This document shows, piece after piece, positions 1 to 64,000 of a DNA stretch of 64,000 bases. Source of the DNA: Enterobacterales bacterium (GTDB lineage: Bacteria > Pseudomonadota > Gammaproteobacteria > Enterobacterales > Enterobacteriaceae); the NCBI GenBank assembly GCA_003864575.1, contig BHES01000004.1, positions 1 through 64,000 on the forward strand, in the 5' to 3' direction. How positions within the stretch are numbered: the first letter of the stretch is position 1; every line of letters starts with the position of its first letter. Made by a program: the position numbers and the translations under genes. The notes beneath the pieces were generated by a model. That model saw only the letters and a program-made list of their open reading frames with translations. It did not search any database and had not been told where the DNA came from.

Positions 1-72
1 GCTATGGCGATGATCCGGGCTTTAAATAAAATGACGCTTGCAGGAATGCCGAAGAGTGTAAGAGTTGCCTGA
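1..72 (+). CDS. 3' end of an unidentified CDS (partial at window edge), C-terminus ...AMIRALNKMTLAGMPKSVRVA
   Basis: Open frame from base 1 to TGA at 70-72, immediately upstream of and co-oriented with the GH130 gene. Confidence 0.5.
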   Translation, partial: AMAMIRALNKMTLAGMPKSVRVA

Positions 73-129
73 GAAAATGAGCAATGAGGAGCACCTTTAT
101 CAAAATCTGATTTATTCAACAAAGCCCCT

Positions 130-1020
130 TTGCTGTTGCCGGTTAACGGCGTTTGGGAGGCTGGTACGCGGCGCTTTTCGCGCGACGACCCCGCTTATGA
201 TTTCAGCGATCCGAGAATGATCACTCTGAAAGCCGACCCTTCGGTGGTGTTTCTGACATCCATGTCGCATCTGCGTCTGGCGCGCAGCCACACTGGGGAG
301 GATTTCACCGTCGATACGTATCCTTTCATCATCGCAGATACCCAGTACGAGCAGTTTGGCTGTGAAGACCCGCGTATTACGTGCATTGATGGCCTGTTTT
401 ACATCAACTACTCGGCCATTTCACCTTACGGAATTTCCACTGCACTGGCGACGACCCGCGACTTTATCTCCGTCACTAAAAAAGGCGTGATTTTTTGCCC
501 GGATAACCGCGACGTCTGCTTCTTCCCGCAGAAAATTAACGGACGCTATCTGGCCCTGACCCGCCCATCGCCTAAGCATTTTGGCAAGCCAGAAATCTGG
601 ATTTGTGAATCACCAGACATGCTGCACTGGGGGAATCACCAGCATCTGCTGGGCAGCCAGTCCAGCGAATGGGACGCACTGAAACTCGGTGGCGGTGCGC
701 CGTTGCTCAAAACCTCCCGTGGATGGTTGCAGATTTATCACGGTGTGGATAAAGACCAGCGTTATTGCCTCGGGGCGCTGTTACTCAACATCAATGATCC
801 GCTGCATATCCTGGCAAAATCCGACACGCCGTTGTTACAACCCGAAGCGCCCTATGAAAGAGAAGGATTCTTCGGCAACGTGGTCTTTACCTGTGGCGCG
901 CTGATCGAGCAGGATGTGCTGAAGATTTATTACGGCGCAGCCGACGAATGTATCGCGCTGGCCAGCCTGCCGCTTGAGGCGCTGTGGGAGCATCTCGGGA
1001 TCGGAAACCAGCATCAATGA
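130..1020 (+). CDS. GH130 family glycoside phosphorylase-like / PH1107-related glycosidase
   Basis: Motifs SDPRMI, SHLRLARS, YEQFGCEDPRIT, KLGGGAPLLK..GWLQIYHGVD and IYYGAADECIALA, typical of the GH130 five-bladed propeller; TTG start at 130 uncertain. Confidence 0.82.
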   Translation: MLLPVNGVWEAGTRRFSRDDPAYDFSDPRMITLKADPSVVFLTSMSHLRLARSHTGEDFTVDTYPFIIADTQYEQFGCEDPRITCIDGLFYINYSAISPYGISTALATTRDFISVTKKGVIFCPDNRDVCFFPQKINGRYLALTRPSPKHFGKPEIWICESPDMLHWGNHQHLLGSQSSEWDALKLGGGAPLLKTSRGWLQIYHGVDKDQRYCLGALLLNINDPLHILAKSDTPLLQPEAPYEREGFFGNVVFTCGALIEQDVLKIYYGAADECIALASLPLEALWEHLGIGNQHQ

Positions 1021-1928
1021 GCACAGTTAAATCGCTGCACCAACAGTTTCGCTCGCAGGCTACCCCGGTCACCGGCCAGGCGAAAATTCATTTTCACGGC
1101 GTTGACGGCGAAGATGTGTATAACCTCACCGCGCCGTTTCGCGCGGGCCGGATATCGGTCATTGCGGCGCGCGTTGAGCCGAGAGACTCCGAGTGTTCAC
1201 GGGTCATGTTTTTTGATTTTGACAGTCATCAGCGCTGCGACCTGTTACCCGATGCGCCCGTTCTGGCATTGCAGGATCCTTTTTTCACCCACATTGGCGA
1301 ACAATTAATTTTCGGCGGCGTCGCTGTCACTCCCGACCCTAAAAATCCTGCGGTGCTTCGCTGGAAGACGGTGCTGTATCGAGGGGCCGATATTCATTCG
1401 CTAAGCCCCTTTTTCACCGGGCCGGAAGGCATGAAAGATATCCGCCTGGTTGAGTTACAGGAAGGTCGCGTACTGGTTTTCACACGGCCTCAGGGCGCGG
1501 TCGGCGGGCGAGGCACCATCGGTTACGTCGTGCTGAACACACTCGACGAGTTGACCTCTGACGCGTTAGAGCAGGCAACGTTGTTGTACGGACAGGTTTC
1601 AGCCGACGAATGGTGTGGCGTGAATGCAGCTTATCGGCTGGATGCCCATGACATCGGGGTTCTGAGCCATATTGCCCGTTTCGACGCGCAGGGTCATCGC
1701 CACTATTACGCCTGCACCTTTGTCTTTAATAGCCAAACGCACCACTGTTCTCCAATGAAAATGATTGCCGAACGCCAGCAGTTCGAACTTGGCCCCGCAA
1801 AACGCGCTGATCTTAATGACGTGATATTTCCTGGCGGACTTACTTTTGTCGATAAATCATCGGCCCGTTTATATTGCGGCACCAGCGATTGTGAAGCGCA
1901 ATGGATTGATATTAATTACCCTTTCTAA
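1017..1928 (+). CDS. DUF1861-like putative glycosidase (beta-propeller)
   Basis: VYNLTAPF motif and overall pattern (GMKDIRLVEL..RVLVFTRPQG, DLNDVIFPGG, LYCGTSDCEAQWIDI) resemble DUF1861; ATGA overlap with the GH130 stop. Confidence 0.7.
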   Translation: MSTVKSLHQQFRSQATPVTGQAKIHFHGVDGEDVYNLTAPFRAGRISVIAARVEPRDSECSRVMFFDFDSHQRCDLLPDAPVLALQDPFFTHIGEQLIFGGVAVTPDPKNPAVLRWKTVLYRGADIHSLSPFFTGPEGMKDIRLVELQEGRVLVFTRPQGAVGGRGTIGYVVLNTLDELTSDALEQATLLYGQVSADEWCGVNAAYRLDAHDIGVLSHIARFDAQGHRHYYACTFVFNSQTHHCSPMKMIAERQQFELGPAKRADLNDVIFPGGLTFVDKSSARLYCGTSDCEAQWIDINYPF

Positions 1929-1945
1929 TAATAGGAAAATTATAA

Positions 1946-3037
1946 ATGAAGATAAATTTTATTTTATCCTGCCTGTGTGTATTAGGCGTAGCCCCTATTG
2001 GTGCGCTGGCAGCTGAATCAGAAAGTGTTAATACCGCGATTTACCCTGGCGATAAAATAAAGATGAAACACCCAAGCGGAAAGGTTGTCGATGCAGTAAT
2101 AAGCGTAGACGATGACAATATCGCTATCATCGAAGTCAATGAAGTCGACACGGGATATAACCTTCATGGTAACTGGTTGACGGAGTATAAAATAGAGCAT
2201 TTCCGTAATGAAGGTTCATCGCATAACTCCCGACCGGTTCATGAATGGGTTATCGGTGATGGTCGGGTGAACCTTGGAGATACCGGATTAAACCTTGGTT
2301 TCCTGCTGAAGAAGGTTTCCTTCAAAAACGAAACGCACGACAGCGCCGATAACCATAATGATTTTCGTATGACCGAAATGGAATTACGCCCGGCCTATTC
2401 GTATGAAACCGGCAAGCACTGGATGATGATTGAAGCCATCTATCTGGGTAAAACCGGCTATGAAAAACCCACGGTAGCTGAGAGCAATGCCTATCTGATT
2501 GGCGGTGACGGCTACGGCTTCCGGCCTTACTACCGCTATCAGGTCAGCGATAAGTTTGCATTCAACACCGATCTTAAGTGGCTGACGGAAGACAAGGGAG
2601 CAAATGGCGCGGACTCCGGTAAGTTCGTATTCTATGAAGCGCTGTTCAACGTCAATTACCGCCTCACCGATGATTTCACTGTGGGCTTGGAATTCTTCCG
2701 CAAAGAGGGAGACGAATATGACAAGAACGGCAACCGCGGGTCTAATGTCGTCGAAAAGGAGATCCGCCCCTGGGCAACCTACCATCTCGACAAACATAAT
2801 TTTTTATTAAAAATGGAGCCTCAACATAAGCGGATTAAAGACCGCCAGGGCACTGAAACCTACAGTTCAAAAGCCTGGAAATATATTCTTAACTACAGTT
2901 ATGCTATTACGCCAAAAATCTATTTTGTCTCAGAGATTTTTTATCGTACTGAAGGAGATAAAGAGATTGACGGCCAAAGCGGTTTTGACGATCAGACCAC
3001 TAATTTTGGTAAGCTGGGTTTTAATTTTATCTTCTGA
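1946..3037 (+). CDS. Outer-membrane porin, OmpG/KdgM-like, with extra N-terminal region
   Basis: Signal peptide (MKINFILSCLCVLGVAPIGALA), amphipathic beta-strand pattern, C-terminal LGFNFIF. Confidence 0.75.
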   Translation: MKINFILSCLCVLGVAPIGALAAESESVNTAIYPGDKIKMKHPSGKVVDAVISVDDDNIAIIEVNEVDTGYNLHGNWLTEYKIEHFRNEGSSHNSRPVHEWVIGDGRVNLGDTGLNLGFLLKKVSFKNETHDSADNHNDFRMTEMELRPAYSYETGKHWMMIEAIYLGKTGYEKPTVAESNAYLIGGDGYGFRPYYRYQVSDKFAFNTDLKWLTEDKGANGADSGKFVFYEALFNVNYRLTDDFTVGLEFFRKEGDEYDKNGNRGSNVVEKEIRPWATYHLDKHNFLLKMEPQHKRIKDRQGTETYSSKAWKYILNYSYAITPKIYFVSEIFYRTEGDKEIDGQSGFDDQTTNFGKLGFNFIF

Positions 3038-3102
3038 GTAAAACTAATAATAACAGATAACAACAACACTTAACTCATATCGATTATTAACAGGACGTTA
3101 AT

Positions 3103-4374
3103 ATGAATATCTTTGCAAAACTAATCTGGGCACTCTGTCTTTTTATACCTTCTATTGTCATTGCTGAACCCGTTAATACGAAACACCTTGATTCCCTTTA
3201 TGAACAAAGAAAAATAAATGATGGGGACGAAATAGGCATCATCCATATTTACAGCGAGTTCCCAAAATATGGCTGGGTCAAAGATCCTATCGAAGGGGTC
3301 AGCGCCATTGATGATATTTCCCGCGCACTGGTGTTTTACAGCGGGCTGTATTCGCATCAGCCAGATCCTAAAGTCATGGATAAAATGATCCATCTGACGC
3401 GCAGCATTCTGCTAATGCAGGCAGAAAATGGTTATTTCTATAATTTTATTTACCCGGATAACAGCATCAATAAAAGCTATAAAACCAGCGTTGCCGAACC
3501 CAACTGGTGGACATGGCGGGCGCTATGGGCACTGGCCACGGCTTATCCTTCCATCAACACGCAAGATACTAAGCTAGCCGCTCAGATGCATAACGTTCTG
3601 TTTACCAGTCTTTCAACCTTGCCGGGCTACGTGAAAGAAACGCAAACGCTGACCACGCTGCACGGTATCACCCTGCCAGCCTGGATGCCCAATGGCGGTG
3701 CCGATCAGGCCGCTATCATGTTACTGGCACAGACCCGGGCTCAGCAAATTTCACCGCAGCCGAATATTGCCAGCATGATGAAAACTCTGGCAAATGGAAT
3801 GATGACGATGCAAATTCGCGACCCGGCATCGCCGATCAATGGTGTGTTCTTGAGTTGGAAAAATACCTGGCACGGTTACGGCAATAATCAGGCTTACGCC
3901 CTGCTCGAGGCTGGAGCATTGCTGGAAGACCGTGACATGATCAAAGCCGCGTTTGTTGAGTTGGACAACTTCCACCCGTATTTGATTGAGCAGGGTTATC
4001 TGACCAGCTTTACCGTCAGTCAGCAGGATCATCGCATCCAGATGAGCGATAAACAGCAGTTTTCACAAATTGCCTATATTTTCCGGCCTATGATTTTTGC
4101 CAATCTGCCGGCTTATGAGATTTCACGGGATACACGCTACATTGATCAGGCCGTCACGCTGGCAATGTGGTTTTATGGTAGCAACGTCGCGAAAGCGCAG
4201 ATGTATTTTCCGCACACCGGACTGGCCTTCGATGGCCTGGACTCAAAAGAGGCGGTGAATCGCAATTCTGGCGCGGAATCTACCGTGGAAGCCTTGCTGG
4301 CGCTCGATGCTATCGAGCGTTCACCACTGGCTAAAAAACGGCTGGAAGAACGGCTGAAACACGTGAAGCCATAA
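3103..4374 (+). CDS. Secreted protein with predicted (alpha/alpha)-barrel glycan-active enzyme fold
   Basis: Signal peptide; helical-repeat pattern with NWWTWRALWALATAYP, GNNQAYALLEAGALL, NSGAESTVEALLAL. Confidence 0.55.
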   Translation: MNIFAKLIWALCLFIPSIVIAEPVNTKHLDSLYEQRKINDGDEIGIIHIYSEFPKYGWVKDPIEGVSAIDDISRALVFYSGLYSHQPDPKVMDKMIHLTRSILLMQAENGYFYNFIYPDNSINKSYKTSVAEPNWWTWRALWALATAYPSINTQDTKLAAQMHNVLFTSLSTLPGYVKETQTLTTLHGITLPAWMPNGGADQAAIMLLAQTRAQQISPQPNIASMMKTLANGMMTMQIRDPASPINGVFLSWKNTWHGYGNNQAYALLEAGALLEDRDMIKAAFVELDNFHPYLIEQGYLTSFTVSQQDHRIQMSDKQQFSQIAYIFRPMIFANLPAYEISRDTRYIDQAVTLAMWFYGSNVAKAQMYFPHTGLAFDGLDSKEAVNRNSGAESTVEALLALDAIERSPLAKKRLEERLKHVKP

Positions 4375-4386
4375 GCGAAGAATACA

Positions 4387-4418
4387 AAAGGGTCTGGTTT
4401 TGAGCCAGACCCTTTTTT
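4387..4418. terminator. Rho-independent (bidirectional) terminator between the glycan operon and rhtC
   Basis: aaagggtctggttttgagccagaccctttttt inverted repeat with A and T tracts. Confidence 0.85.
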
Positions 4419-4437
4419 TATGCACGGAACGTTGCGA

Positions 4438-5067
4438 TCAGCGATTCACAATTAACGCGATACCAAAACCGGCAAACATCACACCCGCGACGCCGTCAAT
4501 CCATTTCGCTAAACGCTGGTAGCCACGACGCATGGTGGGCAATGCAAAAACCATCGCCACAACCGAGAACCAGACGAACGTTTCCGCTACGATCATAATG
4601 AATAACCCGCCGCGCTCTCCACCACTGACGTTGTCACCCACAAACAATGAGAACACGCTGCCGAAGTAAATCACCGCTTTCGGGTTGGAGAGATTAGTCA
4701 GCAGACCGCGCATAAAAGTGCGGCCACGGGCAGGCAGATCGACCGTCGTTTCCACTTCTGCGCTATCACCGGCCCGTTTTTTGGCCCGCGCTGATTTCAG
4801 CAATTGCCAACCCATCCAGCACAAATACAGGCCGCCGCCGACGGTAATAATCTGGTGCAGCCAGGCCATTTTTTGCAGAATCAGATGCAGTCCCATCAGC
4901 GCCACTGCCGCCCAAACCGCCACGCCCAGCGTGATCCCCACCACTCCCATCATGGCGTCTTTACGCGAGCGGCTGGCCGCCGTTTGCGACACAAAGAAGA
5001 AATCAGGCCCTGGGGTGACCAGCGCAATAATATGCATCAGGGCAACGGTCAGAAAGAGAATTAACAT
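4438..5067 (-). CDS. rhtC: Threonine efflux protein RhtC (LysE family)
   Basis: LTVALMHIIALVTPGPDFFFVSQTAASRSRKDAMMGV; adjacent to recQ as in E. coli. Confidence 0.92.
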   Translation of the reverse strand: MLILFLTVALMHIIALVTPGPDFFFVSQTAASRSRKDAMMGVVGITLGVAVWAAVALMGLHLILQKMAWLHQIITVGGGLYLCWMGWQLLKSARAKKRAGDSAEVETTVDLPARGRTFMRGLLTNLSNPKAVIYFGSVFSLFVGDNVSGGERGGLFIMIVAETFVWFSVVAMVFALPTMRRGYQRLAKWIDGVAGVMFAGFGIALIVNR

Positions 5068-5110
5068 GGGATCACACTCTGCTGTATTGGTTGTTAGTGA
5101 TAACGGGTAT

Positions 5111-6943
5111 CTACTCGTCGCCGTTATCGATATGGTCTCGGATCATCGCCATAAACGGACGGCCAAATTTTTCGAGTTTACGCTGGCCAACACCGGTGAT
5201 GTCCAGTAAATCACTTGGGCTTATCGGCAGATGTTCGGCCATTTCGAGCAGCGTAGTATCGTTAAAGACCACGTATGGCGGCACGTTGTTGTCATCGGCC
5301 AGGGTTTTACGCAGCTTGCGCAGCTTGGCAAACAACTTACGATCATAGTTGCCACCATAGCTTTTCTGGCTGGCACTGCTTTTAATCTTCAGCGTCTGAA
5401 TTCGCGGCACCGCCAGTTGCAAGGGAATTTCACCCCGCAGCACCGGGCGCGCCGCTTCGGTCAGTTGCAGCGCCGAGTGCATGGCAATATTTTGCATGAC
5501 CATGCCGAGGTGGATCAGCTGGCGTACCACGCTGGTCCAGTGTTCGTTACTCTGATCTTTGCCGATGCCGTAGACCGACAGCTTGTCGTGGCCGTATTCA
5601 CGGATACGCTGGTTATTCGATCCGCGCAGCACTTCCACCACATAACCCAGACCAAATCGCTGGCCTACACGAGCCACGACCGACAGCGCTTTTTGTGCGT
5701 CGAGCAGGCCGTCATAACGTTTTGGCGGATCCAGGCAGACATCGCAGTTACCGCAGGCGTTCTGTTTACCTTCGCCAAAATAGTTGAGCAGCACCAGACG
5801 GCGACAGGTCTGCGCTTCGGCGAAGGCGTTCATCGCATTCAGCTTGTGACGTTCGACATCCTGCTGTGCGCCCGGCGGTTTTTCTTCCAGACAACGGCGT
5901 AGCCAAGCCATGTCGGCGGGATCATAGAGCAATACGGCTTCGGCTGGCAGGCCATCTCGCCCGGCTCGGCCAGTTTCCTGATAGTAGGACTCGATGGTGC
6001 GCGGAATATCAAAGTGCACGACGAAACGCACGTTAGGCTTGTTGATCCCCATACCGAAGGCCACGGTGGCGACGACAATTTGTAAGTCGTCACGCTGGAA
6101 GCCTTCCTGCACGCGGGCACGGGTGTCGTTATCCAGACCGGCGTGATAGGCGCCTACGCTCATTCCACGGCTTTGCAAACGGGCGGCGGTATCTTCGACT
6201 TTGGCGCGGCTGTTACAGTAAATGATGCCGCTTTTTCCGCGCTGGTCCTGCACGAAGCGAATCAACTGGTCGAGGGGTTTAAACTTTTCCACCAGCGTGT
6301 AACGGATGTTCGGGCGGTCAAAGCTGCTGACCTGAATCAGCGGATCATTAAGCTCCAGCAGACGGACAATATCGTTGCGGGTGGCTTCATCGGCGGTGGC
6401 CGTCAGCGCAATGACCGGCAATTGTGGATAGCGCAGTTTTAACTGGCCGAGCGCACGGTATTCCGGACGGAAATCGTGGCCCCATTGGGAGATACAGTGG
6501 GCTTCATCAACGGCCAGCATGGCCGGATTCCACTGTTGCAGTTGTTCGAGGAAGTCGCCCATCATCAGGCGTTCTGGCGCGATATACAGCATTTTGATGC
6601 GGCCCGTGCGGCAACCCGCCATCACGTCCTGCTGCTGTTCGCGGGTTTGCGTCGAATTCAGGCAACCGGCTTCAACGCCCGCCGCCATCAACTGATCAAC
6701 CTGGTCTTTCATCAGGGAGATCAATGGTGAAACGACCAACGTCAGGCCATCCATCACCAGAGCGGGGATTTGATAGCACAGCGATTTACCACCACCGGTC
6801 GGCATCACCACCAGACAATCTCGCCCTGAAATGGCGGTATTGATGATCGTTTGCTGACCCGGTCGGAATTGCTGATAGCCGAAGGTATCGCGTAATACCT
6901 GATGAGCCAGCTCTTCTTTATTTAATACTGCCGCCGTAGACAC
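5111..6943 (-). CDS. recQ: ATP-dependent DNA helicase RecQ
   Basis: [36 protein letters not shown] domain. Confidence 0.97.
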
Positions 6944-7035
6944 TCAATTCCCCAACTGTTCAAACCACCCGGCTAAGCCCTAAAGCCGCCGGGGCTGCCG
7001 GTCATAATATACGAGTTGCGGAGAGCCGGGTATAT

Positions 7036-7928
7036 TTACATCAAGTCGTTGAGCATAACCCCAACACCGATGCGGGTTTGCTTGTGATTGTAGTCAATCA
7101 ATGACTCGCCGTAACCGCTAAAGACCTGCGCGTAAAAGCGGGCATGTTTTGAAATTGGGTAGCTCCAGCCTGTCGTCGCGCCACCGTAACCGGTATTCCA
7201 GTTATAACGGCTTTCCACGCTGAACACGCTGTCACCCCAGGCATAGCCCATTTTCAGACGGTAGTAACCCATGTACTTGGTGATATCCGGGTTATCGTTA
7301 TCTTCGTCATTTTCAGGAAGGCGATACCAGGGCTTGAGATCAACTTGCCAGTTGCCATGTTGAGCCATGAAACGGGCATAAACGCGGTTCCAGCTGCGGG
7401 AGGTCGGGTCCGAACTGCCGTTAGATTGGTGATTCACACCATATTCTGCTTCGCGAAGCGTCCAGCCGAGAAAACTGTAATCGGTGGCCCATGCCAGGAA
7501 CAGTTGCGGTTCATAGTTGGTTTCACGAAATGGTGAAGACTCTGCACGGTTAGATAGCTGCCAGAATGATTTTTGCGTATAGGAAGCACCGAGCACGGAG
7601 TTATCACCGGCAATACCACGCCATATCGGGAACGCCAGGCTGAGTTGAAATTCAACTTCATCGTGCTTGGCATTTTTTGCCCAACTATCAGATTTAATCG
7701 AATTTTTATTAATATTACTGGTGTCGGTATAGAGCAGATAGTTGGATTCGTAAGGATAAAGCGTTAAAGGGTTATCATGTATCTCCAGCATGTTCGCCAC
7801 GATACTACCGCGTACGGATGGCTTATCATGTACTGCGACTATGGTCGCTTCATCCGCGTGCCCCATTAACGGCAGCACCAGCAAGGCGGCGCCAGCAAGG
7901 CGGCGCCAGCAGTCCACTTCTTATCCAT
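7036..7928 (-). pseudogene. pldA: Outer membrane phospholipase A (OMPLA); mature part intact, signal-peptide region frameshifted by a 14-bp tandem duplication
   Basis: Mature sequence VRGSIVANMLEIHDNPLTLYPYESNYLLYT...FRETNYEPQLF...GVGVMLNDLM. ATG at 7928 with AAGGAT RBS reads MDKKWTAGAALLAPPCWCCR*. The called ORF uses an internal GTG at 7917. Confidence 0.8.
7878..7911 (-). repeat. 14-bp direct tandem repeat (about 2.4 copies) in the pldA signal-peptide coding region
   Basis: + strand caaggcggcgccag repeated at 7882-7895 and 7896-7909, with flanking matching bases. Confidence 0.95.
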
Positions 7929-8150
7929 TTTATTTTATCCTTATGAATTAATTTATCTTAAATGAGCCAAACACTCGGCTGAAACACAGAGAAAAGAAAA
8001 AATATTTTACACATAAATACATTTACACATAAGTATCATCGCTGATTATGGTTCATAGATGGAAAAACTTCTGCTTTTGCACCTAGAATCAACATTCCAT
8101 CCACTTTTCGGCAAATACAGTCCGTCATTATTTTCGTCAGGAATTCATTC

Positions 8151-8633
8151 ATGCCAGCCACACCCATGAGCCACGATGCCGCCCTCCAGTTGATCGGCGA
8201 TATTTTCGTTTACGATATGCCGTTTAACCGCGAGCTGGGGCTTGAGTTAAAACGCCTTGATACTGACCATGCAGAGCTGACCTTTGCCCACCAGACTCGT
8301 CTGGTCGGTAATGCGGCGCAAAAAATCCTGCACGGTGGTGTGATCGCCGCCGTGTTGGATGTCGCTGCCGGTCTGGTCTGCGTCACCAGTTCGTTAATCC
8401 GCCGCGATAAGCCCGATCACCCATTGCTGGAAGCCGAAATGCGCCAGCGTCTGGCAAAAATGGGGACTATCGATTTACGGGTTGATTACCTGCGCCCGGG
8501 ACGCGGCGAGGTTTTTACGGCAGATGCCCGCCTGATACGAGCAGGCAATAAAGTGTCGGTGGCCCGGGTTGATTTGCACAACGACAGCGGCGTGCATATT
8601 GCGACGGCCAACGCTACTTATCTGGTCGGATAG
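8151..8633 (+). CDS. yigI: YigI-like PaaI-family acyl-CoA thioesterase
   Basis: Hotdog-fold motif [18 protein letters not shown]; neighbor of pldA/rarD. Confidence 0.85.
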
Positions 8634-8714
8634 CCTGGTTTAGTAAACTGATCACAAAGCAAAACACCGCTGGAAAGTATCAGGTAAACTCGCCCTCTTC
8701 TTCTGATATCAGGC

Positions 8715-9611
8715 ATGAACATGGACGCACAACGTACCCGGCAGGGCATTATTTTTGCCTTCGTCGCCTACCTAATCTGGGGCATCGCTCCGGTTTATTT
8801 TAAGTTGATTAAGCAGGTTCCAGCGGAGGAAATCCTCACGCATCGGGTGATCTGGTCGTTCTTCTTTATGTTGCTTTTACTGTCGGTCAGTCGCAGTTGG
8901 GGGAACGTGCGTCTGGTGTTGAAAGTGCCGAAGAAAGTGGCGCTGCTGCTGTTGACGGCCGTGATCATCGGCGGAAACTGGCTGCTGTATATCTGGGCCA
9001 TCAATAACAATCACCTATTGGAAGCCAGTCTGGGTTATTTCATTAACCCGCTGGTTAACGTGCTATTAGGCATGATGTTTTTAGGTGAACGTTTTCGCCG
9101 GATGCAGTGGGTCGCCGTGGTGTTGGCGTTTATCGGTGTCAGCTATCAGGTCTGGGTGTACGGTTCAGTGCCGATGATTGCTCTGGGGCTGTCGCTTAGC
9201 TTTGCGCTGTATGGGTTATTGCGTAAACGCATTGGTGTCGAGGCCCAAACCGGCATGCTGATTGAAACGCTGTGGCTGTTACCGGTTGCGGCAATCTATC
9301 TGTTTCTCATCGCTGATACCGCCACCAGTCATCTGCCTGCAAATCCGTGGTCGCTGAACATGATGCTGATGTCAGCGGGGATTATCACCACCATTCCGCT
9401 GCTGTTCTTCACCGCTGCCGCCACGCGCCTGAAGCTGTCGACGCTGGGCTTCTTTCAGTATCTGGGACCGACACTGATGTTTATTCTGGCCGTCGCGGTT
9501 TACGGCGAGTCCGTTACGACATCCCAACTGGTGACTTTCGGCTTTATCTGGGCCGGTTTACTGTGCTTTGTCGCCGACGCACTTTACACCCAGCGCCGCC
9601 TACGACGTTGA
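8715..9611 (+). CDS. rarD: EamA-family transporter RarD
   Basis: GIIFAFVAYLIWGIAPVYFKLIKQVPAEEILTHRVIWS. Confidence 0.92.
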   Translation: MNMDAQRTRQGIIFAFVAYLIWGIAPVYFKLIKQVPAEEILTHRVIWSFFFMLLLLSVSRSWGNVRLVLKVPKKVALLLLTAVIIGGNWLLYIWAINNNHLLEASLGYFINPLVNVLLGMMFLGERFRRMQWVAVVLAFIGVSYQVWVYGSVPMIALGLSLSFALYGLLRKRIGVEAQTGMLIETLWLLPVAAIYLFLIADTATSHLPANPWSLNMMLMSAGIITTIPLLFFTAAATRLKLSTLGFFQYLGPTLMFILAVAVYGESVTTSQLVTFGFIWAGLLCFVADALYTQRRLRR

Positions 9612-10667
9612 GGATGAAGGTCTGGCCCTGCGCGAAATAAATCTCGCCATGGCCGGACCGGTCACAATGATGGTCAGCAGACGCAGCGTCTGCATCGCCA
9701 TCACAAACCCCAGATTCACATCACTGCCTGCCGCGATGATCGCCACCGTATCCAGCCCGCCGGGGCTGGTGGCCAGGTAAGCCGTCAGCATGTCCACATG
9801 CAGCACTTTCATCAACACCCACGCCATTCCTGCGCAAACCAGCATCAGCCCAATAATGGAGGCCACCATCTGCGGCAGGGTTCTGAGCGCGAGTTTAAAA
9901 ATAGGCCGGGTGAATCGCAGCCCAACGCTCCAGCCGATTAATGTATAGGCCATCGCCAACAACCACTCCGGTACCTGCAACGTCATGGTGACGGTCGAAT
10001 GCAGCGCCGCCCCCACGACTGCAGGCAATAACAGCGCGCCGGAGGGAATACGTAACAGCGGCCCAAGCCAGACGCCAGCCAGCGCCAGCAGCAGCGTACC
10101 GGCGAAACGCCAGTCGAGCGGTGGGAACCAAGTCACAGCCGCTGCCGCCTGGGCGCTGTCGCCAAGGCTGATACGCGCGACAAACGCCGCTGCCGTTGCC
10201 ACGAACAGCACCCGCAAATACTGCATAAAGGCGACCAGACGCACGTCAGCCCCAAAATCACCAGCCATTGCCACCATGGCACTCGCCCCACCAGGAGAAG
10301 AACCCCATGCGCCCGTCGGCCCCGGCAAACTGCTAAATTTCACCAGCAACCAGCCCGACAAACCGCTCGCCAGCAGTGTGGCGATCAGGACCAGCAGCAC
10401 CATCGGCCAATCATTGAGCAGGGGCGGTAATATCGACGGCGAGAGGCTTTGGGCAATCATGCAACCCAAAATACCTTGGGATATTTTGAAGAAAACTGGC
10501 GGGATACGTACCGTAGCTCCGAGTAATCCCATCGCAACGCCGACAATCATCGGCCCCAGCAGCAGGGCAGCGGGTACGTGAAAAACCTGAAAAAGAAAAC
10601 CAAGGATAAGCGAGGCGATGACCAGCAATGACCACTGGCTCCAGGGAGCAATCCTTTCCATCAACAT
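9600..10667 (-). CDS. AbrB-family (duplicated AbrB domain) putative membrane transporter
   Basis: Hydrophobic repeats; ALLLGPMIVGVAMGL, TGAWGSSPGGASAMVAMA, YLATSPGGLDTVAIIAA. Confidence 0.8.
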   Translation of the reverse strand: MLMERIAPWSQWSLLVIASLILGFLFQVFHVPAALLLGPMIVGVAMGLLGATVRIPPVFFKISQGILGCMIAQSLSPSILPPLLNDWPMVLLVLIATLLASGLSGWLLVKFSSLPGPTGAWGSSPGGASAMVAMAGDFGADVRLVAFMQYLRVLFVATAAAFVARISLGDSAQAAAAVTWFPPLDWRFAGTLLLALAGVWLGPLLRIPSGALLLPAVVGAALHSTVTMTLQVPEWLLAMAYTLIGWSVGLRFTRPIFKLALRTLPQMVASIIGLMLVCAGMAWVLMKVLHVDMLTAYLATSPGGLDTVAIIAAGSDVNLGFVMAMQTLRLLTIIVTGPAMARFISRRARPSSSTS

Positions 10668-10789
10668 GATTTAATTCTGCATTGGCATAAGCGGAAGTAC
10701 ATTTCTAACACAGTTCGGACAGGGGAGGAATCTGGCAAGGGAAACAGAAGGGGAGAAACCTGCCAGCAGCGGGGCTGACAGGTGAAAGC

Positions 10790-11746
10790 TTAAAGCCAGT
10801 TCTTACGCTTGAAGTACAGGTAAGGCGCCAGACCGGCCAGGATCATCAGGCCAATCGCCGCCGGATAACCAAAAGTCAGCTCCAGTTCGGGCATAAACTT
10901 GAAGTTCATGCCGTAGCTTGATGCCACCAGCGTTGGCGGCAGGAACACCACGGAAACCACCGAGAAGATCTTGATGATACGGTTCTGCTCGATGTTGATG
11001 AAACCCATCGCCGCCTGCATCAGGAAGTTCACCTTTTGGAACAGCGACTCGTTATGCGGCAACAACGATTCGATATCGCGCAAAACTTCACGAGCCTGTT
11101 CAAGCTGGCTGCCCGGCAAACGGGCTTTACGTACCAGGAAGTTCAGCGCGCGTTGGGTATCCATCAGACACAAACGAACTTTCCAGCCCACATCTTCCAG
11201 CTCCGCCAGCGTGGACAACGCCGCATCATATTCATCACCCTGCTGACCTTCCATGATCACGCGGCTGAGTTTTTCCAGATCGCTGTAGATGTTTTCAATT
11301 TCGTCTGCCAGCTGTTCGATTTTGGTTTCAAACAAATCCAGCAGCAATTCATAGGCGTTACCGTCCACCAGCGTCTGGTTTCTGGCCCGCATACGATAGA
11401 GTCGAAATGCCGGTAATTCGCGCTCACGCAGCGTATACAGGCGACCTTCACGGATAGTAAATGCCACGGTGCTGTTGCCCGCGTGGTCTTCCGCATCTTC
11501 GTAATAGAAAAAGGAGTGAATGTGCAGGCCGTCTTCGTCTTCGAAGAAACGGGCCGACGCTTCGATATCATCCAGTTCCGGGCGGGTTGCCAGGCTCTGG
11601 CCTAACTCACATTGAACGCGCTCGCGTTCCTGTTCATCTGGCTCAATCAGATCGACCCACAACGACGTTTTCAGGTCGTCACAATCGGCCTCGTCCAGTT
11701 CCAAACGGGATAAGCGGCTGTTATCTAACTTAAAAGCACTCAGCAT
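10790..11746 (-). CDS. corA: Magnesium/cobalt transporter CorA
   Basis: C-terminal YGMNF signature; [19 protein letters not shown] start. Confidence 0.95.
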
Positions 11747-11883
11747 GTGCCCGTTCTCCCTAAGGTGACAGGTATGAACAACGCGTTGAAGCACAGGAAA
11801 ACACAGGGTGAGAAAGGCGTCACCAGCGTGTTTCAGACCAAATTCAGATCCGACTCACAGCGACAGAACGGGGGTCGCTGACA

Positions 11884-11925
11884 ACCACTAAGGCTATCAG
11901 CAAAGAGGATAGCCTTAGAAGTGGT
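11884..11925 (-). promoter_or_regulatory. Large stem-loop in the corA 5' leader region
   Basis: accac-taaggctatc ... gatagcctta-gaa-gtggt inverted repeat. Confidence 0.55.
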
Positions 11926-12179
11926 GCCTGAAGAACAGGTTATCGAGCCAGTATCTACTGGGTGTGTCCAAGGCGAAGGTCCTCAAAAATATTAGTGCGC
12001 GCATGTTACGCTGAGAAGAAAAACAGTGTCAACCTCGAACAAAAGTAATCCCGCAACATTTATGCATAATATTCAGGCTATCGCGATAACCTGCGCGGAC
12101 TTATATGCCGCAGGTTTTTTGGCTACACTCGACGACCATAATTTTGCTCTTTTCCGGCGCGTGCCGCACAGGAATTCCG

Positions 12180-12653
12180 ATGATTAAACAGATTAACCAA
12201 GACATGATGTGCGAACTGATCACCAAGGCGTCCAACTCACCCCGCCTGCGTCAGAACCTGAATATTCACCCCGCACCGGAAGATGACGTTCAGCGCCTGG
12301 CGATTGCCATGGAACCCGGTACTTACGTGCGTGTTCATCGCCATCCGCACACTTGGGAGATGCTCACCGCGCTGCGCGGCCGTTTTCTGGTGTTGATTTA
12401 TGACGCCGAAGGTAAAGTCACAGACCGCCTGTGGCTGGGCGCAGAAACGCGCCTGCTGGAAATTCCGGCCAACACCTGGCACAGCGTGCTGTCGCTGGAC
12501 GAAGGCGGCGTGATATTTGAAGTGAAACGCGGTGCCTATCAGCCAGTTCCCGAAGAGGATTACTTGCCGGGTTCAGCACCTGAAGGTGACGAGCGTGTCA
12601 AAGCCACGCTGGAGTGGTATGCGAAAGCGGATGTTGGGGATATTTTCCAGTAA
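12180..12653 (+). CDS. WbuC-family cupin fold metalloprotein
   Basis: MIKQINQDMMCELITKASNSPRLRQNLNIHPAPEDDVQRLAIAMEPGTYVRVHRHPHTWE cupin motif. Confidence 0.85.
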   Translation: MIKQINQDMMCELITKASNSPRLRQNLNIHPAPEDDVQRLAIAMEPGTYVRVHRHPHTWEMLTALRGRFLVLIYDAEGKVTDRLWLGAETRLLEIPANTWHSVLSLDEGGVIFEVKRGAYQPVPEEDYLPGSAPEGDERVKATLEWYAKADVGDIFQ

Positions 12654-12677
12654 AAAATAAAAAGGTTGAGCAGCGCT

Positions 12678-12713
12678 TTAACTCCTTCCCCTCGTAAGAG
12701 GGGAAGGAGTTAA
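12678..12713. terminator. Bidirectional terminator / 16-bp-stem palindrome between wbuC-like and uvrD
   Basis: ttaactccttcccctc-gtaa-gaggggaaggagttaa. Confidence 0.75.
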
Positions 12714-12715
12714 AA

Positions 12716-14878
12716 TCAAACGGCTTCTAATCTTGCATATGCCGCAACCAGCCATTTTATGCCTTCACCGGGGAACGCCACTTGCAGGCGGCTATGTTCG
12801 CCGCTGCCTTCCATGTTCACGATGGTGCCTTCGCCAAATTTCGGATGCACTACGCGCTGGCCGAGGGTGAAGCCGGTGTCGCTGGTATTCACCGGCGTGC
12901 CTATGCGTTTATGGCTGGCCGGTCGGGAAACGCTGGCGCGCAGGCGAACTTCCTCAACGCAGTTTTCCGGCAACTCACCGATAAAGCGTGAAGGCTTGTG
13001 GTAAACCTCTTTGCCATACAGACGGCGGGTTTCGGCGTAGGTCAGCGTCAACTTTTGCATCGCACGTGTCACACCCACGTAGGCCAGACGGCGTTCTTCT
13101 TCCAAACGCCCACCTTCATCCAGCGACATTTGGCTCGGGAACATGCCCTCCTCCACACCCACGATAAACACCTGCGGGAATTCCAGCCCTTTGGCCGAGT
13201 GGAGCGTCATCAGCTGGGTGGCATCCTGATTGGCATCCGCCTGCCCTTCACCCGCTTCCAGCGCGGCATGGGACAAGAAAGCCTGTAAAGGCATCAGATC
13301 CTGATCTTCATCCTGATAGCTGAACTGGCGCGTTGCCGTCACCAGTTCCTCAAGGTTTTCAATACGTGCCTGGCCTTTCTCGCCTTTTTCCTGCTCGTAC
13401 ATGATGAACAGCCCAGAGTCTTTGATCACCCGGTCAGTCTGCACGTGCAGCGGCATATCGGCGGTTTCATGCGCCAGAGCATCCACCAGTTCGCAAAAAC
13501 GTTGCAACGAGGCGGCTGCGCGCCCCGCCAGTACTTTATCCTGCAACAGCGCACGCGTGGCCTGCCACATGGTCATCTGCCGGTCACGGGCGGTCTGGCG
13601 CACTACGTCAAGGGTGCGATCGCCAATACCGCGCACCGGGGTGTTCACCACGCGCTCAAAAGCGGCATCGTCATTGCGGTTCGCCATCAGGCGCAGATAC
13701 GCCAGGGCATCTTTGATTTCCTGACGTTCGAAGAAGCGCTGGCCGCCGTAAATGCGGTACGGCATCGCCATCTGTAAGAGTGCCTCTTCCAGCACGCGTG
13801 ACTGGGCGTTGCTGCGGTACAAAATCGCGCAGTCTTTCAGCGCACCGCCGTTGTCCTGCCAGGCTTTGATCCGGTTGACCACAAAGCGCGATTCGTCGAG
13901 CTCATTGAACGCGCAATAGAGCGAAATTGGCTCGCCTTCCACGCCTTCGGTCCACAGGTTTTTCCCCATTCGGCCGCTGTTATTGGCGATCAGCGCATTG
14001 GCGGCGGTCAAAATGGTGCTGGTGGAGCGGTAGTTCTGCTCCAGACGGATAGTTTCTGCGTTCGGGAAATCTTTCAGGAAGCGCTGGATGTTTTCGACCT
14101 GCGCACCGCGCCAGCCATAAATTGACTGGTCATCATCGCCGACAATCATCACGTTGTTATTGTTACCCGCCAGCAGACGGATCCACGCGTACTGAATGCT
14201 GTTGGTATCCTGGAACTCGTCCACCATCAGGTTGGTAAAGCGTTCGCGGTAATGCTGCAAAATATGCGGCTTGTTCAGCCACAGTTCATGGGCGCGCAGC
14301 AGCAGCTCGGCGAAATCCACCAGCCCGGCGCGGTCGCAGGCTTCCTGATAGGCCTGATAGATGCGCAGCCAGGTGGCTTCCACCGGGTTGTTATAAGTTT
14401 CAACGTGCTGCGGACGTAAACCTTCATCTTTTTTGCCGTTGATGTACCACATCGCCTGACGCGGTGGCCACTGTTTGTCGTCGATATTCAGCGCTTTAAC
14501 AATACGTTTGAGCAGCCGCAGTTGGTCGTCGCTGTCGAGGATTTGAAAGTCTTGCGGCAAGTTGGCGTCAAGGTGATGGGCGCGCAGCAAGCGGTGGGCC
14601 AGACCGTGGAAAGTTCCGATCCACATGCCCCCCTGACTGGTGCCAATCAGTTGATCAATACGGTGGCGCATTTCCGCTGCCGCTTTGTTGGTAAACGTCA
14701 CGGCCATGATGGAGTACGGCGAGCAATTTTCTACCGACAAAAGCCAGGCGATACGGTGAACCAGGACGCGGGTTTTGCCACTGCCTGCTCCCGCCAACAC
14801 CAACAGATTGCTGCGCGGCGCGGCCACGGCTTCACGTTGTTTTTCATTCAGGCTGTCGAGCAGGTCAGAAACGTCCAT
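12716..14878 (-). CDS. uvrD: DNA helicase II UvrD
   Basis: [47 protein letters not shown]. Confidence 0.97.
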   Translation of the reverse strand: MDVSDLLDSLNEKQREAVAAPRSNLLVLAGAGSGKTRVLVHRIAWLLSVENCSPYSIMAVTFTNKAAAEMRHRIDQLIGTSQGGMWIGTFHGLAHRLLRAHHLDANLPQDFQILDSDDQLRLLKRIVKALNIDDKQWPPRQAMWYINGKKDEGLRPQHVETYNNPVEATWLRIYQAYQEACDRAGLVDFAELLLRAHELWLNKPHILQHYRERFTNLMVDEFQDTNSIQYAWIRLLAGNNNNVMIVGDDDQSIYGWRGAQVENIQRFLKDFPNAETIRLEQNYRSTSTILTAANALIANNSGRMGKNLWTEGVEGEPISLYCAFNELDESRFVVNRIKAWQDNGGALKDCAILYRSNAQSRVLEEALLQMAMPYRIYGGQRFFERQEIKDALAYLRLMANRNDDAAFERVVNTPVRGIGDRTLDVVRQTARDRQMTMWQATRALLQDKVLAGRAAASLQRFCELVDALAHETADMPLHVQTDRVIKDSGLFIMYEQEKGEKGQARIENLEELVTATRQFSYQDEDQDLMPLQAFLSHAALEAGEGQADANQDATQLMTLHSAKGLEFPQVFIVGVEEGMFPSQMSLDEGGRLEEERRLAYVGVTRAMQKLTLTYAETRRLYGKEVYHKPSRFIGELPENCVEEVRLRASVSRPASHKRIGTPVNTSDTGFTLGQRVVHPKFGEGTIVNMEGSGEHSRLQVAFPGEGIKWLVAAYARLEAV

Positions 14879-14955
14879 AGGCACCGTTGGTCAGGAAGAG
14901 AAAAGCCTCCTGGAGGACGCTTTTCTACTGTGAATTTATACAGAGAATACGGGGA

Positions 14956-15672
14956 TTATAGCAATGCTGTCAGCGATGCCAACTGCGAAATCTCAACGTG
15001 GGGTAACAGGCGGGTATCTTTGATGTGCATCAGATTGCCTTCACGCAGGTTTATCCAGCATGACTGTATGCCACACGCCACTGAACCGGCCACGTCGGTG
15101 GTAAGGTCATCGCCCACGTGCAGGATCTGCTCCAGCGGTAAATCCAGTTTCAGCGCCGCCTTTTTATACATATCGGCATAAGGCTTCGCCCGGCCATGAT
15201 CGCCTGCGCGTAAGGTGAACTGGAAATATTGGGCCAGTCCACAGGCATGGGGATCCGCATTGCCGTTGGTGATCGCCACCAGAGGCCAGCGTTCAGCCAG
15301 TGCGGCCAGCGCCTCGTGGTTCTCCTCAGGAACATAAATTTTGCTGCGCCAGTAGGCAAAGGTTTCCATCGCGGCTTTCGTGCCCTGCTTTGCATCGCCA
15401 TCGCTCAAACCCGCACGGGTCATTGCCAGTGATACGGCCTGTCGACGCCATTCCGTCACGTCGTGGTAAATCTCAGCATCCTGCGCCAGTAATTCTGCAC
15501 GCATAAGACGGATAGTCTCCGCTGCCATGTCCGCCAGAGCCGGATGAAATCCCTGAATAAACTTCAGCGTCTCGGCATCGGTACGGCGGATCACGTCATG
15601 ATTGTCATACAGCGTATCGTCTAAATCGAAGGTGATCGCTTCAATGCGTTTCAGCGGTCGATAGAACTTCAT
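14956..15672 (-). CDS. yigB: HAD phosphatase YigB
   Basis: [24 protein letters not shown]; position next to xerC. Confidence 0.93.
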   Translation of the reverse strand: MKFYRPLKRIEAITFDLDDTLYDNHDVIRRTDAETLKFIQGFHPALADMAAETIRLMRAELLAQDAEIYHDVTEWRRQAVSLAMTRAGLSDGDAKQGTKAAMETFAYWRSKIYVPEENHEALAALAERWPLVAITNGNADPHACGLAQYFQFTLRAGDHGRAKPYADMYKKAALKLDLPLEQILHVGDDLTTDVAGSVACGIQSCWINLREGNLMHIKDTRLLPHVEISQLASLTALL

Positions 15673-16583
15673 CAGGATTTCCCTCGTTTGGCCCGTGGAT
15701 GCGCGGCATCGTACACCGACGCCAAATGTTGAAAGTCTAAGCTGGTGTAGATTTGCGTGGTAGAAAGGCTCGAGTGGCCTAACAGTTCCTGCACACCGCG
15801 AAGATCTCCGCTTGATTCAAGTACGTGGGTAGCGAAAGAGTGGCGCAGTTTATGCGGGTGAATATGGCTGTTCACGCCCTGCTTCACGCCCCATTCAGCA
15901 AAGCGCTTTTGTACGTTGCGGGCAGAAATACGCTTACCTTGGTTGGATAAAAACATGGCGTCATCTTCCGGGGAGTAATCCTGCCGGCGCTCCAGCCACT
16001 TTTCCAGCCAGACAACGGCGGTGCGTCCCAGCGGCAGCCTTCGCTCCTTGCTGCCTTTCCCCACCACCCACACTTCGCCAGAAAGCATATCCACGTGTTT
16101 GGTATCGATACCCACCAGTTCCGACAAACGCAAACCTGCACCGTACATCACTTCCAGCATGGCGCGATCACGCACGGCGAGTGGGTCGCTGGCATCGATA
16201 CTCAGGAGTTTATCGACTTCATCAACATCAAGATTTTTTGGGAGATGTTTTTTCATGCGCGGCGTGGCGATGCCTTTTGCCGGGTTCACGCTGAGCATCC
16301 CCTGACTCACCTGCCAGTCAAGGAAACTGCGCAAAGCGGACATCCGCAAAGCAAGACTGGTTTCGCCCTGCCCGGCGCGTTTACTTTTTGACAGTAACAT
16401 TCGCACTTTGGGGGCATCGAGCTGCTCCCAATGGGTAATACCGATGTCACCGGCCATGCCGATAATGACGTCGAGCTGGCGTTCGTAGCTGCCGGACGTC
16501 AGCGGGCTGAGCTGGCGCTCAACGCGCAGATAACGTAAAAATGCCTCGACCGCGGGATTCAGTGGCGAGTCAGTGTGGCTCAT
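15672..16583 (-). CDS. xerC: Tyrosine recombinase XerC
   Basis: [59 protein letters not shown]. Confidence 0.97.
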
Positions 16584-17290
16584 GCCCGTTCAATCCAACG
16601 TTCCAGTAAACCAGGCAGCATTTTCGCCAGTTGGTTGAGCATCACGGTGCCCATCCCCGGCAAATAATGTTGTGCATCGCGGCTGCTGAAAATCAGCATG
16701 CCCAGCTCGCCGTTTTCGCCCATCAAAGAGAGCGCGACGGAACCCACGGCCTTTGCCTGCGGCAATACCAGCAACAGCTCAGGGCCATTAAGGCTACCGA
16801 GGAAGTGGTGGGTGTCGCCAAGTCGTTGAATGCGCAGCGACTCAAACGCGCTGCGGCTCAACCCCAGATGGGTGAAGTCCGACGGTGCGCCAATACGCCA
16901 GCTTTCGCTGAACAGGCGGACGTTTGCACCGGCCAGCCCAAGACCGCGCGCCCAGCGTTGCAGGCGGTTAAGCATATCCTGCAGGCTGCTGGCGGCGGCC
17001 AGCGTGGCTTGTAATTCAATTAAGCGTCCGAACAGAGCTTCGTTAACGGAAGCCTGCTCCATCAGCAGAGTGATCTCTTCTTCCAGTTGAGCAATCTGGT
17101 GACGCTGGCGGCCTAACTGCCACTCCACCAACGAAATGCTGCCTTTCACCGGATGCGGCACATGCATTTGTTCAACGCTACGCGCATTGCGAATAAAGAA
17201 ATCCGGGTTTTGCAGCAGATATTGCATCACGCTGTCATCGTCAAGCGCGATAGCAACGGCGGCGTCTAACTGGTCGTCAAGATTGTTCAT
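16580..17290 (-). CDS. yigA: DUF484 family protein YigA
   Basis: [15 protein letters not shown]; operon context between xerC and dapF. Confidence 0.9.
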
Positions 17291-18111
17291 AGATGAATAA
17301 ATCCGTCATATACGTGGGTGGCAGGGCCGGTCATATAAAGCGAATGACCCGGTCCTTTCCAGCTAATCTCGAGGTTGCCTCCCGGCAGCTCCACCAGGAC
17401 GTCTTCGGCAAGTAAACCTTGTAAGATCCCGACCGCAACGGCCGCACAGGCACCGCTTCCGCAAGCCTGAGTTTCACCCGCGCCGCGCTCAAAGACGCGA
17501 AGTTTCACCGTTTCGCGGTCAACCACCTGCATGAAGCCCACATTCACGCGCTCAGGGAAACGCTCATGGCTTTCAAGCATCGGGCCGAGTACTTCGACAT
17601 TGGCGGTGAGTACATCTTCCACCTGCAACACACAGTGCGGATTACCCATCGAGACAACGCCGCAAAATACCGTGTGCTCTTCGGCGCGCAGGATGTAGGT
17701 TTTTTCCTGCTTAGGCGCACGAAAAGGAACTTGCTGCGGTTCGAAAATAGGCTCGCCCATATTGACCTGCACCAGTTCGTCCTCAGTCACGGTTAATACC
17801 ATGCGACCGGTTTGGGTGCTGACACGAATGTCACGTTTATTGGTCAAACCTTTAATTCGAACAAAACGGGCAAAACAGCGGGCACCGTTGCCACACTGCG
17901 CCACTTCACTGCCGTCAGCATTGAAAATACGGTAGTGAAAATCGAGTTCAGGATCGTAAGGGGGTTCAACAACCAGCAACTGGTCAAAGCCGACACCACG
18001 GTTACGGTCAGACAAACGGCGGATCAATTCGGGAGAGAAATAAACATTTTGAGTGACGGCATCGACGACCATAAAGTCGTTGCCTAGGCCGTGCATTTTG
18101 GAGAACTGCAT
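17287..18111 (-). CDS. dapF: Diaminopimelate epimerase
   Basis: [38 protein letters not shown]. Confidence 0.97.
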
Positions 18112-18213
18112 ATTTTGCTCCGCTTACCGCTGGTCAGATCCAGTCGCGATGATCCTGTAAACTAGGGTCTTTTCCCGAACCATTGATGCGGGAAGGACAA
18201 TCTGGTGACTCAG

Positions 18214-18417
18214 TTAATCTCTGGAATTGGTGCCCAGTTTCTCTGGCGATACGCCATTTTGCTGAGATGAACCATCACCTGGGACGCCTGGCGTCTGGCT
18301 AGTTTTTTGTTTCGACGATTGATCAGCCGGTGGGAAATAAAGTGGGCCTTTCAGTCCACAACCCGAAAGAGTAAAGAGCACCGATGCGGCCAAAGACCAG
18401 AGTAAAACCTTTTTCAT
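18214..18417 (-). CDS. lptM: LPS translocon maturation chaperone LptM (YifL) lipoprotein
   Basis: Lipobox LSGC followed by GLKGPLYFPP. Confidence 0.92.
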   Translation of the reverse strand: MKKVLLWSLAASVLFTLSGCGLKGPLYFPPADQSSKQKTSQTPGVPGDGSSQQNGVSPEKLGTNSRD

Positions 18418-18550
18418 TTTATGAATGCCTGTAATTCATGCCACCAAGCCCTCTATCATCGCAGGTGGATCATGAAAAGCAATAGGAATCGACAATCTCA
18501 GACGGCGCAGTTTAGGGGCTCAGGGCCGGAAAAAACCCGCCAGAGTGGGT

Positions 18551-21109
18551 TTAATGTATCTGGAAACGCTGAGGTACCTTCGCCGTTTCTGCTGCATTAT
18601 CGGCCACCGTGGCACACAGTTGTGCGAGCGGATTATTGCGGAAAGGAATCACCTGGGTACGGCCATCGAGCGACACAATCTGATAGAACTGCGGCAGGTT
18701 GAAATTGATAAAGCTGGAGCCGTAGGTAAAGCGATCATGTGAAGAAGAATAAAAGCGGCTGACGTCGCGAACCAGATCTTCTTTACTGCCTTCGCAGTGG
18801 TGGTAAACCTCAACGCGGTTGGCTTCATCAAGGATATAGATGTTGAAACCGACATCATCGCTGCTGTCTTCGAAGAAGAACTGAATGATCCCTTCACTGG
18901 CGTACCCGTCAATCACTGCGGGCAAATGTGCCTGGTCGGTTTGTACTTTGACCGACAAACCGTGCAACTTGTTGTTGGAGATCGCGCCATAGAACTCAAT
19001 CGCGTTTTCAAGTTTCTGCACCGACACGCTCAGGCGTTCGAAGAATAATCCCCAAGTCTGTCCGGCAACGCGCACCGCTTTAAAACGGCCCGGCTCAAGA
19101 CGTTTGCTCGACAGGCGCAGCTCGATGCACTCAGAGACCAATTGCTGAATACGGGTACGGATCAGGCCACGCAGGTGCTGGCTGTAGCAGAATACTTCGA
19201 CCGACTCCGGCGGGGCAGCATCCTGATGCATTTTGCCCAGAATGGTTTTCAGCGCTTCCAGCACCGCTTGCTCGCCGCTGAAATGCAGGGTTCGCACTTC
19301 ATTCCACGAGTTGCGATAGAGCAGGTCAATACTGCCCACCAGACATTGCTGCTGCTGCCCGAAGCTGAACACATCCAGTTTACGGAAGTCGAAATGCACA
19401 ACCTGATTACGAAAAGCGGCAGTCGGATCGTGTTCAAGGTTCACGATAATAGCCAGATGGCGAATCTCACACGGGCTGTACAAGGCTTTTGGCGTTGGTG
19501 CCGCCAGACGCAGCGGGAAGTGATGAGAAACGTCCGCCACCAGTTCGCGTAGTTTGGCGATATCACACAAGTTGCTGCTTTTAATATGCAGGCGGGTGGT
19601 GGACGTCAACAGTCCGTTGAAATACGCCCAAGCCACCAGCTTATTCAGGTAGCGGTTATATTCCAGCGGCTGATGGCTGACTATCGACTCCATCGATGGC
19701 GACCGGTTATACAGATACCAGCCAGTGCGGTTAGCGCGGCCAATAGGTACGTGAATAAAGGTTAAGTCGCTCTCTGACAAATCAGGCGAAATCTGCGGGT
19801 TGATCAGCGTCACTTTACCTGGCAGCGCTTCAAAGGCGGCGTACAATTTACGGGTCAGCACGCCGATATCCTGCGGGCTGGCGCTGACGCTTAAATTGTT
19901 GCGACGGGCGAAACGGATCAGATTACGGTAACTCTGCATCATCGCATCAAGCAGTTCGTTATGCGCTTCACGCACCCGTTCGATTTTCCAGTTGGCGCGG
20001 TTATCAAGGATCGCCAGTCGCTCTTCACTCCAGCCCCATTCACTGACCAGTTGGCTGAGAATTTCGCGACGCCAGCCCACCGAAGCACGGGCGCGGGAGA
20101 GCTTTTCACACACTTTTAGATAGAAGCAGCGGCGGACCAGGTCAAGACGCGTGGTGTCTTCAATTTGGGTCAGGTAGCGGGTCACGCGGTCGAGCATCAT
20201 GCAATAGGAGTCGAGACCAAAGCAGACAATTTCGCCCTGATGCAGACGCTTTTTGATGTCCATTGCCAGCAGCGATGTATTCGGGTATTCCCACGAATAC
20301 GCTTCGAGCAGCAAGGTTTTGAGTACGGCTTTATAAGGCGAATCGATACTTTTGTACAACTGCCACAGGCTGGCCCCGAAATACTCTTCGGCCGACAGCG
20401 TGCTGAGACCACCGAGATCCAGCCACTCATTCGGCGTCAGTGCTCCCTGAGCGTAGAGCGACAGCACGTATTCGTCGTAATGCCCTTCTTCTTCACCCGG
20501 CACCATATTCCACAGAATACGTTTTCCGGCCAGGCGCACGGCAGTACGGTAAAATTCGTCGAGTAAAAGAATGTGCTGCGTCGAACCGCAGTCTTCACCG
20601 CCCAGGCTGCCACTTTCATTGTGGCGGAAGCGGTTTTCGTCGATCAGGAAGAAGCTGACTTCCACGCCAAGCGAGGCGGCCCATTTTTCCAACAGGCTGC
20701 ATTTTTGCTGTAAGCGGTTGCGTTCTTCGTTGTCGAGCCAGGACTGATGACAGACCCAAATATCAAGATCCGACGTATGGCTCTGGCCAATTGAGGAGGT
20801 GCTGCCCATGGAGTAAACGCCGGTGATCGGCAGTTCGCCTGTCTCCATGGTTTCGAGCGCGCTGCCCCATTTATCTTCGAGGTCAGCAAGGTAGGTCGTT
20901 TGGGTATCATCAGGCGTGAAGATGCAGACGCCGTGCGGAACCTTACCGTCAAGGTAACCTGGCATCAGAGGGTGATGGTGATGTAGTAAAACTGGCAGAA
21001 GACTGTAGACCTGTTGGAAAGCCGGTCCCATGGCCGCTAAAGCGCGATCCACGCGTAACTGGTTAATTGCATCCAATCTCTGCTTCAGTGTCTCGATATA
21101 GAGGTACAA
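18551..21109 (-). CDS. cyaA: Class I adenylate cyclase (TTG start)
   Basis: [44 protein letters not shown]; start codon caa on + strand = TTG. Confidence 0.97.
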
Positions 21110-21204
21110 GACTGTTCGCCTGATTTTCCAGTGTCTAGAAAGAACCCCGTTCCAAAAACCGTCATTTATGGTAAAGAAGAAATTAGTTGACGGTTAAATG
21201 CTGG

Positions 21205-21226
21205 AAACGTGATCAATTTAACACCT
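21205..21226 (-). promoter_or_regulatory. CRP-cAMP binding site upstream of cyaA
   Basis: - strand aggtgttaaattgatcacgttt resembles the CRP consensus and the E. coli cyaA site as remembered. Confidence 0.8.
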
Positions 21227-21415
21227 TGCTGATTGACCGTAAAGGAAGTAACGCACCACAATTATTCTTCCACTACTCTGCATTTTACTTCCAGCTCACG
21301 GATGTAACAATTTCCTTTTGTGTCCGTTCCCCTGCTTTGACAATGGCTTCTTACGCTGACAGCTTTCCTATGTCGGTGGTAGGATGGTCAGTGAATCAGT
21401 AAAACGGTAACAAAC

Positions 21416-22357
21416 ATGTTAGACAAAATCATTCGAATTGCTACCCGACAGAGCCCCCTGGCTTTGTGGCAAGCACAATATGTTCAAACCCAATTAATGG
21501 CGTTTCATCCCGGTTTGCAGGTTGAACTGGTGCCAATGGTGACGCGTGGCGACATCATTCTGGATACACCGCTGGCAAAAGTCGGCGGCAAAGGCCTGTT
21601 CGTGAAAGAACTCGAACTGGCGATACAGGACGGCCGAGCAGATATCGCCGTGCACTCGATGAAAGATGTCCCGGTTGAATTCCCTAAAGGATTGGGTCTG
21701 GTGACGATTTGCGAGCGCGATGATCCGCGTGACGCCTTCGTCTCCAACTATTTTGCCAATCTCGCCGCTCTGCCTGCTGGCAGCATTGTGGGGACATCCA
21801 GTCTGCGCCGACAGTGCCAGTTGCGCGAACAGCGCCCTGATCTGGTGATCCGCGATTTGCGCGGCAACGTCGGTACCCGCCTGGGTAAACTCGATAAAGG
21901 TGATTATGACGCCATCATTCTGGCCGTTGCCGGTTTGAAACGTCTGAACCTCGAAGATCGCATCCGCGTCGCGCTGTCGCCGGAAGAGTGTCTTCCTGCT
22001 GTTGGACAGGGCGCCGTCGGTATCGAATGCCGTCTTGATGATCAGTACACACGCGAATTGCTGGCGCCTCTGGCCCACCGTGAAACTACGCTGCGCGTGC
22101 TGGCCGAAAGAGCCATGAACATGCGTCTCGAAGGCGGTTGTCAGGTTCCCATTGGCAGCTACGCTGAAGTGAATGGTGATCAAATCTGGTTACGCGCGTT
22201 GGTTGGCGCACCGGATGGCAGCCAGATGGTGCGCGGCGAACGTCGCGGCAATACCGCGGATGCAGAACAACTGGGTGTAGATTTAGCCGAGGAGTTACTG
22301 GCCAACGGCGCCCGTGAAATCCTGCAGGATGTTTATCAGGGAAATCCACCACGATGA
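21416..22357 (+). CDS. hemC: Hydroxymethylbilane synthase
   Basis: [33 protein letters not shown]. Confidence 0.98.
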
Positions 22358-23094
22358 CGATATTGGTAACCCGCCCTTCTCCTTTCGGTGAGCAGTTGGT
22401 CAGCCGGCTGCGAACGCTTGGCCGGGTTGCCTATCATTCCCCGTTGATTGATTTTGCGCCAGGCAACGGGCTCGCAACCCTGCCGAACCTGCTATCCTCA
22501 TTAAATCAGCAAGATCTGGTGTTCATTCTTTCTCAGCATGCGGTGAAATATGCCGATCGGGCGTTACAGCAATCGCAGCAGAAGTGGCCTGAAAATGTCC
22601 ATTACTATGCGATTGGCCGCACGACGGGTTTGCTTTTCCATCGCATGAGCCACCTTCCTGTGGTCTATCCTCATGATGGTGAAACCAGCGAAACCTTGTT
22701 ACAGCTGCCGGATTTACAAAATCTGGCAGGCAAAAAAGCCCTGATCCTGCGCGGCAATGGCGGCCGGGAACTGCTGGCCGAAACGCTTCGCCAACGTGGC
22801 GTTGAGGTCATTTATTGCGAATGCTACCAGCGCAGCCCGATTTTTTATGACGGCAGTGAGCAAAGCTCAAGCTGGCAGCGCGCAGGCATTACGACACTGG
22901 TGGTCACCAGCGGCGAAATGCTACAACTGCTTCATACGTTAGTTCCTGAATACTACCGTGACACCTGGTTACTGCGCTGTAGCCTGGTAGTCGTCAGCGA
23001 ACGTTTAGCGACCCTCGCCCGCCAATTGGGCTGGAACGACATCCGGGTCGCTGAAAACGCAGATAATGATGCGCTAATCCGCGCATTAAAATAA
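22354..23094 (+). CDS. hemD: Uroporphyrinogen-III synthase
   Basis: [20 protein letters not shown]; overlaps hemC stop. Confidence 0.93.
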
Positions 23095-23116
23095 CCTGAC
23101 TAAGGGATGTGCCAAG

Positions 23117-24277
23117 ATGACGGAACAAAAAAATCCTTCCGCACAGGATGATGTGATCACCCCAACGGTTGAGAGCCCCCAACAGCCAGATGTTGATTCA
23201 CGTGACAAACAGCAAGACGACCCGCTTAACGCGTTGCGTAAAAAACAGCGCACTGCTCCGGTTCTCGGTGCGATTGCGATCGTGCTGGTCATTGCACTGG
23301 GCGCGGGCCTCTATTATCACGGACACCAGCAGACGCTTAGACAAACGGCAGCCGTCGATGAGTTGCAGGACCAATTGATTGCCTTACAAAAAAGCCAGCA
23401 GCAGGACAAACAGCAAATTACCGCTCTGCTCGGCGAGCAGGATAAATCGCAGCAGGCTGGTGAACGTCAGCAAGCATCGTTTAGCCGCCAGCTCAACGAA
23501 TTACAGGATAAAGTCGCCAGTATCTCCGGCAGCGATGCCAAAACCTGGATGCTGGCTCAAGCCGATTTTCTGGTGAAACTGGCCGGGCGCAAACTCTGGA
23601 GCGATCAGGATGTCACCACCGCCGCCGCACTGCTGAAAAGCGCCGATGCGAGCCTGGCCGACATGAATGATCCGAGCCTGATTGATGTACGCCGCGCGCT
23701 TAATGAAGATGTCTCCAGCCTCTCCGCCGTCTCCCAGGTCGATTTCGATGGTATTATCCTGAAAGTGAATCAACTATCTAATCAGGTCGATAACCTGCGC
23801 CTGGCCGATAATGACAGCGATGAAGCGCCAATGGACGACGACGGCACTAGCCTGTCTGGTTCACTCGCCGAATGGCGTCAGAACCTGACTAAAAGCTGGC
23901 ACACCTTTATGTCAGACTTCATTACCGTTCGTCGCCGTGACAGCAGCGCAGAGCCTTTACTTGCACCGAACCAAGATGTCTATCTGCGTGAGAATATTCG
24001 TTCACGCCTGCTGATTGCCGCTCAGGCAGTACCGCGTCATCAGGACGAAATTTACAAACAATCTCTCGAGTCAGTATCGACCTGGGTTCGCGCCTATTTC
24101 GATACCAGCGATCCGACGACCAAAGCATTCCTTGAAGAGGTCGATAATCTCAGTCAGCAATCTATTTCGATGGACGTTCCTGACCAGCTCAAGAGCCAAC
24201 CAATGCTGGAAAAACTGATGCAAAGCCGGGTGCGTAATCTGTTGCAACAGCCCGCAGCCTCTGCAAAGGGGGAATAA
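23117..24277 (+). CDS. hemX: HemX protein
   Basis: Single TM plus coiled coil, [15 protein letters not shown]; follows hemD. Confidence 0.93.
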
Positions 24278-24280
24278 CGC

Positions 24281-25474
24281 ATGTTAAAGATTTTTGTGTT
24301 ATTCATTCTGGTCATTGCCGGCATCATCGCCGGTCCGATGCTCGCCGGACATCAGGGATATGTGCTGATCCAGACGGACAATTACAACGTCGAAACCAGC
24401 GTTACCGGTCTGACCATCATGTTTGTGGTACTGATGTTAGTACTGTTTTTCATCGAATGGTTTTTGCGCCGTGTATTCCGCACTGGTGCACGCACCCGCG
24501 GTTGGTTTGCCGGACGCAAAAGTTCCAAAGCGCGTAAACAGACTCAGGCAGCCATGCTAAAACTGGCCGAAGGCGATCACCGCCAGATGGAAAAACTGCT
24601 GGCGCGCAATGCCGACCATGCCGAACAACCGGTAGTGAATTATCTGCTGGCGGCCGAAGCAGCTCAGCAACGCGGTGATGATATTCGCACCAATCAGTAT
24701 CTGGAACGCGCGGCCGAAATCGCCGACATCGACCAGATGCCGGTGGATATCACCCGAGTGCGCATTCAACTGGCGCAGGGAGAAATTCACGCCGCACGCC
24801 ACGGCGTTGACCGTCTGATTGGTCAGTCGCCGCGTCATCCGGAGATTCTGCGTCTGGCAGAACAAGCCTATTTGCGTACTGGTGCTTACGGCTCATTGCT
24901 GGAGATCCTGCCCTCTATGTCCAAAGCGGGGATCCACGACGATGAAGAGCTTCGTGTCCTGCAGGAACAGGCATACATCGGCATGATGAATCAGATGATG
25001 GCCGAGGAAGGTAGCGAAGGTCTGAAACGTTGGTGGAAAGATCAGAACCGTAAGACCCGCCATGAAGTGGCCCTGCAAGTCGCGATGGCTGCACATCTGA
25101 TTGAATGCAACGATCAGGATCTGGCGCAGGAAGTGATCCTCGACGGACTGAAGCGCCAGTATGATGAGCGCCTGATCGCAATGATGCCAAAACTGCGTTC
25201 GGGAAATCCGGAACAGCTGGAGAAGACATTACGTCAGGTCATCAAGCAGAATGGCGCCACACCGCTGCTTAACAGCACGCTGGGACAGTTGCTGATGAAG
25301 CATGGTGAGTGGCTGCAGGCCTCTGAAGCTTTCCGTGAGGCGTTGAAACAACGTCCTGATGCCTATGATTATGCGTGGCTGGCTGATGCCCTTGATAAAT
25401 TGCACAAGCCCGCAGAAGCCGCAGAGATGCGCCATAAGGGATTAATGCTGACCCTGAATAATTCGCAAGGGTAG
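24281..25474 (+). CDS. hemY: HemY protoheme IX biogenesis protein
   Basis: MLKIFVLFILVIAGIIAGPMLAGHQGYVLIQTDNYNVETSVTG. Confidence 0.95.
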   Translation: MLKIFVLFILVIAGIIAGPMLAGHQGYVLIQTDNYNVETSVTGLTIMFVVLMLVLFFIEWFLRRVFRTGARTRGWFAGRKSSKARKQTQAAMLKLAEGDHRQMEKLLARNADHAEQPVVNYLLAAEAAQQRGDDIRTNQYLERAAEIADIDQMPVDITRVRIQLAQGEIHAARHGVDRLIGQSPRHPEILRLAEQAYLRTGAYGSLLEILPSMSKAGIHDDEELRVLQEQAYIGMMNQMMAEEGSEGLKRWWKDQNRKTRHEVALQVAMAAHLIECNDQDLAQEVILDGLKRQYDERLIAMMPKLRSGNPEQLEKTLRQVIKQNGATPLLNSTLGQLLMKHGEWLQASEAFREALKQRPDAYDYAWLADALDKLHKPAEAAEMRHKGLMLTLNNSQG

Positions 25475-25503
25475 TCACGATAGAGTGATCGGCGATAAAC
25501 ATC

Positions 25504-25528
25504 AAAAGCTCCTTCGGGAGCTTTTTTT
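25504..25528 (+). terminator. Rho-independent terminator of the hem operon
   Basis: aaagctccttcgggagcttttttta. Confidence 0.9.
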
Positions 25529-25532
25529 ATGC

Positions 25533-25746
25533 AAAAAAAACACTTGCCGGTAGGCAAGTGTCGAAAACAATCAGGTCATGAACAACAGGGGGAGTGCCTC
25601 ACTCAACGTTTTGCCTGCTGGTTGATAAATACCTGATGAAAGGTGTTTATCGGGCAGATAGACAATAGGCACTATAAATTGGCTCTGCATCATTCCCAGG
25701 TTTATGAAGCCAGAAAGCAAACATAAGAGGTGGAATGAGCATCTAC
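25533..25746 (-). ncRNA. glmZ: Small regulatory RNA GlmZ
   Basis: - strand begins GTAGATGCTCATTCCACCTCTTATGTTTG... and contains ...CATAAACCTGGGAATGATGCAGAGCC... and ACGTTGAGTGAGGCAC, matching remembered E. coli GlmZ blocks; ends in a CACTTGCC-TACC-GGCAAGTG hairpin plus U-tract; syntenic downstream of hemY. Confidence 0.9.
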
Positions 25747-25757
25747 ATATCAAATAG

Positions 25758-25773
25758 TGCAGGACGCGTGCCA
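25758..25773 (-). promoter_or_regulatory. Sigma54 (-24/-12) promoter of glmZ
   Basis: - strand TGGCACGCGTCCTGCA, GG/GC spaced as in TGGCACG-N4-TTGCW, 12 nt before the GlmZ 5' end. Confidence 0.8.
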
Positions 25774-25912
25774 CATTGAGGCCACTTCTGCTGCCAACAA
25801 ATAAAAATCACGTATCCTACTGATTTACATTGATTAATGGCTTTATCTATTCATAGAAAATGTTTGCGCGCACCCCGTAGTACATGGCAAAACATAACTT
25901 AACGCCAATTAG

Positions 25913-25930
25913 TGTTGCCAGTCAGAGACA
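25913..25930 (-). promoter_or_regulatory. Putative GlrR activator site (one mismatch)
   Basis: tgtt-gccagtcaga-gaca versus TGTC-N10-GACA. Confidence 0.6.
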
Positions 25931-25975
25931 GCCTGGCTATCTCGGTAATAATACGTTTATTTTCAGTCTGTTGAA

Positions 25976-25993
25976 TGTCACCTGACAACGACA
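25976..25993 (-). promoter_or_regulatory. Putative GlrR activator site
   Basis: tgtc-acctgacaac-gaca, exact TGTC-N10-GACA. Confidence 0.75.
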
Positions 25994-26074
25994 ACCGGCA
26001 GCGAGTATGTCTCTTCTGAGCAACAGCAGGGGGAAGAAGAAGGAGTCGATGTGGTGTGCGAACTACAGACGAAA

Positions 26075-26101
26075 AAAAACCTGCTTTAAAAAGCAAGTTT
26101 T
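26075..26101 (-). terminator. Terminator of the tRNA operon
   Basis: - strand aacttgctttttaaagcaggttttttttc hairpin plus T-tract just after tRNA-Pro. Confidence 0.75.
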
Positions 26102-26109
26102 CTTCGAAT

Positions 26110-26186
26110 TGGTCGGCGAGAGAGGATTCGAACCTCCGACCCACTGGTCCCAAACCAGTTGCGCTACCAAGCTGCGCTACTCGCCG
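26110..26186 (-). tRNA. proM: tRNA-Pro(TGG)
   Basis: - strand CGGCGAGTAGCGCAGCTTGGTAGCGCAACTGGTTTGGGACCAGTGGGTCGGAGGTTCGAATCC...CCA. Confidence 0.97.
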
Positions 26187-26245
26187 ATGTCGTGCATCTT
26201 ACTACTTTTTGACGCTAACTGCATCATTTAAATGCATTTTGTGTG

Positions 26246-26331
26246 TGGTGCGAAGGGAGGGACTCGAACCCTCACATCCAAAGGACACTAACACCTGAAG
26301 CTAGCGCGTCTACCAATTCCGCCACCATCGC
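26246..26331 (-). tRNA. leuT: tRNA-Leu(CAG)
   Basis: GCGATGGTGGCGGAATTGGTAGACGCGCTAGCTTCAGGTGTTAGTGTCC..., long variable arm, CCA. Confidence 0.97.
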
Positions 26332-26362
26332 ATGTCACATTCACAAAATCATTTAAAAAATT

Positions 26363-26439
26363 TGGGGTGGCTAATGGGGCTCGAACCCACGACAACTGGA
26401 ATCACAATCCAGGGCTCTACCAACTGAGCTATAGCCACC
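26363..26439 (-). tRNA. hisR: tRNA-His(GTG)
   Basis: GGTGGCTATAGCTCAGTTGGTAGAGCCCTGGATTGTGATTCCAG...CCA. Confidence 0.97.
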
Positions 26440-26509
26440 ATTTCAAACTTTTCTACATCGTGGACTGCTTAACTTCAAACATGACCACCGCAACTCTAGC
26501 GCAAACTAA

Positions 26510-26586
<77 letters not shown>

Positions 26587-26730
26587 TTAGCGCCGTTGCG
26601 GGAGGGGATACTACGGTTTTCATGCCACCCTGTCTAGTGCTTTTTATTGGAAAAGTTTCGCTTGGCTGCTCTTTGTCCAATACGCGCTAAAAATAGGCAT
26701 CTGACACTCCCCTCCCTATGACTTGTGACG

Positions 26731-28125
26731 TTATTTTGTCTTTTCAGCCGTCAGGGAAGTATGTCTGTTCATCCCGAGGCCGAAGTATATCAGGCTGATC
26801 GCTGCGATAAAAATCCCGCCTACTAGCAAAGAAATCCGCGTATCCGGGTTAATTGCCATACCGACCAGCACGCCAGCGAGGAAAATCAGCGTCAAATAAT
26901 TGGTGTAGGGGAACAGGATCGACTTGAACGGATGCGTTTTCAGCTTCTCTGCGTGGGCTTCGCGAAACCGTAACTGGCTGATGAGCACGACAAACCACGG
27001 CACCATACCCGGCAGCACAGAGGCACTGTAGACATAAACAAATACCTGCTCCGGGTTCGGAATGAGGTAATTCAGGCACGAGCCAATCAGCAGCACCGCG
27101 ATAGTGACGGCAATCCCGTACACCGGCACGCCGCTTTTCGTCACTTTGCCAAGAAACGCCGGTACCTGACGGTTCTTCGCCAGGGCGTAGAGCATACGCC
27201 CGCAGCTGTACATCCCGCTGTTACAGCCGGACAGCGCGGCCGTCAGCACCACGAAGTTAATGATGCCTGCCGCAGAAGCGATACCAATCTTCGCGAACGT
27301 CAGTACGAACGGACTGCCGTGCGTCCCCATTTCGTTCCACGGGAAGATAGTGATGATGACGAAAATCGCGCCAACGTAGAAAATCAGGATGCGCCAGAGG
27401 ATGTTATTGATCGCGCGCTTGAGAGTGACCTGCGGATTTTTCGCTTCACCGGCGGTGATCCCAACCAGTTCGACCCCCTGATAGGACGCCACGACAATAC
27501 AGAGCGCAAACAGGAAACCTTTCCAGCCTCCGGCAAAGAAGCCGCCGTGCGCCGTCAGGTTGGCAAAGCCAACCGGTTGGCCATGGTTGCCAAAACCGAA
27601 GAAGATAACCGCCAGCCCAACGACAATCATCACAATAATGGTGGTGATTTTGATCAGCGCAAACCAGAACTCCATTTCACCATAAAGCTTTACCGCAGCC
27701 AGATTAGCCGCTGCCACAATGGCGACGGCAGCCAGCGCTGGTATCCACTGGGGTAAATCAGGGAACCAGTACTGGGCATAGACGCCAATGGCGGTGATTT
27801 CGGAAATACCCACCGCTATCCACATGAACCAGTAGCTCCATGCCGTCAGATAACCATAGTAAGGGCCGAGATATTTGTGTGCATAGACAGCAAACGAGCC
27901 GGCCACAGGCTCAAGATGTAACATTTCGCCCATCGCGCGCATGAAGAAGAAGACGAAGACACCCGCCAGAATATACGCGAGTAACACGGAGGGCCCGGCC
28001 CATTTCAGCGTACTGGCTGCGCCCATGAACAGGCCAACCCCAATCGTACCGCCTAACGCGATCAGTTCTATATGTCGGGCTTCCAGCCCACGGTGTAGTC
28101 CACTCTTTTCCTCTTCACTTGCCAT
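26731..28125 (-). CDS. yifK: Amino acid permease YifK
   Basis: APC family: [40 protein letters not shown]; located between tRNAs and wecG. Confidence 0.92.
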
Positions 28126-28368
28126 AGATCCTCAATATTTTCGTCGTTGTGTTTGCCTTCCGGAGCGACCGGAATATTATTTTTATAGTCTGCTTCCCCG
28201 TGTGGGGCGCTAAAACGGGCAGTATGGTTTCGTATTTTGTGATCAGTTGCAAACCACAAATCAGAAAGCAGTAGTTTGGCGGGCAACGCTCATTGAAAAT
28301 GCCAGCAAGCGGGGATCGAAAACGAGAAGTGGCGCGCCAAAGGCGGAAAACCTTCGGCGCAGAGGAAA

Positions 28369-29109
28369 TCAGAGGCGGTTGGTGTAGTGGTAACGCAGAT
28401 ACTTAAGCAGTTTGAGCTGGCGGCCCAAACGGCTGGGTTGGCAGATCAGCCGATAGAGCCACTCCAGCCCCAGCTTTTGCCAGATTTTTGGCGCACGTTT
28501 AACCCGGCCGGTAAACACGTCGTAGGTACCACCAATGCCCATATATAAAGCATTCGGATGTACTTCCCGACAGTCACGCATCAGGATCTCCTGCTTCGGC
28601 GACCCCATTGCCACGGTAACAATCGCAGCCTGGCTGGCTTTTACACGCTCAAACAGCGCAGCGCGCTGTTCCGGGGTGAAGAAGCCGTTCTGACTGCCGA
28701 CGATATTGACGTTCCACTGTGCGCGCAATTTAGCTTCGGTTTGCTCCAGCACATCAGGTTTCCCGCCAATCAGAAATACCGGCGTGCCTTCCTGCCCTGC
28801 CCTCTGCATCAGCCCTTCCCATAAATCAGCACCGGCAATGCGGGACACTTTCGCTTGCGGATATTTGCGGCGAATCGACCGAACAATGCTGATGCCATCG
28901 GCATATTTATACTCAGCACGCCCAATGAGTTCGGCAATGTCCGGCTGACTTTCCATCGTCAGCACTTTTTCCGCATTCATTGCCACCAGCGCACCGTGCT
29001 TTACCCGGCGACCGGCAAAAAGGTAGTCGAGGAACTGGCCCATATCGCGAAAACCCCACAGGGCAATACCGCGGATAGTGTAAATTGGGATGTTATTATC
29101 TGAATTCAT
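28369..29109 (-). CDS. wecG: UDP-ManNAcA transferase WecG
   Basis: Last gene of the wec operon; [14 protein letters not shown] (WecG/TagA/CpsF family). Confidence 0.94.
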
Positions 29110-30494
29110 GAGTGTTCCTGCGACGACATAGGCGTCGTGGGGATCCCTTTGGTATTGATAGTGTTAACGATACGGGACGGATGCGGACGAATCAGCCCGA
29201 CGGCGTCAAAAAGCCAGTACAACAGCTTTGCCATGACCAGGCAGGCGCCGAAGATCAGACAGAAAAAGACCACGCGCGAAAAGAAAGAGTCCACCCCTTC
29301 GCGGGCCAGCACGATCATATTAAATACGGCACCAAAACAGAAGCTCTGCAAAATCGCCGCTTTGTAGCGGTTCTTCTCCGCTTTGCCTAGTTCATATAAC
29401 CAGTCGAACCATTTGATGATCTGGCCTACGGCCACGGCTCCCAGCGGAATAAACCACACGCCGCCCATAACGACCAGCGAACCGATGAGGGTCGGAGAGA
29501 TCGCCAGACCGGAATGGTTATTGAGCACTTCCCAGGTGAAATAGTTGGCCGAGTTGAGCACCACGCTGGGCCTGCCCGGCCATAGCCAGCTTGGAATAAA
29601 CACGTAGAAATCGCGAATAATCGGTGCGAGCCCCTGGAAGCTGATTTTGTCGTAGTTTTGTAACAACAGGCCGAGGTTTTCCCAGGGTGAGAACGTATCG
29701 CGAGTCAGATAGAGGAAGGTATAAAACGCCTCTGGTCCGTTAACGTTCATGCCATAGCGCTTCAGCGCCAGCCAGAACATCCCTACGATGGCCATAACAC
29801 CGGCCACGGCCAGCATCCACAACGAGATCCAGCCCCGCACAATACCGATGAACAGAAACAGGGCGAAGGCGATAATGATGTTGGCCCGCGTGCCGCCGAC
29901 AATCACGTAGGTCAGCAAACCGAAGGCCACGGTGCTCACCAGGAAAAACAACCAGCTGCGGCTATTTTGGCGCAAGAAATAAACCACCAGCATGGCGGGT
30001 ATAAAGAAGTAGAAGAAACGTTTGAGCGCCACACCGGAGACTTCACTGGAGAAAATCTGGCTGTAGGACTTCAGTTTGAACAGCAGAAAACCGTTATGCA
30101 GAAAGAAAATCGAGACGGTCACGATAGCGACCAGCGCCAGCAGGATCCACGTCAGATGAGTTTCCACTCGATTCATCGTAAACACCGCCGCTCTGGGTGT
30201 CGCAGAGGGCTTTTTCAGCCGGGTTTTATAGCTCACATAGTAAATACCGTAGAAACAAGTCGCGGCCAGCATCGCCTGCAGCAGATATTCCACCGGCACC
30301 ACCTGTACGTCAAAGCGGAACACCAACAGGCAAGTCAGGGGAAAGCCGAAATAAAACGTCAGCAGATACAGCATCGAAAAGAATACGTTGAAATTAAAAC
30401 GGACGCGGCGAAACTCTTTGTACGTCAGCGTCAGAATGAAAATCAGCGAAAAAGCATAAACCACGCAAAGACCGCCAAACTGGAGCAGCGTCAT
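29106..30494 (-). CDS. wzyE: ECA polymerase WzyE
   Basis: Polytopic; [44 protein letters not shown] overlap with wecF. Confidence 0.94.
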
Positions 30495-31576
30495 GATGAT
30501 GTTCCTGCGGCCAAATTCAGCGCCTGTTGCCATCCGGCAACGTAGTTGGGATTAAAGAAGGTAATATTCTCGCGGTCAGTACTCAGTAACTGACGGCGCG
30601 CTTCGGCGACGGTGGCCGTATCCAGCGCATCGCCATAAAACAGCACCGGCAGATGCTGCTCGGCCAAATCCTGCCAGAAGGGATTCTTACGGCTGACGAC
30701 AAAAGGCACGCCAAACTGAATCAGCAGACACAGCGTCCCGATCCCCTGCTGGCGGTCAAAAATGAAATACCCCAGCGAGCAGCGGCGCAGCATATTCAGA
30801 TAGTCATCGAAAGCCATGGCCTCTGTCAGTAATTCCACATGTTCAGCCGGAAAAAGCTTCAGCGCTTCAGCCCGAACGTGTTCGACATAGGGCTGATTGT
30901 TCGCCGGATACCCCATCGGAATGATCACCCGAATATCGGCACCGAACTGCTGATGCAGCGAGTTCAGGGCTTCAATATGCCGGTTGCTGGTATCGCCAGA
31001 ATTGCCAACTAAAATGGTCATCGGCCCGCTATTCTCAGGCTGGCTGGCGGGTTGAGTCAGAGCCGGGTCCATGCGCGTCGGGAAATAGAGCAACGATGAC
31101 GCCACCCGAGGATGCCGCTGATGATAATGAATAAGATCGCCGCGCGTACCGAAAACGTGGCCAACGCGGCCCTGAGCAATGCGCCGCAGCAGGTAGAACA
31201 GTCGAAACTTCAGGCTACCCGACGCTTCATACAGATCCGCGCCCCATATATGCCAGCACACCTGCCGCGCTTTAATTTTTCCGTTCAGCAAGGCCAGCCA
31301 CAGAGTCGGGTTAAATTGCCCGTGCAGGAAAAAACGCTGGCCGCGATTTTGCTGTGCTTTGGCGACCACCGCCTGCGCCAAACTTTTTTTATCCGGATAG
31401 ACGTCGATTTGTAGCCGGGTAAAGGGCGCAAACACCGCGCTGTCTGCGGCAGCTACCATAAAATGTCGAGTTTGATTCTGCGGGGCGCACTCAGCCAGCA
31501 CGTCATTGAAGAAGCGCAGCACGGTGAGATTATGGTGCGGGATATCAGATCCCAATACGTGAATCAGCGTTGTCAT
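30491..31576 (-). CDS. wecF: TDP-Fuc4NAc:lipid II transferase WecF
   Basis: [29 protein letters not shown]. Confidence 0.95.
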
Positions 31577-32823
31577 GCTCGTCTACGATAGATAACAAAA
31601 ACGATGCTGCACAGGGTGAAATAGACGATGTAAGTCGCCATGTAGGCCTGTGCGGCACCTAAAGAACCGTGTAACGGGATCAGCCAGTGCGAGAAACCCG
31701 TCAGCAGTAAAAACTGGCTAATTTCAGTCAGCACATAAAAGCGCAGCGACGCTTTGGCAATCACCAGATACCCAAATACATAGGATCCGACTTTGAGCAC
31801 ATCCCCCACCAGCTGCCAGGCAAAGAGGTCACGCATGGCAATAAACTGATGGGAAAAAAGCAGCCAGATGGCGAAGTCACGCAGCAACCACACCATAAAG
31901 CTGGCGCAGGCCACCGCCGGGATCACAAATTTAAGCGACTTAATAATTTCGCGTGAAATCGCCTGTTTGTCCGTCAGGCGCGACAACGTCGGCAGCAGAT
32001 AGACGCTGAAAGAGGCGGTGATAAATTGCAGGTAAGCATCCGAAATGCTGCTGACGCCCTGCCAGATCCCCACGTCGTCCCAGCTATAATATTTAGCCAG
32101 CAGATTTCGCATCATCACATAGGCAACCGGCAGCGTCACCGAAGTGATCAACGCCATCAGGGTGAATTTGCCCAGATGGCTGGCGATGGCGCGGTCCCAG
32201 CCCAGCCGCAGAAAATGCAGCGGGAAAGGCTGGCGACGCCATAACATCGCGCCTGCCGGCAGTACCACCAACGCAGGCACCAGCGCCAGGCCAGCCAGCG
32301 CGCCCTCATAACCGCCCAGTTTGAAACAGAGTAAATAGGCCAGCAAGCCAATCAGGCTGCCGCCAATCACCGCCAGCGCATTGCCTCTGGCATCACGGTA
32401 ACCCTTGAGGATGGCCTGAAAATAGTTGGCATAGGCAATGCCCATTTGAATCAAGGCGACAGCGCGGATCACCGGCTGATAGTCATCATGGCCAAATAGC
32501 CCGATGCTTATCGGCTCCGCCGCCAGCAGGAAAATCACCGCCAGCAGCGTGGAGAAGCCTAAGATCAGGCTTGAAGCCGTTCCCAGCACCGCTTTGAGCC
32601 GCGCAGGATCCTGATGATGTTCGGCGACGTATTTGGTCACGCCGTTAAATATGCCGGCACCCGACAATACGCCAAGCACGGTGACCATCTGGCGGAAGTT
32701 ACCCGCCTGACCGACACCGCTCGGGCCGAAGGCCACTGCCAGTAATTTCACCACCAGTAAGCCAGCGGCGATTTTTATCAGCGTAGAGCCTGCCGTCCAG
32801 ACCGAAGCCTTTGCCAGAGACAT
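31573..32823 (-). CDS. wzxE: Lipid III flippase WzxE
   Basis: [45 protein letters not shown]. Confidence 0.95.
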
Positions 32824-32824
32824 A

Positions 32825-33955
32825 TCAGGCGAAGTATTTCAGCATGGCACTGATGACGGTCTGCTGGGTCTCATCCGTCATGTTGTAAAACAGCGGCAGA
32901 CGCACCAGCCGTTCGCTCTCTTGGGTCGTAAAGCGGTCTTCACCACTGAAACGGCCAAAACTCTCGCCCGCCGGGCTGAGGTGCAGAGGAATATAGTGGA
33001 AGACCGTCAGAATGTCGGCGGCTTTCATGTGCGCAATAAAAGCACTCCGATCTTCGATATCGTTCAGGCGGATGTAGTACATATGCGCATTCTGCACGCA
33101 ATCCTGCGGGACCGACGGCAACGTGATACGCCCCGCCTGCGCCAGTGTTTGCAGTGTCTCATTGTAGTTGTGCCACAACGCCAGACGCCGCTGATTGATT
33201 TGCTCCGCAGCGTCAAGCTGGCCCCACAGATAGGCGGCCTGCAAATCTGACATCAGATAGCTCGAACCAATGTCGCGCCAGGTGTATTTGTCCACCTGAC
33301 CGCGGAAGAACTGGGTGCGGTTAGTGCCTTTTTCCCGAATGACTTCGGCGCGATCGACCAATTTTTCATCATTGATCAGTGTTGCACCGCCTTCGCCACC
33401 CGAGGTGTAATTTTTGGTTTCATGGAAGCTAAAACAGCCAATGTGGCCGATGGTGCCCAGCGCTTTGCCTTTATAGGTCGACATCACGCCCTGCGCCGCG
33501 TCTTCTACCACGAACAATTTGTACTGCCGGGCAAGCTGCATGATGTGGTCCATCTCGCAGGCAACGCCTGCGTAGTGCACCGGTACAATAACGAGGGTTT
33601 TATCCGTGATTGCCGCTTCAATCAGCGTCTCATCGATGTTCATGGTATCCGGACGGATATCCACAAACACGATTTTTGCGCCACGTAGCACAAAGGCGTT
33701 GGCCGTCGAGACGAAAGTGAAACTTGGCATGATCACTTCATCGCCCTCCTTGATGTCGAGCAACAGCGCGGCCATCTCCAGAGATGCGGTACAGGAAGGG
33801 GTTAATAACACTTTGGCGCTGCCGAAACGCTGTTCGAACCACTGCTGACAACGCAGCCCAAAGCCGCCGTCGCCACACATTTTTCCGCTGCTCATCGCTG
33901 AACGCATGTGGTCAATTTCAGTGCCGACGACCGGCGGTGCGTTAAAAGGGATCAT
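32825..33955 (-). CDS. wecE: dTDP-4-amino-4,6-dideoxygalactose transaminase WecE
   Basis: MIPFNAPPVVGTEIDHMRSAM; 376 aa; DegT/DnrJ family; ORF-track N-terminal extension rejected. Confidence 0.96.
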   Translation of the reverse strand: MIPFNAPPVVGTEIDHMRSAMSSGKMCGDGGFGLRCQQWFEQRFGSAKVLLTPSCTASLEMAALLLDIKEGDEVIMPSFTFVSTANAFVLRGAKIVFVDIRPDTMNIDETLIEAAITDKTLVIVPVHYAGVACEMDHIMQLARQYKLFVVEDAAQGVMSTYKGKALGTIGHIGCFSFHETKNYTSGGEGGATLINDEKLVDRAEVIREKGTNRTQFFRGQVDKYTWRDIGSSYLMSDLQAAYLWGQLDAAEQINQRRLALWHNYNETLQTLAQAGRITLPSVPQDCVQNAHMYYIRLNDIEDRSAFIAHMKAADILTVFHYIPLHLSPAGESFGRFSGEDRFTTQESERLVRLPLFYNMTDETQQTVISAMLKYFA

Positions 33956-33959
33956 TTTT

Positions 33960-34658
33960 TCACCTGTACAGCCAATATGCCGAGTGAGAAATTTTTCCCC
34001 CACTGGCGAGATAAAGATTGAGGGCAGCGAGATTGCCGGTTTGCGTCGCAACATATAACCGTGAGACAGCGTTTGCCGTGCACCACTGTTTTGCCGCCGC
34101 CATAAGTTGTTTGCCAATGCCATGCCCCTGCCAAGCGGGCAAGGTCGCCAACAAGCCGATGCGGGCCTCGCTGGACGCAGTTTTACGCAGGGTGACAAAG
34201 CCCTGCACTTCACCAGAGGTATCTTTTACCCATAAAGCGAGGTGATCAAAAGTGCCCAACACGGCCTTTTCTGCCCACAGCGCATAAAAACGTTCACTGT
34301 CCTGGGGTTTGTACCACGGCACGCGAAAGCGGCTAAGCCGGAAAGCCTCACCCGCCGCCGCGCGGATCAACGCGATATCCTCTCCGGTGGCTATCTGCCC
34401 ACTGCCGGACGCCTCAGATGCCCTCTCAATGGGAATACACAGATCGATTTCACCTTCGACCAGCCGAAAACCCTGGTTCTGTAAGGTATCGAGCAGTTGG
34501 GTGTTATCAGCGTTCACTTTCGCCTGCACCCGCGCATACGCGGAAAATGCGCGTTCGGTCAGGACTTTCGCAGCAGGATCGACGTGCAGCTTTGCCGTGC
34601 TCAGACCGAAAAATTCACTTTCCCATTCGAGGGGTTCGAGCCTGCCGCAGAGTCGCAT
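33960..34658 (-). CDS. wecD: dTDP-fucosamine acetyltransferase WecD
   Basis: MRLCGRLEPLEWESEFFGLSTAKL; GNAT fold; wec context. Confidence 0.93.
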   Translation of the reverse strand: MRLCGRLEPLEWESEFFGLSTAKLHVDPAAKVLTERAFSAYARVQAKVNADNTQLLDTLQNQGFRLVEGEIDLCIPIERASEASGSGQIATGEDIALIRAAAGEAFRLSRFRVPWYKPQDSERFYALWAEKAVLGTFDHLALWVKDTSGEVQGFVTLRKTASSEARIGLLATLPAWQGHGIGKQLMAAAKQWCTANAVSRLYVATQTGNLAALNLYLASGGKISHSAYWLYR

Positions 34659-34677
34659 ATCTGTCTCCGATCGGTGA

Positions 34678-35940
34678 TTAACGCCAGACACCTTTGGTAT
34701 CAACAATCCATAACTGATGAATCTGATCCGCAGGGATCGCTTTGAAAAGCTGATGATCGACGAGCATGACCAGCAGATCGGCATTTTGCAATGCATCCTC
34801 TACCGTATGCAGGCTCGCTTTACCGTCCAGTAACGCGGGCAGATGGTTGACATGGGGTTCTACCGCCCAGGTTTCACCGGCGTGCCAGTCAGCAATTAAC
34901 CGAGTCACTTCAACCGCTGGGCTTTCACGCAGGTCATCAATGTTGGGTTTGAATGCCAGCCCAAAGCAGGCGATTTTCGCCTCTGACGCACGTTTACCGG
35001 TGGCCGTCAGGCAATCTGCCAGCGCCGATTTCACGCGGTCCACCACCCAATGGGGTTTGCTGTCATTCACTTCACGCGCGGTTTTTATCAACCGTGCCAG
35101 ATCAGGATTCTGCGCGACGATAAACCACGGGTCGACCGCGATACAGTGCCCGCCCACGCCGGGGCCTGGCTGGAGAATATTGACCCGCGGATGGCGATTA
35201 GCCAGAGCGATAAGTTCCCACACGTTAATACCCTGCGCATCACAAATCAGCGACAGTTCGTTAGCAAAAGCGATGTTCACGTCGCGGAAGCTGTTTTCGG
35301 TCAGCTTGCACATCTCTGCCGTGCGGGAGTTTGTCACCACACATTCGCCCTGCAGGAAGATATTGTATAAATCGCAGGCTCGCTGCGAGCAGAGTGCCGT
35401 CATACCGCCGATAACCCGATCGTTTTTAATCAGTTCGACCATCACCTGTCCCGGCAATACACGCTCTGGACAGTAGGCAATATTCACATCGGCACGGTCA
35501 CTCTCTTGCTGGGGAAAGCGCAGATCCGGGCGACATTCCGCCAGCCATTCGGCCATCAGTTCGGTCGTACCGACTGGCGATGTGGATTCGAGGATCACCA
35601 GATCGCCTTTTTTCAGCACCGGTGCAATGGAGCGTGCAGCCGACTCAACGTATTTTAAATCTGGCTGGTGATCGCCCATAAACGGCGTCGGGACCGCAAT
35701 CAGAAAAGCATCTGCGGGTTGTGGATGGGTGAATGCCTGCAGGAAACCGCCATCGACGGCGGTTTTCACCAGCGCATCAAGATCCGGTTCAACAATGTGT
35801 ATGGCTCCGCCATTAATGGTATCGACGGCGTGTTGATTGATGTCCACGCCAACGACTTTTTTCTGCCGTGAAGCAAAGGCCGCCGCAGTCGGCAGACCGA
35901 TGTAACCTAGTCCAATGACAGAGATAGTTTGGAAACTCAT
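34678..35940 (-). CDS. wecC: UDP-ManNAc dehydrogenase WecC
   Basis: [31 protein letters not shown]. Confidence 0.97.
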
Positions 35941-37067
35941 GGTGATACCTGATGATTCTTTAATGCGTCAAGAATACGACGGCAGGCTTCTCCGTCGCCA
36001 TAAGGATTATGCGCCCGGCTCATATTGTGATATTCGTTTTCGTCCTTCAGCAGCCGGGTCACTTCTTTTACTATTTTGGCCGTATCTGTGCCCACCAACC
36101 TGACGGTGCCAGCGCTTACCGCTTCCGGCCGTTCGGTGGCTTCGCGCATCACCAGCACAGGCTTACCCAAGGACGGTGCCTCTTCCTGAATGCCGCCAGA
36201 ATCTGTGAGGATCAGGTAGGCTTTATCCATCAGATAAACAAACGGCAAATAGTCCTGCGGATCGATCAGCTTAATGTTGTCGATATCACGCAGAATGCGC
36301 TTTACCGGTTCGCTGACATTCGGATTGAGGTGTACGGGATAAACAATTTGCACGTGCGGATGTTGCAGGGCGATTTCAGCCAGCGCACTGCAAATGCGGT
36401 CGAATCCGCCACCAAAGCTTTCGCGACGGTGGCCCGTGACCAGAATAATTTTCTTGCTGGCATCGATGAAAGGATAATGAGCCGCCAGTTGTTCCGCCAG
36501 ACCTGCATCCCTTTTCACCCTGTCGCGAACCCACAGCAAGGCATCGATAACGGTGTTACCGGTGACAAAAATATCCGCAGCCGGAATGGCTTCACGCAGC
36601 AAATTGGCACGCGACGTATCGGTCGGCGCAAAATGCCATTTCGCCAGATGCGTGGTCAGTCGCCGGTTTCCCTCTTCCGGCCATGGGGAAGAGAGATCGC
36701 CAGTACGCAAACCCGCCTCGACATGGCCGACGGGGATCTGTTGATAGAAGGCGGCCAAACTGGCCGACAAGGTGGTGGTCGTATCGCCATGAACCAGTAC
36801 AACGTCCGGCTGGAACTCCTGCAAGACAGGTTTTAAGCCTTGCAGAATGCGGCTGGTTATCTCCGTCAGGTCCTGGCCCGGCTGCATGATATTGAGGTCA
36901 TACTCCGGCTGGATACCAAACAGATGCAATACTTGATCTAACATTTCACGATGCTGTGCCGTGACGCAGACTTTTGACTCAAAGGCGTCATCCTGAGCCA
37001 AAGCGTGCACCAGCGGCGCCATTTTGATGGCTTCCGGGCGGGTGCCGAATATCGTCAACACTTTCAC
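35937..37067 (-). CDS. wecB: UDP-GlcNAc 2-epimerase WecB
   Basis: [23 protein letters not shown]; 376 aa. Confidence 0.97.
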
Positions 37068-37142
37068 AGTGAGTCTCTCTTGTTCAGTTAGGCGCAGACA
37101 CGTCCTACTGGCCAGGCGAAATCTTCGCCTCTCTCGATTCGT

Positions 37143-38207
37143 TTATTGGATTTTCGCACTTCGGCGACGGGTTAGCGCAACACCGGCACCGATCAGACCG
37201 CCAACGACGCCCCACATAATCATCAGGAAAGCCCGGCGTGGGCTATCGCGCTTCACTGGCTCTTCAGGCGTGCGCAGATAGCGGTAAGTCTGGAAATGCG
37301 CGGTCAGTGTTGGCCCAACGTTCAACGTCGCCAGCATGGCGCGGTTTTGATCGTAATCCAGTTCATAGTTCGGGCCAGAAGCTTGTAATAACTCCAGACG
37401 GGCCTGTAGCATCGGCACACCAAGCAGGAACATATCCGAAGAAGGCAGTTGTTCAGCCGGGGTATCCGTCTGACTTTTATTAATTTTCTGCTGCTGAGCA
37501 ATTTTCAGCGCCTGCTGAGTATTATTCACTTCACGCTGGAAGATTGACTGGGCAACGGCTTCCTGGCGTTTAACCTGCGCTTTCATCGACTGTGTACGCG
37601 CCGCCCAGGCACCCTGCAATTCATCGTATAAATGCTGCGCCGCACGCTTGCTGGCAAAATTGACGTATTCCCGCATCAGCTTATTGGCATCCGCCGCGCT
37701 CTCGGCCGTCAGTTTCGCGCTGTCGTTGGGGACTTTGAGTCCGTCACGCGCAGTCAACTGGATATTGTTTATCAGGTCATCGAGCAAGACGGCATCGCTG
37801 CGGGCATCACCCTCTTTACGTTGCTGATAATAAGGGCTGTTTAACCAGAAATCACGACGGGTGTCATAGGCGCCCAGTTGCATAATAAATTCGTTGTAGG
37901 CATCCTCGGAAATCGACGGCTGATCGCCCAGGGGCGCCTGCGTATTTCGAACATCGAGGTTGCGTAAAAACTGCGCCTGAGAGAAATAGGACGCTAAATT
38001 GTTCACCGTAGGACGGTCAGTAATTGCTGTGGAGCTCCACTCTTGTTTCATCAAATATGAAGAGCCCAGCGCAATCACAGCAAACAGCAGCCCAATACCG
38101 ACAATCCAAAGTTTCCCTTTCCACAACGTGCAGCACAAACCACGGATATCCAGTTCGTTATCGATACTGGTCTCGACTTTTTGGGCGTTTGTCTCTGATG
38201 TCATCAC
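37143..38207 (-). CDS. wzzE: ECA chain length regulator WzzE
   Basis: Wzz domain with two TMs; located between wecA and wecB. Confidence 0.95.
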   Translation of the reverse strand: MMTSETNAQKVETSIDNELDIRGLCCTLWKGKLWIVGIGLLFAVIALGSSYLMKQEWSSTAITDRPTVNNLASYFSQAQFLRNLDVRNTQAPLGDQPSISEDAYNEFIMQLGAYDTRRDFWLNSPYYQQRKEGDARSDAVLLDDLINNIQLTARDGLKVPNDSAKLTAESAADANKLMREYVNFASKRAAQHLYDELQGAWAARTQSMKAQVKRQEAVAQSIFQREVNNTQQALKIAQQQKINKSQTDTPAEQLPSSDMFLLGVPMLQARLELLQASGPNYELDYDQNRAMLATLNVGPTLTAHFQTYRYLRTPEEPVKRDSPRRAFLMIMWGVVGGLIGAGVALTRRRSAKIQ

Positions 38208-38244
38208 AACCAGTAAACCTCTAAATAATGAATAATTGATGGGG

Positions 38245-39330
38245 TTATCGAGCGCGACGCAGACGTCGTTTAAAACGTTTCATCAGACGCGCTACACGCC
38301 AGGCGTGTTTGATGCAGTAGCCGTAGAACAAAAAAGCCAGCAGGAACAGTAACAACATCAACCACTCAGGGACGAATCCGAGATGCTCGCCAATCACGCC
38401 AATAGCGGCCAGCAGTGTTGCGGCCAGTGTGATTAAAACAAAGGCCTGACGCGAGCTAAATCCGGCTCGCATAATCAGGTGGTGAATATGCTGGCGATCG
38501 GGTGAGAAAGGACTCATACCTTTGCGCAGACGGCGATACATGATAGCAATCATGTCCATCAGGGGAATAGCGATCAGCCACAGCGCGGTGACGGGCGTCA
38601 TAGGATGCGTTACGCCCTGGGTACTCTGCAACAGGATCCAGATAATGGTAAAACCAATCAGCGTACTGCCTGCGTCACCCATAAAGACTTTATAGCGCGG
38701 ACCAAAAACGCCGAGGTTTAGCAAAATATAGGGAAGGGTAGCGGCAATCATGGCAAAGCACCAGAGTGCCAGATCCAGATGGCCACTCATGTACATCACG
38801 ATCCCCATCGCGCCAAAAGTGACGCTGGATAGCCCCCCCAGCAGCCCATCGATCCCATCCACCATATTAAAGGCGTTGATCGCAGCCCAAACGGCAAACA
38901 GCGTAACTGGATAGCCAAAGGGACCCAGGATCATCTCCCATGGCCCGATAAGATGTCCCAGATTGCTCAGGACCAGGCCGGCATAAACCATCATAGCAAT
39001 GGCCACCACCGCTTGAACAAACGCACGGATTTTAACGCTGATGTCAAAGCGATCGTCCAGAGCGCCGACCAGAACCAGTAACCCCGCGCAGCCCAGATAA
39101 AGCTTGCTGTGAGCTATCTGATAGTCAGTAATGAGGAAGGTAAAACAAATGCCTGCGAAAATTGAAATCCCCCCCACCAAAGGAATCAACCCCTGGTGAC
39201 GTTTACGATCATTGGGTTTATCAACTAATCCAACTTTAGGGGCAAGTTTTCGAGCCAAAAATAAGAAGACAAAAGAAAACAAGAAAATAACAAGGAGTTC
39301 AGAACTCATATTGAGCATGTTCACAGTCAA
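38245..39330 (-). CDS. wecA: UDP-GlcNAc:undecaprenyl-P GlcNAc-1-P transferase WecA
   Basis: LAPKVGLVDKPNDRKRHQGLIPLVGGIS...NMVDGIDGLLGGLS...HHLIMRAGFSSRQAFV. Confidence 0.97.
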   Translation of the reverse strand: MTVNMLNMSSELLVIFLFSFVFLFLARKLAPKVGLVDKPNDRKRHQGLIPLVGGISIFAGICFTFLITDYQIAHSKLYLGCAGLLVLVGALDDRFDISVKIRAFVQAVVAIAMMVYAGLVLSNLGHLIGPWEMILGPFGYPVTLFAVWAAINAFNMVDGIDGLLGGLSSVTFGAMGIVMYMSGHLDLALWCFAMIAATLPYILLNLGVFGPRYKVFMGDAGSTLIGFTIIWILLQSTQGVTHPMTPVTALWLIAIPLMDMIAIMYRRLRKGMSPFSPDRQHIHHLIMRAGFSSRQAFVLITLAATLLAAIGVIGEHLGFVPEWLMLLLFLLAFLFYGYCIKHAWRVARLMKRFKRRLRRAR

Positions 39331-39561
39331 CAGATCTCTGCAAAAAGAGAAGGCAGCTTAGCCTGGCCAACGTCATAAAACCTCACGGCCTTACGGTCAT
39401 TTCCTATGGGGGACAGTTGTGGTTTTGTCTAAAGCAATACCTTTACTGATTCATCATCCCTGTAGCTCGGACAAGGTAGAGAAAATGTCACTGAAAAACT
39501 ATCAGCGCTTATCTTAATTCCAGCTATTTGAGCAAACTGCCTTATCCTAGCCGCCAAAAGC

Positions 39562-39592
39562 AAAAAACGCCACGACTCAGCGTGGCGTTAGG
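39562..39592 (-). terminator. rho transcript terminator
   Basis: - strand aacgccacgctgagtcgtggcgttttttg. Confidence 0.8.
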
Positions 39593-39607
39593 TCACTTTT
39601 GCACCAA

Positions 39608-40867
39608 TTACGAACGTTTCATCATGTCGAAGAAATCATCGTTGGTTTTGGTCATCGCAAGCTTGTTAATGAGGAATTCCATCGCGTCGATCTCGCCCAT
39701 TGGATGGATGATTTTACGCAGGATCCACATTTTTTGCAGTTCTTCTGACGTCGTAAGCAACTCTTCTTTACGCGTACCGGAACGGTTGTAATCGATAGCA
39801 GGGAATACACGTTTCTCAGCGATTTTACGCGCGAGATGCAATTCCATGTTGCCGGTACCTTTAAATTCTTCATAGATAACTTCATCCATTTTAGAACCGG
39901 TATCAACCAACGCTGTCGCGATAATCGTCAGGCTTCCGCCCTCTTCCACGTTACGTGCTGCACCAAAGAAACGCTTTGGACGATGCAGGGCGTTGGCATC
40001 CACACCACCGGTCAGTACCTTGCCTGAGGCAGGAACAACGGTGTTATAGGCGCGCGCCAAACGGGTGATGGAATCGAGAAGAATGATAACGTCTTTTTTG
40101 TGCTCAACCAGACGTTTGGCTTTTTCGATAACCATTTCGGCTACCTGCACGTGACGGGATGCTGGCTCATCAAAGGTAGAAGCAATAACTTCGCCTTTAA
40201 CCAGACGTTGCATCTCGGTCACTTCTTCCGGACGCTCGTCAATCAGCAACACCATCAATACGCAATCCGGGTGGTTATACGCAATGCTGGTCGCGATGTT
40301 CTGCAACAGCATGGTTTTACCGGCCTTCGGTGGTGCCACGATTAAACCACGCTGACCGCGGCCAATCGGTGAAGCCAAATCAAGTACGCGAGCGGTTAAA
40401 TCTTCGGTAGAACCGTTACCACGTTCCATACGTAAACGTGAGTTTGCATGTAACGGGGTTAAGTTTTCGAACAAGATTTTGTTGCGGGCGTTTTCTGGTT
40501 TGTCGTAGTTAACTTCGTTAACTTTCAACAGGGCAAAATAACGTTCACCTTCTTTTGGTGGGCGGATTTTACCGGAAATGGTGTCGCCAGTGCGAAGGTT
40601 GAAGCGGCGAATTTGGCTTGGAGAAACGTAGATGTCGTCGGGACCGGCGAGGTAGGAACTGTCTCCAGAGCGGAGGAAACCAAATCCATCCTGCAATATT
40701 TCCAGTACGCCATCACCGAAGATGTCTTCTCCGCTTTTCGCATGTTGCTTCAGGATTGAAAATATAATGTCTTGCTTGCGCATACGGGCTTGGTTTTCCA
40801 GCCCCATATTTTCGCCGAGTGCAATCAGGTCAGAGACCGGCGTATTCTTTAATTCGGTAAGATTCAT
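39608..40867 (-). CDS. rho: Transcription termination factor Rho
   Basis: [67 protein letters not shown]. Confidence 0.99.
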
Positions 40868-41282
40868 AATGGTGGGTTCTTAAACTCGGGGTATGTCTCG
40901 AACATCTGTCGTGAATGGGTATGGCAGGGTCATCCATGCCTGTTTGTGTAGGACACTCAATTAGCAGTTTCTGAATATAGGCCACAGGCAGTCGCATGAG
41001 GCTATTCTTGATGGGCAGACTGATATTGAAGGTGTCTTAATGCCGATTTTGTCAAAACCGTTAGATTGTCAAAGCACAGTGCCAGTTCAACTTATTTTTA
41101 TCAAAGTCACTTTATAGGTCTAGGCAGATGTTTTTGACACAGAATAAAACGTAAGAATCAAACTACAGGTAAGCTCTATTTGCAGTAAGCGTAAACTTAG
41201 CACGCTTCTTGACAGGCGTCTAGCGGACAATATGAAAAACACGTCTGCCCGCTAAACACCTGGGTTTGGTCATCCCGACCGA

Positions 41283-41609
41283 TTACAGATTAGCCGTCAG
41301 GAACTCTTTCAACTGACCTTTTGACAGTGCGCCAACTTTCGTTGCTGCGACTTCACCACCTTTAAATAACAGCAGGGTAGGAATACCACGGATGCCGTAT
41401 TTAGGTGCAGTACCTGGGTTTTCATCGATATTCAGCTTAGCGATGGTCAGCTTGCCTTCGAACTCAGTGGCAATTTCATCGAGAATCGGAGCAATCATCT
41501 TGCACGGACCACACCATTCAGCCCAGAAGTCGACCAGAACCAGCCCATCGGCTTTCAGTACGTCTTTGTCGAAACTGTCATCGGTCAGGTGAATAATTTT
41601 ATCGCTCAT
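41283..41609 (-). CDS. trxA: Thioredoxin 1
   Basis: [22 protein letters not shown]. Confidence 0.99.
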
Positions 41610-41727
41610 GTTCTACTCCAAAGGATTATCTTTACCTTGTTGATGTAGCATTAACCAACATTAGGTTGACTTTATTTCACCGGATACGCTTTCGTAAAGC
41701 AATAGTTAGCTGATATTCTACCACACT

Positions 41728-43026
41728 ATGAGCAAAACACACTTGACCGAACAGAAGTTTTCCGACTTCGCCCTGCACCCGCTTGCAGTTGAAGCCCTTG
41801 AAAAGAAAGGCTTTCATTACTGCACCCCTATTCAGGCATTGGCATTGCCAATCACGCTCGCTGGGCGTGATGTTGCAGGTCAGGCGCAAACCGGTACCGG
41901 CAAGACGCTGGCTTTTCTAGCGTCTACTTTCCATTATCTGCTTTCTAACCCTGCCGCTGAGGGTCGTCAGATCAATCAACCGCGTGCTTTAATCATGGCA
42001 CCAACGCGCGAACTCGCCGTGCAAATTCACTCGGATGCTGAGGCATTGTCTGAATCCACCGGGCTGAAACTGGGCCTGGCTTACGGCGGCGACGGCTACG
42101 ACAAACAGCTAAAAGTGCTGGAAAGTGGCGTTGATATTCTCATCGGTACCGCGGGTCGTTTGATCGACTACGCCAAACAAAATTATATCGATCTCGGTGC
42201 AATTCAGGTTGTCGTCCTCGACGAAGCCGACCGCATGTTTGATCTCGGTTTTATTAAAGATATCCGCTGGTTGTTCCGCCGTATGCCACCCGCGACTCAG
42301 CGCCTTAACATGCTGTTCTCTGCGACCCTCTCTTACCGTGTAAAAGAGCTGGCGTTCGAAAACATGAACAACGCCGAGTCGATTGAAATCGAACCGGAAC
42401 AAAAAACTGGTCACCGAATTCAGGAAGAGCTGTTCTACCCTTCAAACGAAGAAAAAATGCGCCTGCTACAGACGCTGATTGAAGAAGAATGGCCAGATCG
42501 CTGCATCATTTTCGCTAACACCAAACACCGCTGTGAAGACGTCTGGGGCCATCTGGCTGCCGATGGTCACCGTGTCGGTTTGCTGACCGGCGATGTACCG
42601 CAGAAAAAACGTCTGCGTGTGCTGGAAGACTTTACTAAAGGTGCGCTGGATATTTTGGTGGCGACGGATGTAGCGGCACGCGGATTACACATCCCTGCGG
42701 TTACGCATGTCTTCAACTATGACTTGCCTGACGACTGTGAAGATTACGTTCACCGTATTGGCCGTACCGGCCGTGCTGGCTTAAGCGGTCACTCCATCAG
42801 CCTGGCCTGCGAAGAGTACGCGCTGAATTTAACTGCGATCGAAACCTACACCGGTCACAATATTCCAGTTAGCCGTTACAACAGCGATGCCCTGCTCGAT
42901 GGATTACCTGCGCCAAAACGTCTTGCACGTACGCGCAGCGGTAACGGCCCACGTCGTAACGGTAATAATTCATCGTCACGCCGCAGCAGCAGTGCACCTC
43001 GTAGCAACCGTAAGCGTACGGGCTGA
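41728..43026 (+). CDS. rhlB: ATP-dependent RNA helicase RhlB
   Basis: [45 protein letters not shown] box. Confidence 0.98.
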
Positions 43027-43030
43027 TACT

Positions 43031-44527
43031 ATGCTGAGCTCCACCTCACTCTACGCAGCGATCGATCTGGGCTCGAACAGCTTTCATATGCTGGTTGTTC
43101 GTGAGGTGGCTGGCAGTATTCAGACGCTGGCAAAAATCAAACGCAAAGTGCGCCTGGCGGCAGGTCTGGATCAACAGAACCTGCTTTCTCAGGAAGCAAT
43201 GCAACGCGGCTGGCAGTGCCTGAGGTTATTCTCGGAACGGCTACAGGATATTCCACGTGAACAAATCCGGGTGGTGGCAACTGCGACATTGCGTCTGGCC
43301 AGCAATGCCGATGAGTTCCTGCAAAAAGCGCAAGAAATTCTCGGATGTCCGGTGCAGGTGATTGCCGGTGAAGAAGAAGCCCGCCTGATTTATCACGGCG
43401 TAGCCCACACCACGGGTGGCCCGGATAAACGTTTGGTGGTCGATATTGGTGGCGGCAGCACGGAATTAGTCACCGGTATTGGCGCACAGGCCACCACGCT
43501 CATCAGCCTGTCAATGGGTTGTGTGACCTGGCTGGAACGCTATTTTGGCGACCGCAATTTGGGTAAAGAGAATTTCGAACAGGCCGAACAAGCCGCCCTC
43601 GAAATGATTACACCGGTTGCGCCCGAGTTGCTGGCGAACGGCTGGCAAATTTGTGTAGGCGCTTCTGGCACCGTGCAGGCATTGCAGGAGATCATGGTCG
43701 CGCAGGGTATGGATGAGCGGATCACGCTCCCCAAACTGCAACAGCTCAAACAACGCGCTATTCAGTGCGGAAAACTGGAAGAGCTTGAGATCGAAGGACT
43801 GACGCTCGAACGTGCACTGGTTTTCCCCAGCGGTCTTTCCATCCTGATCGCTATCTTCAAAGCCCTGAATATCGAAACCATGACCCTTGCCGGCGGTGCG
43901 CTGCGTGAAGGTCTGGTGTACGGCATGCTGCATTTACCCATAGAACAAGATATACGCCAACGCACGCTGCGAAATTTACAGCGCCGTTACCTGCTCGACA
44001 GCGAACAGGCTTCCCGCGTGGCGCAGTTGGCTGAGAATTTCTCACAGCAAGTCTCGGGCGTCTGGCAGCTGGATGCACGCGCCCGCGAATTGCTGAACAG
44101 CGCCTGCCTAATCCATGAAATTGGTCTGAGCGTAGATTTTAGGCAGGCTTCTCATCACGCGGCCTACCTTATCCGCCATCTGGATTTACCCGGTTTCACC
44201 CCGGCACAAAAAAAACTACTGGCTACCCTTTTACAGAATCAGAGCAGTGCGCTCGATTTGCCCTTGCTCAGTCAGCAAAATGCCGTCCCGCCGCGTCAGG
44301 CACAACGTTTATGTCGCATTCTGCGACTGGCGATTATTTTTGCCAGCCGTCGTCGGGATGACACGCTGCCTGCGGTTCGCTTGCGTGCCAATGAAGATGA
44401 CCTGAACGTGATAGTGCCGTACGGTTGGCTGGAACAGCATCCGCTACGTGCCGAAGAGTTGGAACAGGAGAGCCACTGGCAGAGTTATGCCCATTGGCCG
44501 CTATACATTGAAGAGAGCGGTAAATAG
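43031..44527 (+). CDS. gppA: pppGpp 5'-gamma phosphohydrolase / exopolyphosphatase GppA
   Basis: [19 protein letters not shown]...[15 protein letters not shown] 4 nt after the rhlB stop. Confidence 0.96.
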
Positions 44528-44556
44528 CACATCGGCTTTTCACAATAAACGCAGTA

Positions 44557-44586
44557 TCAGGGCGACCTCATAGTCGCCCTTTTTTA
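44557..44586. terminator. Terminator between gppA and rep
   Basis: agggcgacctcatagtcgcccttttttat. Confidence 0.8.
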
Positions 44587-44599
44587 TGACACGGTCTCG

Positions 44600-46618
44600 C
44601 TACTTTTTGGCGTTCGCCAGCTGTTCACGAATCTTCTCCAGATGACTCTGTCCTTTGACCATTCGCTCCTGAGGGCTGACCACTTTGCGCTCGGACTCCC
44701 ATTCCAGATCATCTTGAGGTAGCTCCAGCAGGAAGCGGCTTGGTTCCGGGCGGAGCATTTCGCCGTACTGCCGCCTTTCACGGCAGAGCGTAAAGAACAG
44801 CTCTTTTTGCGCACGGGTGATACCCACATAAGCCAGACGGCGCTCTTCATCGACGTTGTCTTCATCAATACTACTTTGGTGCGGCAACAACCCTTCTTCC
44901 ATCCCGACTAAAAATACGTACGGGAACTCCAGTCCCTTGGAGGCATGCAGCGTCATCAACTGGACCTGATCCAGCTCTTCGTCACTCTCGCCACGTTCCA
45001 TCATGTCGCGCAGAGTAAAACGCGTAACCACCTGAGTCAGGGTCATCGGCTCATCGAGATCGGTCCCTTCGAGCATTTCAGTCATCCAGCTAAACAGCTG
45101 GTTGACGTTTTTCATGCGCATTTCGGCAGCTTTCGGGCTTGGAGAGGTTTCAAACAGCCAGCTTTCGTAATCCACACCGTGGATCAGGTCACGTACCGCA
45201 GCAACAGGTTCCCTTTCGACGCGGTCAGCAATCGCGCCCATCCAGTGCGTAAAACGCTGCAATGACTCCAGACCGCGCCCGGTCAAATACTGGCCCAGGC
45301 CAAAATCAGAGCTGGCTTTGAACAGACCCTTATTGCGTTGATTCGCCCACTCACCCAGCTTTTGTAACGTGGCCGCGCCTATCTCACGGCGTGGTGTATT
45401 GACGATACGCAGGAAAGCGCTGTCATCATCGGGGTTAGTCAGTACACGCAGGTATGCCAGCAAATCTTTGATCTCTGGCCGGGAGAAAAACGACGTTCCG
45501 CCGGAGATACGATACGGAATACGGTTTTGCATCAGCATCTTTTCAAACAAACGCGATTGATGGTTACCACGATATAAAATCGCATAGTCGCCGTAGTCGG
45601 TTTTGTTCATAAAGTGATGCGCGATAAGTTCACCGACCACCCGTTCAGCTTCATGGTCTTCATTATTGGCGGTGATCACTTTGAGTGCTTCACCATAGCC
45701 CAGATCCGAAAACAGACGCTTTTCGAAGACGTGAGGGTTATTAGCAATCAGAATATTGGCGGCTTTCAGGATCCGCTGCGAAGATCGGTAGTTCTGTTCG
45801 AGCTTAATAACCTGCAAGGCGGGAAAATCTTCTTTCAGTAACACCAGATTCTGTGGACGGGCGCCACGCCAGGAGTAGATCGACTGATCATCGTCGCCGA
45901 CCACGGTGAAACGTGCGCGGCTGCCTACCAGCAATTTCACCATCATGTACTGACTGGTATTGGTGTCCTGATATTCATCCACCAGCAGATAACGTAGTTT
46001 GTTCTGCCAGCGTTCGCGCACCTCTTCATTGCGCTGCAACAACAGCGTTGGCAGCAGAATCAAATCATCGAAATCGAGAATATTACAGGCGCGCATATGG
46101 TCGTGGTACAAGCCATAACAGTGCGCAAAGATCTTATCGCGTTCGGATCGTGCAATGTTTGCCGCCGCAGCGGGATCGATCAGATCATTCTTCCAGTTGG
46201 AGATCGTCGAGATCAGCTGCTGCAAGAGTGTCTTGTCCTGCTCAAGCCAGGTTTCACTGAGTTCTTTTAACAGCGCCAATTGGTCTTGATCATCAAACAG
46301 CGAGAAGTTCGACTTCATGCCAAGCGCCGCGAACTCTTTTTTAATGATCTCCAGACCCAGCGTATGGAAGGTTGAAATCAGTAATCCACGCGCCTCTTTG
46401 CGCCCGAGAGTCTGCGCCACACGCTCTTTCATTTCACGTGCGGCTTTGTTGGTAAAGGTCACGGCGGCGATGTGGCGCGCCTGATAACCACATTGGCGGA
46501 TCAAGTGCGCGATTTTATTGGTGATAACCCGGGTCTTACCGGATCCGGCACCGGCCAGAACCAGACAGGGTCCGGTAACGAATTCGACGGCGTGTTGTTG
46601 ACTGGGGTTTAATCGCAT
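44600..46618 (-). CDS. rep: ATP-dependent DNA helicase Rep
   Basis: [41 protein letters not shown]; 672 aa. Confidence 0.98.
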
Positions 46619-46794
46619 GGCGTAATTTTGCTCACTTGATGGACAAGGACGGCGATTGTAGCAGAAAGGACTGGTGAAATTGACAGGCTTTACGGCGCAT
46701 TTTGTTATGTCTGGAACGCAGGTCGGAGTCCACATGCTGGGTTGCAAATGTTACATTACATCTCTGGAACACATCTCGATAAAAGGTCTCAACC

Positions 46795-47076
46795 ATGGCA
46801 AAAACCGCAGCAGCAATGCATATCCTTGTAAAAGAAGAAGCTCAGGCTCAAGAAATTCTGACGCAATTACAAAACGGCGGCGATTTCGAAAAGCTGGCGA
46901 AGAAACACTCAACCTGCCCGTCAGGTAAGAAAGGCGGCCATTTAGGCGAATTCAAGCAGGGCGCAATGGTTCCTGCTTTCGATAAAGTGGTGTTTTCCGC
47001 TCCGCTGATCGAGCCACAGGGCCCGCTGCACACCCAGTTTGGTTACCACATTATTAAGATCCTGTACCGCAACTGA
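46795..47076 (+). CDS. ppiC: Peptidylprolyl isomerase PpiC (parvulin)
   Basis: [48 protein letters not shown]. Confidence 0.98.
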
Positions 47077-47096
47077 GTTTCCGTTTCGGCACAGTA

Positions 47097-47142
47097 AAAA
47101 GAAAGGGCACCGCATTTTCATGCAGTGCCCTTTTTCATTCTA
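47097..47142. terminator. Terminator between ppiC and ilvC
   Basis: aaagggcaccgcattttcatgcagtgccctttttc. Confidence 0.8.
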
Positions 47143-47168
47143 TTTCTTTATGCCATCAGCATAGGCTA

Positions 47169-48644
47169 TCAGCTGGCAACCGCGATACGTTTCATATCAG
47201 TCATATAACCGCGCAGCTTGTGGCCTACCGCTTCGATCGGGTGGTTACGGATAGCTTCGTTAACGTCACGCAGTTGCGCGTTATCAACGTGGGTACCCGC
47301 CACAGATTTACCCAGATCGCCTGCCTGCAGCGTGGTCATGAACTCTTTCAGCAATGGCACTGCTGCGTTGGCAAACAGGTAGTTACCGTATTCAGCCGTG
47401 TCAGAGATAACCACGTTCATTTCATACAGACGCTTACGTGCAACAGTGTTCGCGATCAGCGGCAGCTCGTGCAGTGATTCGTAGTAAGCAGATTCTTCGA
47501 TGATGCCGGCATCCACCATAGTTTCGAATGCCAGTTCAACGCCCGCTTTCACCATCGCAATCATCAGAACGCCATGATCGAAGTATTCCTGCTCTGCAAT
47601 TTTGCCTTCGAACTGTGGTGCGTTCTCGAACGCGGATGCGCCGGTCTCTTCACGCCAGGTCAGCAGGTTTTTATCATCGTTCGCCCAGTCAGCCATCATA
47701 CCGCTGGAGAATTCACCCGAGATGATGTCATCCATGTGTTTTTGGAACAGCGGCGCCATGATGCCTTTCAATTGCTCGGACAGGGCATAAGCACGCAGTT
47801 TCGCCGGGTTGGACAAGCGGTCCATCATCAGTGTGATACCGCCTTGCTTCAGCGCTTCAGTGATGGTTTCCCAGCCGAATTGCAGCAGCTTTTCTGCATA
47901 AGCTTCGTCAACGCCTTCAGCAACCAGTTTGTCGAAGCACAGCAGCGAACCGGCCTGCAGCATGCCACACAGAATAGTTTGCTCGCCCATCAGGTCAGAT
48001 TTTACTTCTGCAACGAAAGAAGATTGCAGAACGCCGGCACGGTGGCCGCCAGTTGCCGCAGCCCAGGCTTTAGCAATCGCCATGCCTTCGCCTTTCGGAT
48101 CATTTTCCGGGTGAACGGCGATCAGCGTCGGAACACCGAAACCACGTTTGTACTCTTCACGCACTTCGGTACCCGGACATTTTGGTGCCACCATCACCAC
48201 GGTGATGTCTTTACGGATTTTCTCGCCCACTTCAACGATGTTGAAGCCGTGGGAGTAACCCAGGGTCGCGCCGTCTTTCATCAGGGGCTGAACCGCTTTA
48301 ACCACGGCGCTGTGCTGTTTGTCCGGCGTCAGGTTAACCACCAGGTCTGCCTGTGGGATCAGTTCTTCGTAGGTGCCGACTTTGAAGCCGTTCTCGGTCG
48401 CTTTACGCCATGAAGCACGCTTCTCAGCAATCGCTTCTGCACGCAGGGTGTAGGAAACGTCCAGACCAGAGTCACGCATGTTCAGACCCTGGTTCAGGCC
48501 CTGCGCGCCACAGCCGACAATCACCACTTTTTTACCTTTGAGATAGCTGGCTTCATCGGCGAATTCGTCACGCCCCATAAAGCGGCATTTGCCCAATTGT
48601 GCCAACTGCTGGCGCAGGTTTAAGGTGTTGAAATAGTTAGCCAT
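47169..48644 (-). CDS. ilvC: Ketol-acid reductoisomerase
   Basis: [49 protein letters not shown]; 491 aa. Confidence 0.99.
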
Positions 48645-48790
48645 GGTAATACTCCGTTGTTCGAGGTGAGGATGCTGTGTAACTCTAAATAAATAATTTG
48701 TTTCACCGGTCTGTCGTCTGCCGGTGAACGCCGTGAAATCACTATATGTCATGTACTGCGTTGCTTAAATTGATATATTGAGAAGATGAC

Positions 48791-48807
48791 GTTGCAAATT
48801 ATGCAAC
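48791..48807. promoter_or_regulatory. Probable IlvY operator in the ilvC/ilvY intergenic region
   Basis: gttgcaaattatgcaac imperfect palindrome with TTGCA/TGCAA half-sites. Confidence 0.55.
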
Positions 48808-48841
48808 ATACTTCTTTCTCTTAAATCTGGGTAACCCGCTC

Positions 48842-49723
48842 ATGGATCTGCGCGATTTAAAGCTCTTTCTGCATCTGGCTGAAAGCCGCCATTTTGGGCG
48901 CTCATCCAAAGCTATGCATGTCAGTCCGTCAACCCTTTCACGCCAGATCCAACGGCTGGAAGAGGAACTCGGGCAACCGCTGTTTCAGCGAGATAACCGC
49001 ACCGTGCAGCTGACTGGCGCGGGTGAACATCTTAAAACGTTTGCCCAGCAGACATTGTTACAGTACCAACAACTTCGCCATTCGCTCGGCCAGCATGGAC
49101 CAACACTTAGCGGTGAACTGCGGTTGTTCTGCTCGGTGACTGCCGCTTATAGCCATCTCCCGCCGATCCTTGACCGTTTCCGGGCACAGCATCCGCTGGT
49201 TGAAATCAAACTAACCACCGGTGATGCCGCCGACGCGGTCGAAAAAGTGCAGTCAACCGAAGCGGATTTGGGTATTGCCGGACACCCTGAAACGCTGCCA
49301 TCCAGCGTGGATTTCACTAAGATCGGTGAAATCCCGATGATCCTGATAGCCCCTTCACTGCCCTGTGCCGTACGCATACAAACCAGTGAAGCCAGTCCCG
49401 ACTGGTCGCAAATTCCGTTTATCCTGCCGGAACATGGCCCGGCGCGAAAACGCATCGACATCTGGTTTAAACGCAACCGTCTTTCGAACCCGCTGATTTA
49501 CGCCACGGTGTCCGGCCACGAGGCCATTGTCTCAATGGTGGCGCTGGGCTGTGGTATTGCACTACTGCCCGACGTCGTGCTGGAGAACAGCCCTGAGCCG
49601 GTACGTAACCGCATTACCGTACTCGACAACGTGACGCTCGGCGCACCGCTAGAGCTCGGCGTTTGCGTACAAAAAAAACGCCTTAACGAGCCTCTGATCG
49701 ACGCCTTCTGGCAGTTGCTCTGA
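48842..49723 (+). CDS. ilvY: LysR-family activator IlvY
   Basis: MDLRDLKLFLHLAESRHFGRSSKAMHVSPSTLSRQIQRLEEELGQPLF; divergent from ilvC. Confidence 0.97.
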   Translation: MDLRDLKLFLHLAESRHFGRSSKAMHVSPSTLSRQIQRLEEELGQPLFQRDNRTVQLTGAGEHLKTFAQQTLLQYQQLRHSLGQHGPTLSGELRLFCSVTAAYSHLPPILDRFRAQHPLVEIKLTTGDAADAVEKVQSTEADLGIAGHPETLPSSVDFTKIGEIPMILIAPSLPCAVRIQTSEASPDWSQIPFILPEHGPARKRIDIWFKRNRLSNPLIYATVSGHEAIVSMVALGCGIALLPDVVLENSPEPVRNRITVLDNVTLGAPLELGVCVQKKRLNEPLIDAFWQLL

Positions 49724-49737
49724 GCATTTCAGACAAT

Positions 49738-49773
49738 AAAAAACGGGACCGTTTCAGGGTCCCGTTTTATTTA
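49738..49773. terminator. Bidirectional terminator between ilvY and ilvA
   Basis: aaaaaacgggaccgtttcagggtcccgttttattt. Confidence 0.88.
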
Positions 49774-51318
49774 TCAACCCGCCAGGAAGAAGCGGAACGC
49801 CGGATTATCACTTTCGTTGTGGCAATCGAAGCCCAACGCTGAAAGGTTTTTCTCAAACTCCGGTTCCTGATCGGTCAGTTCGAAAGCGGCCAGAACGCGG
49901 CCGAAATCGGTGCCGTGACTGCGGTAATGGAACAGTGAAATGTTCCAGTGCGTACCCAACGTATGCAGGAATTTCAGCAGCGCACCCGGTGATTCAGGGA
50001 ACTCAAAGCTGTAAAGCCTTTCACGTAGCGGCTTGCTCGGACGTCCGCCAACCATGTAACGCACATGCAGCTTGGCCATTTCATCGTCGGACAAATCCAC
50101 CACCTGATAACCGCCGTTGTGCAGTTCGTCGATGATCTCTTTACGTTCAGCGTGGCCACGCGTCAGACGGACACCCACAAAAATGCAGGCACTTTTGTCA
50201 TCGGCATAACGGTAGTTGAACTCCGTCACTGACCGTCCGCCCAGCAACTGGCAAAACTTCAGGAAGCTGCCTTTTTCTTCAGGAATCGTCACTGCCAGCA
50301 GCGCTTCACGCTGCTCACCCAGTTCACAACGCTCTGAAACGTAACGTAAACCGTGGAAGTTCACGTTGGCTCCCGAGAGGACATGCGCCAGACGTTCCCC
50401 CTGAATATTGTGCTGCTGAACATATTTTTTCAGCCCGGCCAGCGCCAGCGCGCCGGAAGGCTCGGCAATAGCACGCACGTCTTCAAACAAGTCTTTCACC
50501 GCAGCGCAGATAGCATCGCTGTCGACGGTGATCACATCGTCAAGATATTCGCGGCACAGACGGAAGGTTTCGTTACCGATACGCTTAACCGCCACGCCTT
50601 CGGCAAACAAACCGACACGAGCCAGATCGACGGGTTCTCCGGCGTCCAGCGCCGCACGCAGGCAGGCTGAATCTTCGGCCTCAACGCCAATCACCTGAAT
50701 CTGTGGCATCAGTTGTTTAATCAACACCGCCACGCCCGCCGCCAGACCACCACCGCCGACCGGCACAAATACCCGGTCGAGATGTGCGTCCTGTTGCAGC
50801 AGCTCCATGGCCAGCGTGCCCTGCCCGGCAATCACCGCCGGGTGGTCAAATGGGGGCACAAAGGTCATGCCCTGCTGCACGGAAAGCTCGATGGCCTTGC
50901 CTTTGGCTTCATCAAAGTTAGCGCCATAAAGCATCACTTCGCCGCCAAAATTACGCACGGCATCGACTTTGATATCCGCCGTGGCAACCGGCATAACGAT
51001 CAGCGATTTTATGCCTTTTTTGGTGGCTGACAACGCCACGCCCTGCGCATGGTTACCCGCCGACGCGGTGATCACGCCACGTGCGGCCTGCTCTTCGGTC
51101 AGGCTGGCAATCATCGAGTAAGCGCCGCGCAGTTTAAAGCTATGCACTGCCTGGCGGTCTTCCCTCTTCACCAGAATGGTGTTGCCCAACCGGGTAGAGA
51201 TCTTTTCCATGACCTGCAAAGGCGTGACCTGAGCCACTTCGTAAACCGGTGCCCGCAGTACAGCGCGGAGATACTCTGCGCCACACGGCTGGTCGGGTAG
51301 AGGTTGTGATACCGCCAT
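49774..51318 (-). CDS. ilvA: Biosynthetic threonine deaminase
   Basis: KREDRQAVHSFKLRGAYSMI; two ACT-like domains. Confidence 0.98.
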   Translation of the reverse strand: MAVSQPLPDQPCGAEYLRAVLRAPVYEVAQVTPLQVMEKISTRLGNTILVKREDRQAVHSFKLRGAYSMIASLTEEQAARGVITASAGNHAQGVALSATKKGIKSLIVMPVATADIKVDAVRNFGGEVMLYGANFDEAKGKAIELSVQQGMTFVPPFDHPAVIAGQGTLAMELLQQDAHLDRVFVPVGGGGLAAGVAVLIKQLMPQIQVIGVEAEDSACLRAALDAGEPVDLARVGLFAEGVAVKRIGNETFRLCREYLDDVITVDSDAICAAVKDLFEDVRAIAEPSGALALAGLKKYVQQHNIQGERLAHVLSGANVNFHGLRYVSERCELGEQREALLAVTIPEEKGSFLKFCQLLGGRSVTEFNYRYADDKSACIFVGVRLTRGHAERKEIIDELHNGGYQVVDLSDDEMAKLHVRYMVGGRPSKPLRERLYSFEFPESPGALLKFLHTLGTHWNISLFHYRSHGTDFGRVLAAFELTDQEPEFEKNLSALGFDCHNESDNPAFRFFLAG

Positions 51319-51323
51319 GGCTA

Positions 51324-53174
51324 CTAGCCTCCCAGCTTAGACTTGTCGCGAACGGCGCCTTTATCGGCACTGGTCGCCAGCATGGCGTAAGCACGCAGCG
51401 CATAAGAGACTTCACGTACACGGTTTTTCGGCGTCCAGGCTTTGTCGCCACGAGCCAGTTCTGCTTCGTGACGCGCCGCCAACTCTGCGGCAGGAACGTC
51501 GAGCACCATGCTGCGGTTAGGAATGTCGATGTCGATGAAGTCACCATCTTCAACCAGCGCAATCATGCCGCCGCTGCCCGCTTCAGGAGAAACGTGGCCG
51601 ATAGACAGTCCAGAAGTACCGCCGGAGAAACGACCGTCGGTGATCAGCGCACACTCTTTACCAAGACCCATGGATTTCAAATAAGTGGTCGGGTAGAGCA
51701 TTTCCTGCATGCCCGGACCGCCTTTTGGCCCTTCGTAGCGGATAACCACAACGTCGCCGGAAACCACTTTACCACCGAGGATTGCGCTCACGGCGTCATC
51801 CTGGCTTTCGTACACTTTGGCCGGGCCACGGAAGATCAGGTTGTCTTTATCCACGCCTGCGGTTTTAACGATACTGCCCGCTTCTGCGATGTTGCCGTAC
51901 AGCACGGCCAGGCCGCCTTCCAGACTGAACGCGTTTTCCAGCGAACGGATACAGCCTTCAGCACGGTCGTCATCCAGCGTGTCCCAGCGGCAATCCTGTG
52001 AGAATGCCTGCGTGGTACGGATACCGGCCGGACCAGCGCGGAACATTTTTTTCACGGCTTCATCTTTGGTCAGCATGATGTCGTACTGATTCAATGTTTC
52101 CGTCAGGTTCAGCCCAAGGATATTTTTGACGTCGCGGTTCAGCAGGTTCGCACGGTCCAGTTCGCCCAGAATTGCCAGTACACCACCGGCGCGGTGAACG
52201 TCTTCCATATGATATTTCGGGGTGCTTGGTGCCACTTTGCAAAGATGCGGGACGACGCGTGACAGACGGTCGATGTCGATCATATCGAACTCGATCCCGC
52301 CTTCCTGCGCAGCCGCCAGCAGGTGAAGAACGGTATTGGTCGAGCCGCCCATCGCGATATCCAGCGTCATGGCATTTTCGAATGCGGCTTTGCTGGCAAT
52401 GTTGCGTGGCAACGCGGTTTCGTCGTCTTGTTCGTAATAGCGCTTGGTCAGGGCAACGATGCGGCGGCCGGCGTTCAGGAACAACTCTCTGCGATCGGCG
52501 TGGGTCGCCAGCAGTGAACCGTTACCTGGCTGAGACAGACCCAGCGCTTCGGTTAGGCAGTTCATCGAGTTGGCGGTGAACATGCCGGAACATGAACCGC
52601 AGGTCGGACAGGCAGAACGTTCGATCTGTTCGCTGTCGGCGTCGCTGACGTTCGGATTTGCGCCCTGGATCATGGCATCGACCAGATCGAGCTTGATGAT
52701 TTTGTCAGACAGCTTGGTTTTACCGGCTTCCATTGGACCGCCGGAAACGAAGATCACCGGAATGTTCAGGCGCAGTGACGCCATCAGCATTCCCGGGGTG
52801 ATTTTGTCGCAGTTGGATATACAGACCATGGCGTCGGCGCAGTGGGCGTTCACCATGTACTCCACTGAGTCGGCGATCAGTTCGCGCGAAGGCAATGAAT
52901 ACAGCATGCCACCGTGGCCCATAGCAATACCGTCGTCCACAGCAATGGTGTTGAATTCTTTCGCTACACCGCCGGAGGCTTCGATCTGTTCGGCAACCAG
53001 TTTACCCAGATCGCGCAAGTGCACGTGGCCCGGCACGAACTGGGTAAAGGAGTTAACGACAGCAATAATGGGTTTACCGAAATCATCATCGGTCATCCCG
53101 GTAGCACGCCATAAAGCGCGGGCGCCAGCCATGTTGCGGCCATGAGTCGTGGTATGGGAACGATACTTAGGCAT
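51324..53174 (-). CDS. ilvD: Dihydroxy-acid dehydratase
   Basis: [27 protein letters not shown]; 616 aa. Confidence 0.99.
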
Positions 53175-53240
53175 GCTCTATTCACTCCAAATCATTTCTG
53201 TTTGGCAGGCAGCAATGTGCTGCCTGCTTAATTTTGTATT

Positions 53241-53363
53241 TATCCTAAATCATTCGGGTTGCATAAAGGCGGCAACTGAATGAATCCCCAGGAGCTTACT
53301 CAGGTAAGTGACCGGGGTGAATGAAGGCAGCCAACGCAGAGGCAGCCCGAAGGATGACGGATA
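53241..53363. repeat. ERIC (enterobacterial repetitive intergenic consensus) element
   Basis: TATCC...GGATA ends; core tgaatccccaggagcttact and aggtaagtgaccggggtga correspond to the classical ERIC1R/ERIC2 primer sequences. Confidence 0.9.
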
Positions 53364-53366
53364 AAA

Positions 53367-54296
53367 TTATTGGGGGTTGATTGGATCCAACCAACCCCAT
53401 TTGTCTTCGGTTTTGCCGGTAAACAACCCGAAGAAGGCATCCTGAATTTGTTTAGTGATCGGGCCGCGTTTGCCGATACCGACCTGAATGCCGTCAACGC
53501 TGCGCACCGGCGTAATTTCTGCCGCAGTACCGGACATAAACACTTCGTCAGCCAGATACAGGGATTCGCGTGACAATACTTGCTCGCGAACTTCAAGGCC
53601 CATGTCTTTCGCCAGCTTGATAATGGCATCACGGGTGATACCCGGCAGTGCAGAAGAGGTAAACGGAGGCGTGAACAGAATGCCCTCTTTCACTTCGAAC
53701 AGGTTCTCGCCAGCACCTTCGGAAACATAACCGTGGATGTCGAGTGCGATACCTTCCTGATAACCATGGCGGCGTGCTTCGCTGCCCACCAGCAATGAGG
53801 AGAGGTAGTTACCACCGGCTTTTGCGGCGGTCGGAATGGTGTTAGCGGCAACGCGGTTCCAGGAAGACACCATCGCGTCGATGCCCTGCTCCAGCGCTTC
53901 TTCGCCCAGATATGCACCCCACGGGAAGGCGGCGATGATCACATCAGTTTTATAGCCATCCGGCGGGTTTACGCCCATACCCACATCGCCAACAAACACC
54001 AGCGGGCGGATATACGCGCTGACCAGATTGTTTTTACGCAGGGTTTCGCGGCAGGCTTCCATCAGCTCGTCAACGCTCTGAGTCACCGGCATGCGGTAGA
54101 TTTTTGCTGAGTCACGCAGACGCTGCATGTGTTCACGGTGGCGGAATACCACTGGGCCTTTGTGGGAGTCGTAGCAACGGACGCCTTCAAAGACTGAGGT
54201 GCCGTAATGCAGTGCGTGTGACATTACGTGAACTTTGGCTTCCGCCCAGGGAACCATCTCGCCGTTGAACCAAATGAAATCAGCTTTCTTCGTCAT
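53367..54296 (-). CDS. ilvE: Branched-chain amino acid aminotransferase
   Basis: MTKKADFIWFNGEMVPWAEAKVHVMSHALHYGTSVFEG. Confidence 0.99.
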   Translation of the reverse strand: MTKKADFIWFNGEMVPWAEAKVHVMSHALHYGTSVFEGVRCYDSHKGPVVFRHREHMQRLRDSAKIYRMPVTQSVDELMEACRETLRKNNLVSAYIRPLVFVGDVGMGVNPPDGYKTDVIIAAFPWGAYLGEEALEQGIDAMVSSWNRVAANTIPTAAKAGGNYLSSLLVGSEARRHGYQEGIALDIHGYVSEGAGENLFEVKEGILFTPPFTSSALPGITRDAIIKLAKDMGLEVREQVLSRESLYLADEVFMSGTAAEITPVRSVDGIQVGIGKRGPITKQIQDAFFGLFTGKTEDKWGWLDPINPQ

Positions 54297-54312
54297 TCTC
54301 TCTTTCCCTTAC

Positions 54313-54576
54313 TCACGCATTCGCGCGTATTTGTTGTGATGTGTGTTGTTGGATCTCGACGCAGGCGACATCCATCAGTTTGCTTAACTGTGAAGACAGT
54401 AAATCTACAGACCGCTGGCTGGCAACGGTCAATTCAATATTTATGTTTTCCGCATTGACCATCGGACTCATATTCATCGCGCACACCTGGAAACCACGGT
54501 GGCGCACTACGCGCAATACGCGCTCTAACATTTCAGGGCGAAAACGCGCCTGGATTGAGACGTTATGCTGCATCAT
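54313..54576 (-). CDS. ilvM: Acetolactate synthase II small subunit
   Basis: [36 protein letters not shown]. Confidence 0.97.
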
Positions 54577-56222
54577 GACATTTTCTCCAACATGGTTTCG
54601 TTACCAGCACCCGGTGGAACCAGGGGCCAGACGTTCTGGCTTTCATCGATGGAAACCTGAAGCAAATAGGGACCTTCGCTATTGAAGAAAGCATCCAGGG
54701 CGGCGTCGACTTGATCTTTACGGCTGATACGTTGGCCGGGAATATCGAATGCGCTGGCCAGCGTGACAAAATCGGGGTTATCGGAGAGGTTGGTTTCACT
54801 GTAGCGGCCATCAAAAAACAGCTCCTGCCACTGTCGAACCATCCCTAACCGCTGGTTATCCAGTAACAGGATTTTTACCGGTAATTTTTTTCGTTTTATG
54901 GTGCCCAATTCCTGAACGTTCATCATGAAAGAGCCATCGCCCGACACGCAGATCACCATGTCATCCGGACGAGCAACCTGCGCCCCCACGGCGGCAGGAA
55001 TACCAAAGCCCATGGTACCCAGGCCGCTGGAGGTGATGAAGTTTTCAGGGCGGGTGAATTGCATGTGTTGGGCAGTCCACATCTGATGCTGGCCCACGTC
55101 GGTGGTCACCACGGTGTCGGCCGCTTTACGGTCAGAAACCTGCTTCAACAGCAACGGGGCGAAAATCGCGTCCCCCGGATGGTCATATCGCCATTCGCCC
55201 TGCGCTTTCAGTGTCATTACGTGGTCACGCCATGCTGCGATCGACAGCGGTTGTTTGAGCGCCGGTAATAACGTTTTCAGATCACCCTGCAATGCTACAT
55301 GCGCCTGACGCAGCTTGTTCAGTTCGGCCGGGTCGATATCCATATGAATCACGGCGGCGTGTGGGGCAAAAGTGTTTAATTTTCCCGTCACGCGGTCATC
55401 AAAACGTGCACCCACCGCGATCAGCAAATCACAGCTTTGCACCGCCAGATTGGCGGCTTTGGTGCCGTGCATACCAAGCATGCCTAGGTAGCAGGCATCG
55501 CTGGCATCCGGCGCGCCCAGCCCTTTCAGCGTCGCGACGGCAGGCATGCCCGTGGCGCGGATAAATTCCCGCAGTGCAGGAACAGCCTGAGCGATACCTA
55601 CGCCGCCGCCGACATACAGCATCGGTTTCTGCGCCGCAGCGATCATCTCATACGCCTGTTGCAATTCAGCGGCCGGATGTGGGAACTGCTCTTCGACCGC
55701 CAGCAAGTGCGGTGGCAGTTCGCCGGTGGCCAGTTGGATATCTTTCGGAATGTCGATCAGAACCGGACCAGGACGCCCGCTGCTGGCGATGGCAAAGGCC
55801 TCGGCCATGATCTCCGGCAGTGCCTCCAGCGACTCGACCAGAAAGCTGTGTTTGGTGCAGGCCAGCGATAACCCCAACACGTCAATCTCCTGAAAGGCGT
55901 CGGTACCAATGAGCGCCGAGCCTACCTGACCGGTGATAGCCACCAGCGGCACGGAGTCCATTAAGGCGTCGGCCAAACCGGTTATCAAATTCGTCGCACC
56001 GGGACCTGAAGTGGCGATGCAGACGCCAACTTTTCCGGTTGAACGGGCATAACCAATGGCTGCCATCGCAGCGCCTTGCTCATGGCGGCACAACAGGTGT
56101 TCCACGCCGCCGTCATACAATGCATCGTATACCGGCATTATTGCACCGCCCGGGTAGCCGAAAACCATATCGACACCCTGTGCGCGCAACGCTTGTACTA
56201 CCCACTGTGCTCCGTTCATCAT
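54573..56222 (-). CDS. ilvG: Acetolactate synthase II large subunit, full length
   Basis: [59 protein letters not shown]; uninterrupted frame. Confidence 0.98.
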
Positions 56223-56303
56223 TATTCCCCTGCCTTTTCCGGTTCTTTACAGAACATTATGCTGTTGCTCATTTTCTGTTCTCGCTTCAAATTATGCTGA
56301 CAA

Positions 56304-56342
56304 TAAAAAACCCCCGGACCTTTCGGTGCGGGGGTTCTTTTC
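56304..56342 (-). terminator. ilvL attenuator (transcription terminator)
   Basis: - strand agaacccccgcaccgaaaggtccgggggttttttattg. Confidence 0.92.
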
Positions 56343-56356
56343 AGGTTCAGGCTTGT

Positions 56357-56458
56357 TTAATAAGCCTTTCTTCGTCCAAGTGCAGCCCCGCACGGTGGGA
56401 TAATAATCACCACCACGCTAATCACGACTAGGCTAACTACGAGGAGAAGGGCTTTCAT
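56357..56458 (-). CDS. ilvL: ilvGMEDA leader peptide, MKALLLVVSLVVISVVVIIIPPCGAALGRRKAY
   Basis: Val/Ile/Leu-rich 33-aa peptide just upstream of the attenuator hairpin. Confidence 0.95.
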   Translation of the reverse strand: MKALLLVVSLVVISVVVIIIPPCGAALGRRKAY

Positions 56459-56589
56459 TTTGGTTTCTTCAATTCTTCATTACGAACGATTACCTACAGA
56501 GTTATCACAGTTAGATATTTAATGACAACACTTTTCTTACGTTATGATCTGTAGCCTGCTCATCATTAATGTGAAAATAATGAATAAAA

Positions 56590-57828
56590 TCAGGTACTGG
56601 AACGTATTTCGTCGCCTGATGATTTTGTTGCCCCATTGATCACTTTTCCGCGCGTATCCCGGCCAAATGACACCAGTACAGCAATCACGATAGCCACGGT
56701 ACCTGCCACCATTGCCATCGCTAACCCGTAGTTATGTCCATGGCTTTCGGCAATGTAAGCCTGCAGGGTAGCATTCACCGAGGCCAGCAGATTCCCTAAC
56801 TGATAAACGAACCCCGGTAGCACGGCGCGGGTATTTGCAGGCACCAGTTCGGTAAGGTAGGAAGGCACCACACCCCATGCGCCCTGAACCATAAATTGCA
56901 TCAAAAATGCCCCCAAACCGATCGTCCATGTCCCGCTGGAGAATGCCCAGAGAGGGATCACTGGCAATGAGAGTAAGGCCGCGATAATAATCGCTTTTTT
57001 GCGTCCAATACGCTCTGACAGTGTGCCGAAGAAGATGCCACCAATGATCGAGGCGATGGTGTAGCCAATGGCGATCAGGCTGACGGTATGCGCGTCAAAA
57101 CCATGCTGAATTTTCAGGAAGGAAGGATAAAGATCCTGCGTCCCGTGACTAAAGAAGTTGAAGGCCGCCATCAGAATCACCAGGTAGAGGCAAAGCTTCC
57201 ATTGCGATTTCAGTACCGGCAACAGCGCAGTGCTCTCTTTGCGTTCGCGGGCTGCCAGCCAGACCGGGGATTCCTGCACTTTGAACCAGATAAACGGTAA
57301 CAGGAAAATCGGTACGGCACCGATAACAAACATGCCGCGCCAACCAACCATGTTGGAGAATAACCCGTAAACCACCGCCGCCAGCAGGTAACCGAACGGG
57401 TAACCCGCCTGGAAAACTCCGGACATAAATCCGCGAGAACGGTCCGGAATCGTCTCCATCGCCAGCGAGGAAGCAACACCCCACACACCGCCCATGGCTA
57501 CGCCGTAAATCACGCGCAGGATAAGGAAAACCGTCAGTGAAGGTGCCGCCGCGGTGCAAAGCTCAAACACAGAGAAGAAGGCAATATTGACCATCAAAAT
57601 CGGCTTGCGCCCGTATTTCTCCGCCGCGCGACCAAACAACAGCGCACCGATAGGCCGTACCGCAAGAGTCAGAAGAATTGCCAACGTGACTTCTTTGATA
57701 TCGACATGAAAAGCACTGGCAATATCGCTCAGAAGGAAAACAAGAATAAAGAAATCAAAGGCATCGAGTGTCCAGCTGAGAAAGCTGGCAATAGCGACAT
57801 TGCGCTGTCTGGAGGTCCAACCGAACAT
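56590..57828 (-). CDS. MFS transporter, sialate/lactate:H+ symporter (SHS)-like
   Basis: 12-TM pattern; FLSWTLDAFDFFILVFLLSDIA, GRAAEKYGRKPILM, GGVWGVASSLAMETIPDRSRG. Confidence 0.8.
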   Translation of the reverse strand: MFGWTSRQRNVAIASFLSWTLDAFDFFILVFLLSDIASAFHVDIKEVTLAILLTLAVRPIGALLFGRAAEKYGRKPILMVNIAFFSVFELCTAAAPSLTVFLILRVIYGVAMGGVWGVASSLAMETIPDRSRGFMSGVFQAGYPFGYLLAAVVYGLFSNMVGWRGMFVIGAVPIFLLPFIWFKVQESPVWLAARERKESTALLPVLKSQWKLCLYLVILMAAFNFFSHGTQDLYPSFLKIQHGFDAHTVSLIAIGYTIASIIGGIFFGTLSERIGRKKAIIIAALLSLPVIPLWAFSSGTWTIGLGAFLMQFMVQGAWGVVPSYLTELVPANTRAVLPGFVYQLGNLLASVNATLQAYIAESHGHNYGLAMAMVAGTVAIVIAVLVSFGRDTRGKVINGATKSSGDEIRSST

Positions 57829-58191
57829 GATGTATTTCCTATCCCGGAAAAGTGTAGGGTGCGCTCCCTGAAGTTTCCGGCGTGGACCAGAGAGGCTGAG
57901 GTGATGTTAAGCAACAACCGCAAATGTTTAATTATTGTTAAGATACAAATGAATTAAACACCCTCAATGAGTAGCCATCAACATGATTAGGCGGCTAATT
58001 TGTTTCCGGATCGCGCAAAGTGTTAACGGGTGTTGCCCACGGTGCGATCAGCCTCGCAATACCCTGCTGAAGTTTCACGACCAACAAATATGATTGCGAG
58101 GATTCCTGGAGTGCGCGCCTTATGCCAAAGCGCTCTCGCCGTTATTAAGCCATGCTGCGGTCTGAGGTTCGCTTATCGCAAGGAAAAGCCC

Positions 58192-59733
58192 ATGGCATTA
58201 GCGGTGGTTTATACCCGCGCTTCACTCGGTGTTCAGGCGCCGGGCGTATCTGTGGAAGTGCATATCAGCAACGGTTTACCGGCCCTGACTCTGGTTGGCC
58301 TGCCGGAAACCACGGTGAAAGAGGCGCGGGACAGAGTTCGCAGCGCTATTATCAATGGCGGATTTACCTTCCCCGCCAAGCGAATCACCGTCAATCTCGC
58401 GCCAGCAGACCTGCCTAAAGAAGGAGGCCGCTACGATCTGTCAATCGCCCTGGCCATTCTGGTGGCTTCTGAGCAGCTTTCGGGAGATAAGCTGGGTGAA
58501 TATGAGTTCCTGGGGGAATTAGGCCTGTCAGGGGCTTTACGCGGCGTAAATGGCGCTATTCCGGCAGCACTTGAAGCGCAGAAGGCAGGCCGGGTGTTGA
58601 TTCTGCCCAAAGATAACCAGCAGGAGATGGCATTACTTGAAAGCGGCGTGGCAAAAGTCGCGGATCATCTTTTGCAGGTCTGCGCCTTCCTGCAAGGTGA
58701 GGAGAGTTTATCTGACGTTGAACGGGGTGAAAAACCTGATATTTCGGCCGACCAGCCTGATATAGGTGACATTATTGGTCAGGAACAGTCGAAGCGTGCG
58801 TTGGAAATCGCCGCGGCGGGTGGTCACAACTTGCTGCTGATTGGCCCTCCCGGCACAGGAAAAACTATGCTTGCGAGCCGCTTGCCAGGGCTACTACCAC
58901 CGCTGACCAACCAGGAAACGCTGGAAACAGCGGCGATTGCCAGTCTGGTCTACAACCCCGAAGAAGACGGGAATTTCTCCCGCAAACGACCTTTTCGCTC
59001 GCCTCATCACAGCACATCAATGAGTGCCCTGGTCGGCGGTGGCTCATTACCACGTCCCGGCGAGATTTCGTTAGCGCATAACGGCGTCCTGTTTCTTGAC
59101 GAATTGCCGGAGTTTGAACGTAAAGTGCTGGATGCCCTGCGCCAGCCAATGGAGTCGGGCGAGATCACGATTTCACGAGCACGCGCCAAAGTACGCTATC
59201 CTGCCAGAGCACAACTGATTGCGGCTATGAATCCCAGCCCGACGGGGCATTATCAGGGTGTGCATAATCGAACGCCTCCCCAGCAGATTTTACGCTATCT
59301 CAGCCGCCTTTCCGGGCCTTTTCTCGATCGTTTTGATTTGTCCATTGAGGTACCGTTGCTGCCGCCCGGCGTACTCAGCCAGCAAAGCCAACGTCAGGCA
59401 TCGCGCATCAGGGAGAGCAGCGCAGTAATACGGGAGCGGGTCATTGCGGCAAGAAAAATTCAGCTGGGGAGAGCGGGTAAAATTAACGCGCACCTGAGTA
59501 GCAGCGAAGTGGAGAAATATTGTGAGCTCAGGAAAGAGGATGCGGAGTTTTTGGAAAGCGTGCTGCACAAGCTCGGATTATCCGTCAGGGCATGGCATCG
59601 GATACTGAAAGTGGCGAGAACATTAGCCGATCTGAATAATCAGTCTATGATTGAGAAAGCCCATATTTCTGAAGCATTAAGCTACAGATGCATGGATCGG
59701 CTATTGTTAAAATTACATAAAAGCTTGGCATAA
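58192..59733 (+). CDS. comM: YifB/ComM family Mg chelatase-like AAA ATPase
   Basis: MALAVVYTRASLGVQAPGVSVEVHISNGLPALTLVGLPETTVKEARDRVR; GPPGTGKTMLASRLPGLLPP. Confidence 0.95.
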   Translation: MALAVVYTRASLGVQAPGVSVEVHISNGLPALTLVGLPETTVKEARDRVRSAIINGGFTFPAKRITVNLAPADLPKEGGRYDLSIALAILVASEQLSGDKLGEYEFLGELGLSGALRGVNGAIPAALEAQKAGRVLILPKDNQQEMALLESGVAKVADHLLQVCAFLQGEESLSDVERGEKPDISADQPDIGDIIGQEQSKRALEIAAAGGHNLLLIGPPGTGKTMLASRLPGLLPPLTNQETLETAAIASLVYNPEEDGNFSRKRPFRSPHHSTSMSALVGGGSLPRPGEISLAHNGVLFLDELPEFERKVLDALRQPMESGEITISRARAKVRYPARAQLIAAMNPSPTGHYQGVHNRTPPQQILRYLSRLSGPFLDRFDLSIEVPLLPPGVLSQQSQRQASRIRESSAVIRERVIAARKIQLGRAGKINAHLSSSEVEKYCELRKEDAEFLESVLHKLGLSVRAWHRILKVARTLADLNNQSMIEKAHISEALSYRCMDRLLLKLHKSLA

Positions 59734-59760
59734 AAAAACGGGGCAATGCCCCGTTTGTTA
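59733..59760. terminator. Terminator between comM and maoP
   Basis: aaaaaacggggcaatgccccgtttgtt. Confidence 0.8.
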
Positions 59761-60096
59761 ATCGTCGCTTTCCGTGTAGTCTTCCACCGCGTCAGCCTGC
59801 GGTTTACCGCCTGACAACGTATGGAATTTTTTCGGACGACGCGTGCGGATAATGTATTTACTCCATACTTTTTCCGCTTCAGTCGCTGGTTCGCGGGTAC
59901 CGCGGCAAACCTCAAGGAAGAGTTTTTCTTCGTCGGTTGCAGGCTCGCGTTTCCCTAAGTCCAGCTCATTGAATGCAAAGCCGTAACGTTCTAGCATTTG
60001 CGCTTCTTTAATGGTGAAATCGCCATGCCGGGAGAACCCGCGAGGGTAATGTTTATTGTCAAAAAAACGATTTGTCGTGGTGAAGCTTTCCGCCAT
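59758..60096 (-). CDS. maoP: Macrodomain Ori organization protein MaoP (YifE)
   Basis: [52 protein letters not shown]; 112 aa; next to hdfR. Confidence 0.94.
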
Positions 60097-60214
60097 CTGA
60101 CACGCTCCTAATTTACTCATGGTCGTGCTGTTATGGCGCGGAGTATTAGATAGGCTTGATAATGTGTAAAACAAAACATTTAAATCTTAACGACAAAAAA
60201 TATTGGAGATAGTT

Positions 60215-61042
60215 TTGGATACGGAATTACTGAAAACCTTTTTGGAGGTCAGTAGAACGCGCCACTTTGGCAGAGCAGCTGAATCTCTCTATTTGACGCA
60301 ATCGGCAGTCAGTTTTCGCATCCGCCAATTGGAGACCCAACTCGGGGCAAATCTGTTCACCCGACATCGCAATAATATTCGTTTAACGCCCGCTGGTGAG
60401 CGCCTGCTGCCTTACGCAGAAAACCTGATGTCAACCTGGCAAATGGCTAAGAAAGAGGTTGTGCGCTCTTTGCAGCACACAGAGCTATCAATTGGGGCGA
60501 CGGCATCGCTGTGGGAGGCCTACCTGACACCATGGTTGCAGGCGCTTTATAGTCAGCGGGAGGCATTACGCCTGGAAGCACGTGTGGCATTGCGCCATTC
60601 GCTGGTCAAACAGCTGCATGAAAGACAGTTGGATCTTTTGATCACCACCGAACCGCCGAAGATGGATGAACTCTCCAGCCAGCTGTTAGGTAATTTCTCG
60701 TTACGTCTTTTCGCATCTGATAAACAAGATAAAACTGAACACGCACCTTATGTGCGTTTGGAATGGGGTGCAGATTTCACTCAGCAGGAAAGTCGCGCAC
60801 AGACCAATGATCAGGAACCGGTCCTGACTACGACGTCGGCCCACCTTACGCGCCAGTTACTGGAAACGACAGGGGGTTGCGCCTATTTGCCGACACATTG
60901 GGAAAAAGAGTTTCCACAACTGTCGGCCTATCACGATATTCCACCGGTGATCAGGCCGCTTTACGCCGTTTGGCTGCAAAACAGTGACCAGCAGGTATTG
61001 ATCCGACAGTTATTAAAAACGCCGCTTCATACCTACTTGTAA
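60215..61042 (+). CDS. hdfR: LysR-family regulator HdfR (TTG start)
   Basis: (M)[57 protein letters not shown]. Confidence 0.94.
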
Positions 61043-61061
61043 CCAAAAGATCTCCTGCTCA

Positions 61062-62066
61062 TCATCCCGGCTCAGGTCGCGGATGGCGGGCGCGACGCGC
61101 GACCCAAAATGAACCCATGCCTTTTTGCAGCGCAATAAAGATAAACAGCAAAATACCCATCACTATTTTGGTCCACCAGGAGCTGAGTGTTCCATCAAAG
61201 GTGATATAAGTCTGAATCAATCCCTGAATCAAGACCCCAAATAAGCTACCGAGAACGGTACCAACCCCTCCGCTAAGCAGCGTACCGCCAATGACAACAG
61301 CAGCAATCGCATCAAGCTCTACACCGCTGGCAGCGAGTGCATAACCTGCTGATGTATAAAGTGAAAAGATAATACCCGATAACGCGGCGAGCGTACTCGA
61401 CAGCATATAAATATAAATCGTCGTGCGCCTGACTGGCACCCCCATCAGCGCGGCAGACACACTATTCCCGCCTACCGCGTAGACGTTATTCCCAAAGCGT
61501 GTGCGATGCGCAAGAATGATACCGAACACCACAACCAGCAGCATGATCATGGCCAGTAAAGTGAAGCGACCTCCACCCGGCATTTTCCATGCATAATTGG
61601 CTAGCGTTGCGTAGAGCGGATGATCAATGGGCAGCGACTCTTCAGAAACAATAAAACTCATTCCTCGAACAAAGAACATACCCGCAAGAGTAATGATAAA
61701 CGCAGGAAGCTTGAGCGTGTCGATGATCCACCCCATTAGCCCGCCAAAAATTGCACCGGCAAAGAGTACAATCACAAAAGCATAACCCGGAGCAATACCA
61801 TACAGACCAATCAGCTTAGCCAGAGCCAGACCAGTGAAGGCAATGACCGAACCGACTGACAGGTCAATACCACCCGAGAGGATGACGAACGTCATTCCCA
61901 CCGCTACGATGCCCAGGAAAGCGTTGTCCGTCAGCAGGTCAAAAAATACCCGTGTCGAGGCAAAACCAGGGAACTGAGTAAAGCAATAGCCGTAACCAGC
62001 AATGAATACCAAAATGGTGATCAACAGTGGCAGGTTTCTTTTCAGCATTATTCTTTCCTCCGCCAT
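61062..62066 (-). CDS. yjfF: Galactofuranose ABC transporter permease YjfF
   Basis: MLKRNLPLLITILVFIAGYGYCFTQFPGFASTRVFFDLLTDNAFLGIVAVGMTFVILSGGIDLSVG. Confidence 0.92.
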   Translation of the reverse strand: MAEERIMLKRNLPLLITILVFIAGYGYCFTQFPGFASTRVFFDLLTDNAFLGIVAVGMTFVILSGGIDLSVGSVIAFTGLALAKLIGLYGIAPGYAFVIVLFAGAIFGGLMGWIIDTLKLPAFIITLAGMFFVRGMSFIVSEESLPIDHPLYATLANYAWKMPGGGRFTLLAMIMLLVVVFGIILAHRTRFGNNVYAVGGNSVSAALMGVPVRRTTIYIYMLSSTLAALSGIIFSLYTSAGYALAASGVELDAIAAVVIGGTLLSGGVGTVLGSLFGVLIQGLIQTYITFDGTLSSWWTKIVMGILLFIFIALQKGMGSFWVARRARHPRPEPG

Positions 62067-63091
62067 AAGGCACTTAACGACACCCGCGGCGACTGCACCA
62101 CCAGAACGGCCAAAACAACCAGTGCCTTTAGCACCAGATTAAATTCCGGTTTGAAACCGGACAGCAAGATGCCGGTATTCATACCCTGAATAATTAACGC
62201 GCCGATGACAGAAAGCAGCAGGTTAAATCGCCCGCCCATCAATGATGCACCCCCAATCACAACCGCAAGAATGGCATCCAGCTCCAGCCACAACCCGGCA
62301 TTATTCGCATCGGCACCGCGAATATCAGCAGTGACAATCACCCCCGCTACCGCCGCGCAGACGCCGCAAATGACGTACACGGATATCAGCACCAGTTTGG
62401 CATTTACCCCCGCGTAAAAAGATGAACGGATGTTGATCCCTACTGACTCAATGAACAGCCCGAGCGCGGTTTTACGGGTGAGCACCCAGACCAGCACCAG
62501 CATCGCAGCGGCAATGATCACTGGCATCGGCAGATAAAAGAACGAGCCACTGCCAAATTGCGATAATCCGTTATGTTCAAAAGTCACAATTTGGCCTTCT
62601 GTAATCAGTTGAGCGATTCCCCGCCCTGCCACCATTAACATCAGAGTGGCAACAATGGGCTGAATTTGCAGTACGGCGACCAGAAAACCATTCCATAATC
62701 CACAGGCGGCCCCTACAGCCACAGCCGCCAGAATTACGCCAGGAAGTGGATACCCTTGCACGGTCATGGTTGCTGCCGTCGCACCCGCAATGGCCATTAC
62801 CGCCCCGACGGAAAGATCGATACCGCCGGTCGCAATCACCAGCGTCATACCGATCGCCAACAATGCAACCGGCGCACCACGGTTAAAAATATCCACAAGG
62901 CTGCCAAATAAACGACCATCCTGAATATGGATTGAGAAGAAACCTGGTGCCACCAGACTGTCAATCAGCAGTATCGCCAGTAAGGCACCGAACTGTGTGG
63001 CACCTTTAGGAAATACCCATCTGACTTTGCGCGGTTTTCCTGTCATTGGCAGGCTCCTGTTATTCATCGCCTTCCCCTCATTGAACCGCAA
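62048..63091 (-). CDS. ytfT: Galactofuranose ABC transporter permease YtfT
   Basis: DSLVAPGFF..QDGRLFGSLVDIFNRGAPVALLAIGMTLVIATGGIDLSVGAVMAIAGA. Confidence 0.92.
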   Translation of the reverse strand: MRFNEGKAMNNRSLPMTGKPRKVRWVFPKGATQFGALLAILLIDSLVAPGFFSIHIQDGRLFGSLVDIFNRGAPVALLAIGMTLVIATGGIDLSVGAVMAIAGATAATMTVQGYPLPGVILAAVAVGAACGLWNGFLVAVLQIQPIVATLMLMVAGRGIAQLITEGQIVTFEHNGLSQFGSGSFFYLPMPVIIAAAMLVLVWVLTRKTALGLFIESVGINIRSSFYAGVNAKLVLISVYVICGVCAAVAGVIVTADIRGADANNAGLWLELDAILAVVIGGASLMGGRFNLLLSVIGALIIQGMNTGILLSGFKPEFNLVLKALVVLAVLVVQSPRVSLSALWRRKE

Positions 63092-64000
63092 TGGCTTTCA
63101 TAATGGCCGGAACGGAAATTTGGTCTTGGGTAATTTCAGTTATATGACGACGATCGCGCAGGACAACGATACGGTCTGCATAACCGGCCAGCTCCTCCAG
63201 TTCAGAGGAAATGACCAGCAGCGCCAACCCTTCATCACACAGTTTTTCAATCAGGCGGATAATTTCAGCATGGGCGCCGACATCAATACCGCGCGTTGGC
63301 TCATCAAGGATTAAAAAGCGTGGATTGGTCGCCAGCCAGCGGGACAGCAGAACCTTTTGCTGATTCCCTCCCGACAGATACTGAATCTCCTGCTCTGCGC
63401 TGGGGGTACGTATACCGAGGAGTTTGATGAATTTCTCCGCGATCTGGTTCTGCTCTTTCATCGAGAGGGGGCGTAACCAGCCTCGCTGAGCCTGCAACGC
63501 CAGAATAATGTTTTCCCTGACCGTCGCCGCCCCGATGATGCCCTCAGTTTTACGATCTTCCGGGCAATAGCCAAATCCAAGCTTAGCGGCTTTGCGTGGT
63601 GTATCGATTTGACAGGCTTTACCCTCAACGTGCGCCTTGCCGGTATCGTGGCTTTTGATACCAAAAATCAGCTGTGCCGTTTCGGTGCGTCCCGAGCCGA
63701 GCAGCCCGGCAAGGCCCACTATTTCGCCACGTCGGACATTGAGATCAAAATTCTCCACCATGCCCCGCCGTCCATACTCTTTAAATTCCACCAATGGATC
63801 ACCGGTGATGGCGCGATGCTCACCACGTTTGAGCAGACTTTCGTCGAAACTGTGGCCTAACATCATCGGTACCAGATCCATGCGAGGAAGGTCACGGGTC
63901 AGTTCACTGCAGACCAATTTTCCATTACGTAAAACAGTGATGCGATCACTGATGCGGTAAACCTGGTCAAGAAAGTGAGTAACGAAAATCATACCGACAC
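63078..64000 (-). CDS. ytfR: Galactofuranose ABC transporter ATP-binding protein YtfR (5' end outside window)
   Basis: IFVTHFLDQVYRISDRITVLRNG...LLGSGRTETAQLIFGIK...QRGWLRPLSMKEQ...LSGGNQQKVLLSRWL; frame open to window end. Confidence 0.93.
   Translation of the reverse strand, partial: VGMIFVTHFLDQVYRISDRITVLRNGKLVCSELTRDLPRMDLVPMMLGHSFDESLLKRGEHRAITGDPLVEFKEYGRRGMVENFDLNVRRGEIVGLAGLLGSGRTETAQLIFGIKSHDTGKAHVEGKACQIDTPRKAAKLGFGYCPEDRKTEGIIGAATVRENIILALQAQRGWLRPLSMKEQNQIAEKFIKLLGIRTPSAEQEIQYLSGGNQQKVLLSRWLATNPRFLILDEPTRGIDVGAHAEIIRLIEKLCDEGLALLVISSELEELAGYADRIVVLRDRRHITEITQDQISVPAIMKAIAVQ

Follow-up and report, generated by a model that had tools for sequence, protein, structure and literature searches.

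A probable beta-1,2-mannoside utilisation cassette remnant, broken by IS903-type elements, at the rhtB-rhtC junction of an Enterobacterales bacterium

The left edge of the window (the whole 64,000-nucleotide stretch analysed, positions 1 to 64,000 of contig BHES01000004.1, assembly GCA_003864575.1) probably holds what remains, at the 3' side, of a beta-1,2-mannoside utilisation cassette that was acquired horizontally, entered the junction between rhtB and rhtC and was later interrupted by IS903-type elements; the pathway is very probably no longer functional in this genome. An earlier note, made from the letters alone, had described the same region as a compact five-gene operon. When frames, strands and coordinates were re-derived from the sequence all were present as given, but they do not amount to five operon genes: they comprise an insertion sequence (IS) end, one pseudogene and three open genes, followed by a terminator and core genes.

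1 to 126, forward strand: right end of an IS903-type IS, with a transposase tail at 1-72 and the inverted repeat at 109-126
127 to 1020, forward strand: 5'-truncated GH130 gene (pseudogene), PF04041, residues 62-353 of the intact homologue
1017 to 1928, forward strand: open frame of a DUF1861 protein, a GT108-like five-bladed propeller (PF08950; Leishmania MTP structures)
1946 to 3037, forward strand: outer-membrane beta-barrel-like (porin-like) protein with signal peptide, terminal Phe and a Rahnella homologue
3103 to 4374, forward strand: secreted YPO2471-type enzyme, probable (alpha/alpha) barrel, matching PDB 7tem
4380 to 4418, no strand assigned: rhtB/rhtC bidirectional terminator (hairpin), one of two copies flanking the cassette, the 97% copy lying on contig C59
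4438 to 5067, reverse strand: rhtC, right flank of the insertion site (NF007591 above cut-off)
5111 to 6943, reverse strand: recQ, core flank (NF008279 above cut-off)
7036 to 7917, reverse strand: pldA, core flank (NF008031 above cut-off)

Bases 1-126 recur at the ends of 15 other contigs of the same genome (98-100% identity) and terminate in GATTTATTCAACAAAGCC, the reverse complement of GGCTTTGTTGAATAAATC, which we take to be the inverted repeat of IS903 (IS5 family). This 18-bp terminal repeat is exact at 109-126, its single copy within the window, and at 34 other places, giving 35 exact genome matches against none for the reversed control. Transposase families are matched weakly by the frame that stops at base 72, as one would expect of a tail of 23 to 63 residues; this tail is all of the transposase that was assembled, and no 9-bp target duplication is visible at the contig ends. 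From the repeated contig ends, the inverted repeat and the transposase matches it follows that the first gene, previously left as unknown, is the transposase tail of an insertion sequence. IS903-type ends were seen at very many contig ends of this draft, which measures 3.6 Mb against 4.7-5.4 Mb in the sampled congeners, which makes the lineage look both reduced and rich in IS elements.

The GH130 frame lacks a genuine start and opens at the IS border, at what would be residue 62 of the intact protein: from base 127 it reads PLLLPVNGVWEAGTRR... and aligns gap-free (81%) to residues 62-353 of the 355-aa GH130 protein of Rahnella sp. AA. Its family assignment (130-1020) was borne out by PF04041 (182 bits against a gathering score of 26; 1.5e-53). 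With residues 1-61 absent, the remnant does not form a complete five-bladed propeller carrying the N-terminal Asn of subsite -1, and the motifs of the lost part (R...NP, FNAG and an L.R.AE strand, LLLRxAE) are common to the 11 other aligned sequences. In Teth514_1789 the N-terminal Asn28 helps form subsite -1 (PMC4264767); its equivalent would sit in FNAG of the intact homologues, while the two further residues named in that paper likely have their counterparts in the retained GCEDPR and YYGAADE. A stop codon in frame at 85-87 lies inside the IS, ahead of the remnant, and therefore the full GH130 protein cannot be made. The break looks recent, since the remnant carries no frameshift. The ATGA overlap reported between the GH130 and DUF1861 frames was confirmed at 1017-1020.

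The other side of the break was found on contig C59, which carries yigL-pldB-rhtB, then a UgpC-type ATPase, then a phosphomannomutase (PMM) gene and then the same IS end; as yigL, pldB and rhtB are all there, the idea that this genome had lost them was dropped. The PMM gene is cut at its 5' side (the profile match begins at model position 11, with the IS end directly alongside). A 5.7-kb DNA query reaching from the SBP gene to GH130 matched only the GH130 remnant in this genome, and an SBP protein query returned only a 23% match elsewhere, so the importer and the GH13 enzyme are missing from the draft. As the IS end seen at either border is the right one, these genes were probably lost between two IS copies; with the draft 95.6% complete (215 contigs), their absence is likely rather than proven, and they could be unassembled. 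It is extremely unlikely that misassembly produced the IS-GH130 join and that the organism has a whole gene: although the window begins exactly at a contig end, where repeats collapse, GH130 sequence sets in right after the final base of the inverted repeat, as at a true IS border, the PMM side shows the same structure, and no other place in the genome was found to carry the N-terminal part of GH130.

The junction itself can be read from the relatives. rhtB and rhtC are adjacent in all five congeners, 67-140 bp apart with nothing between them, and the cassette is therefore an insertion at this junction, much as the earlier note had supposed; neither GH130 nor the barrel gene was found in the five congener genomes. 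The cassette is flanked on each side by a 37-bp terminator core, the two copies being 97% identical (on contig C4 beside rhtC and on C59 beside rhtB), whereas in Rahnella and one congener (G002) just one hairpin of this kind separates rhtB from rhtC. The UgpC frame on C59 (L037, 7629-8909) has lost its usual stop and runs on for about 60 codons through the terminator into rhtB antisense, which, together with the two terminator copies here against one in Rahnella and G002, places the insertion at the terminator. Rahnella carries its related cassette at a distance of a few genes, ahead of yigL, which means that insertion has taken place at two different sites. On the right, the strong terminator proposed after the last cassette gene corresponds to a hairpin at 4386-4416, the longest terminator-like stem of the region, and the minus-strand set rhtC, recQ and pldA was recovered with equivalog-level NCBIfam matches throughout. 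An Rfam search of the region gave no match, and a promoter scan gave a site count not above that in shuffles.

Intact homologous loci support the view that the two propeller enzymes, the porin-like protein and the secreted enzyme belong to a locus for the import and phosphorolysis of a beta-mannoside. In Rahnella sp. AA, UgpC and LacI genes diverge from an SBP-permease-permease-GH13-GH130-DUF1861-porin-barrel series, followed by yigL, pldB, rhtB, rhtC and recQ. A genome of the same family (G702) holds the complete UgpC-PMM-LacI / SBP-permease-permease-GH13-GH130-DUF1861-porin-barrel arrangement, and two genomes from another family of the order (G226 and G246) add manA and an APH-type kinase gene to the cassette. 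Elsewhere parts are missing: Rahnella rivi has the PMM gene beside LacI and a cassette without porin and barrel, G419 has no porin (an adjoining gene reads like a TonB receptor), and a Sphingomonas plasmid cassette has neither GH13 nor porin, with an annotated TonB receptor nearby. Within a 392-genome sample of the family the barrel gene was found only in this genome and in G702, and the cassette is a sporadic accessory trait. The APH-type kinase gene stands directly after manA at the cassette end (L039, 11854-12837; L038, 6667-7650), and its product might phosphorylate free mannose left by phosphorolysis.

Compared with Rahnella sp. AA, dN/dS was lowest for the porin-like protein (0.04), stood at 0.10 for both the GH130 remnant and the secreted barrel, and reached 0.15 for DUF1861 (core genes, 0.02-0.08), at dS values of 1.4-2.3 for the cassette genes, near saturation; these ratios indicate that selection constrained the cassette proteins before the cassette was broken. 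The view that the operon works in this strain, its transporter and regulator being encoded elsewhere, could appeal to the open DUF1861, porin-like and barrel genes and to their past purifying selection. We nevertheless regard it as very unlikely, for GH130 lacks its N-terminus, PMM is 5'-cut by the same IS, the importer genes were not found and the dN/dS values mostly reflect the time before the break; the earlier picture of a functioning operon thus gives way to that of a truncated one, its GH13 gene likewise not found in the draft.

PF08950 matched the DUF1861 frame (1017-1928) with 355 bits against a cut-off of 28 (3.9e-106), and a profile search aligned the Leishmania MTP structures 6q50 (2.2e-69), 6q4w and 6q4x with the protein over nearly its full length, which confirms the proposed family and marks the DUF1861 protein as GT108-like. 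Its Asp87, in LQDPF, falls opposite the Asp in the LEDPF motif of MTP-2; with a 20-residue tag taken into account, we count the latter residue as D94, the one mutated in structure 6q4z. The Leishmania enzymes are GT108 members active on beta-1,2-mannan (PMC8950772). The intact Rahnella genes for GH130 and DUF1861 lie at 6937-8001 and 8001-8912 of L016. Of all solved structures, Lin0857 (PDB 5b0p; 1.7e-103), listed as a beta-1,2-mannobiose phosphorylase (PMC8950772), comes nearest to the intact Rahnella GH130. A point against this assignment is that even the intact Rahnella protein scores below the equivalog cut-offs of the NCBIfam mannobiose phosphorylase models. Because GH130 is closest to Lin0857 and DUF1861 to the Leishmania MTPs, the predicted linkage is most likely beta-1,2, a refinement of the beta-mannoside substrate suggested before. 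Two further observations back this reading, namely a Bacilli MAG contig on which DUF1861 and GH130 are fused as one 674-aa protein (L019, 4993-7014), and the presence of PMM and manA in the cassette. DUF1861 genes were also seen on Woesearchaeota and candidate-phyla contigs with no GH130 neighbour detected (L020, L021, L023, L024, L026, L027 and L028), and L023 and L022 carry two DUF1861 copies each.

In Leishmania the MTPs act on a mannan reserve as both transferases and phosphorylases (PMC8950772), and the DUF1861/GH130 pair might be thought to make or turn over an internal beta-1,2-mannan reserve in the same way. This is very unlikely, for the SBP, the permeases, the outer-membrane-type protein and the LacI-type regulator of the intact cassette all point to uptake. 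A somewhat better case, though still an unlikely one, can be made for an intact cassette that serves another beta-mannoside, for instance an alpha-glucosylated or a beta-1,4-linked one, with GH130 and DUF1861 as variants of new specificity: most cassettes include a GH13 enzyme of alpha-glucosidase type, and the secreted barrel enzyme has no assigned function. The GH13 gene suggests alpha-glucose in the natural substrate, so that plain beta-1,2-mannan may be wrong; against another beta-mannoside stand the closest characterised relatives of both propellers, which act on beta-1,2-mannosides, and the GCED motif, whose Glu-Asp pair is the one that PMC4264767 reports for GH130_NC enzymes.

The porin-like protein (1946-3037) matches its Rahnella sp. 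AA homologue at 86%, has a signal peptide and a terminal Phe, and is conserved in G226, G246 and G702. Its labelling as OmpG/KdgM-like could not be sustained, neither family being among the Pfam and NCBIfam matches; PF13557 reached 22.4 bits against a cut-off of 22 and the other Pfam matches were weaker, and the family profile found nothing meaningful in the PDB. Weak matches to SopD were set aside as chance (a short stretch, with E between 0.03 and 0.4). Structure predictions from two-sequence alignments were of low confidence, with a mean pLDDT of 31 for this protein and of 40 for the secreted barrel.

The secreted barrel protein matches YPO2471 of Yersinia pestis (PDB 7tem) at 1.3e-149 over the mature protein, and 7tem was the sole PDB match of the family profile. 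No published function for YPO2471 was found in the literature; two papers that mention nearby Yersinia locus tags give expression values only. No Pfam cut-off was reached on the domain; matches to GH127 and C5-epimerase families were weak, and GH127 membership was rejected (PF07944, 22.4 bits against a gathering score of 24.9, over a short stretch). Acidic residues are invariant across seven relatives (E52, E64, D70, D71, D119, D201, E286, D288, D377, E392 and E396 in the numbering of the window protein). Part of the domain also occurs in distantly related proteins of about 630-880 aa, in those scanned behind a GT4 glycosyltransferase, and the barrel half of these fused proteins (L069-L078) is covered by no Pfam family. 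In ten neighbourhoods of GT4-fused forms (the same loci, picked by hand among the matches) GH130 was present every time, in some together with mannose-1-phosphate guanylyltransferase or PMM-type genes; GH130 was close by in every context of the domain that was examined, secreted as well as GT4-fused. This proximity is a testable lead, being context evidence rather than proof. We tentatively propose that YPO2471-type barrels form a carbohydrate-active family not described before, with beta-1,2-mannosyl (or mannosyl-glucosyl) glycans as substrates; the barrel is secreted and unfused in catabolic cassettes and GT4-fused next to GH130 in other proteobacteria, and it could complete a bacterial GT108/GH130 pathway for beta-1,2-mannoside scavenging.

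Gene families, conserved gene order, insertion site, IS truncation and the failure to find the middle genes in the draft are direct observations; the substrate, the sequence of the steps and what the barrel enzyme does are inferred from the relatives. When intact, the outer-membrane barrel would admit the mannoside, the secreted YPO2471-type enzyme may process it outside the cytoplasm, and the ABC importer would take up the oligosaccharide. The GH13 enzyme would probably remove alpha-glucosyl groups (the least certain step), GH130 and the GT108-type DUF1861 protein would phosphorolyse beta-1,2-mannosyl bonds to mannose 1-phosphate, and PMM and ManA would feed the latter into glycolysis.

The locus offers a concrete, testable function for a structure family that is solved but unexplained (7tem), and a conserved operon and a gene fusion link bacterial DUF1861 proteins to the beta-1,2-mannan enzymes of Leishmania. 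It is also an example of how IS elements disrupt a cassette of this kind, in a genome whose size is clearly below that of the sampled congeners.

Set against known systems, the cassette is a variant of GH130 phosphorolysis, and its barrel family is the question worth testing. With Lin0857 of Listeria innocua (PDB 5b0p) the intact Rahnella GH130 shares full-length similarity, and the remnant keeps GCEDPR and YYGAADE; the window copy differs in lacking the N-terminal 61 residues, and the activity of the intact homologues is a predicted one. The DUF1861 protein resembles the Leishmania MTPs (GT108; 6q50, 6q4w, 6q4x) over nearly its full length, with the Asp at the catalytic position kept, but it is bacterial, paired or fused with GH130 and set in an import operon, whereas the MTPs belong to a reserve-polysaccharide system. 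YPO2471, a putative exported protein, is likewise secreted. The Thermoanaerobacter Teth514_1788/1789 cluster also combines beta-1,2-mannoside phosphorylases with an ABC transporter and mannose metabolism genes (PMC4264767); it has two GH130 enzymes where the present cassette pairs GH130 with GT108, it has no outer-membrane or secreted barrel part, and the role proposed for it is GDP-mannose salvage.
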